A DNA stretch of 64,000 nt from Oscillospiraceae bacterium (GTDB lineage Bacteria; Bacillota; Clostridia; Oscillospirales; JAAYOS01). Positions 1-64,000 of this stretch are shown piece after piece. The notes beneath the pieces were generated by a model that saw nothing but the letters and a program-made list of their open reading frames with translations, was not told the origin of the DNA and did not search any database. Numbering within the stretch: the stretch's first letter is position 1; every line of letters starts with the position of its first letter. The position numbers and the translations under genes are program-made. The DNA lies in assembly GCA_031264245.1 (NCBI GenBank), contig JAISEG010000005.1:186001-250000 (forward strand), in the 5' to 3' direction.

Positions 1-97
1 TATTGTATCCCAGTTCATTTATCCTCTTCACGTAACGAATTATAATATATTGTCCGCGCAAAGTCAACCGCACAGCGCGCCGCGCCAATTATTCATT

Positions 98-137
98 AAT
101 TCCCATCCCCGACCTTCCTGCGGCGGGGATGGGAATT
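98..137. terminator. Hairpin, probable terminator of a gene left of the window
   Basis: Arms at 98-111 and 124-137 are exact 14-base complements (AATTCCCATCCCCG and its complement) around a 12-base loop. Nothing in 1-335 codes for a convincing protein. The rest of this leader holds a promoter (223-250) and a small hairpin next to the ribosome binding site (304-321). Confidence 0.55.
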
Positions 138-222
138 TCAGTCGTTTCCCCACTATATCTGTGACTAATTGCGGACTTTATCGAATTAATCCAGATAAAT
201 CCAAATTTTTTATCCCAAAATA

Positions 223-250
223 TTGCATTTTAAAATTTTTTTGATATAAT
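223..250 (+). promoter_or_regulatory. Sigma-A-type promoter of the SLH/C39 gene
   Basis: TTGCAT at 223-228 and TATAAT at 245-250 are separated by 16 bases in an AT-rich stretch, about 85 bases upstream of the start codon at 336. The -10 box is a perfect consensus. Confidence 0.6.
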
Positions 251-303
251 AGGTTGAACATATATCCCCTGAATAATATCCGGGGATGTGTCTATATTAA
301 CTG

Positions 304-321
304 CCCGCTGAAATCAGCGGG
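304..321 (+). promoter_or_regulatory. Small leader hairpin next to the Shine-Dalgarno sequence
   Basis: CCCGCTG (304-310) pairs with CAGCGGG (315-321) around an AAAT loop. The ribosome binding site (GGAAGGAG, about 321-328) follows directly, so the hairpin could protect the 5' end of the message or tune initiation. The functional role is inferred. Confidence 0.35.
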
Positions 322-335
322 GAAGGAGAAAAAGA

Positions 336-2960
336 ATGTACAAAAGAAACACCAAAATTTTTGCATGGCTGCTTGTCCTGGCAATTATCTCCGGCTGCTT
401 TGGTACAGCGCTTGCAACCGCCCTGCCCGGCAGCGACGTCGAGGGTCTGGCTTGCGAGGAAGCTGTAGGAGCGCTTGTTGATTATTCCGTTGTGAGCAAG
501 TATCCCGATGGCTCCTTCAGACCGGAAAACCCCATCACCCGGGCTGAGACCGCAAAAATGTTGGCTGTCGCCGGGGGCTTCAGGTTCGGCTCCGGTCTGG
601 GCGCAGGCTCCTTTGCGGATACCAAGGGTCACTGGGCTGAAGGCTTTATCGCCCTTTGTCAGGGCGAGGACATCCTGAACGGTTACTCAGACGGAACCTT
701 CCGTCCGCAGGGACTTGTTACTTACAATGAAATCTGCGCGATGCTTATCCGCGCCCTTGGGTACACGGACAGTGTGCTTGAAGGCACATATCCCGACAGC
801 TATGTAAGCAAGGCGGCGGAGCTGGGCATTATCGGAGATGTCTCTGACATGTCCGCAAACGCCAGCAGAGCGGACGTCGCCGTAATGCTCTGGGCGGCTA
901 TCCAGCTTCCCCTTGTAACGGTGGAAGCCGGAGAGTTCATCAATGTGGGAGAGAACGAAACCCTTGCCTCTCACCTTGAAACACAGAGGATATATAATGA
1001 CAGCGCTATACTCCGCGGCTTCACGCTTGCGGGCTATTACGAGAACAATACGATAAATCAGGTAACGCTGACCGATTCCCCCGCGGCGTATATCTGGAAC
1101 GCCGACATGAGCGCTTTCTACAAAACCGAAGCCACCGCTGAAAATATTATCTACAACTACGTCGCCGTGTGCGACACCAACGCCGATAAAACAGGCGACA
1201 CCCTGTTTATTGTAAAGCGTGCCGACAGTGCGAAGTATTGGAACGAAAACGCCATCTACACCGACCCGCGCGCCGCGTCCGATTCCGCGTACGCCGGAAC
1301 CTTCTCAAATCCCTACAACATTCCGTACGGCGCGCGGCTCATTGAGACCGCCGACAAGGACGGCTTCCTGTCCTGGAGCGGCGCCGGCGTGGATTACAGA
1401 AACATTGTCGCGCCCGGCGACCTCGACGCGAGCACATACTACCCCATATACGACTGGTATAACACCCAGAGCGCCGGAACGCTCACCTTCCTTTCCGGCT
1501 TCAAAACACTCCAGCAGTCCAACGGCTGGGCGTGCGGCGTCACCTCCGCCACAATGGTCATGGATTGGTACGGACTCCGCGGCGATTTGAACGAGCTTGA
1601 TCTCGCCGCGCTGCGCGACAAGAAGGACGCCGACGGGCAATACGTCTGGGGCGGCGGCACCGACACCCAAATGCTTATCAACGCCTTCACGGGCCTCAAC
1701 AAAATGGAGGATAAGAAGGTTTGGAATTGGACCTCCACCTACGACTTTGTCGACAAGGATGGAAACCTCAGCGAGGATTACCTCTCCACCGCCTGGATAC
1801 AAAGCACACTTGCGGAGGGCAAGCCCATACTTATCGGCTGGAACAGCTTCGGGGGACATTGGCAGGTTATCATCGGATATGACAGCATGGGAACCGAAAC
1901 GGTGTCCGACGACGTGCTTATCCTCGCCGATCCCTACGATACCACCGACCACAGAAATGACGGCTACAACATTCAGTCTTATGAGCGCTTCTACTGGGAT
2001 TGGACACAGACCTTCGACCGCGACTTCTCTGCTAAGGCCGGCTATGGAATGCCTGTGATATTTGTTCCGTATCCCGCCGACTATGACGCTTCCTCCTACA
2101 AGCCGGACAGCGGAAAGGGTCTCGCGGTCACAAAGGGCTCTGTCTGGAACACCGAGGGCAGCTTCACTGACGATATGCTTATCGACTACGGAAAAACCGC
2201 GGCGGACCTCACAGCGGCGGAGAGGTACAAATACTCCAACCAGGGCAAGGGTGAAAACGGACTTGCGGGTCCCGCGAGCAGCGACTACTACCGTAAGAGC
2301 GATGTGAAGAAGAGCCCCTACTACCCAAGCTATGATTTCTTCGTAAAAGACGAGAGCCTCAGCTCCACGCTTTCGCTGCTGGACAGCTTCAAAACATCGC
2401 AGCAGGCTTCGGAGTGGACCTGCGGACCGTCCTCCCTCAGAATGGTTTTAAACTGGTTTGGCATACTTGGAAACGAAACCGAGTTTTCTCTCGCCGCGAT
2501 GCGTAAAAACGATGTTGAGGGCGCAACCACGCTTGACGGAATGGTGCAAATGCTCGAAGCGCTGAACAAGAAAAACGCGGGTCTCGGCTGGGTCACAACA
2601 GACGACCTTGACGAGGATGATTGCATCGGCGGCTATGGCTTATACGACGGAGCCGCGGACGGCGGACTTATCCCCTACTGCATCGAAAACAACATACCGG
2701 TTATCATCGGATGGAATGAGTGGGGCGGACACTGGCAGGTAATTATCGGCTATGACGACATGGGTACACCGGAGACACAGGACGACGTGCTTATACTTGC
2801 CGATCCCTACGATACCACCGACCACAATCAGGACGGCTACGTCGTCGAATCCTTTGAACGCCTTGTGTACGGCTGGGGCGCCAACTTCGACGAGAGAGGC
2901 GGAGAGGTATTCGTTATCTGCGCTCCCTTGGCCGAGCTTGCGGCAGCCGGTCTTAAATAA
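336..2960 (+). CDS. S-layer-homology protein with two C39-like cysteine peptidase domains
   Basis: An exported protein of 874 residues. A signal peptide (residues 1-28) is followed by three SLH repeats (about 35-190; motifs YPDGSFRPENPITRAE and YSDGTFRPQG), which anchor proteins to cell-wall polymers. After a linker of unknown fold come two tandem papain-like C39-type domains. Each has a candidate catalytic Cys (WACG, residue 400; WTCG, residue 696), a His in GGHWQVIIGYD (508 and 799) and an Asp in LADPYDTTDH. The two domains are recognisably duplicated. C39 enzymes cleave peptides, but this stand-alone surface form has no known substrate. It could process surface proteins or bacteriocin-like peptides. 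It has its own promoter and terminator, so it is monocistronic. Confidence 0.85.
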   Translation: MYKRNTKIFAWLLVLAIISGCFGTALATALPGSDVEGLACEEAVGALVDYSVVSKYPDGSFRPENPITRAETAKMLAVAGGFRFGSGLGAGSFADTKGHWAEGFIALCQGEDILNGYSDGTFRPQGLVTYNEICAMLIRALGYTDSVLEGTYPDSYVSKAAELGIIGDVSDMSANASRADVAVMLWAAIQLPLVTVEAGEFINVGENETLASHLETQRIYNDSAILRGFTLAGYYENNTINQVTLTDSPAAYIWNADMSAFYKTEATAENIIYNYVAVCDTNADKTGDTLFIVKRADSAKYWNENAIYTDPRAASDSAYAGTFSNPYNIPYGARLIETADKDGFLSWSGAGVDYRNIVAPGDLDASTYYPIYDWYNTQSAGTLTFLSGFKTLQQSNGWACGVTSATMVMDWYGLRGDLNELDLAALRDKKDADGQYVWGGGTDTQMLINAFTGLNKMEDKKVWNWTSTYDFVDKDGNLSEDYLSTAWIQSTLAEGKPILIGWNSFGGHWQVIIGYDSMGTETVSDDVLILADPYDTTDHRNDGYNIQSYERFYWDWTQTFDRDFSAKAGYGMPVIFVPYPADYDASSYKPDSGKGLAVTKGSVWNTEGSFTDDMLIDYGKTAADLTAAERYKYSNQGKGENGLAGPASSDYYRKSDVKKSPYYPSYDFFVKDESLSSTLSLLDSFKTSQQASEWTCGPSSLRMVLNWFGILGNETEFSLAAMRKNDVEGATTLDGMVQMLEALNKKNAGLGWVTTDDLDEDDCIGGYGLYDGAADGGLIPYCIENNIPVIIGWNEWGGHWQVIIGYDDMGTPETQDDVLILADPYDTTDHNQDGYVVESFERLVYGWGANFDERGGEVFVICAPLAELAAAGLK

Positions 2961-2986
2961 CTGATACCGATTTCGTTGTAACAAAC

Positions 2987-3028
2987 CCGGTCCCCTTCTT
3001 TCGGCGGATGCCGAAAGAAGGGGACCGG
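2987..3028. terminator. Strong terminator hairpin after the SLH/C39 gene
   Basis: Arms 2987-3005 and 3010-3028 are perfectly complementary over 19 bases with a four-base loop (GGAT). It lies 26 bases after the stop codon. The stretch 2961-3286 otherwise holds a promoter and a hairpin repeat element. Confidence 0.85.
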
Positions 3029-3055
3029 CTATTTTGTATAAATTTGTTTTTTAAG

Positions 3056-3084
3056 TTGAAAGGCAGACGCAAACGGGTTATAAT
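3056..3084 (+). promoter_or_regulatory. Promoter of the cytidylate-kinase-like gene
   Basis: TTGAAA (3056-3061), a 17-base spacer and TATAAT (3079-3084). The transcript would run through the repeat element at 3144-3266 before reaching the start codon at 3287, so the element forms most of the 5' leader. Confidence 0.6.
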
Positions 3085-3143
3085 GTAAACAGAGGATATT
3101 ATAAGCAACTACGTTAACCTACTGCATATGTTTTCCGCGGCAT

Positions 3144-3266
3144 TAATACTAATCCCAAATAAGAAGCATACTAAAAATCCGCGCGAAAACCGCATATATC
3201 AAAGCTTTTCGCTTAATTTTATAGAATGCTTCTAAACGGCGTACGCGCCTTTAGTGATTAGTATAA
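3144..3266. repeat. 123-bp inverted-repeat element, TAATACTAATC termini (copy 1)
   Basis: Ends in TAATACTAATC (3144-3154) and GATTAGTATAA (3256-3266), an inverted pair. The whole 123 bases match the element at 38609-38731 read on the other strand, with the same length and the same central block (complement of GATATATGCG at 3191-3200). It has no coding capacity, so it is a MITE or structural repeat. It sits 20 bases before the next start codon. Confidence 0.85.
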
Positions 3267-3286
3267 TTTGAAAAGGGGGCGCTTCC

Positions 3287-3910
3287 ATGAGCAAATATTT
3301 AATTACTGTCAACCGCAAACGCGGCAGCGGAGGAAGTGACATCGCAAAGCTGCTTGCGGACAGACTGGGTATCAAGTACTATGACAAGGAGCTTATCTCC
3401 CTGGCGGCGAAGGAAAGCGGCTACGCCGAAAGCTTGTTTGAAAGCGCGGACGAAAAGCCGTCCAACAGCCTGCTGTACTCGATAGCTATGGGAACCTATT
3501 CGCCGCAGACCTGGTTTTTAAACACCGAGGAGCCGTTTACAAACGACCGGCTTTTTAGTATTCAGGCTGAAGTCATCCGCAAAATAGCCGCCGAGCCCTG
3601 CATAATCGTCGGGCGCTGCGCCGACTTCATACTTCGTGACGATCCCGACGTCACCTCGGTTTATACTTACGCGTCCTTTGAATACCGCAAGCGCAGTGTG
3701 CTCGGCGCAAACAAAGCCCTGTCGGAAAAAGAGGCTGAAAGCTACCTTAAAAAAATGGATAAAAGCCGCTCTAACTACTACAACTACTACACAAATAGGG
3801 TGTGGGACAATCCCTGCAACTACCATGCCGCCATAAACACGGAATTTTATTCGCGCGAGGACGCGGCGACACTCATTGAAACCGCCGTAAGGCTGAAGAA
3901 AAAGGCGTAG
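3287..3910 (+). CDS. Cytidylate-kinase-like P-loop protein
   Basis: 207 residues. The N-terminal segment NRKRGSGGSDIAKLLAD fits the relaxed P-loop of the cytidylate-kinase-like family common in Clostridia, followed by a typical YYDKELISLAAKESG stretch. Family members resemble nucleoside monophosphate kinases (phosphoryl transfer from ATP to CMP), but the substrate of this branch is not established. A good GGGGGC ribosome binding site precedes ATG 3287. It has its own promoter upstream of the repeat element, and the epimerase gene starts 36 bases after its stop, so the two may be cotranscribed. Confidence 0.7.
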   Translation: MSKYLITVNRKRGSGGSDIAKLLADRLGIKYYDKELISLAAKESGYAESLFESADEKPSNSLLYSIAMGTYSPQTWFLNTEEPFTNDRLFSIQAEVIRKIAAEPCIIVGRCADFILRDDPDVTSVYTYASFEYRKRSVLGANKALSEKEAESYLKKMDKSRSNYYNYYTNRVWDNPCNYHAAINTEFYSREDAATLIETAVRLKKKA

Positions 3911-3945
3911 ACCGCGCAAATTCTTTTCCATAGCGGCATGAGGGG

Positions 3946-4950
3946 ATGATTTCTATAAAAGTATTGTTCATTGGAGGCACCGGGCTGATAAGCTCCGCCG
4001 TAAGCGAGCTTGCGTTGAAAACCGGGATAGAACTCTATGTGCTGAACCGCGGCACAAGCCGGAGCCTCGAGTCTCGCGGCGCCCATTCGATAATATGCGA
4101 TATTTCCGACGAGTACGCGGCGGAGAAAGCTCTCGGCGACGCCGAGTTCGACGTTGTTGTAAACTGGATAGTGTATACCCCGCAGGAGATTGAACGGGAT
4201 TTCAGGCTGTTTTTCGGCAGGACGAAGCAGTACATATTTATCTCCTCCGCCTCTGTCTACTCGAAGCCCGTAACAAACTATCCCATCACCGAATCCTCCC
4301 CCATCGGAAACCCGTACTGGGATTATGCGCAGCGCAAGGCCGAGTGCGAGCATCTGCTGATGAACCTTTACGAGCTCAGGGGGTTTCCCGTCACTATCGT
4401 CCGCCCCTCCCACACCTACGGAGCGGGCAAGCTTATCGCGCCCCTGACCGGGTTCAAAAATAGCTGGACCTACCTTGAGCGCATCCTGTCCGGAAAGCCT
4501 GTTGTAGTGCACGGCGACGGCCGCTCACTGTGGACCGTCACCCACAACACCGATTTCGCGAAGGGCTTTGCCGGTCTGCTCGGAAACTTTTCCGCTATTG
4601 GTCACGCCTTTCATCTGACCTCGGACGAGGCGCTTTCCTGGGACGTCATAGTTGAGACAGTGTATAAAATTCTTGGGGTTGAGCCGAATATCGTTCATAT
4701 AGCTTCTGATTTTATTTCGTCCAGGTGTCCGGAGTATTACGGACCGCTGCACGGGGATAAGGCTGAGAGCATGGTGTTCGACAACAGTAAAATCAAGCGC
4801 TTTGTCCCGTCCTTTGTGTGTGAGACCCCATACCACCTGGGGATACGCCAGGTTATCGACAGGCTTATGAGCGATGCCGAGGGGCAAACTGTCGACGGGG
4901 AATACAACGAAAAAATTGACAGGCTTATAGAAAAGTACCGGGGCGTGTAA
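3946..4950 (+). CDS. NAD-dependent epimerase/dehydratase (extended SDR family)
   Basis: 334 residues. The N-terminal Rossmann motif FIGGTGLISS (residues 6-15) binds NAD(P). The catalytic YxxxK is visible as YAQRK, preceded by a serine-rich FISSASVYS strand as in sugar-nucleotide epimerases. The C-terminal half binds the substrate, which cannot be read from sequence. Extended SDRs of this shape act on nucleotide sugars or related carbonyl compounds in the cytoplasm. GAGGGG lies directly against ATG 3946, so the spacing is unusually tight and the exact start is less certain than the family call. Confidence 0.75.
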   Translation: MISIKVLFIGGTGLISSAVSELALKTGIELYVLNRGTSRSLESRGAHSIICDISDEYAAEKALGDAEFDVVVNWIVYTPQEIERDFRLFFGRTKQYIFISSASVYSKPVTNYPITESSPIGNPYWDYAQRKAECEHLLMNLYELRGFPVTIVRPSHTYGAGKLIAPLTGFKNSWTYLERILSGKPVVVHGDGRSLWTVTHNTDFAKGFAGLLGNFSAIGHAFHLTSDEALSWDVIVETVYKILGVEPNIVHIASDFISSRCPEYYGPLHGDKAESMVFDNSKIKRFVPSFVCETPYHLGIRQVIDRLMSDAEGQTVDGEYNEKIDRLIEKYRGV

Positions 4951-4979
4951 AATATAATAAAAGTAAAGGAATTAGATAG

Positions 4980-5897
4980 ATGTTTTCTGTTTTCAGGTCG
5001 GCCGGAGGTGCTATGTCCTGCATTGACGGCTTTGAAAAGGGCGCGTGGGTCGATATGATAGACCCGGACGAGTCGGAGCTGCGCGAGGTTTCAGCAAAGC
5101 TCGACATAGATATAAAGCTGCTAAAGGCCGCGCTTGATGAGGAGGAAACCTCACACATAGAGACCGAGGACGGAAAAACCTTGATTATAATCGACATTCC
5201 CTATGTCGAGAAGGAAACCACCAGATATTCGACGATTCCGCTGGGAATTGTGGTAACGGAAAGCAATATAGTCACCGTCTGCCTCAAAAATTGCCCGGTA
5301 TTGAAGGAATTTTCAGACGGCATAGTCCGAAACGTCGCCACCAACATGAAGACAAGATTTATCTTTACCCTGCTGCTGCGGGTGGCAGGAGCCTACCTCC
5401 AGCACCTGAGGCAAATCGACAAGGCCTCCGGCATAATAGAAAAGCAGCTCTACAAGTCCCAGCGAAATGAGGAGCTCATCCAGCTTCTCGACCTTGAAAA
5501 GAGCCTTGTCTTTTTCAGCACATCCCTGAAATCCAACAAGGCGACGCTCGAAAAGCTGCTCCGGGGCAAGCATATACAGATATATGAGGACGACAAGGAC
5601 CTGCTGGAGGACGTTCTTATTGAAGTCCACCAGGCCATTGAAATGGCGGACATATATTCAAGCATACTGTCAGGTACTATGGACGCGTTCGCCTCTGTGA
5701 TATCCAACAACCTGAACGTCACAATGAAAATGCTCACAAGCCTCACAATAATTATCACCATACCAAACATCATATTCGGATTTTACGGAATGAATGTGGC
5801 GGGGCTGCCTTTCTCAAATTCATGGTTCCCCCTTCTGATATCTGCCGCGGTCATGGGGGTGGCAAGCCTTGTACTGCACAAGCGCAAGCTTTTCTAA
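4980..5897 (+). CDS. corA: CorA-family divalent cation transporter
   Basis: 305 residues. The family signature YGMNV is near the C-terminus, at the end of the first of two transmembrane helices (about 245-268 and 281-300), and the protein ends in a basic HKRKLF tail. The long N-terminal cytoplasmic domain with an acidic, helical stalk fits CorA, a pentameric channel mainly for Mg2+ and sometimes Co2+ or Ni2+. AAAGGAA lies about nine bases before ATG 4980. A 20-bp hairpin terminator follows the stop directly. Confidence 0.88.
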   Translation: MFSVFRSAGGAMSCIDGFEKGAWVDMIDPDESELREVSAKLDIDIKLLKAALDEEETSHIETEDGKTLIIIDIPYVEKETTRYSTIPLGIVVTESNIVTVCLKNCPVLKEFSDGIVRNVATNMKTRFIFTLLLRVAGAYLQHLRQIDKASGIIEKQLYKSQRNEELIQLLDLEKSLVFFSTSLKSNKATLEKLLRGKHIQIYEDDKDLLEDVLIEVHQAIEMADIYSSILSGTMDAFASVISNNLNVTMKMLTSLTIIITIPNIIFGFYGMNVAGLPFSNSWFPLLISAAVMGVASLVLHKRKLF

Positions 5898-5940
5898 TAT
5901 TAAACAGGTCGGAAAACTTCGTTTTCCGACCTGTTTAATA
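5898..5940. terminator. Bidirectional terminator between corA and the VTC gene
   Basis: A perfect 20-base stem (5898-5917 with 5921-5940) has a three-base loop. Both ends run into A/T tracts, which suits termination of the two convergent genes. Confidence 0.88.
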
Positions 5941-5944
5941 ATTA

Positions 5945-6676
5945 TTATGTTATGCTCGCGTAGTTATATTCCTTTATCCGTCTGAGATACTCGACCCCGA
6001 ACTTCGAGAATCCCGCGCTGTATATGCGAAGGTCGGAAAGCGTTTGCAGCATCCACTCGGGGATGCTGTCCTTTGACTTTATCTGCATGATGCACAAATC
6101 TTCGTCCAAAAGCTCCTCCCCCGCGTTTCCGTGCGCAAAGTCGATATCATAGCGCCGCGACGCTAAATTAAAGTCGAAGGTAAGTCTCATCCCGGGGATT
6201 TCTTTTCCTACGAAGGACTCTCTGTCGAAGGAAACAAACAGCTCCGGCTTCAAATCATGCTGTTTTCTCATTAAATCTATGCCGCGCATTACCTCCCTGT
6301 CTTCCTCGGTCATATATTCCGGCAGTATTTCGCTCTCCATATATCCCGCCGCCTCATTAAGCTTCATCCTCGCCGTCCTTATGTCTACAAGTCCGTAATA
6401 CCTCTTTTTGATTTCCCATATGACCGTGTCCCGGTATGGTCCGTCGACATAGCTGCGAAGAGTAACCAGTTCATTGAATTTGGGTTTTTGAATTGAATGA
6501 CGTACCATGTCGTTGCCCATCGTATCGAAATAAATAGACGCAATCCGGTAGCAGCCCTCATCGTTTATCTTTCTGTCCGTTTCAAACCTGTCTGATACGC
6601 GGTTTAACAGCCTGTTTGCGTCCCCGGTGGAAATAATAAACTTCTTCTCGTAAATATTAAATCTTGATTTTACCAT
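5945..6676 (-). CDS. VTC-domain polyphosphate polymerase-like protein
   Basis: 243 residues from the ATG at 6676, which follows AAAGGAG at good spacing; longer upstream reading is unlikely. It starts with KSRFNIYEKKFIIS, the entry to the VTC/CYTH tunnel fold, and carries basic residues expected for the tunnel (YEIKKRYYGLVDIRTARM region). VTC domains make inorganic polyphosphate from ATP (yeast Vtc4). Bacterial stand-alone forms are common, but only some are shown to be active. It is convergent with corA; Mg2+ is a cofactor of VTC enzymes, though a functional link is only a guess. Confidence 0.78.
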   Translation of the reverse strand: MVKSRFNIYEKKFIISTGDANRLLNRVSDRFETDRKINDEGCYRIASIYFDTMGNDMVRHSIQKPKFNELVTLRSYVDGPYRDTVIWEIKKRYYGLVDIRTARMKLNEAAGYMESEILPEYMTEEDREVMRGIDLMRKQHDLKPELFVSFDRESFVGKEIPGMRLTFDFNLASRRYDIDFAHGNAGEELLDEDLCIMQIKSKDSIPEWMLQTLSDLRIYSAGFSKFGVEYLRRIKEYNYASIT

Positions 6677-7045
6677 CCAGCTCTCCTTTCTGTTTGTAAT
6701 TTCGGAATAGTATTGTTTGGAATCTTTATCCGCTAAAATTATTATACCCCTATATTGTGTCATAACTGTGTCTTTTTGGGTAATTTTATGTAAACTATAG
6801 AAATTTGCTATAATTAAATTCTCCCGGATAGCCGCCGAACCTATCGCCGCTTACCCAGTATAGCCCATACGGCATGGGAAATTTCGGCGAAAAAAGAAGC
6901 TGGTGAATAAACAATTGTGGGATATGTTGCCGGGTGAGCTTCAAAGTGAGCTTTACGGTTTATAAAACGCTGTATTTAACCGGCGGCTTGTGCTATAATA
7001 TCAGCATATTTGTGTTATTTTATATTAATATGGGAAGTGGAGTAA
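6677..7045. other. Intergenic stretch with short stems and a probable promoter
   Basis: This is the divergent region between the VTC gene and the P-loop gene. It holds small inverted repeats (for example CCCAT/ATGGG near 6868-6882) and a relatively GC-rich block (about 6820-6960), unlike other leaders here. TATAAT near 6998, preceded by TGC, looks like an extended -10 box for the gene at 7046. I do not recognise a riboswitch class. Confidence 0.4.
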
Positions 7046-7642
7046 ATGATAATCTGGATCAACGGAGCGTTTGGTTCCGGAAAAACCTCAGCGGCATTTG
7101 AGCTAAACAGAAGATTGCCCTCTTCCTTTGTCTACGATCCCGAAAACGCGGGTTATTTTTTACGGCGCAATGCTCCGGCGGAATTATCAAAAGGCGACTT
7201 CCAGGACATCCCGTTGTGGCGTGAGATAAATTATAAGCTCATAAGCCTTATATCCTCCGAATACTCCGGAACCCTGATTATTCCTATGACGCTTGTAGAC
7301 CCCGCGTATTACGATGAGCTTGTGGGCAGACTCAAGGCTGACGGCTTAGATATCCGGCATTTTATCCTGTACGCAAGTAAGAAAGAAATACTGCATCGGC
7401 TTCGGTTCAGAGCGTCGCGAATATTTGGCGGCGACACCTTTGCTGTGCTCTCCATCGACCGTTGCATAAACTCCTTTGACAATCTGATAACCGAAGATAA
7501 AATATACACCGAGCGCATGACTGTAGACGAGGTAGTTAACGAAATCGCGCAAAGGTGCGGTTTTTCTTTGCCTCCTGATAAAAAAACAAGGCTTGGACGC
7601 TTTTTATATCGTGTCGGAGTTCTTTTTCGTCATATTCGATAA
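7046..7642 (+). CDS. P-loop ATPase of the TmrB/kinase-like type
   Basis: 198 residues. The Walker A motif GAFGSGKTS (residues 7-15) lies right at the N-terminus, as in TmrB (tunicamycin resistance) and related small nucleotide kinases. The middle contains IPMTLVDPAYYDELV, and the C-terminal region has arginine-rich lid-like segments (HRLRFRASRIFGGD). Close relatives are annotated as AAA proteins or shikimate-kinase-like, with unknown substrates. A GGGAAGTGGAG site precedes ATG 7046. It stands alone upstream of the MerR gene, so drug resistance is possible but not shown. Confidence 0.65.
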   Translation: MIIWINGAFGSGKTSAAFELNRRLPSSFVYDPENAGYFLRRNAPAELSKGDFQDIPLWREINYKLISLISSEYSGTLIIPMTLVDPAYYDELVGRLKADGLDIRHFILYASKKEILHRLRFRASRIFGGDTFAVLSIDRCINSFDNLITEDKIYTERMTVDEVVNEIAQRCGFSLPPDKKTRLGRFLYRVGVLFRHIR

Positions 7643-7699
7643 TAACGCCTCAAACGCTCCCGCGGCAGAAAAATTTACAAATATTTTTTCAAAAAACTA

Positions 7700-7730
7700 T
7701 TGACATTGTCCTCAGGACAACCGCTATACT
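7700..7730 (+). promoter_or_regulatory. MerR-type promoter with 19-bp spacer and operator
   Basis: TTGACA (7700-7705) and TATACT (7725-7730) are 19 bases apart. The palindrome TTGTCCTCAGGACAA (7706-7720) fills the spacer. The over-long spacer with a dyad inside is the classic MerR architecture, in which the regulator twists DNA to align the two boxes. It lies directly upstream of the merR-like gene, which suggests autoregulation. Transcription should start near 7737, so the leader is almost absent. Confidence 0.88.
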
Positions 7731-7736
7731 ATTGTC

Positions 7737-8996
7737 ATGGGGGTGGAAATGTTGAACGGATTATGTATAACCGACGCCGTAAAACAGTTCGGCGTGACAT
7801 CAAAAACGCTGCGTTATTATGAGCATGTCGGCTTATTGGAAGCGAAACGCGCTGACAATAATAATTACAGGTATTATAACGAATCGGAAGTCGAGCGGAT
7901 TAAGCAAATCATGGTTCTGCGAAAAATGCAGATTTCGATCAAGGATATTATCCGTATTTATGAGAACGAGGACATGAGTACGGTTGTCGAGGTGTTTGTA
8001 AACCGTATCCACGCCATTGACGATGAAATCGGCGCACTTGCCGAACTTAAGCGTATTGTCGGCGAGTTTTTACAGACGATGTTGGATAATGGAATAACTA
8101 AAATTTCCGCTATCCCGTTGCTGTATGAGGAAATGGATAAACAGCTTGAATTGATGGAAAAACAGAAACCCATAACCTACGGCGATTTATCGGCTGTTAG
8201 CGAAAAATTAGCAAGACCGATTTCTTTCAGCATTGTGGACTTGCCGCCCTGTCGGGTGCTGACTTCATTTTTGAAACCCGATATGAACGAAAGCGATTAC
8301 ACCGGATTCTCGCGTTATATGCAAATAAACGGGTTGTCGCAGGCGACATCCGGCAATCACCAACAATTTGAGTACCAGACAGAGAAGTGCGATGTGCTGA
8401 TGGTGCAGGTGCCGGAGGATTTCGTAAATGACAGCAAGTATTTAGACTATCATTTTTTAGGTGGATTATTCGCGGTGGTGAACCTCTATCTGGACGAGGA
8501 CCTGAGGCAGTGTTTCCGCGCACTTGTGTGGGAACTTGATACCAATCCGTATTGGCAATTCGCGTATTGTGACAGCAGCGACGGTTCTACCCGTCACCCG
8601 ACTCTGATAGAAAATCTGATTTCCCCCGATGATAAGCGAGAGTTGGTGTCAATGTTTGTGCCCATAAAGAAACGTATGCCTGATGTTTCGCTGTTTGACC
8701 CGCCGCAGGAAGTCACCAATATTTCATTTGAAGAAATAGAAGCGGCCAACCCGGTCTTGTGGGAAATTGATGTACCGATTGACAAACTCACACCGATAAA
8801 TAATCCGCATTACAAAGTCTTGGAAAACGGCGAGGCTGAATACACAGGTTGGATTTCAACACGGGTGCTTTCTACGAATGTCGAAGTCAAATTACCGTTC
8901 AGGGTTGATGTTGAATTTCGCTGCGTGAGTACGGGGGAGCGCTTCAGCTACGGCGATTCTGAGGGTAGTATTATTTGTATCACGGCAATGAACTAA
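7737..8996 (+). CDS. MerR-family regulator with effector-binding domain; 5' part of a frame-broken gene
   Basis: 419 residues before the stop. The MerR winged-helix (residues about 9-75; VKQFGVTSKTLRYYEHVGLL) is followed by a dimerisation helix, a GyrI/AraC-type ligand-binding domain (about 140-290) and the start of a beta-rich domain. ATG 7737 sits at the predicted transcription start, so it would be leaderless. ATG 7749, after GGGGGTGG, is an alternative. The reading frame ends at 8996, but the next frame continues the protein without a gap, so this looks like the first two thirds of a longer multidomain regulator. MerR proteins with GyrI-like domains usually sense small molecules. Confidence 0.8.
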   Translation: MGVEMLNGLCITDAVKQFGVTSKTLRYYEHVGLLEAKRADNNNYRYYNESEVERIKQIMVLRKMQISIKDIIRIYENEDMSTVVEVFVNRIHAIDDEIGALAELKRIVGEFLQTMLDNGITKISAIPLLYEEMDKQLELMEKQKPITYGDLSAVSEKLARPISFSIVDLPPCRVLTSFLKPDMNESDYTGFSRYMQINGLSQATSGNHQQFEYQTEKCDVLMVQVPEDFVNDSKYLDYHFLGGLFAVVNLYLDEDLRQCFRALVWELDTNPYWQFAYCDSSDGSTRHPTLIENLISPDDKRELVSMFVPIKKRMPDVSLFDPPQEVTNISFEEIEAANPVLWEIDVPIDKLTPINNPHYKVLENGEAEYTGWISTRVLSTNVEVKLPFRVDVEFRCVSTGERFSYGDSEGSIICITAMN

Positions 8997-10057
8997 GCTG
9001 CCATTACGGCATAAATATGGGCAACAGGCGAGATATGCCGGAGGAAGCACTGCGGTTTCATCAGCCGATTTTCAAAGACCGATACAATTTCAACGGACGC
9101 GGCAGAATAAACAAGAATGAGTATAATCGCTTAACGTGGATAATCGGTGCGAATCATTTGGCGGTGTTTATCAATGACGAATTGCGTTATTGCGGCGTAA
9201 ACTTCCCCTATATGGGCTTGGATTTGAGCCGTGAGTTGACTTTGCCGATTATCATAGGTTCAAACGGGCAGGGCTGCAAATATTTCAAATCAATCCGCGT
9301 TTCGCAGCTTGCGTACACGCCTAAAACAAAAATAAGGAAAGAGGAACTGGCTATGATTACCAAGCAAAGCAACAATATGATTCCCGTTATTAGGTGTGGG
9401 GGTAGTACAGGCGTATTTGTCGGGTACGAGGATTATGGAAAAGTTCTTCTCTACATCACTGGAGATAAAAGCGAGCCGGAATGGATAGCGCTAAATGAGA
9501 CTTTTGCGCCTAACCCTTTTCATGGTTATGACTATAAAAGCGGCTGGATTTTTGTGGGTGACAAAAAAGAGAACCGTCCGCTTGCCAGAATCTACCGCGA
9601 AGCAATTCAAGACATCGCCCCTATGCAACGCATAAAAACCGACGCATATTGTTTTGGCGCAGAGGCATTCCGTGCATGGGCGAAAGATATTGAGGACGGC
9701 AAATTCGATAAAGTGACACTTGAAGCGTTTGACCCTTGGTGCGACCACACCAATTATGTGTGTACCCTTGCCACAAACGGAAGTTGCTGTCACGGGTTTT
9801 TGAAACGAGCGCAGGAGCTAAACCCGGATATTGACTATTTAGAAAAAGTCAGCACATTATACCGTAGAATAGCTGAAATGTGGGGCGGTGACAACAATCA
9901 CAATGACCCGGATAGCCTCGAAGCCCTCGGCGGTGGGTTTAACGTCACGTTAGAGGTCTTGCAAGACAAAGAGAAACGAGCAAAAATCGCTGCAAAAATC
10001 CGTGAGTTCGCCGACGTGACGGATGAAATCGTGCGAATTATTCAAGCAAATATATAA
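8969..10057 (+). pseudogene. C-terminal part of the MerR multidomain protein, displaced by a frameshift
   Basis: This frame is open from 8969 (after a TAG at 8966-8968) and has no ribosome binding site at its beginning. It starts inside a beta-strand pattern (YLYHGNELSCHYGIN) that completes the LamG-like jelly-roll begun in the preceding frame. It then carries a domain (about 9353-10057) ending in DPDSLEALGGGFNVTLEVL, which reminds me of the BtrH-like cysteine-protease-fold proteins found fused to MerR regulators; that match is from memory. One missing base between 8966 and 8993 would account for the break. ATG 9353, after GGAAAGAGGAAC, could allow separate translation of the last domain. A sequencing error cannot be excluded. 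Confidence 0.6.
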
Positions 10058-10074
10058 CAGAGTATTACACTTAC

Positions 10075-10109
10075 AAGAACCGGCGGGGACGAGTGTCCCG
10101 GCGGTTCTT
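10075..10109 (+). terminator. Terminator after the MerR region
   Basis: AAGAACCGGCGGGGAC (10075-10090) pairs with GTCCCGGCGGTTCTT (10095-10109) with small bulges and a GAGT loop, followed by a T-rich stretch. It lies 18 bases after the stop codon. Confidence 0.75.
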
Positions 10110-10226
10110 TATGCTTGTAAAAAGATTTACAAATATATTTTTGAGTATTGCGATTTTACCGTTGTTTTTGGTGTATAATAGGGCAAGTGAATAGTTTTCA
10201 TATTTCGAATAGTTGGGTGGTGCGAT

Positions 10227-10979
10227 ATGATTCAGAAAAAACCTATTAAACTATTAACGTTTTTTACACTAATGCTACTAATTTTAGCTGCACTTACTCC
10301 GGCAGCCCTTGCCAATTCGGCTGAGCCGCCGGGCTTAACAATCATTGTTTCCTTTCCACCTGGCGACTTATCGTTATCAATTCGTTTTGCGGATGGAAGC
10401 ACGACCAATGCAGTTCAGCTTCAAAAAGAGCAAAAAGCTTGGGAATCGTATTATCGCTTTTTCTATGGAATGGTTGCATCGACAAGACCATCTCTTGAGG
10501 GAGCAACGCTTATTGTACAATCAAGTGAAAATACTTTTGAATGTTTATTGCCGGAATCATCATTCAGTCAATATAATAATCTGCTTACCCTTGATGTCGA
10601 AAATCAAAGCATTACAGAGGGTCAATCATCGGCTCGCTTATTTCTTCTCGTATCCATGCGTGTGATTTTGACATTGCTCATTGAAGGATTGATTTTCTTT
10701 GCATTTGGATATAGAAACAAGGTGAGCTGGATTGCATTTGTTGTTATCAATCTAATAACGCAAGGCGTATTAAATGCTTTGTTAACTGGTCCAAATTTAG
10801 GCTCTTATTGGATTTTTGGATTTTTCTTGTATGAAATTATTATTTTTATTGTTGAGATAACAGCATTTGCCTTAATATTGAAAGAGCATAAGAAAGGTCG
10901 GGCAGTTCATTACGCTTTAACGGCAAATTTTGCAAGCCTTTTTTTAGGAGGCGTGTTGATTTCTTACTTGCCGATTTAG
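10227..10979 (+). CDS. Conserved membrane protein of unknown function with signal peptide
   Basis: 250 residues. A signal peptide (residues 1-29, ending ALANS) leads to an extracellular part of about 110 residues (LTIIVSFPPGDLSLSIRFAD). Four hydrophobic segments follow (about 138-160, 166-188, 192-217, 228-248), so the C-terminal half is a small helical bundle. I do not recognise an enzyme motif. The gene is clearly more AT-rich than its neighbours (many TTT, TTA and CAA codons), which suggests separate acquisition. A TATAAT near 10175 may belong to its promoter, and a terminator follows. Confidence 0.65.
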   Translation: MIQKKPIKLLTFFTLMLLILAALTPAALANSAEPPGLTIIVSFPPGDLSLSIRFADGSTTNAVQLQKEQKAWESYYRFFYGMVASTRPSLEGATLIVQSSENTFECLLPESSFSQYNNLLTLDVENQSITEGQSSARLFLLVSMRVILTLLIEGLIFFAFGYRNKVSWIAFVVINLITQGVLNALLTGPNLGSYWIFGFFLYEIIIFIVEITAFALILKEHKKGRAVHYALTANFASLFLGGVLISYLPI

Positions 10980-11020
10980 TGATTTTACTCATTCATAATA
11001 AGCGGAAAGTGAGCGGACGG

Positions 11021-11060
11021 AAACGGGGAGGCAGGATAAAAATATCCTGCCTCCCCGTTT
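11021..11060. terminator. Bidirectional terminator
   Basis: A perfect 17-base stem (11021-11037 with 11044-11060) around an A-rich loop, between the converging membrane-protein and anti-sigma genes. A-tract on one side and T-tract on the other suit both strands. Confidence 0.88.
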
Positions 11061-11079
11061 TCTGCGTTGTCAATTTGGT

Positions 11080-11934
11080 CTATTCCCCGGCTTCGTCTTC
11101 AACTACTTCGTTTAACCCCAAGTCGACGCTCAGGCTCACTGTGTTGCTATCCTTGTCCAAAGCCGTACATTTGATGTTGCTTTCATATGCCCCCGTCAGC
11201 GCGGCGAAGGAGTATCCCGTGTTTTCTTCACCCAGGCTCTTCAGCTCTTCCCCGTTTTTATCCGTCATTTTAAGCCTTCCGTCCGAGATAAAGTAGATGG
11301 AGTCGTTTACAGAGACAAAATCTGCGTCCTGCCCTATGTCAACTACGTGCGTCCTTTCCCCGCTGTCCGAGGTGTAATAAACCGCATATCCCGAACCGTC
11401 CTCAGCTTCACCGGAAAAATAGCCGCCGCCTTCTATGCTTGCGGCATCCGGCTCCTCCTCCGGCGTGTCTAAAAGCGTCTTTTGAGAGAAGCCGTAATAT
11501 TCAGACTCGCCGTCCGGCGCCTGAATCTCCGGCATCGGCATGGACGCCGAGTCGCTTGCGGTTGCGCTTCTAAGCGAGCCTGTGCCCGCCGTCATCGGCG
11601 CGGCGCTGCCCGCTCCCTTGAACATCGGATTTAACAGCACAAAGACAAACAGTGCCGCACAGCCCGCCAAAGCCGCAAGCGCCGGAAGGAGCCGTTTTCC
11701 CCGCCCCCGTCCGCGCTCTCCGCCTATCCCGGACATGATATCCCCCGCCAGTGTTTCAGGCGGTGTCAGCAGTAAGAGGTCGGAGCTTTCATGTATGAAA
11801 AGAAAGGCGTCGTATGTGGAGCGGCAGGCTTCACACTCCTCCAAATGCCTGTCAAGCTCCGCCTTTTCCTCCGCGCTTATTTCGCCGTCGACAGCAAGGC
11901 TGATAAGCTCCGAATAATCCTTGCAGGTTTTCAT
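11080..11934 (-). CDS. Anti-sigma factor with zf-HC2 domain
   Basis: 284 residues from ATG 11934 (MKTCKDYSELIS). The N-terminal zinc-binding anti-sigma domain shows HLEECEACR, the H-x3-C-x2-C motif that clamps an ECF sigma factor. One transmembrane helix (about 95-115, LPALAALAGCAALFVFVLLN) separates it from an extracytoplasmic domain of about 165 residues rich in Ser, Gly and acidic residues, which probably senses the signal. It lies directly downstream of the ECF sigma gene with a 43-base gap, the usual sigma/anti-sigma arrangement. The signal is unknown. Confidence 0.85.
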   Translation of the reverse strand: MKTCKDYSELISLAVDGEISAEEKAELDRHLEECEACRSTYDAFLFIHESSDLLLLTPPETLAGDIMSGIGGERGRGRGKRLLPALAALAGCAALFVFVLLNPMFKGAGSAAPMTAGTGSLRSATASDSASMPMPEIQAPDGESEYYGFSQKTLLDTPEEEPDAASIEGGGYFSGEAEDGSGYAVYYTSDSGERTHVVDIGQDADFVSVNDSIYFISDGRLKMTDKNGEELKSLGEENTGYSFAALTGAYESNIKCTALDKDSNTVSLSVDLGLNEVVEDEAGE

Positions 11935-11977
11935 TTTTTCAGCCCCCCATCCTCCCCAAATTTTTGCTTCAACATGG

Positions 11978-12571
11978 TCAGTCGTTACGCTTTTTTGACG
12001 AATAATTCTCCGGAATGTTCCCGCGGAGCAGCAACGCTTCACGCAGCTTTTCCCTGGCTCTGTAGATTCTGGATTTCACGGTGCCTTCCTCTATAAGCAG
12101 CGCCTCGCCAATTTCGCCGTAGCTCATACCGCTTATTTCCCGCATAATAAATATCTGCCTGTGCTCCTCGGAAAGCCCCCTCACAGCGTTTAAAAGCTCC
12201 AGACCCAGCTCGCTTCTCTCAAGAGCCGTTTCGGGAGAGCCTCCGTTATCCGGTATCTCGATGACGCTTTCCTCTCCGTTGCCATCCTCGATATAAAGCG
12301 GAAGGGTGTGCTTTTTCTTCCTGTTGCAGTCTATGCATAAATTCGATACGATCTTATACAGCCATGTGGAAAACTTTGAATCGCTTTTAAACCCGGAAAG
12401 TGAGCGGTATACACGCAGAAACGCCTCCTGAGTGACATCCTGAGCGTCAAAATGGCTGCCGGTCATATGGTATGCCATGCTGTAAACCTTCTTTTGATAC
12501 AGCAGCACAAGCTGTTCAAACGAGTCCGCGTTTCCCGCGGCCGCCATTGCAACAAGCCTGATTTCATCCAA
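11978..12571 (-). CDS. ECF-type RNA polymerase sigma factor
   Basis: About 197 residues. Region 2 (DAQDVTQEAFLRVYRSL, then FKSDSKFSTWLYKIVSN) melts and recognises the -10 element. Region 4 (SGMSYGEIGEALLIEEGTVKSR) is the helix-turn-helix for the -35. I prefer TTG 12571 because GGAAGGGAGG ends nine bases upstream; GTG 12580 touches that site directly and would be too close. The coding frame upstream runs into a repeat element (12595-12699) and is not part of the gene. It is paired with the anti-sigma factor downstream and is probably autoregulated. Confidence 0.88.
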   Translation of the reverse strand: MDEIRLVAMAAAGNADSFEQLVLLYQKKVYSMAYHMTGSHFDAQDVTQEAFLRVYRSLSGFKSDSKFSTWLYKIVSNLCIDCNRKKKHTLPLYIEDGNGEESVIEIPDNGGSPETALERSELGLELLNAVRGLSEEHRQIFIMREISGMSYGEIGEALLIEEGTVKSRIYRAREKLREALLLRGNIPENYSSKKRND

Positions 12572-12594
12572 GACCCTCACCCTCCCTTCCGCGC

Positions 12595-12699
12595 TTATAC
12601 CAATCCAGGTTAAAAACATAGCCCTTCGGGGCGAAAAAGTTGGATATATGCTTTTACGCCCCGAAGGGCTTGTCTATGTTTTTTACCTGATTGGTATTA
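12595..12699. repeat. 105-bp hairpin element, TTATACCAATC termini
   Basis: Terminal inverted repeats TTATACCAATC (12595-12605) and GATTGGTATTA (12689-12699) extend inward into long, slightly bulged arms (CCCTTCGGGGCG with CGCCCCGAAGGG). The centre carries GATATATGC (12643-12651), shared with several other elements in the window. The termini differ from those at 3144 and 38609 by one base (Y in ATACYAATC). It lies between dusB and the sigma gene and may hold dusB's terminator or the sigma promoter. Confidence 0.8.
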
Positions 12700-12720
12700 T
12701 GCCCTCTCTGTCCGAAATGC

Positions 12721-13713
12721 TCACACCTGCTTTAAGTCTCTCCTCACACCCTTTGTGACCCTGTATATATCCTCAAATGTATTTATCCCGATAATCTGTT
12801 CCTTGTAATATCCCGCGTAGGGTATGCCCCGCAAGTACCATGCGTAATGCTTTCTTGCCTCAAGGCAGGCTATATGCTCCCCCTTGCGCTCCGCCGCTAT
12901 TTCAAACTGCCGCACCGCAAGGTCGCATATCTCATCTATTGACGGTCTCTTCACATCGCCCTTGCCCTCAAGCTTAGCTCTTATCTCGGAAAATATCCAC
13001 GGGTTTCCAAACGCTCCCCTGCCCACCATGACCGCGTCACAGCCTGTAAGCCGGAGCGCCCGCTCCGCGTCCTCCGCCGAAAACACATCTCCGTTGGCAA
13101 TGACAGGTATTTTCACCTCTTTTTTCAGCTCCTTTATCGCGTCCCAGTCGGCTTTACCCGAGTACATCTGTGACCTTGTCCTGGCATGAAGGCATACGGC
13201 GGATACGCCGCTGTCCTCGGCGATTTTCGCAATCTCAATGAAATTTTCCGAACTCTTGTCCCAGCCCTTGCGAAGCTTCACCGTCACAGGGACCGGACTC
13301 ATTTCAACCACTTCGTCCAGTATCCTTTTTACAAGCTCCGGCGAACGCATCAGCGCGCTTCCGTCCCCGTTCGACACCACCTTGCCCACCGGGCAGCCCA
13401 TGTTGACGTCTATATAATCCGCTCCGGACAGCTCGGCGGCTATCCTTGCCGCTTTACCCATACATTCCGCGTCGGAGCCGAATATCTGCGCCGCCGAGGG
13501 ATGCTCACCCGGTCCTATCGAAAGAAGCTGCCCGGTTTTTTTGTCGCCGTATACGAGAGCCTTCGCGCTTACCATCTCGGTATACGTCATCTCCGCCCCG
13601 CACTCTCTTGCCACCTGCCGAAAGGCGTAATCCGTCACCCCCGCCATTGGGGCGAGAATTATTTCAACCGGGTTATATTTAACTGCGTTATATTTAACTG
13701 CGTTAAAAGGCAT
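12721..13713 (-). CDS. dusB: tRNA-dihydrouridine synthase
   Basis: 330 residues. The FMN-binding TIM barrel begins APMAGVTDYAFRQVARE. The catalytic cysteine is in NMGCPVGKVV, and the HARTRSQMYSG and GNPWIF motifs are also in place. The enzyme reduces uridines in the tRNA D-loop with NAD(P)H. The N-terminus is odd: NAVKY is repeated because a 15-base unit is duplicated (13672-13686 and 13687-13701), which adds about five residues before the usual barrel start. GGAGAT lies before the ATG at 13713. Confidence 0.93.
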   Translation of the reverse strand: MPFNAVKYNAVKYNPVEIILAPMAGVTDYAFRQVARECGAEMTYTEMVSAKALVYGDKKTGQLLSIGPGEHPSAAQIFGSDAECMGKAARIAAELSGADYIDVNMGCPVGKVVSNGDGSALMRSPELVKRILDEVVEMSPVPVTVKLRKGWDKSSENFIEIAKIAEDSGVSAVCLHARTRSQMYSGKADWDAIKELKKEVKIPVIANGDVFSAEDAERALRLTGCDAVMVGRGAFGNPWIFSEIRAKLEGKGDVKRPSIDEICDLAVRQFEIAAERKGEHIACLEARKHYAWYLRGIPYAGYYKEQIIGINTFEDIYRVTKGVRRDLKQV

Positions 13714-13861
13714 TATGTTTGTATATCTCCTGACATTTGTTAAAATATCTTTTTTACTTACTTACACTAATTCGGGTTGGAATTGTCACCATAATAGCAT
13801 ACAGTCCGTCCTTTTTCAAGCTTCCGCGATATAACGATGAATCTTTCGGCATGTAATATAA

Positions 13862-13889
13862 ACAAGGGATGGCGGCTGCCATCCCTTGT
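13862..13889 (-). terminator. Terminator of the cotJ operon
   Basis: ACAAGGGATGGC (13862-13873) pairs perfectly with GCCATCCCTTGT (13878-13889) over a four-base loop, 25 bases past the cotJC stop. Confidence 0.8.
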
Positions 13890-13913
13890 ATGTTACTCGC
13901 CGCCCGGCTTCTC

Positions 13914-14510
13914 TTACCTGTCAAACGACGGGTTGAAGGCGTAGAAGTTCTTTTCGTCCAGTTTGTCCTGAGCCAGCCGAAGGGCTTCGCCAAAGCGTTG
14001 GAAATGCACGATTTCACGTGCGCGAAGGAAACGAATAGGCTCGGCTACGTCGGGATCGTCCACCATCCTGAGTATGTTGTCATAGGTTGTTCTTGCTTTC
14101 TGCTCCGCGGCAAGGTCTTCAAAGAGGTCGGTAATCACATCGCCCTTTGAAGCCACTGTCGCCGCCGTCCACGGAACCCCGGAGGCAAACTGGGGATATA
14201 TCCCTGTCGTATGGTCAACGAAGTATTCTTCAAAGCCCGCTTTTTTTATGTCCGCTATAGACAGGTTTCTTGTCAGCTGGTAGACAATAGCTCCCACCAT
14301 TTCCAAATGTCCCAGCTCTTCTGTGCCTATGTCGGTTAAAACCGCCTTGAGCTCAGGGTAAGGCATTGAAAAACGCTGGCTTAAGTAACGCACCGAAGCC
14401 CCAAGCTCCCCGTCAGGACCGCCGTACTGAGAGATGATAAATTTAGCGAGAGCCGGATTCGGATTTTTTATGTTTACAGGATACTGTAATTTCTTTTCAT
14501 ATTGAAACAT
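13914..14510 (-). CDS. cotJC: Spore coat protein CotJC, manganese-catalase family
   Basis: 198 residues. This is the ferritin-like four-helix fold of Mn-catalases. The metal-ligand motifs are visible: DIGTEELGHLEMV in one helix and REIVHFQRFGEAL in a later one. It starts MFQYEKKLQYPVNIKNPNP, typical of CotJC. In Bacillus the cotJ operon is made in the mother cell under SigE and the product sits in the inner coat. Its ATG directly follows the TAG stop of the upstream gene, so translation is coupled. The ribosome binding site lies inside that upstream gene. Confidence 0.93.
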   Translation of the reverse strand: MFQYEKKLQYPVNIKNPNPALAKFIISQYGGPDGELGASVRYLSQRFSMPYPELKAVLTDIGTEELGHLEMVGAIVYQLTRNLSIADIKKAGFEEYFVDHTTGIYPQFASGVPWTAATVASKGDVITDLFEDLAAEQKARTTYDNILRMVDDPDVAEPIRFLRAREIVHFQRFGEALRLAQDKLDEKNFYAFNPSFDR

Positions 14511-14987
14511 CTATACGTCTCCCCTTTCCCAAGGCCATGGATCGTTTGTCCACTGATATTTTTTGCTGTCTGTAACGTCAAACTTACCTATCGGACCATT
14601 TTTCATTACATAATCCTCACGCATCTTATTGTATGAATTTACAAGCGCCCTATACAGCTGAAACGCCTCGTCGTCATCCTTGTTTGTATTGAGGTAGAGC
14701 CCAAGCTCAGCTATCGCAAAGCCGTAGGACATAAGCTCATTTGATTCGGTATTCGCAAGCTTCATACCCTCGTAATTATTTTTAAAGGGCAAATCAAGCC
14801 CGGGATACAGTGTTCCGCGATCGAGAGCTTCCATTGGCTCGTAGCGCTTGCTGCCACGCTGCGCGGGAACATATCCCATTGCAATCGGAAGCCTGCAATC
14901 ACCTATCTCACCCATCTCAGGGCGGGATATACTTGCCGGCATTGTCGTTTCACCGGCTTTTTTATTAGCAATTTTTTCAAGTTCCAT
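14511..14987 (-). CDS. CotJA-CotJB fusion spore coat protein
   Basis: 158 residues from ATG 14987. The first part (about 33-68) is CotJA-like: LPIAMGYVPAQ, then YEPMEALDRGTLYPGLDLPF. The second part (about 80-158) is CotJB-like: AIAELGLYLNTNKDDDEAF, then the closing WTNDPWPWE. In most spore formers these are two genes, and here they form one frame without a stop. An earlier ATG at 15023 would add 12 residues; neither start has an ideal ribosome binding site. The gene runs directly into cotJC. Expression in the sporulating mother cell is expected from the family. Confidence 0.85.
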   Translation of the reverse strand: MELEKIANKKAGETTMPASISRPEMGEIGDCRLPIAMGYVPAQRGSKRYEPMEALDRGTLYPGLDLPFKNNYEGMKLANTESNELMSYGFAIAELGLYLNTNKDDDEAFQLYRALVNSYNKMREDYVMKNGPIGKFDVTDSKKYQWTNDPWPWERGDV

Positions 14988-15491
14988 TTTAAACCGCCAT
15001 TTCCTTAATAAATTTATTGTCATGGTTTCTTCACGGGAGTGACAATAGTGGAGGAACGGGAAGCTTCTTCTTATACCAAACCGTGCTCCGTCTCCCGTTT
15101 GATACAGTCTATGCGGCTGAGTCATATGTTGAAAGCAGGCGAAATATGATATAAAATAATACAATATTATTATTTTAAAATAAGTGTCTCCTTTCCGGAT
15201 TATATATGTCTCTTCCTCCGCTTTTTTTATTTTTAATATTATAATTTTTTGATATCTCCCACTTAGCTGACTCACGTAAAAAATTCATAAAATGTTCTTA
15301 TCTTTTGTCATTAAATATGGTATAATGTCCACAAGCGGACATTATACGCTGATTAGAATTCATATACCACTACGGCGCTCCGCGCCTGTGGTATAATGTC
15401 CACAAGCGGACATTATACGCTGATACGGCACTGCGTGCCTTTAGATAAATATGCCCCGACGTCCGCAAAATTTTTTACAAGGAGGGTTTTT
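14988..15491. other. Divergent intergenic region between the cotJ genes and the membrane protein gene
   Basis: About 500 bases. The left half (14988-15300) should carry the cotJ promoter on the minus strand, but no sigma-A-type box is clear, which would fit a sporulation sigma factor. The right half holds the promoter-like palindromic repeat at 15318-15452. I see no coding sequence. Confidence 0.5.
15318..15452 (+). repeat. Palindromic repeat with extended -10 boxes (two units)
   Basis: Two identical palindromes, TATAATGTCC/GGACATTATA, lie at 15321-15346 and 15392-15417, 71 bases apart, and each is preceded by TGG. Each is followed by CGCTGAT. After the second comes ACGGCACTGCGTGCCTTTAG and AATAT, a tail found again at 42.4 kb. 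The first six bases of each arm read TGGTATAAT, an extended -10 box pointing at the gene at 15492. Confidence 0.75.
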
Positions 15492-16064
15492 ATGCCGGAC
15501 AGTGATTATACTCCTACAAAACGCTCGCTCGCGCCGCAGATAATTACAATTTTGATCGCTCATTTCGTCTTTGCCTTCGCCACCTTTTTCTTAATGTACT
15601 TTTTCTCACTCTTCCTTGACGAAGCTGCCGCGCAGACGGTCGCCAGCGTTGTAAGCATCATACTTTTTATCGCGATGGTCTATGTGGAAGCCTGGCGGGT
15701 TGGCGGTCAGGACGCAAACCTTGTAAACTTCGGTCATATGGAATATGATAAATTCAGGGGTTTAAAAGCCGGAGCGTACTCACAAATCGTCGGTCTCGTT
15801 TTGATTATTGCCGCGATTGTCTATGAGCTTACAGGATATCCCCATTGGATATTCCTTTCCGCGTTTAAGCTTTTTTACGGTCCGTTTGTGGATATCATAT
15901 GGCTTATGAGCCAGGCTACCCCGTTTTTATACTTCCTGCTTCTGCTGGTTGCCCCGTGCGCATATCACATCGGCTACTCCCTCGGATATAAGGGCTTTTC
16001 AATCGGGGAAAAGCTTATATACAAAAAGAAACCGGACAGGGAAAGGGAAAAAAAATTTCGCTGA
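15492..16064 (+). CDS. Integral membrane protein of unknown function
   Basis: 190 residues from ATG 15492, which follows AAGGAGG. Four strongly hydrophobic segments can be seen (about 17-41, 45-64, 93-113, 138-165) with charged loops and a Lys/Arg-rich C-terminus (KKKPDREREKKFR), probably cytoplasmic. I do not recognise the family. It stands between a promoter-like repeat and cwlD, in a block with cotJ and cwlD, so a sporulation role is possible but unsupported. Confidence 0.65.
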   Translation: MPDSDYTPTKRSLAPQIITILIAHFVFAFATFFLMYFFSLFLDEAAAQTVASVVSIILFIAMVYVEAWRVGGQDANLVNFGHMEYDKFRGLKAGAYSQIVGLVLIIAAIVYELTGYPHWIFLSAFKLFYGPFVDIIWLMSQATPFLYFLLLLVAPCAYHIGYSLGYKGFSIGEKLIYKKKPDREREKKFR

Positions 16065-16080
16065 TTCCAGAATAGCCGCC

Positions 16081-16156
16081 TTCATATAACAATATAAATA
16101 GATGAGCTTCTCCCGCATATTCGCCTGAGAGCAGCTCATTTATATTGTTGTATGAA
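16081..16156. repeat. 76-bp inverted repeat, probable terminator before cwlD
   Basis: TTCATATAACAATATAAAT (16081-16099) pairs with 16138-16156 at 18 of 19 positions. The centre has CGCATATTCGC (16114-16124), close to the midpoint motif of the larger elements. Its right end overlaps the ribosome binding site of cwlD, so pairing could also affect cwlD translation. Confidence 0.65.
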
Positions 16157-16166
16157 GGGAGCTCCT

Positions 16167-16874
16167 ATGAAATTTATCAAGGTGTTTTCATTCTTTTCGA
16201 TTTGTATAAGCTTGCTTACCTTGTCCGGACCGGGACGCGCCTCGGACATAGAACCTCTTCCCCAACCTTGCGCCGCCAAAAAATACACGCTTGTTATCGA
16301 CGCCGGACACGGCGGCGCTGACGGCGGCGCCGTGTCCTCCGGCGGCATTATAGAGAGCTCTATCAATCTGGAGATGTCCCGGAAATTAAATTATATGTGC
16401 CAGCTCTTTGGTATCGACACTGTTATGACAAGAAACTCGGACATTTCAATCCATTCCCCCGACGCCTCGACGCTCAGGCAGATGAAGGCGTCCGACTTAA
16501 AAAACAGAGTTGGAATTGTCAACTCCATCGAAAACGCCTTTTTAATAAGCATACACCAAAACACCTTCGGGAAAAGCAACTACCGCGGCACACATGTATT
16601 CTACTCAAACGAGGAGGCTATGCCCCTCGCGGCGCTGATGCAGGACAACATCCGCGCGCATATCGCGCCGGAAAACAGCCGTATTCCCAAAAGGACCGAG
16701 AGCCGTATATATCTCTTCAAAAACATAACGAAGCCGGGGATATTGGTGGAGTGCGGGTTTTTGACTAACCCCCAGGACCTTGAGCTATTGCAGAACAGCG
16801 ACTACCAAAAGCAATTTATCACGGTTCTGACCGCATCCTACCTCTCATTTGTATCCGGCGAAAATTCCGGCTAA
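16167..16874 (+). CDS. cwlD: N-acetylmuramoyl-L-alanine amidase, CwlD-like
   Basis: 235 residues from ATG 16167 after AAGGGAG. A signal peptide (about 1-25) is followed by an Amidase_3 zinc hydrolase domain. Visible ligand motifs are VIDAGHGGADGGA (His), the following Glu (IIESSINLEMS), and SIHQNTFG (second His); LVECGFLTN holds the catalytic Glu. CwlD makes muramic delta-lactam in the spore cortex during sporulation together with PdaA. Other Amidase_3 enzymes separate cells. The size and single-domain layout favour CwlD, and the nearby cotJ genes agree. Confidence 0.82.
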   Translation: MKFIKVFSFFSICISLLTLSGPGRASDIEPLPQPCAAKKYTLVIDAGHGGADGGAVSSGGIIESSINLEMSRKLNYMCQLFGIDTVMTRNSDISIHSPDASTLRQMKASDLKNRVGIVNSIENAFLISIHQNTFGKSNYRGTHVFYSNEEAMPLAALMQDNIRAHIAPENSRIPKRTESRIYLFKNITKPGILVECGFLTNPQDLELLQNSDYQKQFITVLTASYLSFVSGENSG

Positions 16875-16892
16875 ACAAAAATGCCGCTTTAT

Positions 16893-16995
16893 TATAGTAA
16901 TTCCTCTTAGTATTGATTTGGTTTCCGCAGTTGAACTGTCCATATATGCGAGACTGCGGAAACCAACATTATCAATAGTTAGTGGAATTGCTATA
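16893..16995. repeat. 103-bp hairpin element (copy A)
   Basis: Terminal inverted repeats TATAGTAATTCC and GGAATTGCTATA extend inward to GGTTTCCGCAG/CTGCGGAAACC, so the whole unit folds on itself. The centre has CATATATGCG (16941-16950). A near-identical copy of the same length lies at 46522-46624. It separates cwlD from radA. Confidence 0.85.
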
Positions 16996-17058
16996 TAGTC
17001 AGTTACCCGTTTGTTAACCTACCATTACACGAGTATTACCGTCTGGAGGACAGGAAGC

Positions 17059-18432
17059 TTGAAAGAAAAACAGATATTTTTTTGCGACAACTGCGGCTTT
17101 GAAAGCGCAAAGTGGCAGGGCAAGTGCCCCGCCTGCGGGCAGTGGAACACGTTTGTTGAAAGCACCCAGGTTACTGGCAAAAAGACCTCCGGCAAGGTCT
17201 CGGGTATGCAGAATATGCAGGTTCCTCCCTCCTTTCCCGTTACACTGAGGGAGGTTGACACCGACGACGATGAACGAATCTCCACAGGCATCGGCGAGCT
17301 GGACAGGGTTCTCGGGGGCGGCGCGGTCGTCGGCTCCTTAAACCTGGTGGGCGGGGAGCCCGGAATCGGAAAATCCACTCTGCTGCTGCAAATTTGCAAC
17401 GAATTATGCGCCTTTGGAAACGTACTCTACGTCTCGGGCGAGGAATCGCGCCGACAGATAAAAATGCGCGCCGACAGGCTTGGCGTGACTGCGGACAACC
17501 TCTTCCTGCTGGCTGAGACAAATTTAGAAAAGATAATAAGTACCACGACAGATATTTCGCCCCGCGTACTCATTGTGGACTCGATCCAGACCGTCTTCAA
17601 CCCCGAGATAGCCTCCGCGCCCGGCAGCGTAACTCAAATCAAGGACAGCACAATGGCATTTATGCAGCTGGCAAAGTCTGGCGGGATAACCATTTTCATC
17701 GTGGGGCACGTAAACAAGGACGGGGCAATCGCGGGACCAAAGGTGCTGGAGCACATGGTGGACTGCGTGCTGAACTTTGAAGGTGACAGGAGCTTCACTC
17801 ACCGCATACTCCGTGCGGAAAAAAACCGCTTTGGCTCGACAAACGAAATCGGTGTGTTTGAAATGGGTTCTAATGGGCTGGACGAGGTCCCGAATCCGTC
17901 GCAGCTTCTCCTCTCAGGCAGACCCGAAAATGTTCCTGGCAGCTGTGTCGCCTGCGTTATGGAGGGCTCCCGGCCGGTGCTGGCGGAGATACAGGCGCTT
18001 GTCGCGCCCACAGCCTTCGGAAATCCGCGCCGCATGACCGCCGGGCTTGACTACAGCCGTTCCTCCCTGCTTTTGGCCGTCCTTGAAAAACGCGCGGGAT
18101 ATATAATCTCCAACCGCGACGTCTACATAAATGTAGTCGGGGGACTGAAGATAGACGAACCTGCCGCCGACCTTCCCGCGATACTTTCGGTCGCCTCCGC
18201 CTGCACGGACAAGCCGGTCCGGTCGGATGTGGCGTCCTTTGGAGAGGTCGGACTTGCGGGCGAGCTTCGTTCCGTGACCGGGGCGGAGCACAGGCTGAGT
18301 GAAATAAAGCGCCTCGGCTTTTCAAAATGCATTGTTCCGGCGCGCGGCGCGGGAAAGATGATTGCCCCCGCCGGGCTTGAAATCATTCCCGCAAGGAGCG
18401 TATCCGAAGCAATAATAAAGGCGCTGGGATAG
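17059..18432 (+). CDS. radA: DNA repair protein RadA
   Basis: 457 residues from TTG 17059, which has GGAGG and AGGAAG just upstream and gives the normal family length. An N-terminal zinc finger (CDNCG and CPACG) is followed by a RecA-like ATPase with Walker A GEPGIGKST, the RadA-specific KNRFGS motif, and a C-terminal Lon-protease-like domain without peptidase activity. RadA is a hexameric helicase that extends heteroduplex DNA during recombination. It often lies near disA or clpC in Firmicutes; here it follows cwlD. Confidence 0.95.
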   Translation: MKEKQIFFCDNCGFESAKWQGKCPACGQWNTFVESTQVTGKKTSGKVSGMQNMQVPPSFPVTLREVDTDDDERISTGIGELDRVLGGGAVVGSLNLVGGEPGIGKSTLLLQICNELCAFGNVLYVSGEESRRQIKMRADRLGVTADNLFLLAETNLEKIISTTTDISPRVLIVDSIQTVFNPEIASAPGSVTQIKDSTMAFMQLAKSGGITIFIVGHVNKDGAIAGPKVLEHMVDCVLNFEGDRSFTHRILRAEKNRFGSTNEIGVFEMGSNGLDEVPNPSQLLLSGRPENVPGSCVACVMEGSRPVLAEIQALVAPTAFGNPRRMTAGLDYSRSSLLLAVLEKRAGYIISNRDVYINVVGGLKIDEPAADLPAILSVASACTDKPVRSDVASFGEVGLAGELRSVTGAEHRLSEIKRLGFSKCIVPARGAGKMIAPAGLEIIPARSVSEAIIKALG

Positions 18433-18435
18433 CGG

Positions 18436-18475
18436 CGGACTGGGGCTGGGATTTCAAAATCCCAGCCCCAGTCCG
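18436..18475. terminator. Bidirectional terminator, near-perfect palindrome
   Basis: A 19-base stem (18436-18454 with 18457-18475) with only two unpaired central bases, between the converging radA and YgjP-like genes. Confidence 0.88.
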
Positions 18476-18512
18476 TCCTGCCGTTTTCCCGCCGCTTACG
18501 CGGCGGGGAGCT

Positions 18513-19025
18513 TCATTTCCTGAGCTGCTCCCTTCTCTCCTTATAATCCGGAAGGTATTTTTCGATCAGGCTGTAAAATTCCTTTCGGTGGTTTTTGTGG
18601 ACTATATGGGCAAGCTCATGTACGACGACATAGTCGACCGCGTCGGGGGAATACCTCATCAAACGCCATGAAAAACAAATCCCGTTTTTTGAGTTGCAGC
18701 TCCCAAACCGCTTTTTTGCCGAGGTAATTTTTACATAGGACGGAGATAGGTTCATCACCCCCGCGTAATACTCCACCCGCCGGGGTATATATTCCCCCGC
18801 CCTTTCCCTCAGCGATGCGGCTTCCCCCTCGTCCGGCTCGGGATGGTTCTCATTGTACAGTCTCCGCTCTTCCATATGCCGTTCCACCCACCCGGAGTGC
18901 TTTAGGATAAAGTCTTCTATCTCCTTTACCGGCATTCTCAACGGCGCTTTGACCAAAAGCTCAAGCTTTTCCGTTATCTGAACGGATATCGTTTTTCTCT
19001 TCGAGCGTTTCAAAATATAGTTCAT
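18513..19025 (-). CDS. YgjP-like (SprT/DUF45) metallopeptidase
   Basis: 170 residues. The zinc site HELAHIVHKNH (HExxH with a third His) and the family segment KKRFGSCNSKNGICFSWRLM are clear. The C-terminus PDYKERREQL also matches YgjP. These are cytoplasmic zinc-dependent proteins of unclear substrate, sometimes next to restriction genes. The protein is shorter than the typical 230 residues because the N-terminal part is compact. GGAGG precedes the ATG at 19025. Confidence 0.85.
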   Translation of the reverse strand: MNYILKRSKRKTISVQITEKLELLVKAPLRMPVKEIEDFILKHSGWVERHMEERRLYNENHPEPDEGEAASLRERAGEYIPRRVEYYAGVMNLSPSYVKITSAKKRFGSCNSKNGICFSWRLMRYSPDAVDYVVVHELAHIVHKNHRKEFYSLIEKYLPDYKERREQLRK

Positions 19026-19112
19026 TTATACCTCCGTTTGGCCAACCTCCAAAGCTTGCTGTTGCATGTGGAGATTATAGCACAATTTATGGCTTTTTAC
19101 ATCAAAGCCAGT

Positions 19113-19141
19113 TTGCAATAAATAAAATAATTTGATATAAT
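19113..19141 (+). promoter_or_regulatory. Promoter of the three-adaptor ABC operon
   Basis: TTGCAA (19113-19118), 17 bases, TATAAT (19136-19141). The transcript leader of about 100 bases contains an AAAGGAG site before a TTG at 19198 that opens a 13-codon frame closed by TAG at 19237-19239. The first adaptor starts at 19249 without its own clear ribosome binding site. Confidence 0.7.
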
Positions 19142-19248
19142 ATCACTTATAATTGTTCCCGCGCTGTGCGCGGCAGTTGTCCGAAAGGAGAGGCGCGTTG
19201 CCGGAGCCTTGTCTCATTTCACCCTCAAAACGCGCGTAGTCTTCCCAT

Positions 19249-20361
19249 ATGAAAAAAGTGCTGTTCCTGTTGCTGCTTATCCCGGTATTTAGCTCCTGCG
19301 GTCTCCTTCCCACCGAGGAGGAGGCTCCGCCGCCGCCTGTTATACGCTCATATGAGCAGGGCGGCTACAAAACTGTCGCCGTTGTAAGAGGCGACATCGT
19401 TGAAAACGTCAAGGTTTCCTGCCAATACACCCCCGCAAGAGAACAGAGCCTGTATTTCACGGTTGCGGGTATACCCGTCACGGCGGTGTACGTCTCCCGC
19501 GGCGACAGTGTTAAAGCAGGCGACCCGCTTATCGAGCTTGACAGAGCCACGGTCGAAAGCGCCATAAGCTCTCAGCAGTTCGAGATAAGCAAGCTTTCGC
19601 TGGAGTTGAAGCAGTTAAAGGACAGCTATGACCTTGAAAAAGAGGGAGTCCTTTTACGCCTTGCCGCGCTGGATCGGGAGCTTCTCTCAGCCGACGGGGA
19701 AAAAAGCGGCGGAATAAGCGCGGAAATTTCCTCTCTGCAAGGCAAGCAGGATGCGGCGGACGCGGCATATAAGGAAAATTCAGACATCTTAAATATACGC
19801 CTGAGGGTTGCGGGAGAGAAGCTTAAAGAGCTTGAGGGCGAAAGCGCCGCACGGCTGCTTACCGCTCCCTTCGACGGCACGGTCACGGCTATAAAGAAGA
19901 TCGAGTCCTCCACACTGTCAAACGAAAACGAAGCCTTTGTCACCATATCCGATAAAAGCACCTCGGTCTTTGTTGTTTCCGGCGACAAAAGCAAGCTTTT
20001 TAAAATAGGCGACAAGGTTGATCTGACGCTGTCAAGCACGGTTTACAGCGCCACAGTCGTCGACCCCGCGGAGCTTGGCACAGAGCCGGATGCTTCCGCC
20101 GCATACATAGCTTTGGACGAATATGCCGCCGAGATAAAGGATCGCGCCACAGGTACGGTCACAATTGTGCTGGAGGAGCGGCAGGACGTCCTCTGCCTTC
20201 CGGCGGGGGCGGTCAAATCGCTGGGCGGCGAAAAGATAGTTTACTACATAGATGAGCAGGGTATAAAAAACTACAAGGAGATAAGCGCCGGTTTTTCAGC
20301 CGGGGGAATTGTGGAAATACTCTCCGGACTTGACGAGGGAGATGAGGTGGTTATTGAATGA
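19249..20361 (+). CDS. HlyD/YknX-like adaptor lipoprotein 1
   Basis: 370 residues. A lipoprotein signal peptide ends at PVFSSC, so the protein is anchored on the outer face of the membrane. A biotinyl-lipoyl-like beta domain (TVAGIPVTAVYVSRGDSVKAG, about 70-100), a coiled-coil hairpin (about 105-195) and a beta-barrel region follow, as in MacA and YknX periplasmic adaptors. It should couple the FtsX permease downstream to substrate export or to sensing at the surface. The next gene overlaps by four bases (ATGA). It is the first of three tandem paralogues. Confidence 0.82.
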   Translation: MKKVLFLLLLIPVFSSCGLLPTEEEAPPPPVIRSYEQGGYKTVAVVRGDIVENVKVSCQYTPAREQSLYFTVAGIPVTAVYVSRGDSVKAGDPLIELDRATVESAISSQQFEISKLSLELKQLKDSYDLEKEGVLLRLAALDRELLSADGEKSGGISAEISSLQGKQDAADAAYKENSDILNIRLRVAGEKLKELEGESAARLLTAPFDGTVTAIKKIESSTLSNENEAFVTISDKSTSVFVVSGDKSKLFKIGDKVDLTLSSTVYSATVVDPAELGTEPDASAAYIALDEYAAEIKDRATGTVTIVLEERQDVLCLPAGAVKSLGGEKIVYYIDEQGIKNYKEISAGFSAGGIVEILSGLDEGDEVVIE

Positions 20362-21464
20362 AGCGGTTCAGAACACACGGAACTGTCCTTTTGCTTCCAG
20401 TTCTAACGTTCGTTATGTTGTTTTCCTCATGTGCGGAATCGGATGTCTCGGACGGGGGAATCGCTCTTTCCGAGGCTGTAAGCGTAAGCTACGATACGGC
20501 GGTCGCGAAAAAGCGCAATATTGCCGAACTCAGCCAATATGAGGCGTATGTGTGCGTCAAAACGGAGGATGTGTGCTTTGAGGACGGCGTAGGAGCGCTG
20601 AACGAAATAAATGTGAGCATCGGGGATACTGTAAAGAAGGGCGAACTGCTCGCCTCGCTGGACACCGCCAAAACGCGGCAGTCGATCGACACCTCACGCG
20701 GCAGTCTCGATGCGCGGGTAAGGCGGCTGGAATACGACAAAACGCAGAAGCAGCTGGACATCGAAATTGCCATGACTGAGCTTGACGACCTCGAGACAAG
20801 CGGTCAGGATACGGAAATCGAGCAGAAAAAGCTGCTGATAAAAAAGCTTGAAGAGGAGCTTGGTTATATTGTACGGGCGGGCGATTTGGAGGTGTCCTTT
20901 ATGAAGGCACAGCTGGGTAAGCTCGAGGATTCCCTTCTCCATTCCGAAATCTACGCTCCCTTTGACGGCGAAATCGTAAACGTCTGCAATGTCCTGCCCG
21001 GCGGATGGATCTCGTCCAGCGTCGCCGTCGTCACCGTGGCCGACCCGACCGAGCTGTACGTCCGGTACGACGGAACGGACAGCATAAGCTCCTCGTATAT
21101 CTCAACCGCGCTTTTCAACGGCAAGGAATACGAGCTTATTTCACGCGAATATGACAGAACCGAATACATAGAGCTGGTTTTATCCGGGAAAAAACCGCCC
21201 GCTCTGTTCAGCTTTAAGGACGATGTGAGCGCCGATATTGAAGCCGGGGACTTTGTCGCTATACTGATCCAATACTCAAAGTCGGAAAACGCGCTTTCGG
21301 TTCCGTCAAATTCCGTCTATTACGACGGCGGCGTAAGCTATGTCTACATTGTCAGCGGCGGGGAAAAAATCTACACCAAGGTAGCCTGCGGACTGAGAAC
21401 CACCGCTTATACCGAGATACTTTCAGGGCTTACGGAAGGGGATGTTGTCTTTGTCAAGCAGTAA
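20358..21464 (+). CDS. HlyD/YknX-like adaptor lipoprotein 2
   Basis: 368 residues. The lipoprotein signal ends TFVMLFSSC. Order of parts: lipoyl-like half (GALNEINVSIGDTVKKGELLASLD), coiled coil (about 105-185), second lipoyl half (LLHSEIYAPFDGEIVNV), then beta-barrel and C-terminal domains ending GLTEGDVVFVKQ. It overlaps adaptor 1 by four bases. The three adaptors share architecture but little exact sequence, so the duplications are old. Confidence 0.82.
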   Translation: MKRFRTHGTVLLLPVLTFVMLFSSCAESDVSDGGIALSEAVSVSYDTAVAKKRNIAELSQYEAYVCVKTEDVCFEDGVGALNEINVSIGDTVKKGELLASLDTAKTRQSIDTSRGSLDARVRRLEYDKTQKQLDIEIAMTELDDLETSGQDTEIEQKKLLIKKLEEELGYIVRAGDLEVSFMKAQLGKLEDSLLHSEIYAPFDGEIVNVCNVLPGGWISSSVAVVTVADPTELYVRYDGTDSISSSYISTALFNGKEYELISREYDRTEYIELVLSGKKPPALFSFKDDVSADIEAGDFVAILIQYSKSENALSVPSNSVYYDGGVSYVYIVSGGEKIYTKVACGLRTTAYTEILSGLTEGDVVFVKQ

Positions 21465-21499
21465 CGCCAAATTGCGGCGCGCACTCAGATCTGTCGGCA

Positions 21500-21593
21500 A
21501 TAGACTTCTTGCAAAGCCTTCGGTTTTGTTCGCGGAAGTATTTAAAATGCTTCCGCCGCAAAACTCATTTTGTGAGTTTTGCAAGAAGTCTAT
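21500..21593. repeat. Inverted-repeat element inside the start of the third adaptor gene
   Basis: ATAGACTTCTTGCAAA (21500-21515) is the exact complement of 21578-21593. Two further stems lie inside: GCGGAAG/CTTCCGC near 21532-21556 and AAAACTCA/TGAGTTTT near 21560-21580. TTGCAAGAAGTCT recurs after the palindrome at 30062-30111. The right arm encodes residues Cys-Lys-Lys-Ser-Ile of the adaptor's signal peptide. Confidence 0.7.
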
Positions 21594-22692
21594 CGCTGTC
21601 GTTTTGCCGCTTCTCTTTCTATCCTTCGCCTCCTGCGGCGGAAGCGCCGCTTCAGGGGAAGAGGCTCTGCTGCTTCGGGAAATCGCCGGCGGCAAGCCTA
21701 CAAACCACAAAACAGCCACCGTAGCCCTGGGTACGCTGTCAAGAAAAACCAGCGGCGAAGGCGTCGCCTATTATCCAAAGAAGGACGCCCTGACCTGCCC
21801 CTTCGACAACGCCGTGCTGGGGAAGCTGAACGTCTCCAACAACACCACAGTAAAAAAGGGGGACATCATCGCCGAATTTGAAATTTCATACAGCGCGTCC
21901 GAGCTAAGCGAGCTGTATTCAAACCTGGAAATCATAAAAAAGCAGCATAACCTGCAAAAAGCGGGCTACATATCCGCCGCCGAAGCGGCGGAGGAGCGGC
22001 TTGAGAATATAAGCGCGCTCTATACCTCGGGCGGCGCGACGAAAAATGAGGTGAAGAAAGCGGAGCTTCTCCTCGAAAAGGCACGGCTTTCGTTGGATTA
22101 CTTCACCTATCAATACAACTTAACCGTCAGCGAACAGCAAAAGAAGATAGACAGCTTTGAGGCTTCTATCAAAAACAACGTCATATACGCGCCGTACGAC
22201 GGGGTTATAAGCGACCTCTCCTACCTGGTTCCGGGCGCCACCATCCCGCGCTCGACCTTTATTTGCAGCATTTATTCGAAGGAGGATATATGGCTGTCGG
22301 CGGCTCTGGATACGGCGAACGGTATGAGGTACAACAAGGACGTCGTTATCACCGTCACAAATCACGGCAAGACCTACACCGGAAGGATAGTTTCCGCGCC
22401 AAACATACGGGGGGAGACCACCGGGTACGTCACAATAATACCGGATGAAGCCTTCCAGTTCGACCCCGCCGACAGGATGAAGCGGATCACCGTATCCGCG
22501 CTGAGGTACGAACTAAACAACGTGCCTGTCCTTCCCTCCGCCGCCGTCAACAACGAGGACGGAAAGCGCTACGTATACCTCTTTGAGGACGGGATTGTAA
22601 AAAAGCGGTATGTAACCTGCGGAATCAATGATATCTCCAGCATACAGATTCTCGAAGGTCTTGAGCTCGGCGAGACTGTAATTATTTATTAG
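21547..22692 (+). CDS. HlyD/YknX-like adaptor lipoprotein 3
   Basis: 381 residues from ATG 21547. The start is uncertain: the frame is open from ATG 21442, and TTG 21451 has GGAAGGGG at good spacing but would put about 45 residues ahead of the signal peptide. The signal peptide (CKKSIAVVLPLLFLSFASC) has its basic n-region encoded by the right arm of an inverted-repeat element. The body matches the other two adaptors: lipoyl halves (GKLNVSNNTTVKKGDIIAEF and YAPYDGVISDLSYLVPG), a coiled coil (about 95-175), and the C-terminal GLELGETVIIY. It is followed by the permease after 12 bases. Confidence 0.78.
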   Translation: MLPPQNSFCEFCKKSIAVVLPLLFLSFASCGGSAASGEEALLLREIAGGKPTNHKTATVALGTLSRKTSGEGVAYYPKKDALTCPFDNAVLGKLNVSNNTTVKKGDIIAEFEISYSASELSELYSNLEIIKKQHNLQKAGYISAAEAAEERLENISALYTSGGATKNEVKKAELLLEKARLSLDYFTYQYNLTVSEQQKKIDSFEASIKNNVIYAPYDGVISDLSYLVPGATIPRSTFICSIYSKEDIWLSAALDTANGMRYNKDVVITVTNHGKTYTGRIVSAPNIRGETTGYVTIIPDEAFQFDPADRMKRITVSALRYELNNVPVLPSAAVNNEDGKRYVYLFEDGIVKKRYVTCGINDISSIQILEGLELGETVIIY

Positions 22693-22704
22693 GGGGGTGA
22701 CGCA

Positions 22705-25479
22705 ATGCTTTCGTTTATTATGAGGAAGATGCAGAGCAACAAATGGATGATAGCCTGCCTTTTGATAGGAAATATCCTGTTGTGCGCAATGGTCGCCTCC
22801 GTCCCGCTCTATTCGGACGCTATCCTTCAGCGTATGCTTATAAGACAGCTGAACGAACGTCAGTTAGATACCAATAGGTATTCCGGTTCAATTGAAATTC
22901 GGTTCTCTTCCCTGAGCGTCAACAAGGGATACGAAAAGCAGGCGCTTTTAAGCTTTGAGCAAAACATTGCGAATATGGCGGAGGAGCTTGCTCTGCCGGT
23001 TCTCGAGAGGGTTTCGGTGTATTCAACCACCCAGCAGCGCGCGGTAAATTTAAATGAGCGCCCTATCTCCATAGATAACAGGCTGCTCAGGCTTCGCTAT
23101 ATGTCCGACCTCTCCTCACACATCGAGCTCATAAGCGGCCGGATGTACTCCGACAGCTTAAACGACGGAGTTATTGAAGTCATTGTAAACGAGCGCACCC
23201 TGATAGAGCAGGATATGCTTATTGACGAGGTGGTCGAGCTTCCCAACCTCAAGCACAGCGACGGCTCGGGGGTGCGGATCAAGGTAGTCGGCACCTACAA
23301 AAACAGCTCGGAAAACGACCTCTACTGGTACTACCCGCCCCAGGAATTTTCCGACGTCTGCATCATGTCGGAGAGTCTGTTCGGAGAACTGTTTCTCGCA
23401 GATTTGCCGGAGGATTTCCACCTGTCCAACTCGTGGTACCTCATACTCGACTACACCCAAATGCAGAGCGGCGACGTCGAGCGTATCGGCAGGGTGTCGG
23501 CGGAATACAAGGATATCTTTGACAGATACGGCGTTAACGCCTGCCGCATAAACTATCTAACGACAGTTCAGGCATTTCCTCAGGAGATGCTTCGGTTGAA
23601 TATTACCCTCTGGGTTCTTCAGGCTCCCATATTTGTGCTTCTCGCCTTCTTTATCTTTATGGTTTCGAAGCAGATTATGGAGCAGGAGCGCAATTCTATC
23701 GCGGTATTGAAGAGCCGCGGGGCAAGCCGGGCGCAAATAATACGCATATTTCTGGGTCAAAGCGCCATTATCTCCCTTGTCAGCGCGATCGCGGGCATTC
23801 CGCTCGGCTTTCTCATATGCAAGCTACTTGGCGCGTCAAACGGGTTTTTGGGGCTTGTTCAGCGCAGCGCGCTCGACGTCCGGTTCAATACCGAGACCCT
23901 TTTGTATACTCTGTGCGCGGCTGTCCTGTCCGTCCTGACAATGGTAATACCGGCGGTGGGCTTCTCGCGGGTCACTATTGTCGACCACAAGCGCACCCAA
24001 ACGCGAAAGAAGCGCCCCGCCTGGAGCGTCTTCTTTGCCGATATCCTGCTGCTTGGCTTCTCACTGTATATTTTGTATAACTACAACGCGCAGAAGGATA
24101 TCATCTCACCTGCCTCCATCGACCCGCTGCTGTATCTGGCATCCTCCATGTTTATGATAGGCGCCGGGCTGTTCTTCCTGCGCATTTTTCCATATGCTTT
24201 AAAGCTTGTTTTCTCCCTGGGGAAAAAATATTGGTCGCCTTCTCTCTACGCTTCGTTTTTGAAGGTCACCCGTTCGGCTGGAGAGGAACAGTTTATTATG
24301 CTGTTCTTAGTGCTGACCATAGCGACCGGAATCTTCAACGCGAAGGCTGCGCGCACGATAAACATGAACATCGAGGAAAATGTGCGGTACAGGTACGGCG
24401 CGGACATAGTCGTCATGGAGGACTGGAAGACAAACGCGGGGGATGAGACGGCGACGATGGCGGTATACTTCGAGCCTGACGCCGAAAAGTATAAGCAGCT
24501 TCCTCCCTCGGTTCACTATACAAAGGTGCAGGACACCTCCAGGCTGTCTGTGAGTTCGATAAAAAATGTCCGCCTGATGGGGATAAACACCAAGGAATTC
24601 GGTGAAATAGCTTGGTTTAGAAACGACCTGCTTCCCACCCACTGGTATAACTACTTAAACGCGATGGCAAGCGATCCCCGGGCGGTGCTTGCCTCCATAG
24701 ATTTTCGCGATATACACGGCTATAACCTCGGGGACAGCATAAGCGTCAGAAACAGCAACGGCATGTACTTCACCGGCATAATCTGCGGCTTTGTCGATTT
24801 TTGGCCGACCCACACGCAGACAACCACCGGCACTGCCAGGGACGGAAGCCTTGTCACCGTGAACAACTCCCTGATCGTCGCGAATCTTTCACAGGTGCAG
24901 GCCATGTGGGGGGTGATGCCGTATGAGCTGTGGATGAAAACCGACGCCCCCCTCGAGATATATGCCTTCGCCGAGAGCAACAATTTGAAATTCAGCGCCT
25001 TTGCCGACTCCGCCGCCACAATAACGGCTTCGAAGAACGAACCTGTGATGCAGGGCACCAACGGCGTGCTGACGGTTGGCTTCATCATCGTGCTTGTGGT
25101 GTGCATGACCGGCTTTCTCATCTATTGGATACTGTCCATACGCTCCCGCGAGCTTCAATTCGGGATATTCCGCGCTATGGGCATGTCCATGGGCGGAGTG
25201 ATCAAAATGCTTGTCTGCGAGCAGGTGCTCATATCGGTCATTTCCATAGCGGTCGGAACCGCGATAGGCTACATAACCTCCGAGCTGTACGTTCCGCTTA
25301 TACAGCTCGGATATTCAGCCGAGGCAAATTCCCTGCCCTTAAAGGTCGCCTCTGAGAGCGGCGACTACGGGCGGCTGTTTGCGATAGTCGGAATAATGTT
25401 TGCCGCCTGCATGACCGCGCTGAGCGCGATTATTTCAAAAATTCGGATAGCTCAGGCCTTGAAGCTGGGCGAGGATTAA
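22705..25479 (+). CDS. FtsX/MacB-type ABC transporter permease
   Basis: 924 residues. One N-terminal helix (about 16-36) precedes a large outside domain (about 40-310). A group of three to four helices (about 312-440) with the FtsX pattern MVSKQIMEQERNSIAVLKSRG is followed by a second block: helix near 450, more helices to about 500, an outside domain (540-790), and a last helix group (about 795-910, LQFGIFRAMGMSMGG). It is a two-module FtsX permease, like those that work with MacA/YknX adaptors by mechanotransmission rather than by classic import. AGGGGGGTGA precedes ATG 22705. The substrate is unknown. Confidence 0.85.
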   Translation: MLSFIMRKMQSNKWMIACLLIGNILLCAMVASVPLYSDAILQRMLIRQLNERQLDTNRYSGSIEIRFSSLSVNKGYEKQALLSFEQNIANMAEELALPVLERVSVYSTTQQRAVNLNERPISIDNRLLRLRYMSDLSSHIELISGRMYSDSLNDGVIEVIVNERTLIEQDMLIDEVVELPNLKHSDGSGVRIKVVGTYKNSSENDLYWYYPPQEFSDVCIMSESLFGELFLADLPEDFHLSNSWYLILDYTQMQSGDVERIGRVSAEYKDIFDRYGVNACRINYLTTVQAFPQEMLRLNITLWVLQAPIFVLLAFFIFMVSKQIMEQERNSIAVLKSRGASRAQIIRIFLGQSAIISLVSAIAGIPLGFLICKLLGASNGFLGLVQRSALDVRFNTETLLYTLCAAVLSVLTMVIPAVGFSRVTIVDHKRTQTRKKRPAWSVFFADILLLGFSLYILYNYNAQKDIISPASIDPLLYLASSMFMIGAGLFFLRIFPYALKLVFSLGKKYWSPSLYASFLKVTRSAGEEQFIMLFLVLTIATGIFNAKAARTINMNIEENVRYRYGADIVVMEDWKTNAGDETATMAVYFEPDAEKYKQLPPSVHYTKVQDTSRLSVSSIKNVRLMGINTKEFGEIAWFRNDLLPTHWYNYLNAMASDPRAVLASIDFRDIHGYNLGDSISVRNSNGMYFTGIICGFVDFWPTHTQTTTGTARDGSLVTVNNSLIVANLSQVQAMWGVMPYELWMKTDAPLEIYAFAESNNLKFSAFADSAATITASKNEPVMQGTNGVLTVGFIIVLVVCMTGFLIYWILSIRSRELQFGIFRAMGMSMGGVIKMLVCEQVLISVISIAVGTAIGYITSELYVPLIQLGYSAEANSLPLKVASESGDYGRLFAIVGIMFAACMTALSAIISKIRIAQALKLGED

Positions 25480-25502
25480 ATGCGAAAGGAAACGGGAGCG
25501 CC

Positions 25503-26180
25503 ATGGATAATATCATCAAAACCACAGATATAAAACGGGGTTTCCCTTCCGCGGGAGACATGTTCTGGGCGCTTGGCGGAGTGTCGCTTGAGATTCCGAG
25601 GGGCAAGCTTACAATCCTCCGCGGGCGCTCCGGCTCCGGCAAGACCACCCTTATGAACATACTCGGCGCGCTGGATATGCCGACCGGGGGCAGTGTGTTG
25701 CTTGACGGCGTAGATATCACCGCGTTAAACGAACGCGGGCGGGACGAGGTGAGGCGGAGGAGGATGGGCTTCATCTTTCAGTCGGTGGCGCTGGTTTCAA
25801 TGCTCACCGCGTACGAAAACGTCGAATTTGCCCTCCGAGTCGCGGGTTATCCCGCCACCGGGAGGCAGGAGCGCGCGGAGGAGTGCCTGCGGCTTGTGGG
25901 TCTCTCGTCGAGGATGAAGCATATGCCGCAGGAGCTTTCCGGCGGGGAACAGCAGCGGGTCGCCATAGCCAGAGCCATAACCCACTCCCCCTCCGTTTTA
26001 TTTGCCGACGAGCCGACGGCGGAGCTGGACGCCACCACAGGGCTCCAGGTTGTAAAGATATTCAGGGAGCTCATCGAAAAGGAGAATGTAACCGTCGTGA
26101 TGACCACGCATGACGAGGGTCTTATGGACATAGCCGACTGTGTCTACTTGCTGGAGGATGGTGTGCTGATAAATGGATGA
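25503..26180 (+). CDS. ABC transporter ATPase 1 (MacB/LolD-like)
   Basis: 225 residues. Walker A GRSGSGKTT, Q-loop FIFQSVALVSMLTAYENVE, signature LSGGEQQRVAIARA, Walker B VLFADEPTAELD, and H-loop TTHDE are all present, so it should be active. The length and the LTAYENVEFAL motif match LolD/MacB-type ATPases that drive FtsX permeases. It follows the permease by 23 bases and overlaps the second ATPase by eight, so the two probably form a heterodimer on the single two-module permease. Confidence 0.9.
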   Translation: MDNIIKTTDIKRGFPSAGDMFWALGGVSLEIPRGKLTILRGRSGSGKTTLMNILGALDMPTGGSVLLDGVDITALNERGRDEVRRRRMGFIFQSVALVSMLTAYENVEFALRVAGYPATGRQERAEECLRLVGLSSRMKHMPQELSGGEQQRVAIARAITHSPSVLFADEPTAELDATTGLQVVKIFRELIEKENVTVVMTTHDEGLMDIADCVYLLEDGVLING

Positions 26181-27111
26181 GAGACAGAGCATTATCGAAT
26201 GTGAAAACCTTGTTAAGATATACAAGACAAAGGAGCTTGAGGTGCTCGCCCTGCAAGGTCTCGACCTGACCATAGAGCGGGGCGAACTGATGGCCATCAT
26301 AGGCAACAGCGGAAGCGGCAAGTCCACCTTCCTCAACATGATAGGCGGGCTGGACCGTCCCTCCGCGGGAAAGCTGCGGGTCGCGGGGCAGGACCTGTTC
26401 AAGCTTAGCGAGAAGGAGCTTGTAGGATACAAACGAACGACCGTTGGGTTTGTCTGGCAGAATAACGCGCGAAACCTGCTGCCCTACCTCACCGCCTGGC
26501 AAAACGTGCAGACCCCCATGCTCTTCGACTCCACCGCCGTGCCTTACGACGAAAACGCAAAGCTTCAGCTGTCCATGAACAAGAAAACGCGGGCGTTGCA
26601 GCTTTTGGAGCTTGTGGGAATGGGACACAGGAAGAACAACAAGCTGAGCCAGCTGTCCGGCGGCGAATTGCAGCGGGTGGCTATAGCCCTGGCGCTGGCG
26701 AACAACCCGAAAATTTTGCTCGCTGACGAGCCTACCGGGTCGGTCGATTTGAAGACCGCAAACTATATTCTGGACGTTCTGAGGGAGCTGAACAAGGAAC
26801 TGGGTACCACCATAATCATCGTCACCCACGACCGGGGCCTCTCCAAAAAGGTCCACCGCGTCGTCGCCATACGCGACGGGAAAACCTCCAGTGAATTTAT
26901 CACCCGCCAGAGCAGGCTGTCGGACCTGTCAAGCATTTCCGGTTTAGGCGAAAACGGCGAGTATCTCCAGGATGAATTCGTTGTGCTGGACAGGGCGGGG
27001 CGCATACAGATCCCGCGCGACCTGCTTGACAAAATGGAGCTTGAGGGAAATCGGGTCAAGCTGGAATATCAGGACGGCAAGGTGGTTATCTCCTCTCCGG
27101 GCGCACACTGA
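26173..27111 (+). CDS. ABC transporter ATPase 2 with C-terminal AbrB-like extension
   Basis: 312 residues. All ATPase motifs are present: Walker [10 protein letters not shown], signature [15 protein letters not shown], Walker [14 protein letters not shown]-loop VTHD. It is about 85 residues longer than the first ATPase. The tail (about 268-312) includes [17 protein letters not shown] and ends in a GKVVI strand. That pattern matches the swapped-hairpin AbrB/SpoVT fold, normally DNA-binding or dimer-forming. In this position it may regulate dimer formation or localise the ATPase. Its stop overlaps the start of the next gene by one base (TGATG). Confidence 0.88.
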
Positions 27112-28346
27112 TGAAAAGGACGCTTGTAATTATAGGCGGCGGGGCTTCCGGTCTCATGTCCGCGATTTCAGCCAAAAGCGCCGTACCCGGGATAGCTGTG
27201 ATCCTTTTGGAGCGCCTTGACCGGGTGGGCAAAAAGCTGCTTGCCACCGGAAACGGTCGCTGCAACTTCACAAATACCAAACTAACGTTAGATAACTACT
27301 GCGGCGAAGATACGCGGTTTGCCGACGCGGCGCTGTCCGGGTTTACCGTATCTGACACGATAGCCTTCTTTGAGCGTCTGGGGATCGTCCCCCGGGTTGA
27401 AAACGGCGGGAAGGTTTTCCCCTACAGCGGCGCCGCCGCCTCGGTGCTTGACGCCTTAAGAAGTGAATCGGAGCGTCTGGGGGTCAAAACGGTATGCGGG
27501 GTTACGGTGAAAAGCATCCTGTCCGCAGACGGCGGCTTCCTGCTCCTCTCGGACGGGGAGGAATACCTTGCCGACGCCGTTATTGTGGCGGGAGGCGGAA
27601 AGGCGTCACCCTCACTCGGGTCGGATGGCTCCTGCCTTGAACTGATGAAGAGCTTGGGGCACTCCGTCTCCGCGCTCACCCCCGCGCTTGTACAGCTGAA
27701 AACTCCGTCTGATGAGGTAAAGGCGCTGCAAGGCATCAAGGTAGTCTGTGCGGCTTACTCGCTTTGTAACGGAAGGCGGGTGAAAAGCGACGCGGGCGAG
27801 GTGCTGTTTACCTCGTACGGGCTGTCCGGTCCCCCCATTTTTCAGCTTTCCTCAGGCTGCGCTCTCGGTGCTTTGGATGCGATAGAACTGGACCTCACAC
27901 CGGAGATAGAGGCGCGCGATTTGGAGGAAATGCTTGTCCTGCGGCGGAAAAATCTGTCCCACCTCACCTGCGAGGGCTTCTTTACCGGATTTATAAATAA
28001 GCGAGTGGGCAACCTGATTTTTCGGCGGTGCGGCGTCCAAAAGCTGTCCATACCGGTAAATGCCATTACAGACAGGCTGACTCGCGATTTAGCCGCCTGC
28101 ATCAAGTCGCTCAGGTTTGATATCAGCGGCACAAACGGCTGGGAAAACGCCCAGGTCACAGCCGGAGGGCTTCGAGTAAACCAATTCGACCCTGATACCC
28201 TCATGTCACGACTCCACCCGGGACTCTTTTGCGCGGGGGAAATATTTGATATATTCGGCGACTGCGGCGGGTATAACCTACAGTGGGCGTGGTCCTCGGG
28301 CTATCTCGCCGGAATCTCCGCCGCGGTGAGTATAGATAACCTGTAA
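27111..28346 (+). CDS. HI0933/BaiN-family FAD-dependent oxidoreductase
   Basis: 411 residues. N-terminal FAD-binding GGGASGLMSA motif, then the family segments RVGKKLLATGNGRCNFTN, SYGLSGPPIFQLS, and the C-terminal GELFDIFGDCGGYNLQWAW-like block (GEIFDIFGDCGGYNLQ). Family members are NAD(P)/FAD enzymes; BaiN takes part in bile acid 7-dehydroxylation, but most homologues have no proven substrate. The start codon overlaps the stop of the ABC ATPase gene, so it is translated from the same message. Whether it serves the transporter is unknown. Confidence 0.85.
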   Translation: MKRTLVIIGGGASGLMSAISAKSAVPGIAVILLERLDRVGKKLLATGNGRCNFTNTKLTLDNYCGEDTRFADAALSGFTVSDTIAFFERLGIVPRVENGGKVFPYSGAAASVLDALRSESERLGVKTVCGVTVKSILSADGGFLLLSDGEEYLADAVIVAGGGKASPSLGSDGSCLELMKSLGHSVSALTPALVQLKTPSDEVKALQGIKVVCAAYSLCNGRRVKSDAGEVLFTSYGLSGPPIFQLSSGCALGALDAIELDLTPEIEARDLEEMLVLRRKNLSHLTCEGFFTGFINKRVGNLIFRRCGVQKLSIPVNAITDRLTRDLAACIKSLRFDISGTNGWENAQVTAGGLRVNQFDPDTLMSRLHPGLFCAGEIFDIFGDCGGYNLQWAWSSGYLAGISAAVSIDNL

Positions 28347-28414
28347 CGGGCTATTTTAGGCGCGTCTTTATTGCCGCCGGGTATGCCCCAACAAAAAAAC
28401 TTGAGGAAGTACAA

Positions 28415-30040
28415 ATGCTTAGAATTACCGGAATAGAGCTTCCCGCGTCCTTCGCGCGGGACTGTGACCTGCGGCTGAAAACCGCCGAAATGCTGAAAAT
28501 CGACCCGGCGGCTTTCACATCCTTCCGCATAGCAAAAAAGTCGCTCGACGCTAGAAGGAAAAGCGACATCCGCTTCGTCTTCACCGTTGAGGCTTCACTC
28601 GAGGGCGAGCGCCGCTTCCTGTCCTCCCCGAACGTCTCGCTGTCCGAGGAAGCGGCGGTTCATCCCATCATCCCGGCGCTTCGCCGCAGTGAGGATATCC
28701 CGCGCCCCGTAGTCGTCGGAAGCGGACCTGCCGGGCTTATGGCGGCTCTTGTCCTTGCCGAAGCCGGACTGCGCCCCATCATAATCGAGCGGGGCAAAAC
28801 GGCAAGGGAGCGTAAAAAGGATGTGGATTCGCTCTGGCGCGGCAAAGGGCTTGACCCCGAGTCGAACGTACAGTTTGGCGAGGGCGGCGCGGGCGCTTTC
28901 TCGGACGGCAAGCTGACCACCGGAATCAAGGACACGCGGTGCGGCTATGTGCTGGGCGAGTTTGTAAAGGCGGGCGCGCCGGAGGAAATACTCTATCTGG
29001 CAAAGCCTCACATCGGCACGGACAAGCTTCTTCCTATGGTGGAAAGCATGAGGAATAAAATCGTATCGCTGGGCGGCGAATTCCGGTTTGAGCAAAAGCT
29101 TACCGACGTAAATATCTCCGGCGGGCAGGTGCGCTCCCTGGAGGTCGAAGCCGCCGCACCATCCGGACTTTCCGCCAATTCACCTAACAAACGTTATATC
29201 CTTTCGTGTGAAAGGGTGATCCTCGCCATTGGGCACAGCGCGAGGGATACCTTCGAAATGCTGCTTTCCCGCGGCGTTTCGATGCAGCAGAAGGCTTTTT
29301 CGGTGGGTCTGCGGATCGAGCACCCTCAAAGACTTATCAATTCGGCGCAATACGGCGGAGCTGCGGGTCTTCCCCCGGCGGACTACAAGCTGTCCGCGCA
29401 GCTTTCAAACGGGAAGGGAGTTTACACCTTCTGCATGTGCCCCGGAGGGTATGTGGTCTGCGCTTCATCTGAGGAAAACCGTCTCGCCGTCAACGGAATG
29501 AGTTACTATTCGAGAAGCGGTGAAAACGCGAACTCAGCCCTGCTTGTAAGCGTTGATGGAAAGGACTTCCTGTCCGACCATCCCCTCGCCGGGGTCGAGT
29601 ATCAGCGCTTACTTGAAAACAGGGCGTATACGCTCGGCGGAGGGGGCTGCACAGCGCCCGCGCAGCGGGTGGAGGATTTCTTGAATAACGAACGATCGTT
29701 AGGCTTCACGGATGTGAGGCCCTCCTACCTGCCGGGGGTCGCGCCCGCAAACCTGAGCCGGCTATTTTCGGCGGATATTTCTGATTCGCTGAAGGAAGGG
29801 ATAAGGCGGTTTTCGAATAAGCTGAGCGGCTTTGACCACCCCGGCGCGGTTCTGACCGGGATAGAGACCCGCTCAAGCTCACCTGTGCGTATACTGAGAA
29901 ACGATAAATATGAATCCAATGTCTCCGGGCTTATCCCCTGCGGCGAGGGCTGCGGTTACGCGGGAGGAATAATGTCCGCGGCGGTGGACGGCGTGCGGTG
30001 CGCCGAAGCGGTGCTCGAAGGCTATACTATAGCAAATTGA
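28415..30040 (+). CDS. FAD-dependent dehydrogenase (COG2509-like)
   Basis: 541 residues. A preceding small domain (1-95, MLRITGIELP, then CDLRLKTAEMLKID) is typical of this family. The FAD motif VVGSGPAGLMAALVLAEAG (about 100-118) is followed by VQFGEGGAGAFSDGKLTTG and a C-terminal LIPCGEGCGYAGGIMSAAVDG that closes the flavin site. It has been annotated as uncharacterised FAD-dependent in many Clostridia. GAGGAAG precedes ATG 28415. It follows the HI0933-like gene with a 68-base gap, so the pair is probably cotranscribed. A perfect palindrome terminates the unit. Confidence 0.85.
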   Translation: MLRITGIELPASFARDCDLRLKTAEMLKIDPAAFTSFRIAKKSLDARRKSDIRFVFTVEASLEGERRFLSSPNVSLSEEAAVHPIIPALRRSEDIPRPVVVGSGPAGLMAALVLAEAGLRPIIIERGKTARERKKDVDSLWRGKGLDPESNVQFGEGGAGAFSDGKLTTGIKDTRCGYVLGEFVKAGAPEEILYLAKPHIGTDKLLPMVESMRNKIVSLGGEFRFEQKLTDVNISGGQVRSLEVEAAAPSGLSANSPNKRYILSCERVILAIGHSARDTFEMLLSRGVSMQQKAFSVGLRIEHPQRLINSAQYGGAAGLPPADYKLSAQLSNGKGVYTFCMCPGGYVVCASSEENRLAVNGMSYYSRSGENANSALLVSVDGKDFLSDHPLAGVEYQRLLENRAYTLGGGGCTAPAQRVEDFLNNERSLGFTDVRPSYLPGVAPANLSRLFSADISDSLKEGIRRFSNKLSGFDHPGAVLTGIETRSSSPVRILRNDKYESNVSGLIPCGEGCGYAGGIMSAAVDGVRCAEAVLEGYTIAN

Positions 30041-30061
30041 CACAAATATTGCTCCTCCGAA

Positions 30062-30111
30062 TAAAAGAAGGTCTTATACTAAACCGCGGTTTAGTATAAG
30101 ACCTTCTTTTA
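30062..30111. terminator. Perfect 50-bp palindrome, bidirectional terminator
   Basis: Bases 30062-30086 are the exact complement of 30087-30111 with no loop at all. It separates the converging flavoprotein and clpE-like genes. An extra hairpin (CAGATTTCTTG with CAAGAAGTCTG, about 30113-30150) lies next to it on the clpE side. Confidence 0.88.
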
Positions 30112-30153
30112 ACAGATTTCTTGAAAAAATTTTATTTTTGCAAGAAGTCTGAT

Positions 30154-32430
30154 TTATTCATTTACCGGCAGGATTAAAATTTTTTCGCCGTCCTCCGAGG
30201 TGATGTTGATGCCCTTCGGATTTGCTTCATAGTTGTCTATTATGACGCTTGCTATGCCGTCCTCTATTTCCTTTTGGATCAGCCGGCGGAGGTTGCGCGC
30301 GCCGTACTTGACCGAGTAGGATTTTTTCACAAGTATCTTCTCGGTGTTTTCGTCCCAGCTTAAATCAAGATTTCTTTCCGCCAGGGATTTTTTCAGGTCG
30401 CCGAGCATTATCCTCACGATCTTGCTGAAATCCTCCTCGCTGAGCTGATTGAAAGCCACTATCTCATCCACCCGGTTGATAAACTCCGGACGCATTATAT
30501 CGCTGAGCGCCTTCATCGCCTTGTCCTTGGACTGCTCGGACAGGGATCGGTCAAAGCCCATAACTCCGCTGCCCTGCCGCTCGCTGCCCGCGTTTGAGGT
30601 CATAATAATAACCGTGTTCTCAAAGTTTACCTGCCTGCCGTGCGCGTCGGTTATCAGCCCGTCGTCCAGTATCTGCAACAGAACGTTCAGCACGTCCGGA
30701 TGCGCCTTCTCAATTTCGTCAAACAGTATGACCGAGTAGGGCTTTCTGCGTATCTTTTCGGTGAGCTGCCCCGCCTCGTCATAGCCCACATACCCCGGAG
30801 GAGCGCCAATTATGCGGGACACGGAATGCTTTTCCATAAACTCGGACATGTCGAGCCTTATGAGGGATTCGGGCGAGTTAAACAAATCCTGCGCCAGGCA
30901 TTTGACAAGCTCAGTCTTGCCTACCCCGGTCGAGCCCACAAATATAAAGGAAACCGGCTTGTGCTTCGCGGAGATTCCCACCCTGCCGCGTCGTATTGCC
31001 GCCGCGACTGTTTTAACTGCTTCGTCCTGTCCGATGATCCTCTCCCTGAGTCTGTCCTCAAGCTGCTTCAACCGCTCAAATTCCGCTTCCTGTATGGAGG
31101 ACGCCGGTATCTTTGTCCACAGCTCGATGACCCTCGCCAGATTCTCGGCGGTCAGCTCCGGCCGGTTGTCCTCCGCCTCCTGCATACGCGCGCCCAGCTG
31201 CATCTCCCGGCTGCGCAGCAGCGCGAGCCGCTGGTACGCCTCGGGGGTGGTATCCTCCATCAGAGATTCCCGCTCCGACGCGATCTTCTGCAAATCCGCC
31301 TTCATGCGTTCCTTCTCACCGATGGACTTATCCTTCAGGTTGACGTCGGAGCAGGCCTCGTCGATAAGGTCGATAGCTTTGTCCGGCAAAAAGCGGTCGG
31401 TTATATATCTCTCGCTCAGGATAACCGCCTGTCTGGCCACATGGTCAGTGATTTTCACGCCGTGGAAGCTCTCGTAGTAGTGGGCTATCCCCTTGATAAT
31501 CTCAATTGTCTCCTCAACCGAGGGCTCGTTTATTGTAACCGGCTGGAACCGGCGTTCAAGCGCGGAATCCTTTTCAATGTGCTTTCTGTATTCGGTGAAG
31601 GTGGTTGCGCCGATGACCTGTATCTCCCCCCTGGAGAGAGCGGGCTTGAGAATATTCGCCGCGTTCATGGAGCCCTCGGCGTCCCCGGCGGCGACGATGC
31701 TGTGAACCTCATCTATGACAAGCACGATATTCCCAAGCTTCTTAATTTCTTCAATGAGCCCCTTCATGCGGCTTTCAAACTGCCCTCGAAACTGAGTTCC
31801 CGCGACAAGTGAGGTCAGGTCGAGCAGGTAAACCTCCTTGTTTTTCAGCTTCTCGGGCACATCCCCGTCCGCCACACGCTGCGCAAAGCCTTCCGCGACA
31901 GCGGTCTTTCCCACCCCCGGCTCTCCGATAAGGCAGGGGTTATTTTTCTGGCGGCGGTTCAATATCTGGGTGACCCGTTCAATTTCAGCCTGGCGTCCGA
32001 CAATTCTGTCAAGCTTTCCCTGCACGGCTCTTTCGGTGAGCGAGATGCAGTAGGACTCCAAAAACTTCTTCTTGGGAGGCTTGGCGTCACGCTTCTCCCT
32101 GCCGGGAGGCGGTGCGTCGTTTGCGCCGCTCTCCTGCCCGGGGGAGCCGAACAGCCTGTTTAAAAACGGAAAGGTCGCGGTTTTTCCGTCCTCGGTATCA
32201 TCCTCCGAGCCGTCGTTTTCGTTGATAACGTCCATAAGCTCAGTGGTCATCGCCTCAAGCTCATCGTCAGATATCCCCATCTTTTGGATTATGTCGTTTG
32301 CCGGCTTTATTCCAAGGTCCTTCGCGCATTTAAGACAAAGACCCTCGTTTGTCGTTCTTCCGTTTTCGATTTTGGTGACAAAGATCATCGCCATGTTCTT
32401 TTTGCACCGCGAGCAGATTGTAGGTTGCAT
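30154..32430 (-). CDS. ClpE-like ATP-dependent protease ATPase subunit
   Basis: 758 residues from ATG 32430, seven bases after GGAGG. An N-terminal zinc finger (CSRC, about 20 residues, then CLKC) replaces the ClpC N-domain, as in ClpE. AAA module 1 has GEPGVGKTAVAEG, a middle coiled region (about 410-460) follows, and AAA module 2 has GSTGVGKTELVK with an MGF tripeptide at the ClpP-contact loop position. It unfolds proteins for ClpP degradation, and ClpE is a heat- and stress-induced form in Firmicutes. No CtsR, McsA or McsB gene lies nearby; the zinc finger resembles McsA. Confidence 0.85.
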   Translation of the reverse strand: MQPTICSRCKKNMAMIFVTKIENGRTTNEGLCLKCAKDLGIKPANDIIQKMGISDDELEAMTTELMDVINENDGSEDDTEDGKTATFPFLNRLFGSPGQESGANDAPPPGREKRDAKPPKKKFLESYCISLTERAVQGKLDRIVGRQAEIERVTQILNRRQKNNPCLIGEPGVGKTAVAEGFAQRVADGDVPEKLKNKEVYLLDLTSLVAGTQFRGQFESRMKGLIEEIKKLGNIVLVIDEVHSIVAAGDAEGSMNAANILKPALSRGEIQVIGATTFTEYRKHIEKDSALERRFQPVTINEPSVEETIEIIKGIAHYYESFHGVKITDHVARQAVILSERYITDRFLPDKAIDLIDEACSDVNLKDKSIGEKERMKADLQKIASERESLMEDTTPEAYQRLALLRSREMQLGARMQEAEDNRPELTAENLARVIELWTKIPASSIQEAEFERLKQLEDRLRERIIGQDEAVKTVAAAIRRGRVGISAKHKPVSFIFVGSTGVGKTELVKCLAQDLFNSPESLIRLDMSEFMEKHSVSRIIGAPPGYVGYDEAGQLTEKIRRKPYSVILFDEIEKAHPDVLNVLLQILDDGLITDAHGRQVNFENTVIIMTSNAGSERQGSGVMGFDRSLSEQSKDKAMKALSDIMRPEFINRVDEIVAFNQLSEEDFSKIVRIMLGDLKKSLAERNLDLSWDENTEKILVKKSYSVKYGARNLRRLIQKEIEDGIASVIIDNYEANPKGINITSEDGEKILILPVNE

Positions 32431-32455
32431 ATATTCCTCCATACTGTGGCTGAAA

Positions 32456-32992
32456 TTACCCGTTGCCGCGACTTCTCAGCATTTTATTTAATTTATAAGC
32501 ATAGACCGAAAGCGCGCAAACCGTTGTCGCCAGCGCAACCGTCAGCATAACCGTTGAATACGGCCGCGGTATATGGAACAGCATAAGCGCAAGACAGGCC
32601 GTGAAAAAGATTACGGTGGACGCCTTCCCCAGCATATTCGAAGGCAGCACGTCGTCCGTTTTTTTATACATAAGCAGAGCGCCCAGCCCCATCATCATCT
32701 CTTTTATAAAAAAGCAAACTACGATCCAAAGCGGTATTATGCTTTTGATACCCACACACAGGATAGCGGCAAAGGTCATAAGCTTATCGGCAAGGGGATC
32801 AAGCACCCGTCCAAGCCTTGTTATTTTATTATATTTTCTCGCGATATAGCCGTCCAGGACGTCGGTGGCAAAGGCAGTCGCAAATATTATTCCCGCGTAT
32901 CTGTGTGCATTTGGCGTATCCATGAAAAAAACGCAGACAAATACCGGAACCATAAAAATACGCAGCAGCGACAAGGCGTTTGGTACATTCAT
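32456..32992 (-). CDS. pgsA: CDP-diacylglycerol-glycerol-3-phosphate 3-phosphatidyltransferase
   Basis: 178 residues. The CDP-alcohol phosphotransferase motif is visible as DVLDGYIARKYNKITRLG and ends LDPLADK, matching DGxxAR-x8-G-x3-D-x3-D. Several hydrophobic helices make it an integral membrane enzyme. It commits CDP-diacylglycerol to phosphatidylglycerol synthesis. No strong ribosome binding site stands before the ATG at 32992. The clpE-like gene starts 25 bases downstream. Confidence 0.92.
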   Translation of the reverse strand: MNVPNALSLLRIFMVPVFVCVFFMDTPNAHRYAGIIFATAFATDVLDGYIARKYNKITRLGRVLDPLADKLMTFAAILCVGIKSIIPLWIVVCFFIKEMMMGLGALLMYKKTDDVLPSNMLGKASTVIFFTACLALMLFHIPRPYSTVMLTVALATTVCALSVYAYKLNKMLRSRGNG

Positions 32993-33202
32993 ACAGGCAA
33001 CATGAAGTTTATCATTTTGGGTAAGGCTTGATAAACCGGATCTCCCTTCACAGCAATTTGAAAATACAGTGTACCACTAAATCATTACGATGTATACAAC
33101 TTTTTCTAAAGCAAATATTAATTTTTTATATTTCTATAGCAATTTATGATTTTTTGCCCGCATATGTGCTTAGGGCGACAAATTTTTTCTCCGCCGATCG
33201 GA

Positions 33203-33826
33203 TCACAGCCCGGAAAACAGGTCATACTGTGAAAGAAATTTATATATAACGGTTTGCTCCGCCACCTCAGGGGGGATTACCGCGGTCAGCGAGGAGGATA
33301 TCTTCACAAGGAAAAATACCACTACAAGCCCGACAAACCCTCCGAATATCATGCCCAGGGTTTTGTTTAAAAAATTGAGCACCGGAAGCTTTGTCGCAAG
33401 GTTCAAAATTCTCGCCGCAAGCTTTAACACAAGCAGGATGACCGCAAAGGATATCACCGACACAAGCACGACCGAGGCTGAGCCCGCAAGCGCCTTTGCC
33501 GCCTTCGATACCGCGGCGTCGCCCATTTGTCCGATAAACTCACCCGATTTCTCCGCCGCACCGTTCAGGCTCATGCCGTAGAGCTTAAAATCCTCCGGCA
33601 CCGCGCCGCTTATGTCGACCGCGTCGTATACGGCTCCGTATATGTGCGGCTCGATGCGCTCCGCGACCAGCGGCGAGAAGCCTGTGGTCACAAAGCCTGC
33701 CCCAACAAAAGCGGCTATTACCACCGCAAAGGACGCGAGGTTTAAAACAAAGCCCTTGCTTCTCCCTCTCAGAATAAATATAAGCAGTATGACCAAAATC
33801 GCGATATCCAATATGTATTTCATCAT
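33203..33826 (-). CDS. CvpA-family membrane protein
   Basis: 207 residues with four hydrophobic helices (about 2-22, 25-45, 108-130, 150-175). The start DIAILVILLIFILRGRSKGF and the segment near LNKTLGMIFGGFVGL fit CvpA, originally tied to colicin V production in E. coli and of unclear general role. It lies in a run of minus-strand genes with pgsA and the DUF5711-like gene. The 210-base gap to pgsA is AT-rich and holds no gene. Confidence 0.72.
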   Translation of the reverse strand: MMKYILDIAILVILLIFILRGRSKGFVLNLASFAVVIAAFVGAGFVTTGFSPLVAERIEPHIYGAVYDAVDISGAVPEDFKLYGMSLNGAAEKSGEFIGQMGDAAVSKAAKALAGSASVVLVSVISFAVILLVLKLAARILNLATKLPVLNFLNKTLGMIFGGFVGLVVVFFLVKISSSLTAVIPPEVAEQTVIYKFLSQYDLFSGL

Positions 33827-33890
33827 TACGACCTCACCCTCTCCCTGTACCTTTTTCGCGTGATATCCGGCTTCTCACCGTCGCTCAGTA

Positions 33891-35060
33891 TTATTTATAC
33901 GAATAAATTTCAGCCGAATCCCCGGTCAAAATCATCAGTGTGCCGTTTTCCCTCATAATTATATGCCTGCTGCCCGCCGAAATGCTAAAGCTTTTTTCGT
34001 CCTCCATGCTCTCATTATAGACCAGCGCCGTATCAGTTGTCAAAATTCCCAGGCTGCCGTTTATACATGATATTGCCTTTACCCCGTCAATATACTTTTC
34101 CGCTATTATCCCGCCCTCCCGGTTCAAGGTAAGGACGCGGGAAACCGAGCCTGACATCTTGTCCGACAGGCAGACGACCTGCAAGCCCGCCCCATCTGTG
34201 GAATAATCGCTGAGGCGCAGGTTTTCGAAGCTCTGCTCACCCACCTTATTGCCGTTTCCGTCGCAAAAGACGACGCTCTTTTCCTTGAGTATCATAACGT
34301 TTTCGTTGTCAAGAAACACAATATCCAGAATAAGCTCGTCGTAGCACTCGTATGAGGCGTACGGCTCCTCGCTTGTTCTCTTCATAAAAATCACCTTGGA
34401 CATTATCTTCGCGCCGCTCTGATTTACCCCGCCTACGCAGAAGCGTGCCGAATCGGGGGACAGCGCGGACACGGTCAGGTAGCGCTCCGGGGAGAACCAC
34501 TTTATGACCTCCTCCATCGTCTCATCGTACAGCGCGGCGGTCGCCTTGCTCCCGCTCTCCTCGGCGACGACAAGATACCAGCCCATGGCGTTTATCTCAC
34601 ATGTAATGATGTTGTTTTTGTACGCGCGGGAGAATTTTATCGCTCCGGAATCGCAGTACACCATATTGACCCCGCCTACGTCGTACGCGAGAAGATAGCT
34701 TCCCGCTGCCTTCACCGAGGGACGCTGGAAGCTTGCCGCGGTCGCCGCGGTCTCAGCGCCGCTTTTGTTTATGACGGACAGACCGTTTGCCGAAAGCACC
34801 GCAAGCCCGCCCATATAATCCGCGTACGCGTTTGTCGGGTTCGCGGTGAATTTGTAGCTGTCCACATAGTCCACCGTATCTTTCTCGCCGAACGGAAGAA
34901 TCGACAGAACGTTTGAAACGCTGAGGTCGTTGTAATTCATAACGACAAACAGGCATATCCCGGCTACGGCGGCAAGGATGATAAACCTTAAAAACATACC
35001 CGGCAGCCGCCGCAGGGCGGACCTATTCTCTTTTGAAATATCCTTTTTTACCGCGCTCAT
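33891..35060 (-). CDS. DUF5711-like membrane-anchored beta-propeller protein
   Basis: 389 residues. A short basic cytoplasmic head (RSALRRLPGMF) and one transmembrane helix (about 25-45) are followed by an extracellular region of about 340 residues built from repeated beta-strand blocks (for example SYLLAYDVGGVNMVYCDSG, WYLVVAEESGS), which looks like a beta-propeller. This matches the clostridial DUF5711 family, of unknown function. GAGGGG precedes the ATG. It is the first gene after truA in the same direction. Confidence 0.7.
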   Translation of the reverse strand: MSAVKKDISKENRSALRRLPGMFLRFIILAAVAGICLFVVMNYNDLSVSNVLSILPFGEKDTVDYVDSYKFTANPTNAYADYMGGLAVLSANGLSVINKSGAETAATAASFQRPSVKAAGSYLLAYDVGGVNMVYCDSGAIKFSRAYKNNIITCEINAMGWYLVVAEESGSKATAALYDETMEEVIKWFSPERYLTVSALSPDSARFCVGGVNQSGAKIMSKVIFMKRTSEEPYASYECYDELILDIVFLDNENVMILKEKSVVFCDGNGNKVGEQSFENLRLSDYSTDGAGLQVVCLSDKMSGSVSRVLTLNREGGIIAEKYIDGVKAISCINGSLGILTTDTALVYNESMEDEKSFSISAGSRHIIMRENGTLMILTGDSAEIYSYK

Positions 35061-35099
35061 TTCAGCCCCTCAAATTATATCAAACGTTCGTTATATTTT

Positions 35100-35855
35100 T
35101 CAACGCTTAAACACCGGCGTTTTGTACCACACTCCGGTCATAAACAGCCCGTGCGGCGGAAGGGTGGGACCGGCGTTTTTCCTCTGCGCCGCGTCGAATA
35201 TGTCCGGGATCCTCTCCGGCAGTATCTTCCCCTCCGAGGCGTATATGGCTGTCCCCGCCATGCTTCTTGCCATGTTGTAAAGAAAGCCGTTCGCGCAGAT
35301 TTTAAGGGCTATAAGCTCCCCCTCCGCCGCGCAATCGAAATAATAAACTGTACGCACCGTGGTTTTCACATTCGAGCCCGCCGAGCGGAACGCCGAAAAA
35401 TCGTGTGTGCCGGTCATCTGCGCCGCCGCGCTCCGCATAGCCTCCAAATCTATTTTCCCCGGATAGAAATACGCTCGCCGCGCGTAAAACGGATTTTTCA
35501 GCCGGGACGGGTAGATATAGTAGGTGTATTCCTTTTTGACCGCGGAGAACACGGCGTGAAAGTCCTCCTCCACCTCGGCGGCATCATAGACGGCGATGTC
35601 CTCAGGCAGCCTGGAATTTACCGCGTACGGCAGCCTGTCCACCGGAAGCTGTGACCCTGTCCTGAAGTTTGCGACATAGGTTTTCGCGTGTACCCCGGCG
35701 TCGGTTCTGCCGCAGCCGGTCACCCTCACCTGTTCGCCGCAGATTTCGGAAAGCGCCCGCTCCAGTGTGCCGGAGACGGTGGGCAGCTCCTTTTGAGCCT
35801 GCCAGCCATGATAATTCGTCCCGGAATACGCAAGTCTCAGCGCTATATATCTCAT
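35100..35855 (-). CDS. truA: tRNA pseudouridine(38-40) synthase
   Basis: 251 residues. The catalytic Asp is in the GRTDAGVHA motif, preceded by the N-terminal YSGTNYHGWQAQ. The enzyme isomerises uridines 38-40 in the anticodon stem. Its ATG overlaps the ecfT stop by four bases. The order ecfA1-ecfA2-ecfT-truA is the standard Firmicute order, but the ribosomal genes that usually flank it are absent. Confidence 0.95.
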   Translation of the reverse strand: MRYIALRLAYSGTNYHGWQAQKELPTVSGTLERALSEICGEQVRVTGCGRTDAGVHAKTYVANFRTGSQLPVDRLPYAVNSRLPEDIAVYDAAEVEEDFHAVFSAVKKEYTYYIYPSRLKNPFYARRAYFYPGKIDLEAMRSAAAQMTGTHDFSAFRSAGSNVKTTVRTVYYFDCAAEGELIALKICANGFLYNMARSMAGTAIYASEGKILPERIPDIFDAAQRKNAGPTLPPHGLFMTGVWYKTPVFKR

Positions 35856-36664
35856 ACTATACCGAATATCCTAAAGACGATCACCCCGCCGAAAACCGCC
35901 GCCGATATCAAGGACGAGTAGAGGTCAACCATCGAATATTTGAGCGAGCGGAGCCTTGTGCGCCCTTCCCCGCCCCTGTAGCACCGGCACTCCATCGCCA
36001 CCGCCAGCTCGTCGGCGCGGCGAAACGCGCTTATAAACAGCGGAACAAGCAGGGGAATCAGCGCCTTCGCCCTGCTGAATAGGCTTCCCGTTTCAAAGTC
36101 GGCGCCGCGCGCCTTCTGCGCGCTCATTATTTTGTCGGTCTCCTCTATCAGCGTAGGTATGAACCTCAGCGCGATAGTCATCATCATCGCAAGCTCATGC
36201 ACCGGCACCCGGAGCTTTTTCAACGGTCCCAGAAGCAGCTCGATGCCGTCGGTAAGCATCAGCGGGGAGGTGGTGTAGGTCAGCAGAAACGTGCCTGTGA
36301 TCAGCATTACGATACGCACTATCATGTAAACGGCGGTTTCAAGCCCCTCATAGGTTACGCTTATCCTGCCGCCAAACAGCTCGAATACCGGCGTCCCGGG
36401 GGTATAGAACATATTCAGTACGCCGGTGAGGGCGATCACGAATATAATCGGCTTTATTCCCCGCAATATGATGGCGGGCTTTATCCTTGAGACGGCTATC
36501 GCCGCGCAGAGCCATACGAACAGCAGCAAATACGCGTACAGCCCGTCAGCTATAAACAGGATTATGATGTACAAAAATACAAGCGATATTTTTATTCTCG
36601 GGTCCATTCTGTGAATGGCTGTCTTCCCCGGGAAATATTGTCCAAGGGTTATATCCTTCAGCAC
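35852..36664 (-). CDS. ecfT: Energy-coupling factor transporter transmembrane protein EcfT
   Basis: 270 residues from a GTG start (36664) with GGAG before it. It has five to six hydrophobic helices and the conserved coupling helices with the Ala-Arg-Gly motif (QKARGADFETG) that contacts the two ATPases. It forms the core of a group II ECF importer and pairs with separate S-components for vitamins or metals. No S-component is in this window, as expected for the shared module. Confidence 0.93.
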   Translation of the reverse strand: MLKDITLGQYFPGKTAIHRMDPRIKISLVFLYIIILFIADGLYAYLLLFVWLCAAIAVSRIKPAIILRGIKPIIFVIALTGVLNMFYTPGTPVFELFGGRISVTYEGLETAVYMIVRIVMLITGTFLLTYTTSPLMLTDGIELLLGPLKKLRVPVHELAMMMTIALRFIPTLIEETDKIMSAQKARGADFETGSLFSRAKALIPLLVPLFISAFRRADELAVAMECRCYRGGEGRTRLRSLKYSMVDLYSSLISAAVFGGVIVFRIFGIV

Positions 36665-36713
36665 TCTGTTCTCCAGTCCTTTACATATATTCCGCTCAGC
36701 CTGTTATCCCTTC

Positions 36714-37568
36714 TCAAGGATGTTTTAACTGCTTTAGCTTTTCTATCGCCTGTCCAACCGTGAATACCGAGCTGTCCACCCCGAGCCCCAGCTCCTGAAG
36801 CCTGATAAACACCTTTGTTATCTGCGGAACCGAAAGCCCCACCGCTCTAAGCTCCGCGGCGTGGGAAAAGACCTCCTCAGGCGTTCCGGTCAGATAGACG
36901 GTGGATTCGTCCATTACAAGTATCCTGTTACAGTTTTCCGCGACGTCCTCCATGCTGTGGGTCACGAGTATAATGGTGGCTCCGCTTTTTTTGTGGTAGT
37001 CACGGATCCTCGAAAGTATCTCATCCCTGCCCAGCGGGTCAAGCCCCGCCGTAGGCTCGTCGAGTATCAGCACCTCCGGTCTCATCGCCATTACCCCCGC
37101 TATTGCCGCGCGGCGCTTTTGCCCGCCGGACAGCTCAAAGGGGGATTTTTCCAGCAGCTCCTCCTCTATTCCGGCAAAGCTTGCCGCCTCCCTGACCCGC
37201 TCGTCTATCTCCCCCTCGGAGAGCTTCATGTTTTTAGGTCCGAAGGCGATATCCTTGTAAACCGTTTCCTCAAAGAGCTGATATTCCGGGTACTGAAACA
37301 CAAGCCCAACCTTAAACCGGATGGATTGAAGCTCCTTCTTGTCCTCCCAAATGTCCTTCCCCTCAAAGAGAACCCGTCCCCCGTCAGCCTTTAAAAGTCC
37401 GTTCAGGTGCTGAATGAGTGTGGATTTCCCCGAGCCTGTATGCCCGATCAGACCCAGGAATTCCCCTCGTTTAACCTCGATATTTATATTGTCAAGCGCG
37501 CGCCGCTCAAACGGCGTTCCCGCCCCGTATATGTGTACCAGGTTTTCAACCTTTAAAATTGATGCCAT
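36714..37568 (-). CDS. ecfA2: Energy-coupling factor ATPase 2
   Basis: 284 residues from ATG 37568, seven bases after TTGGAG. Walker A GHTGSGKST, Q-loop VFQYPEYQLFEETV, signature LSGGQKRRAAIAG and Walker B VLILDEPTAGLDP are clear. The early segment VHIYGAGTPFERRAL and the alanine in RRAAIAG mark the EcfA2 subtype. It pairs with EcfA1 to power EcfT. A terminator-like hairpin separates it from ecfA1. Confidence 0.93.
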   Translation of the reverse strand: MASILKVENLVHIYGAGTPFERRALDNINIEVKRGEFLGLIGHTGSGKSTLIQHLNGLLKADGGRVLFEGKDIWEDKKELQSIRFKVGLVFQYPEYQLFEETVYKDIAFGPKNMKLSEGEIDERVREAASFAGIEEELLEKSPFELSGGQKRRAAIAGVMAMRPEVLILDEPTAGLDPLGRDEILSRIRDYHKKSGATIILVTHSMEDVAENCNRILVMDESTVYLTGTPEEVFSHAAELRAVGLSVPQITKVFIRLQELGLGVDSSVFTVGQAIEKLKQLKHP

Positions 37569-37674
37569 AATTTTCTCCAAAAGCTTCTTCACTTTATCGG
37601 CTTCACGGTTTTTGCCGCAACATAACTATCGTTAGTTACATTTTATTTATACTAAATATTGTTGGAAAACGTTT

Positions 37675-37725
37675 AAAAATCAGGTGCAAAAGTGTTGCGT
37701 ATATGCAGTTTTGCGCCTGATTTTT
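37675..37725 (-). terminator. Hairpin between ecfA1 and ecfA2
   Basis: AAAAATCAGGTGCAAAA (37675-37691) pairs with 37709-37725 at nearly every position around a 17-base loop. It is located inside the ecf gene run, so it may attenuate transcription of ecfA2, ecfT and truA relative to ecfA1. CTATCGTTAG lies just downstream (37626-37635). Confidence 0.65.
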
Positions 37726-37736
37726 ATTACGGTTTC

Positions 37737-38594
37737 TTATCGGGATTTAGTATTATACATCTGATACAGCGCCATGGCACATTCGTCAACGTCCAGCGCG
37801 TCCAGCGGCATAGCCACCCCCAGCTCCCTGAGGCTGTACATAAGCTCCACCGTCTGCGGCACCGCAAGCCCCACGCTTCGCAAAAGCTCCACCTGAACGA
37901 ACACTTCCTTGGGCTTCCCGTCGGTAATAATACTTCCGTGATCCATCACAATGACCCTGTCGCAGCTTGCCGCCTCCTCCATGTGGTGGGTTATCAGCAC
38001 GATGGTGACGTTGCGCTCCTTATTCAGCTGGCGGATCGTAGCCATAACCTCACGCCTGCCAATCGGATCCAGCATAGCCGTAGGCTCATCCAACACTATA
38101 CATTCAGGCATCATCGCGATGACCCCCGCTATCGCCACACGCTGCTTCTGCCCGCCGGACAGCCGGTGCGGCGCGTGCTCGCGGTACTCGTACATACCCA
38201 CGGTTTTCAGCGCTTCGTCCACCCGTCTGCGTATCTCAGCCGGTTCGACGCCGAGGTTTTCCGGCGCAAAAGCCACATCCTCCTCCACTATGTTCGCGAC
38301 AATCTGATTGTCGGGATTTTGAAACACCATTCCCACGGTCTGGCGGATGTCGTAGAGGCGGCTTTCATCCGCGGAGTCCATCCCTTTAACATAAACCTTT
38401 CCCCCGCTTGGGAGCAAAATCGCGTTGAAGTGCTTTGCGAGTGTGGATTTTCCGCAGCCGTTGTGCCCCAAAACTGCGACAAATTCCCCGCGTTTTATAT
38501 CAATGCTCATACCCTCAAAGACCTTGACGGGTCCCGATTCGGTCTCATATTCAAAATATATGTCCTCGCAATGCAAAATCACATCGTTATTCAT
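37737..38594 (-). CDS. ecfA1: Energy-coupling factor ATPase 1
   Basis: 285 residues from ATG 38594 after AAGGAG. Walker A GHNGCGKSTLAKHFNAILLP, Q-loop VFQNPDNQIVANIVEEDVAF, signature LSGGQKQRVAIAG, Walker B CIVLDEPTAMLDP. The LLPSGGKVYVKGMD stretch and QNPDNQ are standard for EcfA1. Its ribosome binding site begins right at the edge of a 123-bp repeat element, so its promoter may lie in or beyond that element. Confidence 0.94.
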   Translation of the reverse strand: MNNDVILHCEDIYFEYETESGPVKVFEGMSIDIKRGEFVAVLGHNGCGKSTLAKHFNAILLPSGGKVYVKGMDSADESRLYDIRQTVGMVFQNPDNQIVANIVEEDVAFAPENLGVEPAEIRRRVDEALKTVGMYEYREHAPHRLSGGQKQRVAIAGVIAMMPECIVLDEPTAMLDPIGRREVMATIRQLNKERNVTIVLITHHMEEAASCDRVIVMDHGSIITDGKPKEVFVQVELLRSVGLAVPQTVELMYSLRELGVAMPLDALDVDECAMALYQMYNTKSR

Positions 38595-38608
38595 AGACAA
38601 AATTCTCC

Positions 38609-38731
38609 TTATACTAATCGCCAAAGGCGCTCACGCCGTTTAGGAGCATTCTATAAAATGGGGCAAAAAGCTTTGATATATGCGGTTTCCCGGCCGATTT
38701 TTAGTATGCTTCTTATTGGGGATTAGTATTA
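38609..38731. repeat. 123-bp inverted-repeat element (copy 2)
   Basis: TTATACTAATC (38609-38619) and GATTAGTATTA (38721-38731) are perfect inverted termini. The body matches the element at 3144-3266 in reverse orientation, with identical length. Midpoint motif GATATATGCG at 38675-38684. It sits between the ribosome binding site of ecfA1 and the stop codon of the methyltransferase gene, which it overlaps. Confidence 0.87.
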
Positions 38732-39607
38732 TTCGGCGGGGGCCGACGCGCTCCTCCACCGTCCGGCGGCGCCGCACGGAAACTCCAGCCCATTTTCGCT
38801 GACCTTGAGCCCCAGCTCGCCGCAGTCGGCTTTTCCGCCGTGCCTTGGGGTGATGACGGTGTTCAATATATAGGACAGGACCGACGGCGCCAGCCCTGTG
38901 GTATATGAATTTATTATGAAAAATAGAGGGTCGCCGCTCAGTACCTCCGCGCAAAGCTCAACCAGATCATACAGCTCGTCCTCAAGCTTCCATATCTCAC
39001 CCGACGGACCCCTGCCGTACGAGGGCGGGTCCATTATCACCGCGTCATATTTCTTGCCCCTGCGAAGCTCCCTCTGTACAAATTTTACGCAGTCGTCAAC
39101 TATCCATCTTATCGGAGCGTCCCGCAAGCCCGAGGACACTGCGTTTTCCCTGCCCCATGCCACCATCCCCCTGGCCGCGTCGACATGGCAGACCTTCGCG
39201 CCCGCCGCGGCGGCGGCGAGGGTTGCGGCTCCGGTGTACGCAAACAGGTTCAGCACCGATATTTCCCGCTGTGCCGCCCGTATCTGCCCTCTGATAAAGT
39301 CCCAGTTTGCCGCCTGCTCGGGAAACAGCCCCGTGTGCTTAAAGTTCATCGGCTTTATATTGAAGGTGAGACCGTCATAGCTTATCTGCCATTTTTCCGG
39401 CAAAGCGTTCTTTTCCCAGTGACCCCCGCCGCTGTTCGACCTGGAGTACACTGCGTTCGGACGCCGCCATTTTTCGTGTGTCCGCTCGCTTTTCCATATC
39501 GCCTGAGGGTCCGGTCTTACAAGGTAAATGCCGCCCCAGCGCTCAAGCCGCTCCCCTCCGCCGCAATCCACAAGCTCATAGTCCCGCCACCTATCGGATA
39601 ACCACAT
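38729..39607 (-). CDS. Class I SAM-dependent methyltransferase (RlmI/PF10672-like)
   Basis: 292 residues from ATG 39607, which follows AAGGGG; an ATG five codons earlier is possible. The SAM-binding strand LNLFAYTGAATLAAA and the catalytic VIMDPPSYGRG motif fit 23S rRNA m5C methyltransferases of the RlmI/RlmK type. The N-terminal PUA domain of RlmI is missing, as in many Firmicute homologues. The stop TAA (38731-38729) is made of the last three bases of the 123-bp repeat element, so the C-terminus was probably altered by the insertion. Confidence 0.82.
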   Translation of the reverse strand: MWLSDRWRDYELVDCGGGERLERWGGIYLVRPDPQAIWKSERTHEKWRRPNAVYSRSNSGGGHWEKNALPEKWQISYDGLTFNIKPMNFKHTGLFPEQAANWDFIRGQIRAAQREISVLNLFAYTGAATLAAAAAGAKVCHVDAARGMVAWGRENAVSSGLRDAPIRWIVDDCVKFVQRELRRGKKYDAVIMDPPSYGRGPSGEIWKLEDELYDLVELCAEVLSGDPLFFIINSYTTGLAPSVLSYILNTVITPRHGGKADCGELGLKVSENGLEFPCGAAGRWRSASAPAE

Positions 39608-39792
39608 TATTTTCCCCTTCATAATTTGTGCGAAGCTTTTGTATCATACTAATATCAGTATATTTTATCATTACAGCTCTGATTCGTCAATTTTATATTT
39701 GTACAATATATCACAATTTTTATAGTCCGGTCAAACATTTCATACAAATAAAAGCCGCTTTAAAGCCGCTTCGATGATCATAAATTGTAAAA

Positions 39793-39819
39793 GCAGGGGC
39801 TGACTGCAACAGCCCCTGC
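39793..39819 (-). terminator. Terminator of ahcY-metK
   Basis: GCAGGGGCTG (39793-39802) pairs with CAGCCCCTGC (39810-39819) across a seven-base loop, 60 bases downstream of the metK stop. Confidence 0.78.
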
Positions 39820-39878
39820 CGGTCTTTTGTAAAATCCTCGCCAATCTTCGCGCAATGTCTAATCGGTGGAGCAATATA

Positions 39879-41051
<1,173 letters not shown>

Positions 41052-41106
41052 ATTCTCTATCCTCTCTCACTTTCAATTATCTGTTCAATATCTGTGACCC
41101 TTTGCC

Positions 41107-42342
41107 CTAAAATCCTTTTATATACTCAATTTGCTTATCCGTCAGCTTGTCAATTTTTATACCCATGACGTCCAGCTTCATGAGCGCGACGCTCCTGTCA
41201 ATCTCCTCCGGCACGGCATAAACCCCCGGCTTCTTCAAGTCGTTTTTCGCGAAGTATTCAAGGCTGAGCGCCTGAATAGAAAAGCTCATGTCCATTATCT
41301 CCGCCGGATGCCCGTTGCCCGCCGCGAGATTTACAAGCCTGCCCTCACCGAGCAGATTCAGAGTGCGCCCATCCGCCATTTCATAGCCTGTGACGTTGAA
41401 TTTACGTTCGTAAACCCGCCTTGAAAGCGCCTCCAAATCAGGCTTGCTCACTTCCACATCGAAATGACCCGCGTTGGACAGTATCGCGCCGTCCTTCATC
41501 CTTTCAAAGTGGCGCTTTACTATCACGTCCTTGCAGCCGGTGGCACAGACGAAGATGTCCCCGACCCCGCTCGCCTCATCCATAGTCATAACGGCGCAGC
41601 CCTCCATTGCCGCCTCGATAGCCCGCACCGGATCCACCTCGGTCACAATCACCTGAGCTCCCATTCCCTTCGCGCGGGCGGCTATCCCCCTGCCGCACCA
41701 TCCAAAGCCCGCGACCACCACCTTCTTCGCGGCGACAAGGTTGTTTGTTGTGTGCATTATCGCGTCCCAGACCGACTGACCTGTTCCGTAGCGGTTGTCA
41801 AACAGGTACTTGCAGTTGGCGTCGTTGACCGAGATGACCGGATAGCTCAGCTTTCCGGCGGCGTGCCGCGCACGCAGGCGGTGGATGCCGGTGGTCGTCT
41901 CCTCGCAGCAGCCCTTGAGCCTGTCCGCGTATTCCCTGTACTCCCCGTGCAGCAGCTCCAAAAGGTCGCCGCCGTCATCGATGATTATATCCGGATGACA
42001 CGCGAGCGCCTGCCTTAAGTGGTCAGTATATTCCCCACTCGTCACGCCCCTCCTGGCAAAGACCTCGAAGCCCTGCTCGCAGAGAGCCGCCGCTACGTCG
42101 TCCTGGGTTGAAAGCGGGTTGCAGCCTGTAACGTAAACCTCGGCGCCGCCGTCGCGCAGCACGGTGGCAAGGTTTGCGGTTTTCGCCTCAAGGTGGATGG
42201 ATATGGTTATGGCAAGCCCTTTAAACGGCTTCTCCTGTATAAAGCGCTTGCGTACGGCGGCAAGCATCGGCATGTAGGACGCCACCCAGTCAAGCTTGTC
42301 CTGCCCGGACGGGGCAAGCCCTATATCCCTGATATCAGACAT
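41107..42342 (-). CDS. ahcY: Adenosylhomocysteinase
   Basis: 411 residues. The NAD-binding motif GFGWCGRGIAARAKGMGAQV, the substrate segment near VNDANCKYLFDNRYGTGQS and the C-terminal GHPAEIMDMSFSIQ are all present. It hydrolyses S-adenosylhomocysteine to adenosine and homocysteine and so relieves inhibition of methyltransferases. AAGGAGG precedes ATG 42342. A palindromic repeat with extended -10 boxes lies 48-163 bases upstream and may be its promoter. Confidence 0.95.
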   Translation of the reverse strand: MSDIRDIGLAPSGQDKLDWVASYMPMLAAVRKRFIQEKPFKGLAITISIHLEAKTANLATVLRDGGAEVYVTGCNPLSTQDDVAAALCEQGFEVFARRGVTSGEYTDHLRQALACHPDIIIDDGGDLLELLHGEYREYADRLKGCCEETTTGIHRLRARHAAGKLSYPVISVNDANCKYLFDNRYGTGQSVWDAIMHTTNNLVAAKKVVVAGFGWCGRGIAARAKGMGAQVIVTEVDPVRAIEAAMEGCAVMTMDEASGVGDIFVCATGCKDVIVKRHFERMKDGAILSNAGHFDVEVSKPDLEALSRRVYERKFNVTGYEMADGRTLNLLGEGRLVNLAAGNGHPAEIMDMSFSIQALSLEYFAKNDLKKPGVYAVPEEIDRSVALMKLDVMGIKIDKLTDKQIEYIKGF

Positions 42343-42389
42343 AATTTATGATGTTCCTCCTTGTTCGTGAATACAAATCCTGATGCTGT

Positions 42390-42505
42390 TATAATGATTG
42401 CAATGCAATCATTATATCATAGGCGTTTACGCCGTAATGGTATATTTATCTAAAGGCACGCAGTGCCGTATCAGCGTATAATAACCGCTTGCGGTTATTA
42501 TACCA
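42390..42505 (-). repeat. Palindromic repeat with extended -10 boxes (two units, reversed)
   Basis: Read on the minus strand: palindrome TATAATAACCG/CGGTTATTATA (42477-42502) preceded by TGG, the tail CGCTGATACGGCACTGCGTG and on to AATAT, then palindrome TATAATGATTGCA/TGCAATCATTATA (42390-42416) preceded by TGA. The tail is the same as at 15418-15452, but the palindrome arms differ and remain fully paired. The remaining leader (42343-42389 and 42506-42621) shows no other feature. Confidence 0.75.
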
Positions 42506-42621
42506 TAACTGGAAATAATGTAAAGCTAAATAGCCCATGCGGGAGAGGATGCCGGCGTCAGTTGGTGTAATTGCTGTAATATGGCTTTGAAAGCGGGAAA
42601 TAATTTTTATTAATTAACACT

Positions 42622-42650
42622 TTAACATTGCTCCTCACGTGTGATATAAT
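42622..42650 (+). promoter_or_regulatory. Promoter of the cupin regulator gene
   Basis: TTAACA (42622-42627), 17 bases, TATAAT (42645-42650), the latter preceded by TGA as an extended -10 box. Confidence 0.72.
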
Positions 42651-42714
42651 GATTTTTAATCATCTGTTGATGGTTCCGATTCATATTTTCGCAAATTTAT
42701 TGGAGGGTGAAGCT

Positions 42715-43266
42715 ATGCCGGAAGATTTAAAACTTATCGCGTTACGAATTCGTGAGCTTCGTGATGTATACGGCTACACCGCAGAGGAGGTCGCGGCCGA
42801 TTTAGGCCTATCCGTCGCTCAATATACTGTTTACGAAACCGAGGGCGCCGATATCCCAATCAGCGTTCTTTACCACCTGGCAAACAAATACGGCGTCGAC
42901 TTAACAGAAATATTGACCGGACTTACCCCGCGGCTTGACTCACTGTGTGTTGTGCCGAGCGGAAACGGTATCAAAATTGACCGCTACGCGCAGTATCATA
43001 TTCAAAGCCTTGCCCACAAATTCAAGGACAAGGTTATGCAGCCAATGCTCGTCACGCTCGAGCCTCAGAGCAAGGAGCCCGCGCTTGTTACCCATGGCGG
43101 GCAGGAGTTCAACTACGTGCTTAGGGGCTCCGTCTACTTCCTTTTTGATGAGAAGAAGCTGCTTTTGAACACCGGCGACTGCGTCTACTTCGACCCGCTC
43201 CATCCGCACGGGCAGATGGCGGCAAGCGGGGAAAGGGCAATATTTTTGACTGTAATTACTGAATAA
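42715..43266 (+). CDS. XRE-family regulator with C-terminal cupin domain
   Basis: 183 residues from ATG 42715, behind GGAGGGTGAAGCT. Residues 1-65 are a helix-turn-helix (IRELRDVYGYTAEEVAADLG, then YHLANKYGVDLTEIL). Residues 105-180 form a small cupin barrel (HGGQEFNYVLRGSVYFLFDE and DCVYFDPLHPHGQM), which probably binds a small ligand. Such regulators commonly precede genes for AMP-forming acyl-CoA ligases in Clostridia, and here that gene is next. A 164-bp mobile-looking element now separates the two. Confidence 0.85.
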   Translation: MPEDLKLIALRIRELRDVYGYTAEEVAADLGLSVAQYTVYETEGADIPISVLYHLANKYGVDLTEILTGLTPRLDSLCVVPSGNGIKIDRYAQYHIQSLAHKFKDKVMQPMLVTLEPQSKEPALVTHGGQEFNYVLRGSVYFLFDEKKLLLNTGDCVYFDPLHPHGQMAASGERAIFLTVITE

Positions 43267-43329
43267 TATATTATCTGTCCTTTAACTGAGGTCAAAGACA
43301 GCTTGTATACTTTTAAAGAAATTATTTTA

Positions 43330-43493
43330 AGAACCTGTTCACATAGGTGGAAATATCGGAGCATCGAGCGATTTTTTTGCTATGCAAGGCAAATTTTCGC
43401 GGACATAATTGTTTTATGGCAAGAAAACTTAACGCGGCACGGCGGAAAAATCGCCGATGATACGGTATTTTCTAACCTATGAGAACAGGTTCT
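43330..43493. repeat. 164-bp MITE-like element
   Basis: Termini AGAACCTGTTCACATAGGT (from 43330) and the complement of ACCTATGAGAACAGGTTCT (to 43493) match at nearly all of 19 positions. It has no coding capacity. It lies in the 301-base gap between the cupin regulator and the acyl-CoA ligase; the rest of that gap (43494-43567) holds only the ligase leader. Confidence 0.8.
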
Positions 43494-43567
43494 GGGTCGG
43501 ACATCAAAAAATAATTTTTTAAGAAAGGTATGGTCCGCTTTACAGCCGGATCATAAATAATATTGAT

Positions 43568-45220
43568 ATGCTAAGCAATTATCTTTCCTGTGTAGATTTT
43601 AACTCATATGAGGATTTGAAAGAAAACTTTAAAATAAATGTACCGGAGTACTTCAATTTCGGCTTTGATATCGTCGACGAATGGGCAAGGCTGGACGCGA
43701 ATAAGCCCGCGCTTGTCTGGTGTGACGACAACGGCGGGGAAAAGGTCCTTTCCTTCGGCGACGTAAGCCGCATGTCAAATCAGATTGCCAATTACTTTAA
43801 GTCGATCGGAGTCAAAAAGGGCGACATGGTCATGATCATACTCCGCAGAAGGTGGGAGTATTGGATAACTGCCGTCGCCATCCACAAGCTCGGCGCCGTC
43901 CTCATTCCGGGAAGCCTCCAGCTTACAAAGAAGGACATTGTTTACCGCGCGAACGCCGCAAATATCCGCCTTATCGTCTCTGTCAACGATAAGTACCCCA
44001 TGGAACAGGTCGAGGAGGCCGCGCCCGCCTGCTCCGACCTCATCGCGAAAATACTGCTCGGTGAAAAGCGCGGAGGCTGGCTCGACTTTGACGCCTACCA
44101 ATCCTTTTCGGATATATTTGAGCGCCCTCAGGGGGAGGACGCGACAAAGGCTTCGGACAACTTCCTCATCTATTTCACCTCCGGCACCACCGGTATGCCC
44201 AAGATGGCGCTTCATTCCTGCTCCTATCCCCTGGGGCAGATCGTCACGGCAAAATACTGGCAGAAGGTACAGGACGGCAAGCTGCATATGTCCGTATCCG
44301 ATTCCGGCTGGGCAAAGTTCGGCTGGGGCAAAATCTACGGTCAGTGGATATGCGGCGCTGTAATATTCGCCTATGACATGGATAAGTTTGTACCCTCAAA
44401 GCTCCTTGAAAAGCTTGATAAATATAAGATAACCACCTTCTGCGCTCCCCCTACAATGTATCGCTTTATGCTCCAGGAGGATCTGACAAAATACGATTTA
44501 AGCTCTATCAAGCACGCCTGCAACGCGGGCGAGCCGCTGAACGCCGACGTCTACAACCGTTTCAAAGCCATAACGGGTCTCAGCCTTACCGAAGGCTTCG
44601 GGCAGAGTGAATCCACCGTTATGATAGCGAACTTTGAATGGTTCGAACCAAAACCGGGTTCGATGGGCAAGCCTTCCCCCCTCTACGACATAGAGCTTAT
44701 GGACAGCGAGGGAAATATCTGCGGCGAAGGCGAGGAGGGCGAGGTTGTCGTCCGAAACATAGGCGCTGACCGACCCGTAGGACTGTTCTTCGGTTATTAC
44801 AGGAACGAAGCTGAAACCTCCATGGCATTTGCCGGGGGCAGGTACAACACGGGTGATGTGGCGTGGCGCGACTCGGACGGTTATCTCTGGTTCGTTGGAC
44901 GAAACGACGATGTTATCAAGTGCTCCGGCTACCGCATCGGTCCCTTCGAGGTCGAAAGCGCCCTTGTCGAGCATCCGGCGGTTGTGGAGTGTGCCGTTAC
45001 GGCGGCGCCCGACCCCGTACGCGGCCAGGTGGTTCAGGCGACTGTTGTTCTTGCCGCCGGGTATTCCCCATCCGATGAGCTGACAAAGGAATTGCAGACT
45101 CACGTTAAAAACGTAACCGCTCCATACAAGTATCCCAGAATCATCAAGTATGTCGACGAGCTGCCAAAGACGATAAGCGGAAAGATAAAGAGAGCGGAAA
45201 TAAGAAACGAATCAAAATAA
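43568..45220 (+). CDS. AMP-forming acyl-CoA synthetase (medium-chain/acetyl type)
   Basis: 550 residues. The ATP-binding P-loop is YFTSGTTGMPK. Other adenylation motifs are TEGFGQSE, YNTGDVAWRDSDGY and the hinge GRNDDVIKCSGYRIGP. The catalytic lysine is in the closing PKTISGKIKR. It activates a carboxylic acid as acyl-AMP, then transfers it to CoA. The length and motifs fit the medium-chain/benzoate-type branch more than long-chain ligases. The upstream cupin regulator probably controls it in response to the acid or its CoA ester. Confidence 0.85.
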   Translation: MLSNYLSCVDFNSYEDLKENFKINVPEYFNFGFDIVDEWARLDANKPALVWCDDNGGEKVLSFGDVSRMSNQIANYFKSIGVKKGDMVMIILRRRWEYWITAVAIHKLGAVLIPGSLQLTKKDIVYRANAANIRLIVSVNDKYPMEQVEEAAPACSDLIAKILLGEKRGGWLDFDAYQSFSDIFERPQGEDATKASDNFLIYFTSGTTGMPKMALHSCSYPLGQIVTAKYWQKVQDGKLHMSVSDSGWAKFGWGKIYGQWICGAVIFAYDMDKFVPSKLLEKLDKYKITTFCAPPTMYRFMLQEDLTKYDLSSIKHACNAGEPLNADVYNRFKAITGLSLTEGFGQSESTVMIANFEWFEPKPGSMGKPSPLYDIELMDSEGNICGEGEEGEVVVRNIGADRPVGLFFGYYRNEAETSMAFAGGRYNTGDVAWRDSDGYLWFVGRNDDVIKCSGYRIGPFEVESALVEHPAVVECAVTAAPDPVRGQVVQATVVLAAGYSPSDELTKELQTHVKNVTAPYKYPRIIKYVDELPKTISGKIKRAEIRNESK

Positions 45221-45236
45221 TTCGGGTAAACCCGGT

Positions 45237-45284
45237 AAAAGGATTGTCTCTCAGTGTGAAATGAACACTGAGAGCAATCCTTTT
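45237..45284 (+). terminator. Terminator of the acyl-CoA synthetase gene
   Basis: Arms 45237-45256 and 45265-45284 pair with a single bulge around an eight-base loop and end in a T tract. Two smaller AT-rich hairpins (TTCACATTTTAGAT motifs) follow up to 45360. Confidence 0.8.
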
Positions 45285-45438
45285 AATATGAATAATCTAA
45301 ATTCACATTTTAGATTATTCATATAATATGTATGTCTAAATTAAATTCACATTTTAGATTTTCCGCATTTTTGTATATTTGTTATATAGGTTAGTGACGG
45401 GCGCAGTCATATAGTTCGTGAGGAAGAGGGAATCGGAT

Positions 45439-46368
45439 ATGGAAATGGCGTTAATTTCAGCTGAACAGGTTTTTGTGATGTTCCTGCTTGTGGCTGCCGG
45501 TTTTTTTCTTGAGAAGAGAGGTGTCTTTACAAAGCTCGGCACAGATCAGCTGAATAAGCTTGTTATTTTATTTGTTGTACCTGCCGTGCTTATCGATTCC
45601 TACAACCGTCCCTACAACGCCGAAGAGTTTTTAAACCTCATGCAAGGTCTTGGCTTAAGCGCCGTCTCCATACTTATCGCGCTCGGGGTAGGATATCTCT
45701 TTATACGGGGGGAGGATGAGGACAGACGCATCGAAAGATTCTCCGTCATGCTTTCAAACGGCGGCTTCATGGGCATCCCGCTGATAACGGCGGTACTCGG
45801 CAGGGAAAGCGTAATATACGCTTCGTCATACATAGTTTGCTTTACGGTCTTCCAGTGGTGCGTCGGACCGGTTATGCTTAAGGGAAGAGAACCTGTGCTC
45901 CCCTTGATTAAAAAAATCCTTATTAACCCCGGCGTCCTTTCCGTCGCCGCCGGTTTAATAATATTTCGGTTTTCAATTCCGATCCCCCGCCCCGTCTCTT
46001 CGGCGCTGGAATACGCCGCAGGCTTGAACACGCCTATTCCGATGATTCTTGTGGGAACTGCCATGGCGCGCTCACGGCTGCTTGATACCTTTAAAAACCC
46101 GCGCGTCTATCTCGTCTCCGCCCTCAGCCTGATTGTTGCCCCCCTGCTCATGCTTCCCGTCTACCTTTTACTTCGCCCGGACACAACCGTCATGCTCGCG
46201 ATTCTTCTCGCCTCAAGCTGCCCCATTGGCGCGGCAACCGCAATTTTCCCGGTGATGTACGGATACGACAGCAAGTACGCCTCCCGGCTTATCACCGTGT
46301 CAACTCTTCTCTCGGTAATTACGATACCTCTGATGGTCTATATATGTCAGCTTGCCTTTGGCTTATAA
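45439..46368 (+). CDS. AEC-family (auxin efflux carrier-like) transporter
   Basis: 309 residues from ATG 45439 after GAGGAAGAGGGAA. About ten hydrophobic segments in two repeats of five, with the family motif SNGGFMGIPLI in the first half and AILLASSCPIGAATAIFP in the second, fit the AEC fold. Bacterial members export or exchange organic acids such as malate, or amino-acid-like compounds. The specificity cannot be read. It stands alone behind the acyl-CoA ligase terminator. Confidence 0.85.
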   Translation: MEMALISAEQVFVMFLLVAAGFFLEKRGVFTKLGTDQLNKLVILFVVPAVLIDSYNRPYNAEEFLNLMQGLGLSAVSILIALGVGYLFIRGEDEDRRIERFSVMLSNGGFMGIPLITAVLGRESVIYASSYIVCFTVFQWCVGPVMLKGREPVLPLIKKILINPGVLSVAAGLIIFRFSIPIPRPVSSALEYAAGLNTPIPMILVGTAMARSRLLDTFKNPRVYLVSALSLIVAPLLMLPVYLLLRPDTTVMLAILLASSCPIGAATAIFPVMYGYDSKYASRLITVSTLLSVITIPLMVYICQLAFGL

Positions 46369-46521
46369 CACTTCAATTTTCTTGCAGATTCGAGGCTTAA
46401 AGCCCCTGTAAAGTTAAATGCTTTACAGTTTTGTATTCAGAAAGTAAATTGCCTTTACAGTGCCTAAACATGCTGGTACTCCCCGGTTTTCCGCCAAAGA
46501 AACCAGAGAGTATCCGCTCTT

Positions 46522-46624
46522 TATAGCAATTCCTCTTAATATTGATTTGGTTTCCGAGGTTGAGCCGTTCATATATGCGAGACTGCGGAAACCAACATTA
46601 TCAATAGTTAGTGGAATTGATATA
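46522..46624. repeat. 103-bp hairpin element (copy B)
   Basis: Nearly identical to 16893-16995, with the same length and termini (TATAGCAATTCC). Midpoint motif CATATATGCG at 46570-46579. Two changes in one arm (GGTTTCCGAGG) are not matched in the other, so this copy is slightly decayed. Confidence 0.85.
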
Positions 46625-46684
46625 TGCATCATATTTAATTTTTATTCATGCAATTATGCATGGGAGCTTACGTATAATCCCTGT

Positions 46685-46737
46685 ACGCAATATCTCCCGC
46701 GAGACCCGCCGGGCGGGTCTCGCGGGAGATATTGCGT
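46685..46737. terminator. Perfect 53-bp palindrome, bidirectional terminator
   Basis: A 26-base arm (46685-46710) is the exact complement of 46712-46737, with one central base. It ends on the first base of the ATPase stop codon (minus strand). The arms are rich in G and C in the middle (CCCGCGAGACCCGCC). Confidence 0.85.
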
Positions 46738-47990
46738 CAGATAAGCCACGCCGGTACAAACCAGTTTTGTTTGTCCGCCGGAGTTAAATCCTTCGACAGG
46801 CATATAACAGAGCCTTCGCCTATATCCATTTTATACTGCTCCAGCGAACCAAAAAGCTCCGGCTCCGTGACGGGATTCAACGCCTTAAACATCCTTGCGG
46901 CTTCGGTTCCGGTAGAGGCTATTTTCTTTATCTCAATGGGATAGAGAACCCCGTTTTCAGCTATGATCAAATCGACCTCCTTCTTATCCTTGTCCCGGTA
47001 ATAAAAAAGAGGCGGCTCTTTCACCGAGTTTAAATAGCTCTTGTATATCTCGGAGAAAACCCATGATTCGAAAAAGGGTTCAGCCATGGCTCCCCGTTCC
47101 AGCACCTCCGCGTTTCTCCATTTCAGCAGATACGCGCAGAGTCCCGTATCCAGAAAATGCAGCAGCGGCGTGCGTATTGTTCGCTTCAAGGCGCTGTTTT
47201 GATACGGCTGTACAAGCGCCACGATGTGCGACGAGACCAGAATCGAAAGCCACTTCTTCGCTGTCGGCGCGCTTATTCCCGCTTCCTTTGCAAGCTCGTC
47301 GTATACCACCGGCTTCGCTGTCCGCGCCGCAACGCAGCTCATGAAATTAAAAAAGGACATCTCATCGGTTACGAGATTCAAATCCTTAATGTCTCTTTGA
47401 AGATACGAATTTATGTATGACGCGAAAAAAACCTCCGGATCAATGTCGTCATTCACGTAGAGCGCCGGCATCCCGCCGCGGTGTATCCGTTCATAGACCT
47501 CCCCCAGCTCCATCCTGCCTATTTCCTCCAGCCTCCGCCCAAGCCTTTCGGAGGAGGTCGTAAACGGCATCGAAGCCGTTCCGTTTATTTCGCTGTTTGA
47601 CAGCCCCAGAAGTTTAATTATACCTACCCGACCGGCAAGCGTGTCCCCCACTATCTTCATCGTGTTGAACATTTGCGAGTCCGTCAGCCAGTAGTCCCCC
47701 TTGCTGCCCGAGTTGTCCACCTCCACCTTTATGTAGGACATGAGACCGGGCGCATATTGGATCTCGTCAATTATAACCGGCGGGGAGTAGCGCTGTATAA
47801 ACATTGCAGGATCGTTTTGAGCGAGATACCGCGCGTCCGGGTCGTCCATAGTAACATATTTTCTGTCCTCCCCCGCAAGTCTCTTTAACAGCGCGGTTTT
47901 TCCCACGTATCTCGGTCCGGTCATCAGAAGTATCGGAAAGGTTTTTGAGATGTTTAGAACCGATTCCTCTATAGCGCGTTTGATATACAT
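46737..47990 (-). CDS. AAA_14/DUF4143 ATP-binding protein
   Basis: 417 residues. Walker A GPRYVGKTALLKRL is followed by TMDDPDARYLAQND and VIIDEIQYAPGL, the standard AAA_14 start. The C-terminal DUF4143 domain (about 220-410) has LDTGLCAYLLKWR and a REVDLII-like stretch (KKEVDLIIAENGVLYPIEIK) that matches the core of PD-(D/E)xK nucleases. These proteins are common in gut anaerobes and archaea, often as variable multi-copy families. Their function is not settled. GGGGGAG precedes ATG 47990. Confidence 0.88.
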   Translation of the reverse strand: MYIKRAIEESVLNISKTFPILLMTGPRYVGKTALLKRLAGEDRKYVTMDDPDARYLAQNDPAMFIQRYSPPVIIDEIQYAPGLMSYIKVEVDNSGSKGDYWLTDSQMFNTMKIVGDTLAGRVGIIKLLGLSNSEINGTASMPFTTSSERLGRRLEEIGRMELGEVYERIHRGGMPALYVNDDIDPEVFFASYINSYLQRDIKDLNLVTDEMSFFNFMSCVAARTAKPVVYDELAKEAGISAPTAKKWLSILVSSHIVALVQPYQNSALKRTIRTPLLHFLDTGLCAYLLKWRNAEVLERGAMAEPFFESWVFSEIYKSYLNSVKEPPLFYYRDKDKKEVDLIIAENGVLYPIEIKKIASTGTEAARMFKALNPVTEPELFGSLEQYKMDIGEGSVICLSKDLTPADKQNWFVPAWLI

Positions 47991-48601
47991 TTTCTCCCCC
48001 TTTTATCACATAAATCCTGTCTTATACTTTTTCGAATATTCTAAACTTATTCTTTATTTTTGTCAACTCCGAACATTTCCGGAAGCTTTAGGTAAATGCC
48101 CCGCAAAAATATATCATAATATTTCAGCAAGCTTCACAATTGCAATTAAGTCATAATTATTGCGTTTGTCGCCAATTGTCTTTTTATGGTGTGACTTTTG
48201 TGGTCTGTTAACAAATTATTTTTTGGTCACTATTGCGAAAAAGCTGTAAATGTCAACCATATATAAGTGAAGTTCATATAATCTTTCATTTTGTACTTAA
48301 AATACTATATTTTCGACAAATAATATATCAGTTTTTGTCGCTTCTATCCATGTAATAATTTACAGTTTTTCATTGTTTTTTTACTATTTTCTTGTCATTT
48401 AGAACATCAGTTCAAAATCGTCACAGTTTTTTTGTGAATAATAGCAAAAAAGTATTGCAATTTGCACAAACTTATAGTACACTAATCATTGAAGATGACC
48501 AATTTTCGTATGCAACTAATTTTAAAGTGAGGTTCCTCCATTTTAAAACTATGCTGCATTCACATTGGTGTCAGACAAATTTTTTTCTTAGGAGGCATTT
48601 T
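47991..48601. other. Long AT-rich leader upstream of the sugar permease genes
   Basis: About 610 bases between divergent genes. No gene is convincing; an open frame from 48392 into the permease has no ribosome binding site and an untypical sequence. A weak promoter TTGCAA-17-TACACT can be placed near 48457-48485, leaving a 5' leader of about 115 bases. No known riboswitch fold was recognised. Confidence 0.45.
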
Positions 48602-49510
48602 ATGAGTGTTACAGCAATTAAACGCGATTTTAGAATGAATTGGCAAATTTATCTATTATCGCTGCCTGTCATTGCGTACTTTGTAATTTTCAATTACATA
48701 CCAATGGCTGGTATCATCATGGCGTTTCAGTCGTTCAGCCCAAAATTAGGTTACTTTAAGAGCCCATTCATCGGATTGAAAAACTTCACGGATTTCTTTG
48801 GCAGCTATTACTTTGTGCGTTTGCTCCGCAATACCTTCTTGATCAGCGCCCTGAATATCGTGTTTTCTTTCCCCGCTCCAATCATCTTTGCGCTTTTACT
48901 CAACGAGGTCAACGCAAAGTACTTCAAAAAGACTGTGCAGACCATGAGCTATCTTCCCCACTTTATTTCCATGGTCGTCATATGCGGACTTATTAAAGAC
49001 TTCACAAACTCGAGCGGCGTTATCACCTCCATCGTTGTCGCTTTGGGCGGAGCAAAACGAAATTTGCTGTCTGATCCAAATCTGTTCAGGACAATTTATG
49101 TCGGCTCCGACATATGGCAGGGAATCGGATTCGGCAGTATCCTCTATCTGGCGGCTCTTTCGAGCGTTGACCAGGAGCTCTACGAAGCCGCGGTTATCGA
49201 CGGAGCCGGTCGCTGGAAACAGACCTGGCACATCACGTTGCCCGGTATTGCTCCGACAATCATTATCATGCTTATCATGCGTATGGGTATGCTGTTCAGT
49301 GTTGGATTTGAAAAAATAATACTCCTCTATAACCCAATGACCTACGAAACGGCGGACGTTATTTCAAGCTTTACATACCGTAAGGGCTTGCTGGAAGCAA
49401 ACTACGGTTACAGTACGGCAGTCGGTTTATTTAACTCTGTTATCAACTTTTCGATGCTGTTGATCACCAACTTCCTCAGCCGTAAGTTCACAGAGACCAG
49501 TCTATTTTAA
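48602..49510 (+). CDS. ABC sugar transporter permease, LplB type
   Basis: 302 residues from ATG 48602, directly behind AGGAGG. Six helices are visible. The permease EAA motif reads YEAAVIDGAGRWKQTWHITLPG, and the N-terminal FNYIPMAGIIMAFQSF is typical of LplB/YtcP-type carbohydrate importers. It couples with the permease encoded 21 bases downstream. Base composition is more AT-rich than in the neighbouring blocks. No gene for the solute-binding lipoprotein or ATPase lies nearby. Confidence 0.9.
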   Translation: MSVTAIKRDFRMNWQIYLLSLPVIAYFVIFNYIPMAGIIMAFQSFSPKLGYFKSPFIGLKNFTDFFGSYYFVRLLRNTFLISALNIVFSFPAPIIFALLLNEVNAKYFKKTVQTMSYLPHFISMVVICGLIKDFTNSSGVITSIVVALGGAKRNLLSDPNLFRTIYVGSDIWQGIGFGSILYLAALSSVDQELYEAAVIDGAGRWKQTWHITLPGIAPTIIIMLIMRMGMLFSVGFEKIILLYNPMTYETADVISSFTYRKGLLEANYGYSTAVGLFNSVINFSMLLITNFLSRKFTETSLF

Positions 49511-49531
49511 ATTAAAGAAAGGGTGTAAAAA

Positions 49532-50419
49532 ATGGTTAAAAGACGTACAGCCGGTAAAATATCGTTTGATATTATCAACTTCGTTATTATGGTATTCATC
49601 GCGTTTGCCTGTATTCTGCCCCTGTGGCACGTCCTCTGCTCTTCATTTTCCGATCCGGCGCATCTCGCCCGCAACGAGGGAGCTATTTTCTGGCCGTTAG
49701 GTGAAATGACTATTAAAGGCTACCAGCTCGTGTTCAGGAATCCTAACATTATCACCGGTTACGGCAACACGATCCTTTATGTTGCCCTTGGAACCACGCT
49801 TAATATTTTCGGCGTCTCATTGGCGGGCTATGTTCTCTCCAGGAAGCAGCTTGGTATGAGGAATTTCTTCACCTTCTTTATCACATTCACCATGATGTTC
49901 AGCGGCGGACTTATCCCCACGTATATGATCGTCAAAAATCTTGGGTGGATTGACAAACGTATAGCGCTTATTGTCCCCGGTGCGCTCTCTGTTTTCAACA
50001 TTATTATCATGCGTACCTCTATTCAGGGTATTCCGGACAGCCTTGAAGAATCCGCAAAGCTGGACGGAGCGGGCAACATGACAATATTGTTCCGGATAAT
50101 CCTTCCTCTTGTCAAGGCGACCGTTGCCGTTTTGGTACTGTTCTCAGCTGTCGGACATTGGAACTCATGGTTCAACGCCATGATTTACCTCCAGACGCGC
50201 AAATTGTTCCCGTTGCAGCTCATACTTCGTGAGATACTCATTGAAAACGATACAACGAAAATCATGGTCGGCTCCGACGCCGTCAACCAAATGGACTTAT
50301 ATAAGCCTTTGGTGCAGTATTGTACAACGATTGTTGCAACAGCGCCTATCCTTATGGTATACCCCTTTGTACAGAAGTATTTTGTTACCGGCGTTATGAT
50401 AGGCTCTCTTAAGGGTTAA
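49532..50419 (+). CDS. ABC sugar transporter permease, LplC type
   Basis: 295 residues after AGAAAGGGTG. The EAA motif is LEESAKLDGAGNMTILFRI, and the sequence GLIPTYMIVKNLGWID is conserved in LplC/YtcP. The C-terminal PFVQKYFVTGVMIGSLKG is diagnostic of this subfamily. It forms the second half of the importer channel for oligosaccharides or related glycans. In this family the binding protein usually follows directly; here a strong terminator follows instead, so the substrate-binding gene is missing or elsewhere. Confidence 0.9.
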   Translation: MVKRRTAGKISFDIINFVIMVFIAFACILPLWHVLCSSFSDPAHLARNEGAIFWPLGEMTIKGYQLVFRNPNIITGYGNTILYVALGTTLNIFGVSLAGYVLSRKQLGMRNFFTFFITFTMMFSGGLIPTYMIVKNLGWIDKRIALIVPGALSVFNIIIMRTSIQGIPDSLEESAKLDGAGNMTILFRIILPLVKATVAVLVLFSAVGHWNSWFNAMIYLQTRKLFPLQLILREILIENDTTKIMVGSDAVNQMDLYKPLVQYCTTIVATAPILMVYPFVQKYFVTGVMIGSLKG

Positions 50420-50450
50420 TGTAATCGTAAATACCTACTCATTGAGATGA

Positions 50451-50498
50451 AAAGGGGCTGGTCGTAAGGATTTTAAAATCCTTACGACCAGCCCCTTT
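50451..50498. terminator. Perfect 48-bp palindrome terminator
   Basis: Bases 50451-50474 are exactly complementary to 50475-50498 without a loop. It follows the LplC-type stop by 31 bases. Confidence 0.88.
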
Positions 50499-50542
50499 CT
50501 TGTCTCAAGATAAGTTGCATGGACCAGGGTCAGACAGACGCA

Positions 50543-50655
50543 ACCGCAGCACAGTTGGCGGGGGATAAACCCACCCCCGCCAACTGTGCTGCGGTCTCAG
50601 GCGCCCTCTTGGTTGTAGCGGGCGCGATGCACATAACAATCGCGCCCGCTACAAC
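50543..50655. repeat. Two GC-rich hairpins in tandem
   Basis: Hairpin 1: arms 50543-50564 and 50574-50595, perfect over 22 bases, loop of nine. Hairpin 2: arms 50612-50628 and 50639-50655, perfect over 17 bases, loop of ten. They follow the 48-bp palindrome, so three large stems stand in 205 bases. The 650-base stretch 50420-51069 otherwise contains only the element at 50826-50957 and no gene. Confidence 0.75.
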
Positions 50656-50825
50656 TCTACCGCGTTATGACCGGAATCACCGCCCGCAGGGGGGGTATTT
50701 TAGGCCCTATACGCCTAACGCCCTCTCCCACGCATCGTTGCAAACCGCTCAACACCTTCAACCCAAGATTCCTTGAAAAACTGTCGCAAACTTTCTTTAA
50801 TATTTCATCTAACGTTAGTTTAATA

Positions 50826-50957
50826 TTGGACTAACGCTTGTTATTTGAATTTGCTTAATTTATTGATAGTTTATCTATCACATATTTTGTTTAGCCTATC
50901 ATTCGTTATTTTATAACTAACGATCTGTCTTGTTTTGTCTAACTTTCGTTAGTCCAA
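50826..50957. repeat. 132-bp element with TTGGACTAACG termini
   Basis: TTGGACTAACG (50826-50836) is the exact complement of CGTTAGTCCAA (50947-50957). The match continues as GTTA after three mismatches. The inside is AT-rich with further TAACG-like words. The palindrome CTAACGTTAG lies just left at 50809-50818. Confidence 0.7.
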
Positions 50958-51069
50958 ATGGAATTTGCAGCCAATATTACATGCCGTATATTATCGGCGT
51001 TATAATACTGGCTGCAATAATTGTTCTGTGTACCCCTCTATACTATCAGCTTGTCAGAAATCCCCTCAC

Positions 51070-51450
51070 CTACTTGCCGTCCATCCGCTCCCTGTACTTT
51101 TCCATGTTTTTCATGTCCTCGATAACAAGTGAGTCGTCCCCCGCGAGACTTTCGAGATGGTGGGTAAGCTCATGGTATAAAACCTCACGCAGCTTCTCCT
51201 TTTGCAATCCCACCGGCAGGCTGCCATGCACATTGCGGAAGGAGCCGTAATTGATAGTTATAAATCTCCCCAGTCCGTAGGGGTTGTAGTGATACTGTCC
51301 CAGTATATACAAATCCTCGCCGGTGCCCTCCGGGTGCGGCATCACATCCGGCTTTAATATCACGCCGCCGTTGAGTCCGTTAAAAATTTCCTGGGGGATA
51401 TCATCGACAATTTCGCTCAATATATCGTTTATTTCTTCAAATGACAGCAT
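51070..51450 (-). CDS. Small zincin-type metallopeptidase
   Basis: 126 residues from ATG 51450 after GGAGAGTG. The zinc motif HELTHHLE lies at about residue 92. The N-terminal part (FEEINDILSEIVDDIP) and the middle (YNPYGLGRFITINYGSF) match small clostridial metallopeptidases of unknown role. There is no signal peptide, so it is probably cytoplasmic. It lies downstream of the 503-residue gene on the same strand, with a 235-base gap that contains that gene's terminator. Confidence 0.75.
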   Translation of the reverse strand: MLSFEEINDILSEIVDDIPQEIFNGLNGGVILKPDVMPHPEGTGEDLYILGQYHYNPYGLGRFITINYGSFRNVHGSLPVGLQKEKLREVLYHELTHHLESLAGDDSLVIEDMKNMEKYRERMDGK

Positions 51451-51621
51451 TTTCACTCTCCACTATAAGCTTGCGCCGCAATCTCCCCGCCTCTAAGCGC
51501 AGCGCAGGCGGCGGGTGACCGCCTTTACAAAAAACGCTGCGTTTCCAGGGTTCGTGTATGGGCGGGGTCAACCCGCCCGCGAAAAATGGTTCTTTTTCGA
51601 CAGCCTGTCAAGTATTCTCTT

Positions 51622-51672
51622 CCCCTAATCCGACAATTCTAAATTGTGAATTTATAATTGTCGGATTAGGGG
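51622..51672 (-). terminator. Terminator of the 503-residue gene
   Basis: CCCCTAATCCGACAATT (51622-51638) pairs perfectly with 51656-51672 around a 17-base loop. Confidence 0.8.
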
Positions 51673-51685
51673 GCTGCTATACCGG

Positions 51686-53197
51686 TCATTTTTCGGTGGT
51701 ATTTAACAGCTTTTGAATTCTCTGCTGGTTTCGGTCGTTTCTTGTTATTGTAAGCGCCTCAATAAGCGACTCCTGAATACAGATAGGCACATAGTCCGTT
51801 CCCCACGCTTCGATCACATCAAGCGCTGTGGCAATGTGCAGATGACCTTCGGAGCGAAGCATCTTTTCAATTATGATCTGACCCATATACGGGTGCGTCT
51901 TTAAGCCTTCGGTCACTATTGTGGCGGTATAGTCGTCGGTTTGCATGTATATATCAATATTTTTCTCAGCTATCTCCAGCACCTTCCCAAGCCTTTGCAT
52001 GTCCTCCGTCATAAAAAGCTCGCTGTAAATATCGATTTTCAGCGGATTCTTTTCAAGCTCCTCCATTATGGTGTCATAGATGTCAAATCCCTTGTACTGC
52101 GCCAGCCATTTGGCGCAGTATATCTTCGCCCGCGAATCCGCACACAGCTCCTGCCAGATAAGCTCGTCCCAGTTTTTCTTCTTTTCGATAATTTCTATGC
52201 TCTCCATCATATCGCCGAGCATCTCGTCATTCCAAAATATCCTGTTTTCCTTGTCAAGCGCATAGTCTCTAAGCCTTATTATGTGCATAAGCTCATAGAG
52301 GTCGGAGCAGTGCTCGCAGGACAGGCGGAAATAATCCAACAAAATACCCTGTATGTTGTCCAGGCTGTCAAGGTCACGCTTTGCCTCGATAAAACCAAGC
52401 AGCTTCGTCGCCGCCCTATACATGTTATACGGTATCATCTGCTGCTTTAAAAAGAAACCAATATCGCTTTTTTCAGCTATGCCGGTGGAAAGCTCAAGCG
52501 GATGCTCTATGTCGTCAAGCCCATGTATCAGCAGCCACTCGCGTATCTCCTCCGTCTCCGGCTCAAGCGCTACGACGGTGAAAAGCTTTCCCCAGCCCGT
52601 CGTATACTTCGCAAGCTCAAAAATCAGGCGGTTGCTGTAGTTATTTGCCCGGAAAACCCAGAGCACGTAGTAGGAAAACTCGGGGCACTTCCCTATGGCA
52701 AGCAGGATGTCCTGCAAAGACGTCCCGTTGTTTATCGAAATCTGATCCACCTTAAACAGCGTTAGCAGGCTTATTCCAAGCTTCATGGGTTCACTGTCAA
52801 AGCTTTCGGATATCAGCCACACCGCCAGACTGAGCAACTCGGACGCGGTATCCTCCACACCGTCAACAAGCGATTCTATCAACGGCTCACAGTAGCTGAT
52901 CACGTTATACTCCAGCGCCTTTGTGTACAGATCCAGCCTGCGGTCCGGATTTGTGAGCGCGGAGTTGAGTAAAATCCGGATTTCCTTCTCCTGCTTCGGA
53001 TTTTCCCCCTTCCTCCCCGCGGGTATAAGCCCCTCCTTGCCTCCGGGCGACCAAAACATGAGCGGGTCCTCAGAAATAGGTCTTGTGTTTGGCAGCATAA
53101 GACCGTTATATCTTCCGTCGTCGTCAGTATTTCGAAGTATAAACCCCAGCAGTGTTTCGGCGTCTTCCCCTGCGGCATTTCTTTTAAACCAATTCAT
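51686..53197 (-). CDS. Helical-repeat protein of unknown function
   Basis: 503 residues. No signal peptide or transmembrane segment. The sequence is dominated by amphipathic helices with Leu/Ile spacing and regular acidic turns, for example LLSLAVWLISESFDSEPMK and NPLKIDIYSELFMTEDMQRL, which suggests an alpha-solenoid (HEAT/ARM-like) scaffold. The N-terminal 60 residues are looser and Gly/Pro-rich. I do not recognise the family or any catalytic motif. GGATG precedes ATG 53197. A role in protein-protein contact is the most that can be inferred. Confidence 0.7.
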   Translation of the reverse strand: MNWFKRNAAGEDAETLLGFILRNTDDDGRYNGLMLPNTRPISEDPLMFWSPGGKEGLIPAGRKGENPKQEKEIRILLNSALTNPDRRLDLYTKALEYNVISYCEPLIESLVDGVEDTASELLSLAVWLISESFDSEPMKLGISLLTLFKVDQISINNGTSLQDILLAIGKCPEFSYYVLWVFRANNYSNRLIFELAKYTTGWGKLFTVVALEPETEEIREWLLIHGLDDIEHPLELSTGIAEKSDIGFFLKQQMIPYNMYRAATKLLGFIEAKRDLDSLDNIQGILLDYFRLSCEHCSDLYELMHIIRLRDYALDKENRIFWNDEMLGDMMESIEIIEKKKNWDELIWQELCADSRAKIYCAKWLAQYKGFDIYDTIMEELEKNPLKIDIYSELFMTEDMQRLGKVLEIAEKNIDIYMQTDDYTATIVTEGLKTHPYMGQIIIEKMLRSEGHLHIATALDVIEAWGTDYVPICIQESLIEALTITRNDRNQQRIQKLLNTTEK

Positions 53198-53416
53198 TTA
53201 TCGCATCCTGCAATTGCCGTTTGCCGCGGCATGGCGTTTAAAAAGCAAATCCGCCTCTTAATTTACAGCGCGGCAAGGTCAATCCCGTATCCTTCCGAAT
53301 TAAATACAGTTTAATAGTCCGGATCAGATGATCCTGACCGGTATAAAATATATATCGTGACAAACCTCACTTCACTTGATAAAAACCGGGACAAAGTTTT
53401 ATTCTGCTCTTATATA

Positions 53417-53519
53417 ATAACAATATCCAATAGCGTCGCAGATAAAAATCTGCACAAAATCCATATACGCAAGCTTTTGCTTGATTTCTATAACGACTCT
53501 TTTATTGGATATTGTTATA
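53417..53519. repeat. 103-bp hairpin element with TAACAATATCCAATA termini
   Basis: Left end at 53417-53433 and right end at 53503-53519 pair at 15 or more of 17 bases. Midpoint motif CATATACGC at 53462-53470, next to AAGCTTTTGCTT, echoing AAAGCTTT in the 123-bp family. It has the same length as the 16893 and 46522 elements but different termini. Confidence 0.75.
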
Positions 53520-53530
53520 GAGAAAAAATA

Positions 53531-53578
53531 TTGTGATTTAGCCTAAAAATCATAAAATATTTTTAGACTAAATCACAA
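53531..53578 (-). terminator. Terminator of the FliD-like gene
   Basis: TTGTGATTTAG and CTAAAAAT (53531-53550) pair with 53559-53578 with one mismatch and an eight-base loop. Confidence 0.78.
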
Positions 53579-53616
53579 CAAGAAACGCAGGAAATATTCA
53601 TGATTTGAGAACAATA

Positions 53617-54930
53617 TCAAAGGAATAGATCGAGGAACAAGCCTATATTTGAAAACTGATTGTACCTGGTCTGCTGCAAGCTGTTGTAAAAATTGCCCGA
53701 ATCCGAATTTATCATATTGAACGCGGCGTCCTTGCCTCCGTACGCCATAGGATTGCGGCTTATGTCCCCCGTCACAGAGGACAGCCTCGCCGAAAAACCG
53801 TAGTTTGCCCCGCCGCCGGTCAAAAATTTCTCCAGACTTCCGTCCGCCGCCGACTGCTCAAGCTTTTTGGAGTCAATTTTCAAGGAGCCGTCATCGCTTA
53901 AATTGATACCTATTCTCGAAAGCGAGGGCATGTACGTCTTGGCGACCCCGACAAGCGAGTTGAACAGCTTGTTCGCGCCCTTGCTCCCGAGGTTATCGAA
54001 AGCGCCGCCGACAAGCGAGTTGTACTCCTTAACAAGCTCGTTTACTTTTCCGACCGCGTATGAACTGTCCTGCCCGACAGTGACCTTGATCTCGTCCTCC
54101 GACGCTCCCTTGAGGATCGCGGACAGCCCGTTTCCAAGGTTTACATTGTTTGTGGAGGACTGCTGGAGTTTACCTCCGTTTACCCTGTACGCGGCGTCCT
54201 GCGCCTCCCTTGAAACGGCGTCCAGCCCGGTTTTGGACACTATGCCGCCCGGGGTGATGTCTTTTATCATGAATTTGGCGGAATCCTGATCTCCCACCGA
54301 ATTTGACTTTACCGTGAGAAATCCGGTACCCTGACCTTCGTTCTTTGTATACGACGCTGTGACCCCAATATCCGCGCTGTTTATCGCGGCGGCGGCCTTC
54401 TGCTGAACCGATTCGTTTGTGTCCGACGCGGTGACGCTGACCGAAAACGCTTTTGTGCCCTTTTCCGTCTTGATTTCAAATCTATAATCCTTGACGTCTC
54501 CAAACTTGACCGACGACTTCAAGCTGTTCCCCGTGTTTTCCTGCCCCATGGCGATCCGGTCTATTTGAACTGAGGTCTCCGGTATGCGGTTTACGCTGAC
54601 TGTTCCGGTCGCTTTGACCTCCATAATCTCGCTGTCGGAGGAAACGGGAGCCTTCTGAGTATATGTAAGCCCGCGCGAAAGGCTGTCAATTGCGCTTTTC
54701 AGCTTCTGCGAGCCGGTCTTGATTTCGGAAAGCCTTGCCATGGCGGGGTAATCGATTTCATTTTTATTGTACTTTAGGAAATGAAGCGCGGAGCTGTTGT
54801 TGTTAAACAAACCGTAGCTCGATTTCGTGTAATTGCTCTTATAAAAGGAGTTAACCTTCTGCGCGGTGTTAGTAAACATGCTGTATATGTTGTTATTACT
54901 GTATGCGCCGTAATTTGTGTTTATTGCCAT
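53617..54930 (-). CDS. FliD-like (flagellar cap) protein
   Basis: 437 residues from ATG 54930 after GAGGAG. It has no signal peptide. A helical N-terminus (about 20-95) is followed by beta-rich repeats, for example VKATGTVSVNRIPETSVQID, and a C-terminal helical part with VNELVKEYNSLV and LSRIGINLSDDGSLKID, both typical of FliD. FliD caps the flagellar filament and helps flagellin fold. No other flagellar gene is in the window, so this could be an orphan or a FliD-related structural protein. The end (NIGLFLDLFL) is unusually hydrophobic. Confidence 0.65.
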   Translation of the reverse strand: MAINTNYGAYSNNNIYSMFTNTAQKVNSFYKSNYTKSSYGLFNNNSSALHFLKYNKNEIDYPAMARLSEIKTGSQKLKSAIDSLSRGLTYTQKAPVSSDSEIMEVKATGTVSVNRIPETSVQIDRIAMGQENTGNSLKSSVKFGDVKDYRFEIKTEKGTKAFSVSVTASDTNESVQQKAAAAINSADIGVTASYTKNEGQGTGFLTVKSNSVGDQDSAKFMIKDITPGGIVSKTGLDAVSREAQDAAYRVNGGKLQQSSTNNVNLGNGLSAILKGASEDEIKVTVGQDSSYAVGKVNELVKEYNSLVGGAFDNLGSKGANKLFNSLVGVAKTYMPSLSRIGINLSDDGSLKIDSKKLEQSAADGSLEKFLTGGGANYGFSARLSSVTGDISRNPMAYGGKDAAFNMINSDSGNFYNSLQQTRYNQFSNIGLFLDLFL

Positions 54931-55067
54931 TTGGACCACTCCTCTAACAGTTATAAATACACACGATAAACATAGCACTATTTCGCTCCGCTGTCAATAA
55001 CTTCACAAAAATATCAAAATTATTGTGAAGTGTGTATATTTCGGCGTCACTTTTTTGTTTTTTTTAT

Positions 55068-55096
55068 TTGATAAATCATGTGAAATATGCTATCCT
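55068..55096 (+). promoter_or_regulatory. Promoter of glgP
   Basis: TTGATA (55068-55073), 17 bases, TATCCT (55091-55096), with TGC directly before the -10. It leaves a leader of about 230 bases that contains a 24-codon frame. The stretch 54931-55067 holds the divergent FliD-like promoter, which I could not pinpoint. Confidence 0.55.
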
Positions 55097-55265
55097 GATT
55101 TTAGTATTACACAATTTATTTGCATTGTTCCACAGCATTTGATAGTATATAAATAATATATTAAATATATTAAGCTCAAATAATTTATAATGCGTAAAAT
55201 TGTATCATGTGCCGCCGCAATGCGGCGAAATGGAGGTTAGCGTGAAAAATATAAAAGGAAGGACA

Positions 55266-55340
55266 ATGTCTCGCGCGAATGCCATGCTTTTTAATGGATG
55301 TTTGCGTACAAGACTTGTGCATGGCATTTTCTATGTTTAG
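55266..55340 (+). CDS. Possible 24-residue leader peptide overlapping the glgP start
   Basis: ATG 55266 has the best ribosome binding site in the leader (AAAGGAAGGAC). The frame encodes MSRANAMLFNGCLRTRLVHG plus four residues and stops at TAG 55338-55340, five bases inside glgP. AATGCCATGC (55278-55287) and GCATGGCATT (55319-55328) form a perfect 10-bp hairpin within this frame. glgP itself has no ribosome binding site, so translational coupling is likely. There is no homology evidence for the peptide. Confidence 0.4.
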   Translation: MSRANAMLFNGCLRTRLVHGIFYV

Positions 55341-57780
55341 CTCTAAAAGCGAATTCAAAAGGTTGTACGAGCAGCGGTTTATGTCTGTACTTTCAAAAAA
55401 TCTCAGCGAAGCCGGCGTTATGGACCAATACTCTGTCCTCGCCTCGATGATACATGAGGCGCTGAACGAAAAATGGCTTACTACAAACGATTATTACCTT
55501 AAAACAAACAAAAAGCAGGTATACTACTTCTCGCTTGAGTTCCTCATCGGAAAATCCCTCGAGCTCAACCTCCAGTACCTTGACGCGGAAAATATTTGCC
55601 GGGACGGGTTAAACGAGCTTGGCATTTCGCTTGACAACCTTATCGCCTTCGAGCCGGACGCCGCCCTTGGCAACGGCGGACTCGGGCGGCTTGCCGCCTG
55701 CTTTCTGGATTCGATGGCGACAATGGGCTATCCCGGACACGGCTGCGGAATCAGGTACAAATACGGTCTGTTCAAGCAGCAAATTGTCGACGGGTATCAG
55801 GTGGAGCTGCCGGACAACTGGCTGCGACACAGCAATCCTTGGGAGATACGAAAGCCTGACAAGGCCGTCATCGTCAAGCTGAACGGCGAAGTCCGCACCG
55901 AATTTGACGAAAACGGCAACGCAAAATTTATACACGAAAACTATCTTCCCGTACTGGCCGTACCGTACGACATGCCAGTACCCGGCTGTGAAAATAACAC
56001 TGTTAACACGCTCAGGCTTTGGAGCGCCGAATCTCCCGACGACGCCTTTGACTTTGAGTCCTTCAGCCGCGGCGATTACGTAAACGCCGTGTCCGGCAAG
56101 TATTCGGTCGAGGCCATTTCAGAGGTGCTTTACCCCGACGACTCCAACTACTCCAACCGCCTGCTCCGGTTAAAGCAGCAATATTTCTTCGTGTCCGCCG
56201 GAATCCAGTCCATCATACGAAGGTTTAAAAAGAAAAACAGGGACTTAAACCAGCTTCCCGACCTTATAGCAATACATATAAACGACACCCATCCCGCGCT
56301 CGCCGTCCCCGAGCTCATGCGGATACTTATCGACGAGGAGGGCTTCGGCTGGGACGACGCGTGGAGCGTCACCACCCGGGTGATCGCCTACACAAACCAC
56401 ACCATAATGCCGGAGGCGCTGGAAAAGTGGCCGGTCGATATCTTCCGCGAGCTTTTGCCCCGCGTCTACATGATCGTCGAGGAAATCAACCGCCGCTTCC
56501 GCCTCCTGCTCGAGGGGCGTTATCCCGGCGATTACGGGAAAATAGACTACATGTCCATCATATCGGACGGCATTGTTAAGATGGCTCACCTCGCGGTAGT
56601 CGGCAGCTCAAGCGTAAACGGAGTCGCGGCGGTGCATACCGAGCTGCTAAAAACCAACGTCATGCGCGACTTTTACGACTTTTACCCGGAAAAATTCAAC
56701 AACAAAACAAACGGTATAACCCACCGCCGCTGGCTCATAAAAGCAAACGTCGACCTCTCGGAGCTGATTTGCGAGGCGATCGGCGATTCCTGGAAAAAAT
56801 CTCCGGACAATCTGATCGATTTTGAGCGGTACAAGGACGACCCCGCAATGCATAAAAAGCTCGCGGGTGTAAAACGGCTGGATAAATTGCGGCTTTCCGA
56901 ATACATACAGGAGCATAACGGGATAGTGGTGGACCCCGAATCCATTTTTGACGTTCAGGTCAAGCGCATACACGCGTATAAGCGCCAGCTTTTGAACGGT
57001 CTGCACATCCAGCACCTGTACAACAAGCTTGTCGAGAATCCCGGCTTGGATATGGTTCCGAGAACCTTCATTTTCGCGGGCAAGGCGGCGCCCAGCTATT
57101 ACTTTGCGAAGACTATTATAAAGTATATAAACGAGCTTGCCAATGTAGTAAACAACGACCGGCGCATAGGGGACAAGCTCAAGGTCGTGTTCCTTGAAAA
57201 TTACAATGTGGCGCTTGCCGAGATAATCTTCCCCGCAAGCGACGTCTCAGAGCAGATATCCACAGCGTCGAAGGAGGCCTCCGGCACCAGCAACATGAAA
57301 TTTATGATGAACGGCGCGGTCACGGTGGGAACCGGCGACGGCGCAAACATAGAGATACGTCAGCTTGTCGGGGACGACAACTTCATACTCTTCGGGCTGA
57401 GTGTTGAGGAGGTGCTGCGTTACTATGCAAGCGGCGAATACCGCTCGACCGATTACTATATGAACGACCCGCGGATCAACCTGGTTTTGAATCAGATAAA
57501 GGACAATACGCTGTTTGAGGGGATCCCCGCCGGCGATTTCGCCTCAATACCGCGAAACCTGCTCGATTACAACGACGAATTCTTCCTTCTCAGGGATTTT
57601 GCAAGCTATGCCGAGGCGCACGAAAGGGTTGACCGGCTCTACCGAAGCTTAAAGCAGTGGAGCCATATGTCGATAGTCAACATAGCGAATTCGGGGCATT
57701 TCTCAAGCGACAACACCATCAAGAGGTACGCGTCCGAGATATGGCGCCTCCAGCAGTGTACCCCGGTAAAGCTTCCGTAA
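55333..57780 (+). CDS. glgP: Glycogen/starch/alpha-glucan phosphorylase
   Basis: 815 residues from ATG 55333; ATG 55321 in the same frame is an alternative. Motifs include ALGNGGLGRLAACFLDSMAT, the HINDTHPALAVPELMR active-site region, and the pyridoxal-phosphate site EASGTSNMKFMMNGAVT, with Lys as the cofactor anchor. KRIHAYKRQLLN is also typical. It releases glucose-1-phosphate from glycogen or maltodextrins. No other glycogen gene is adjacent. Neither start has its own Shine-Dalgarno sequence, which points to coupling with the short upstream frame. Confidence 0.95.
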   Translation: MFSSKSEFKRLYEQRFMSVLSKNLSEAGVMDQYSVLASMIHEALNEKWLTTNDYYLKTNKKQVYYFSLEFLIGKSLELNLQYLDAENICRDGLNELGISLDNLIAFEPDAALGNGGLGRLAACFLDSMATMGYPGHGCGIRYKYGLFKQQIVDGYQVELPDNWLRHSNPWEIRKPDKAVIVKLNGEVRTEFDENGNAKFIHENYLPVLAVPYDMPVPGCENNTVNTLRLWSAESPDDAFDFESFSRGDYVNAVSGKYSVEAISEVLYPDDSNYSNRLLRLKQQYFFVSAGIQSIIRRFKKKNRDLNQLPDLIAIHINDTHPALAVPELMRILIDEEGFGWDDAWSVTTRVIAYTNHTIMPEALEKWPVDIFRELLPRVYMIVEEINRRFRLLLEGRYPGDYGKIDYMSIISDGIVKMAHLAVVGSSSVNGVAAVHTELLKTNVMRDFYDFYPEKFNNKTNGITHRRWLIKANVDLSELICEAIGDSWKKSPDNLIDFERYKDDPAMHKKLAGVKRLDKLRLSEYIQEHNGIVVDPESIFDVQVKRIHAYKRQLLNGLHIQHLYNKLVENPGLDMVPRTFIFAGKAAPSYYFAKTIIKYINELANVVNNDRRIGDKLKVVFLENYNVALAEIIFPASDVSEQISTASKEASGTSNMKFMMNGAVTVGTGDGANIEIRQLVGDDNFILFGLSVEEVLRYYASGEYRSTDYYMNDPRINLVLNQIKDNTLFEGIPAGDFASIPRNLLDYNDEFFLLRDFASYAEAHERVDRLYRSLKQWSHMSIVNIANSGHFSSDNTIKRYASEIWRLQQCTPVKLP

Positions 57781-57804
57781 TATTTTTACAATTTGATGCA
57801 ATAA

Positions 57805-57857
57805 CAAACAACTCTCGTTCTAAGCTCGTCTCAAGAGCTTAGAACGAGAGTTGTTTG
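57805..57857. terminator. Bidirectional terminator between glgP and nrdG
   Basis: A perfect 23-base stem (57805-57827 with 57835-57857) and a seven-base loop between converging genes. Confidence 0.88.
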
Positions 57858-57862
57858 CCGTC

Positions 57863-58399
57863 TCATTCCCACCTCGGAACCTCAAAGCCTATTTCACTCG
57901 CGGGCTCCCTGTAAAGCGACGTAACCCCGGTTTCCCTTGTCCTTGCAAGGTCGATGACCCGCTGGTTTGTGCTTCCGACCCACTTTTGGGAAAGGGTTCT
58001 CTTGTCCAGCTCGAAGCGTCCGTCCACCAGCACGTCGCAGAGCCCCAGCAGCGTCCCCATGCTCTCGTCCTTCCCGGACAGCTCTGTAAGCTCCTCGTAG
58101 GTCCAGCCGGAGTATATCCAGACGTCGAGACCTCTCCCCTTGCAGTACCTCGCTATCTTAACCAACTCCGCCGCCTGGGAAAACGGCTCTCCCCCGGAAA
58201 AGGTAACCCCGTCCAGAAGGGTGTTTCCCTCGATCTCGGCGATGACCGACTCAGCCGAAGCCTCTTCCCCGCCCTCAAAGTCGTGTGTCTGCGGGTTGTG
58301 GCAGCCCTCGCAGCGGTGCGGGCAGCCCTGCGTGAAAAGCGTGTACCTCAGTCCTCTTCCATCCACTATGGAATCAGTGAGCTTCCCCGATATCCTCAG
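57863..58399 (-). CDS. nrdG: Anaerobic ribonucleotide reductase activating protein
   Basis: 178 residues if translation starts at CTG 58399, seven bases after AGGGGGG; a GTG at 58366 would cut off LRISGKLTDSIV, which belongs to the family's N-terminus. The radical-SAM cluster motif CPHRCEGC (C-x3-C-x2-C) is followed by CHNPQTHDFEGG-type residues and FSGGEPFSQ. It generates the glycyl radical on NrdD using SAM and a 4Fe-4S cluster. It lies downstream of nrdD, with a hairpin in the gap. Confidence 0.93.
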   Translation of the reverse strand: MRISGKLTDSIVDGRGLRYTLFTQGCPHRCEGCHNPQTHDFEGGEEASAESVIAEIEGNTLLDGVTFSGGEPFSQAAELVKIARYCKGRGLDVWIYSGWTYEELTELSGKDESMGTLLGLCDVLVDGRFELDKRTLSQKWVGSTNQRVIDLARTRETGVTSLYREPASEIGFEVPRWE

Positions 58400-58420
58400 C
58401 CGAAATCCCCCCTAAAGCTA

Positions 58421-58473
58421 TTTTTACAGTAACTTGATAAACAAGATTTGCTTTATCAGGTTACTGTAAAAAT
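58421..58473 (-). terminator. Hairpin between nrdD and nrdG
   Basis: TTTTTACAGTAAC and TGATAAA (58421-58441) pair with 58451-58473 with a small bulge and a short loop, in the 118-base gap. It may partly terminate the message so that NrdG is made in lower amounts than NrdD, or protect the nrdD 3' end. CTAACGTTAG (58496-58505) lies beside it. Confidence 0.65.
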
Positions 58474-58517
58474 ATTAAATTTAAGTATTGTATATCTAAC
58501 GTTAGTTGGCCGCCGCG

Positions 58518-60848
58518 CTATACCTCATGCTTTAAGCGGTCCCGCTCCTCCGCGCGCTTTGCGTTGTTGAAGCGTTCCGGCATATGCGACAGATAGCCTG
58601 TCACCCGGCGTATCCTGTCAAACATCACTCCATCCTCCTCGCCGCGTCCGCAGCCGGGGCACTGATCCTTTATAATGCCGGAAAAGCCGCACACCGGGTC
58701 ACGGTCAACAGGATGGTTTATCGCGCCGTAGCCGACCCCGCTTTCGCTCATGGCGCGTATGAGCTTTTCAAATACCTCCAGGTTTTCCAGCGGGTCGCCG
58801 TCCAGCTCGACATAGGTGATGTGTCCGGCGTTGGTCATCGCGTGGTACGGCGCCTCGAGCTTTATCTTCTCAACCGCGCTTATCGTATGGTACACCGGTA
58901 TGTGGAAGCTGTTTGTGTAATACTCGCGGTCGGTAATCCCCTCAATGCTTCCGAATATCTTCCTGTCCATAGCCACAAACCTGCCCGAAAGCCCCTCCGC
59001 CGGAGTCGCTATCAGCGAGAAATTCATCCCGGTTTCCTTGCTCTTCTCATCCAGTCTGGAGCGCATGTGCCCGATGATCTCAAGCCCTAAATTTTGGCTG
59101 AGCGGGCTTTCCCCATGGTGGTGCCCCGTCAAAGCCTTCAGCGTTTCGGCAAGCCCGATAAACCCGATGGAAAGGGTGCCGTGCTTTAGCACCTCCCGCA
59201 CCTCGTCGTCGGGACCCAGCTTTTCGCTGTCTATCCAAACCCCTTCCCCCATCAGGAACGGGTAGTTTCTGGCTTTCTTTTTGGCCTGTAACTCATAGCG
59301 CTCAAGCAACTGATCGATAACCAAATTTATCTTATTGTCCAGGCTCTCAAAGAAGAGGTCGAGGTCCTTATGCGATTTCAATGCTATTCTCGGCAGGTTT
59401 ATGCTTGTAAAGGACAGATTTCCTCGGCCGTTGCAAATTTCCTGCGACGGGTCGTGTTCGTTTGCGATGACCCTTGTGCGGCAGCCCATGTAGGCAATTT
59501 CGGTTTCAGGGCGGCCGGGGACATAGTATTTCTTGTTAAACGGCGCGTCCATAAACGCGAAGTTTGGATACATCCTCCTCGCACTCACCCGTATGGCGAG
59601 CTTGAAAAGGTCGTAATTCACATCCCCTTCGTTGAGGCTTATACCGGTCATGACCCGGAATATCTGTATCGGGAATATCGATGTCTCACCGTTTCCAAGC
59701 CCCGATTCTGTGGCAAGCAGTACGTTTTTTATAACCATCCTGCCCTCGGGTGAGGTGTCAAGCCCGTAATTTATCGAGGAAAACGGGGTCTGTGCTCCCG
59801 CTCTTGAGTTCATGGTGTTCAGGTTGTGCACAAACGCCTCCATAGCCTGATAGGTCGCCCGGTCCGTCTCCTTCTCCGCCCGGCGCATTACGAATTCCTG
59901 CACACGGTCTATCGCCGCTTCGTCGTCTATAATCCCGCCCAGCTTGTCCCTCTCGAGCTTCATATACGCCTCCGGTCTGCTCAGGGCAGGCTTGATCCCC
60001 GACTCCTCCGAGCACTCGGAAACGATTCTGCGCGCGGTCTTTTCCGCTTCGCCGTCCTCAAGTCCGGCAAGCATAATCAGCGCGCGGGCGAGGTTTTCAC
60101 GGTATATCCTTACAAATGTCTTTGCGACGCCCAGCGCCATTCCGTAGTCGAAATTGACTATGCTCTGCCCGCCGTGCTGGTCATTTTGGTTCGACTGTAT
60201 GGCAATGCAGCCCAGTGCGGCGTAGGACGCGATATCCTGCGGCTCACGCAGCGTTCCGTGCCCCGTCGAAAACCCGCCCTTAAACAGCTTGATTATGTCT
60301 ATCTGGCAGCAGGTGGTGGTCAGGGTAAGAAAATCGAGGTCGTGGATATGTATGTCGCCGTCGTGATGCGCCTTTGAGTGCTCAGGCTTGAGCACAAACA
60401 TCTCGTAAAACTGCTTTGCGCCCTCCGAGCCGTATTTCAGCATCGTACCCATGGCGGTGTCGCCGTTTATGTTCGCGTTTTCGCGCTTCATGTCCGAATC
60501 TGACGCGCTTTTGAAGGTGATGTCCTCATATACCTTCATAAGGCGCGAATTCATATCCCGGGTGCGGCTGCGTTCGGCGCGGTACAGTATATACGCCTTC
60601 GCTGTCTGAACATATCCGTTTTCTATCAAAACCTGTTCGACAACGTCCTGAATATGCTCCACCCCCGGAACCGCGGCGCCTTCCTCCTCAAGGTAACGAA
60701 GCACCTCAAAGGACAGCATCCTCGCTCTCTCGGCGTAGCCCATCTTATTTGTCGCCTCAAAGGCCTTGTTTATCGCGTCCGCAACCTTGTCAATGTCAAA
60801 GCCTGCCGAACGGCCGTCCCTTTTCAAAATACTGTTGATTGCCACCAT
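58518..60848 (-). CDS. nrdD: Anaerobic ribonucleoside-triphosphate reductase
   Basis: 776 residues. An N-terminal ATP-cone (about 1-95, ILKRDGRSAGFDIDKVADAI) carries the allosteric site. The catalytic barrel follows, and the C-terminus has the zinc site CGFSGIIKDQCPGCG and the glycyl-radical loop RRVTGYLSHMPERFNNAKRA, whose Gly becomes the radical. It reduces ribonucleoside triphosphates without oxygen, which marks an anaerobic lifestyle. It is followed by nrdG and preceded by a consensus promoter (60971-60999). Confidence 0.96.
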   Translation of the reverse strand: MVAINSILKRDGRSAGFDIDKVADAINKAFEATNKMGYAERARMLSFEVLRYLEEEGAAVPGVEHIQDVVEQVLIENGYVQTAKAYILYRAERSRTRDMNSRLMKVYEDITFKSASDSDMKRENANINGDTAMGTMLKYGSEGAKQFYEMFVLKPEHSKAHHDGDIHIHDLDFLTLTTTCCQIDIIKLFKGGFSTGHGTLREPQDIASYAALGCIAIQSNQNDQHGGQSIVNFDYGMALGVAKTFVRIYRENLARALIMLAGLEDGEAEKTARRIVSECSEESGIKPALSRPEAYMKLERDKLGGIIDDEAAIDRVQEFVMRRAEKETDRATYQAMEAFVHNLNTMNSRAGAQTPFSSINYGLDTSPEGRMVIKNVLLATESGLGNGETSIFPIQIFRVMTGISLNEGDVNYDLFKLAIRVSARRMYPNFAFMDAPFNKKYYVPGRPETEIAYMGCRTRVIANEHDPSQEICNGRGNLSFTSINLPRIALKSHKDLDLFFESLDNKINLVIDQLLERYELQAKKKARNYPFLMGEGVWIDSEKLGPDDEVREVLKHGTLSIGFIGLAETLKALTGHHHGESPLSQNLGLEIIGHMRSRLDEKSKETGMNFSLIATPAEGLSGRFVAMDRKIFGSIEGITDREYYTNSFHIPVYHTISAVEKIKLEAPYHAMTNAGHITYVELDGDPLENLEVFEKLIRAMSESGVGYGAINHPVDRDPVCGFSGIIKDQCPGCGRGEEDGVMFDRIRRVTGYLSHMPERFNNAKRAEERDRLKHEV

Positions 60849-60970
60849 CCCGCTACCCCCAATAAAAATAATATACTAAATCCACAGTCTTTGCCCCGTA
60901 AAGCCCGGAGCAAAGACGTAAAGCCGCAAATACAATATGTAGTATTCCTTCGTTCCTTGCGCGCATATAT

Positions 60971-60999
60971 ATAGTACAGCTAATGGCATTGCTTGTCAA
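60971..60999 (-). promoter_or_regulatory. Promoter of nrdD-nrdG
   Basis: On the minus strand, TTGACA (60999-60994), 17 bases, TACTAT (60976-60971). A short dyad-like word ATACAATATGTAGTAT (about 60931-60946) lies in the leader and is a weak candidate for an NrdR box, but it does not match the consensus well. The stretch 60849-61156 holds no gene. Confidence 0.65.
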
Positions 61000-61107
61000 G
61001 AGCATTAATTCCGGTTTCACATAATAATTTCAAGAAAAATTTGCTTTCAGACGTTTCAGCCATTTTATTTGGTTATATGTATAGTCAGGTTAACTTAAGA
61101 ATAAGAG

Positions 61108-61139
61108 AAGCTGTGACAGCAAACAGCCGTCACAGCTTC
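61108..61139 (-). terminator. Terminator of dnaG-rpoD
   Basis: GAAGCTGTGAC (61108-61118) pairs perfectly with GTCACAGCTTC (61129-61139), 18 bases after the rpoD stop. Confidence 0.82.
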
Positions 61140-61156
61140 CCTGGCATTACATACCT

Positions 61157-62407
61157 CTAGTTCAAAAAATCCTTCAGCTTTTTGCTCCTGCTCGGATGGC
61201 GAAGCTTTCTCAGCGCCTTGGCTTCTATCTGGCGTATGCGCTCGCGTGTGACCTTGAATTCCCTTCCTACCTCCTCCAGGGTGCGGGTCCGTCCGTCCTC
61301 GATTCCGAAGCGGAGCTTCAAAACCTTCTCCTCCCTTGGGGTGAGGGTTCCCAGCACATCCACAAGCTGCTCCTTGAGAAGGGTAAACGACGCCGCCTCA
61401 GCCGGCTCCGAGGCGTCCTCGTCGGGTATGAAGTCGCCCAAATGGCTGTCCTCCTCCTCACCGATAGGGGTCTCAAGCGACACCGGCTCCTGCGCGATTT
61501 TCATTATTTCACGAACCTTGTCCACCGACATTCCCATCTCCGCGGCGATGTCCTCCGGCTGCGGATCGTGCCCCAGCTCCTGCAAAAGCTGCCTTGATAC
61601 GCGTATGACCTTGTTTATTGTTTCCACCATGTGGACAGGTATGCGGATGGTGCGCGCCTGGTCGGCAATCGCGCGGGTTATCGCCTGCCTTATCCACCAT
61701 GTGGCGTAGGTCGAAAACTTATAGCCCTTAGTATGGTCGAATTTTTCCACCGCCTTTATAAGTCCCAGGTTGCCCTCCTGAATCAAATCGAGCAGCAGCA
61801 TCCCCCGTCCTACGTAGCGCTTTGCTATGCTTACAACCAATCGGAGGTTTGCCTCGGCGAGCTTCATCTTCGCCGTCTCCCCCTTGGCCGCAGTTATTCT
61901 CATTTTTTCGACCTCGTCCCCGGTCACCTCCGCGAATTCCGCCGGCAATTCCTCCCCCTTCCCGGCGGCAAACAGCGCCGCGTCATACTCCGCAAGCCAC
62001 GCGGCGGCGTCATTGCCCTCGCACATGCTTGTGGCAAGGTCAATTTCCTCATCGGGGTTCAGCAGGTTCACTTTACCGATTTCCTTGAGGTACATCCGGA
62101 CAGGGTCGTCTATCTTGATGCCGTCGACAAGGCTTTCCGGCTCGACCAGCTCCTCCTCCGGGATCTCCTCTATCTGCTCCAAATCCTCCGGCGGGAGCTC
62201 CTCGTCGAGCGGTTCTATATAGTCCTCCTCCACCGCTATATCGATGGCAAGGCTCTCAAGCGTGTCGTATATCCTGTCTATCTGGTCACTGTCCAGGGAG
62301 AGCTCCTCTATAACCGAAAGAATATCCTTCGTCGAAAGCCTGCCCATTTTCTTTCCCTTTTCGATAAGCTCCTTTAAGAGATGCTCTTTATCTCCGGTCG
62401 TGTTCAT
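61157..62407 (-). CDS. rpoD: Primary RNA polymerase sigma factor RpoD (SigA)
   Basis: 416 residues. Region 1.1 is short and acidic (about 1-110). Region 1.2/2 has [16 protein letters not shown], then [19 protein letters not shown] and [10 protein letters not shown]. Region 3 and region 4 follow, ending with the helix-turn-helix [20 protein letters not shown] and [11 protein letters not shown]. It directs housekeeping transcription. ATG 62407 overlaps the dnaG stop (ATGA), so the genes are translationally coupled in the classic macromolecular-synthesis operon order. Confidence 0.97.
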
Positions 62408-64000
62408 CTTGTATCCTCCATACCCTTTTTTCTTTTTAGCTTTGCCAGCTCAAGCAGCTGTGTGTCGCCGCCCGCGTTTCGTTTTCCTGCCTCCCGCTTT
62501 ATTGTGTCTATGTAGTCGCCAAGCGCCTTCCCGTCCGCCGCCGCCTCCTTCATAAGCACGCTTCCCAGGTGCTCCATCTCGCCCGGCTCAAGCAGCCCCC
62601 CAAGCGCCGGCGCGGAAAGCCGCCCCTCCTCATACAGCTTTTGAGCCATGGCGAATATCTTTGCCAGCAGCTCGCTTGAAAAGTCCGCCGGACTGAGCTT
62701 CCCGAACGCCTCGGGAGCAAAGCTGTCGTCGGTGAGTACCGTGAAAATTACCCCCTCCTCCGCAACCGCCGAGCGTATGTTGCCGTAACGGTGGCTTCTG
62801 TCCTTCGGCTGCGCGTTTATGGCGGGTCTCAGGCTCTGCCTCACTTCCTTCTGCCTTTCATATCCGCGCTTCTTTTTCGCTTCAAGCTCAGCCGCGTCCT
62901 CCACCAAACCGGCGGACACCCCGCCAAGCTCCGCCACCTTGCCCGCGTAGACCACTCGCTCTATCCTGCTGTCGATTTCACCAAGCAGCGCCGCCGCCGC
63001 CTTGAGGAAAAGCACACGCTGTTCCGAGTCGCTCAGGTTATATTTTTCACGTATCGCATTTAATTTGTATTCTATATGGCTGTCCGAGCGTTCAAGCCGC
63101 AGCTTAAGCGATTCGGAGCCGAATTTTTTTATATACTCGTCCGGGTCCTTCGCCCCCGGCAAATCGAGTATCCTGACCTGCAAGCCCGTTTTCTCCAAAA
63201 GCTTTATCGCCCTGTCCGCCGCGGTTCTTCCGGCGGCGTCCGAGTCGTAGGCGATGGTCACCGACCCCGCGTATTTGGAGATAAGGCGCGCCTGCGCCTC
63301 GGTAAGCGAGGTGCCGAGCGAAGCCACCGCGTTTGAAAAGCCCGCCTGATGCAGCGATATGACGTCCATATACCCCTCGGCGAGAATGATGCTCTCCTGC
63401 CTTGCTTTCCGTGCTATGTTCATGGCGAACAGATGCTTGCTCTTGTTGTAGACCGGGGTTTCGGGCGAGTTCATGTATTTGGGCTGGGAGCCATCCATAA
63501 CACGACCGCCAAAGCCGATAACATTCTCCCTCACATCTATTATTGGGAACATTATTCTCCCGCGGAATCTGTCAAATATTCCCCCCGACTTGTTTTTTAT
63601 CGCGAGTCCCCCGTCAAGAAAGTCGCTTTTTTCGTAGCCCTTTACCGCTTTGATAAGCCCGTCCCACTCGTCAGCGGCGTATCCCAGCCCGAACCGCTTC
63701 ACCGTGCGCTCGGTTATACCCCGTTCCTTCAAATACTGTCTCGCGGGACCGCCCCGCTCCCCCATGAGGCTTTCGTAGAAAAACCGCGCCGCTTCCTTGT
63801 TGAGACTCAATAAAGCGGCTCTTCTTTTCGAAGCGTCGGCGTCGCCGTCCTCAGGTACGCTCATCCCCGCTCTTGCCGCGAGGAAGCGCACAGCGTCGGG
63901 ATAGTCGAGGTTTTCCGCCTTCATTATAAAATTTATGACCCCTCCGCCGACCCCGCAGCCAAAGCAGTGATATATCTGCTTATCCGGCGCGACCGAAAAG
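62404..64000 (-). CDS. dnaG: DNA primase, 5' end beyond the window
   Basis: About 532 residues of the C-terminal part are visible; the N-terminus lies past base 64000. The zinc-finger half-site [10 protein letters not shown] is seen at the very edge. Inside are the TOPRIM domain ([12 protein letters not shown] and [15 protein letters not shown]), which is catalytic, and the C-terminal helicase-binding region. It makes RNA primers for replication together with DnaB. It is upstream of rpoD with a four-base overlap. Confidence 0.96.

Follow-up and report, generated by a model that had tools for sequence, protein, structure and literature searches.

A palindromic MITE-like element of probable IS5/ISL2 type inserted in frame in the leader of a HlyD/MacA-like lipoprotein gene

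A palindromic element of 90 bp forms leader codons of a membrane-fusion lipoprotein gene in the 64,000-nucleotide stretch of Oscillospiraceae DNA analysed here (the window). In the reading that we hold to be highly probable, a non-autonomous transposable element (MITE) of IS5/ISL2 type inserted in this leader, the frame was kept, and the insertion is tolerated without rescuing the export signal. We directly observed the repeat nature of the element, its structure, the target rule followed by its relatives, orthologues that lack the insert and the open frame, and these observations are laid out below together with the other explanations that they bear upon.

The preliminary description of this DNA had reported a 94-base element with perfect 16-base ends, and such an element is indeed present. 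ATAGACTTCTTGCAAA can be read directly at 21500-21515 (left terminal inverted repeat, + strand) and its exact reverse complement at 21578-21593 (right terminal inverted repeat, - strand), and an inverted-repeat search could extend the arms of the 94-mer to 19 nt at 95%. While the inverted ends are real, the extent had to be revised: because of the target-site rule of the relatives, the mobile unit is taken as the 90 bp at 21502-21591 (+ strand), a MITE-like palindrome of the form AGACTTC..GAAGTCT. Its left flank, AAT (21499-21501), fits the ANT rule, and its right flank, ATC (21592-21594), is not an intact copy of the left one. We also considered that a longer unit at this copy might be flanked by a 6-bp duplication, CTGTCG, and dropped the idea, since it is missing from the other copies. 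Folding of the + strand from 21496 to 21597 (102 nt) predicted a three-armed cloverleaf, in which a closing stem carries arm 1 (21511-21529, + strand, alignment columns 10-28), arm 2 (21531-21557, + strand), holding a weak Shine-Dalgarno-like GGAAG and ATG 21547, and arm 3 (21558-21582, + strand, alignment columns 57-81). The energy was -52.5 kcal/mol with a z score of -8.67, and none of 200 shuffles folded as well. Both this fold and the two further genomic copies found by BLAST show that the element is not due to chance.

We also compared the cloverleaf form across genomes. Four copies of the window's genome, five of the MAG Lab288P3bin192 and one of Lab288P3bin47, both MAGs belonging to the Oscillospiraceae, make a set of ten, each 90 bp long and alike in fold, and the six cloverleaves of the two MAGs all have an ATT or AAT duplication. 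In the alignment of these ten copies, which are few and related to each other, 98.0% of cells are paired and both sides have changed at 16 of the 40 pairs (8 of 12 in arm 2); neither value was reached in 500 shuffles of the alignment, and sliding the partners made pairing fall to 34-47%. That the closing stem does not vary is partly an effect of sampling, as exact ends served to find six of the copies and resemblance to the window copy three more. A Nostoc element of 88 bp with three loops (L101) was kept out of the set, its arms being poor and differing. Either selection or arm-templated repair could keep the arms of a palindrome paired, and the data do not separate the two; the 90-bp length and the covarying arms across Oscillospiraceae-type genomes raise the question of whether selection for transposition or RNA structure, or such repair, has maintained them. 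The strong three-arm fold and the compensatory changes among copies, together with the fact that most family copies of the window's genome lie between genes, would also suit a functional RNA fold in the gap separating adaptor genes 2 and 3, involved in processing, stability or translation control, the codon reading being incidental. We consider this rather unlikely, since both strands fold well (-44.8 kcal/mol and z -7.83 for the opposite one), as expected of a palindrome, copies are found in every gene orientation, and Rfam gave no match in the window at gathering score.

That the element is a dispersed repeat, as had been proposed, was confirmed in the window's own genome, an assembly of 1.20 Mb that is 47% complete. 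BLAST recovered two further full copies (95% and 94% identity, E 4e-37 and 3e-36), and a diverged full copy (L027), weak by BLAST (66%, E 0.4), was accepted as a member of the family because of its ends, length and fold. Moreover, solo hairpins with exact TAGACTTC..GAAGTCTA ends are present at six loci, and more have variant ends. A covariance model (R1), whose 12 rows represent 11 solo-hairpin loci of this genome (one was entered twice), gave 60 matches in it, corresponding to 31 loci, 20 of them outside the model. Including L027, the family therefore totals 32 loci, of which 4 are cloverleaves and the other 28 are solo hairpins 39-51 nt long. The halves of the cloverleaf each match R1 (E 2.5e-6 and 3.4e-4 in the window copy), and these separate matches suggest that the cloverleaf is made of two adjacent solo hairpins. 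Three family loci are inside the window by R1, at 21501-21592, at 30113-30151 (a degenerate solo hairpin, - strand, E 1.9e-5) and at 46689-46733 (a diverged solo hairpin, E 6.3e-5). The second contains TTTTGCAAGAAGTCT at 30136-30150, a match that is not significant by BLAST alone (E 0.4), so the earlier remark that the ending of the element recurs at about 30137-30149 holds within a hairpin recognised by the model.

Outside this genome, the element was searched for by BLAST in 58 relatives, none of them from the same genus, with one partial match (46 bases, 80%, E 8.5e-4, G041) that we took as chance; R1 gave one weak match in 29 relatives (E 0.001, G009) among the 150 candidates scored per genome. 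Viral contigs gave no pattern match, plasmids no match, and phages seven records covering at most 37% of the query at E 0.09 or worse, also taken as chance.

Other repeats are present in the window. A second palindromic repeat, of TGGTATAATGTCC..GGACATTATACG type, has identical direct copies at 15318-15353 and 15389-15424 and diverged inverted matches at 42439-42507. A direct repeat of 105 nt with 92% identity is found at 16892-16996 and 46521-46625, and its part 16971-16998 also matches 46519-46546 in inverted orientation. Perfect palindromes with arms of 23-26 bp are located at 30062-30111, 46685-46737, 50451-50498 and 57805-57857, the second of which overlaps the diverged family copy at 46689-46733.

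The solo palindromes, being short and mostly intergenic, could recall REP/REPIN-type elements moved by a REP-associated tyrosine transposase (RAYT), and the window's genome does contain two RAYT-type Y1_Tnp (PF01797) matches, one over and one under the family cut-off (C4:163274-163543, L353; C3:63836-64123, L354). In this incomplete genome, though, no hairpin-model match at E 1 or better is found within about 1.5 kb of either gene. REPs are not known to have near-perfect inverted ends or ANT duplications, and we regard a RAYT origin as highly improbable.

The ends AGACTTCTTG..CAAGAAGTCT are found in many phyla. Searching genome_contigs for the pattern TAGACTTCTTG-N60..90-CAAGAAGTCTA gave at least 118 stretches, for a chance expectation of about 0.5 match as estimated with uniform bases. 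Among the matches listed, the hosts include Cytophagales, many cyanobacteria, Campylobacterales, Psychrobacter, a Rickettsia, Chloroflexi and Oscillospiraceae. From the matches listed, 112 elements were extracted by script, 8 of the 118 loci yielding none as their elements were outside the length bounds; since exact ends were the criterion for choosing these elements, part of the conservation seen at the ends follows from the selection itself. Among the matches listed, AGACTTC..GAAGTCT is bordered by the same 3 bp on both sides in 94 of the 112 elements, and in every one of these 94 the triplet is ANT (an earlier subset had given 65 of 76). Permuting the right flanks in 2000 trials gave a mean of 42.6 identical and a maximum of 57, permuted flanks being often identical because the flanks are AT-biased. 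One Cytophagales MAG provides 46 of the 112, and without it 52 of the remaining 66 from the matches listed still have identical flanks, against a permuted mean of 21.8 and a maximum of 32. For bacterial IS5 elements, PMC4482050 names ANT as the target triplet.

The duplication that is so frequent in these relatives and is found in all six MAG cloverleaves is scarce in the window's genome, and this counts against an IS5/ISL2-type origin. By reading, just 5 of the 32 family loci have identical ANT flanks, and the three close copies show AAT/ATC (the window copy), AAT/ATC and ATT/ATC, with no intact duplication. Several solo hairpins have flanks that are complementary, not repeated. Endings of the GTCT|ATCG or AAGTAT|ATCG type, different from an ANT duplication, were seen at five of the 32 loci (L324, L339, L340, L341 and L343).

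We then consider how such an element may have moved. Its ends and duplicated ANT target, as in IS5-family ISL2-like insertion sequences, suggest a MITE that an IS5/ISL2-type transposase would have mobilised in trans. Genes for DDE_Tnp_4 (PF13359) transposases matched in 7 of 12 and then in 13 of 23 genomes searched. In the Oscillospiraceae MAG Lab288P3bin192, also home to five cloverleaf MITEs, a DDE_Tnp_4 insertion sequence of 909 bp (L218) has AGACCTCTTCGGAAATTA ends, an ATT duplication and a transposase in two frames, and in the Pyrinomonadaceae MAG of MITE L119 another one (L291) has AGACCTCTTGCAAAA ends and ATT/AGT flanks. In these two genomes, insertion sequence and MITE have similar, not identical, ends. 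The Okeania insertion sequences of this type end in AGACTTGTCGC and have AAT and ATT duplications, and other DDE_Tnp_4 insertion sequences in the genomes searched have other ends or flanks, for example AGAACTCTTGC with ATA/ATA in Nostoc (L223). An insertion sequence with exactly AGACTTCTTGC ends was not found in the genomes searched, no pair of AGACTTCTTGC-like ends surrounds the DUF4096 (PF13340) genes present in 5 of 15 genomes, and none of the papers listed as containing this string is, by its title, about insertion sequences. Pairs of near-exact AGACTTCTTGC ends at insertion-sequence length (245 loci) gave several candidates, all rejected, none having identical 3-bp flanks. Two further results count against the proposed mobilisation: 5 of the 12 and 10 of the 23 genomes have no DDE_Tnp_4 gene, and all of these except the window's genome carry the MITE. 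The window's genome, 47% complete, itself gave no match to PF13359, PF13340 (DUF4096) or PF01609 (DDE_Tnp_1).

The gene that received the element (21442-22692, + strand; Pfam HlyD_3, E 8.8e-05) encodes a HlyD/MacA-like membrane-fusion lipoprotein and is the third of three adaptor genes, with an FtsX permease gene and two ABC ATPase genes next in order. As had been described, the other two adaptors have normal starts (ATG 19249 and ATG 20358), passing directly to a basic n-region, a hydrophobic stretch and Cys. In the third one, the Shine-Dalgarno sequence GGAAGGGG (21434-21441, + strand), recognised by orthologue comparison and duplex energy, precedes the likely old start TTG 21451, or the other candidate ATG 21442, and the old basic n-region LSSSNAKLRRALRSVG (21451-21498, + strand). 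After the element come the hydrophobic region and the lipobox Cys, AVVLPLLFLSFASC (21595-21636, + strand). Clear orthologues were found in 8 of 9 same-family genomes among the 58 relatives searched, at 32-45% identity and in other genera, the same-family genome G002 having no orthologue of this adaptor. With starts read from the sequence, all eight frames open where the gene overlaps its upstream neighbour (GGGGATG), and three codons later comes a second ATG or TTG in frame. A short n-region with basic residues is then joined directly to the hydrophobic region and Cys, and in G001 one more candidate start lies immediately ahead of its hydrophobic region. The insert is absent from all eight. 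The closest orthologue (G003, 45%) reads LSSSKLTRVLAGAALLVFSAGC, where the window reads LSSSNAKLRRALRSVGN, the element, one Ile and then AVVLPLLFLSFASC. An exact empty site was not seen among these orthologues, the nearest being 32-45% identical and from other genera, which counts against the insertion reading, and the cloverleaf-bearing MAG G059 as well as G066 have no third-adaptor lipoprotein, so that they offer no closer site for comparison.

We propose that a copy of the MITE entered the leader codons, separating the old basic n-region from the hydrophobic core. The reading frame is kept because the 90-bp element plus a 3-bp duplication makes 93 bp, and in its stop-free phase the insertion would have left the gene open with 30 additional codons (31 with the duplicated triplet), reading RLLAK..EFCKKS. 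The open frame is not informative on use and needed no selection, since the window copy is stop-free in 3 of its 6 phases. As had been noted, the right end encodes Cys-Lys-Lys-Ser-Ile (TGC AAG AAG TCT ATC) in the frame of the gene. Most likely the protein is still exported, since the hydrophobic core and the lipobox are untouched and the last codons of the element, CKKS, happen to be basic; between the n- and h-regions of a signal peptide, 30 extra residues are perhaps tolerable.

The preliminary description had gone further, suggesting that the insertion was recruited and thereby preserved the export signal. In this reading the gene would start at ATG 21547, and the element would supply the start, the ribosome site and the basic n-region. 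This ATG is indeed inside the element and in frame, GGAAG lies 8 bases upstream, and the resulting leader, MLPPQNSFCEFCKKSIAVVLPLLFLSFASC, is plausible by eye, while a start at TTG 21451 would give an n-region of 47 residues. An n-region of 47 residues is unusual. As a start, however, ATG 21547 has the weaker site: the Shine-Dalgarno duplex, computed with a generic anti-Shine-Dalgarno sequence, amounts to -4.1 kcal/mol, against -11.5 at TTG 21451 and -10.3 at ATG 21442, although this measure is not decisive because the start of the first adaptor scores only +0.8. Moreover, a hairpin arm contains both ATG 21547 and its site, with a mean unpaired value of 0.21 that differs moderately from those of TTG 21451 (0.38-0.44) and ATG 21442 (0.24-0.39). 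The ORF has also stayed open in its left half, where the old start region, its Shine-Dalgarno site and the old basic n-region are intact. The bases of the element do form leader codons, but the claim that the export signal was kept by recruitment finds no support in the eight insert-free orthologues, all of which have a basic n-region, nor in the window gene itself, which retains a matching start region and the basic residues SSSNAKLRRALR ahead of the insert. We therefore regard a recruited start as unlikely and favour use of the old start (TTG 21451 or ATG 21442), as its sequence features suggest. A bolder form, in which the cloverleaf would be a frame-neutral, self-maintaining module for inserting peptides (90/93 bp, with arms complementary across species), its middle hairpin now being the start and n-region of the lipoprotein and adaptor export depending on transposon-born, hairpin-gated codons, appears to us quite unlikely. 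A tolerated insertion in the signal-peptide region is a likelier account than recruitment, which is unproven.

We also asked whether similar elements are read in frame elsewhere. Among the matches listed, 8 of the 112 elements are inside an ORF of at least 120 aa with 30 nt on each side, and one of the eight ORFs has a Pfam match. This is an AAA_15 ATPase gene (L188, 2517-4601, E 3.6e-19), in which an in-frame element near the C-terminus reads RLLAK..EFCKKS and is accompanied by an ACT duplication; its best plasmid homologue aligns up to residue 632 only, just before the insert. The source of this locus is a MAG titled Helicobacter cetorum. In the window's genome, a coarse test placed 8 of the 32 copies inside ORFs of at least 70 aa, and reading these by eye left two convincing cases, the window copy and L348, at the C-terminal end of a 505-aa ORF. 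In-frame insertion of such elements thus occurs and is not the rule, most copies being intergenic.

Concerning known systems, the ends of the element resemble those of IS5/ISL2-like insertion sequences such as ISDge6, of the AGAC(C/T)TCTTGC.AAA type, a 3-bp ANT duplication is seen in relatives, and some MITE-bearing genomes have DDE_Tnp_4 insertion sequences with similar ends. The window element differs in lacking a transposase, in being three-armed and only 90 bp long, and in having no intact duplication, and no matching insertion sequence was found in its own incomplete genome. For ISDge6, PMC7674623 gives ends of AGACCtGCTGCGAAA.. and a 3-nt repeat of TCA, not ANT; together with the non-ANT flanks of some DDE_Tnp_4 relatives, this counts against an IS5/ISL2-type assignment. 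MITEAba12, as described in PMC6382973, is mobilised in trans by a co-resident insertion sequence and is likewise short, without a transposase gene and with ends shared with an insertion sequence, but its ends are different and its duplications are 9 bp long. QMITE1 of Coxiella burnetii, according to PMC10969869, is one family with copies down to 39 bp, comparable by description with the 39-51 nt solo hairpins of the window's genome, although its full length is about 400 bp. The MITEs of Anabaena sp. 90 are also small, palindromic and mostly intergenic, but their 15 intragenic copies disrupted ORFs according to PMC3542288, whereas in the third adaptor the frame stays open. Our search of the literature on MITEs with ISL2/IS5 or in signal peptides found no report of this element among the papers listed, which is not proof of absence.

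The window insertion is, on the reading favoured here, a clear example of MITE DNA that has become coding sequence outside Rickettsia. By analogy, its closest precedent is the Rickettsia palindromic elements (RPEs), described in PMC10969869 as palindromes that sit in frame within protein genes of unrelated kinds and serve there as codons. The likeness drawn here lies in the in-frame insertion in protein genes, in our case the third adaptor and L188; RPEs are about 150 bp long, and the family of the window element is mostly intergenic in its genome.
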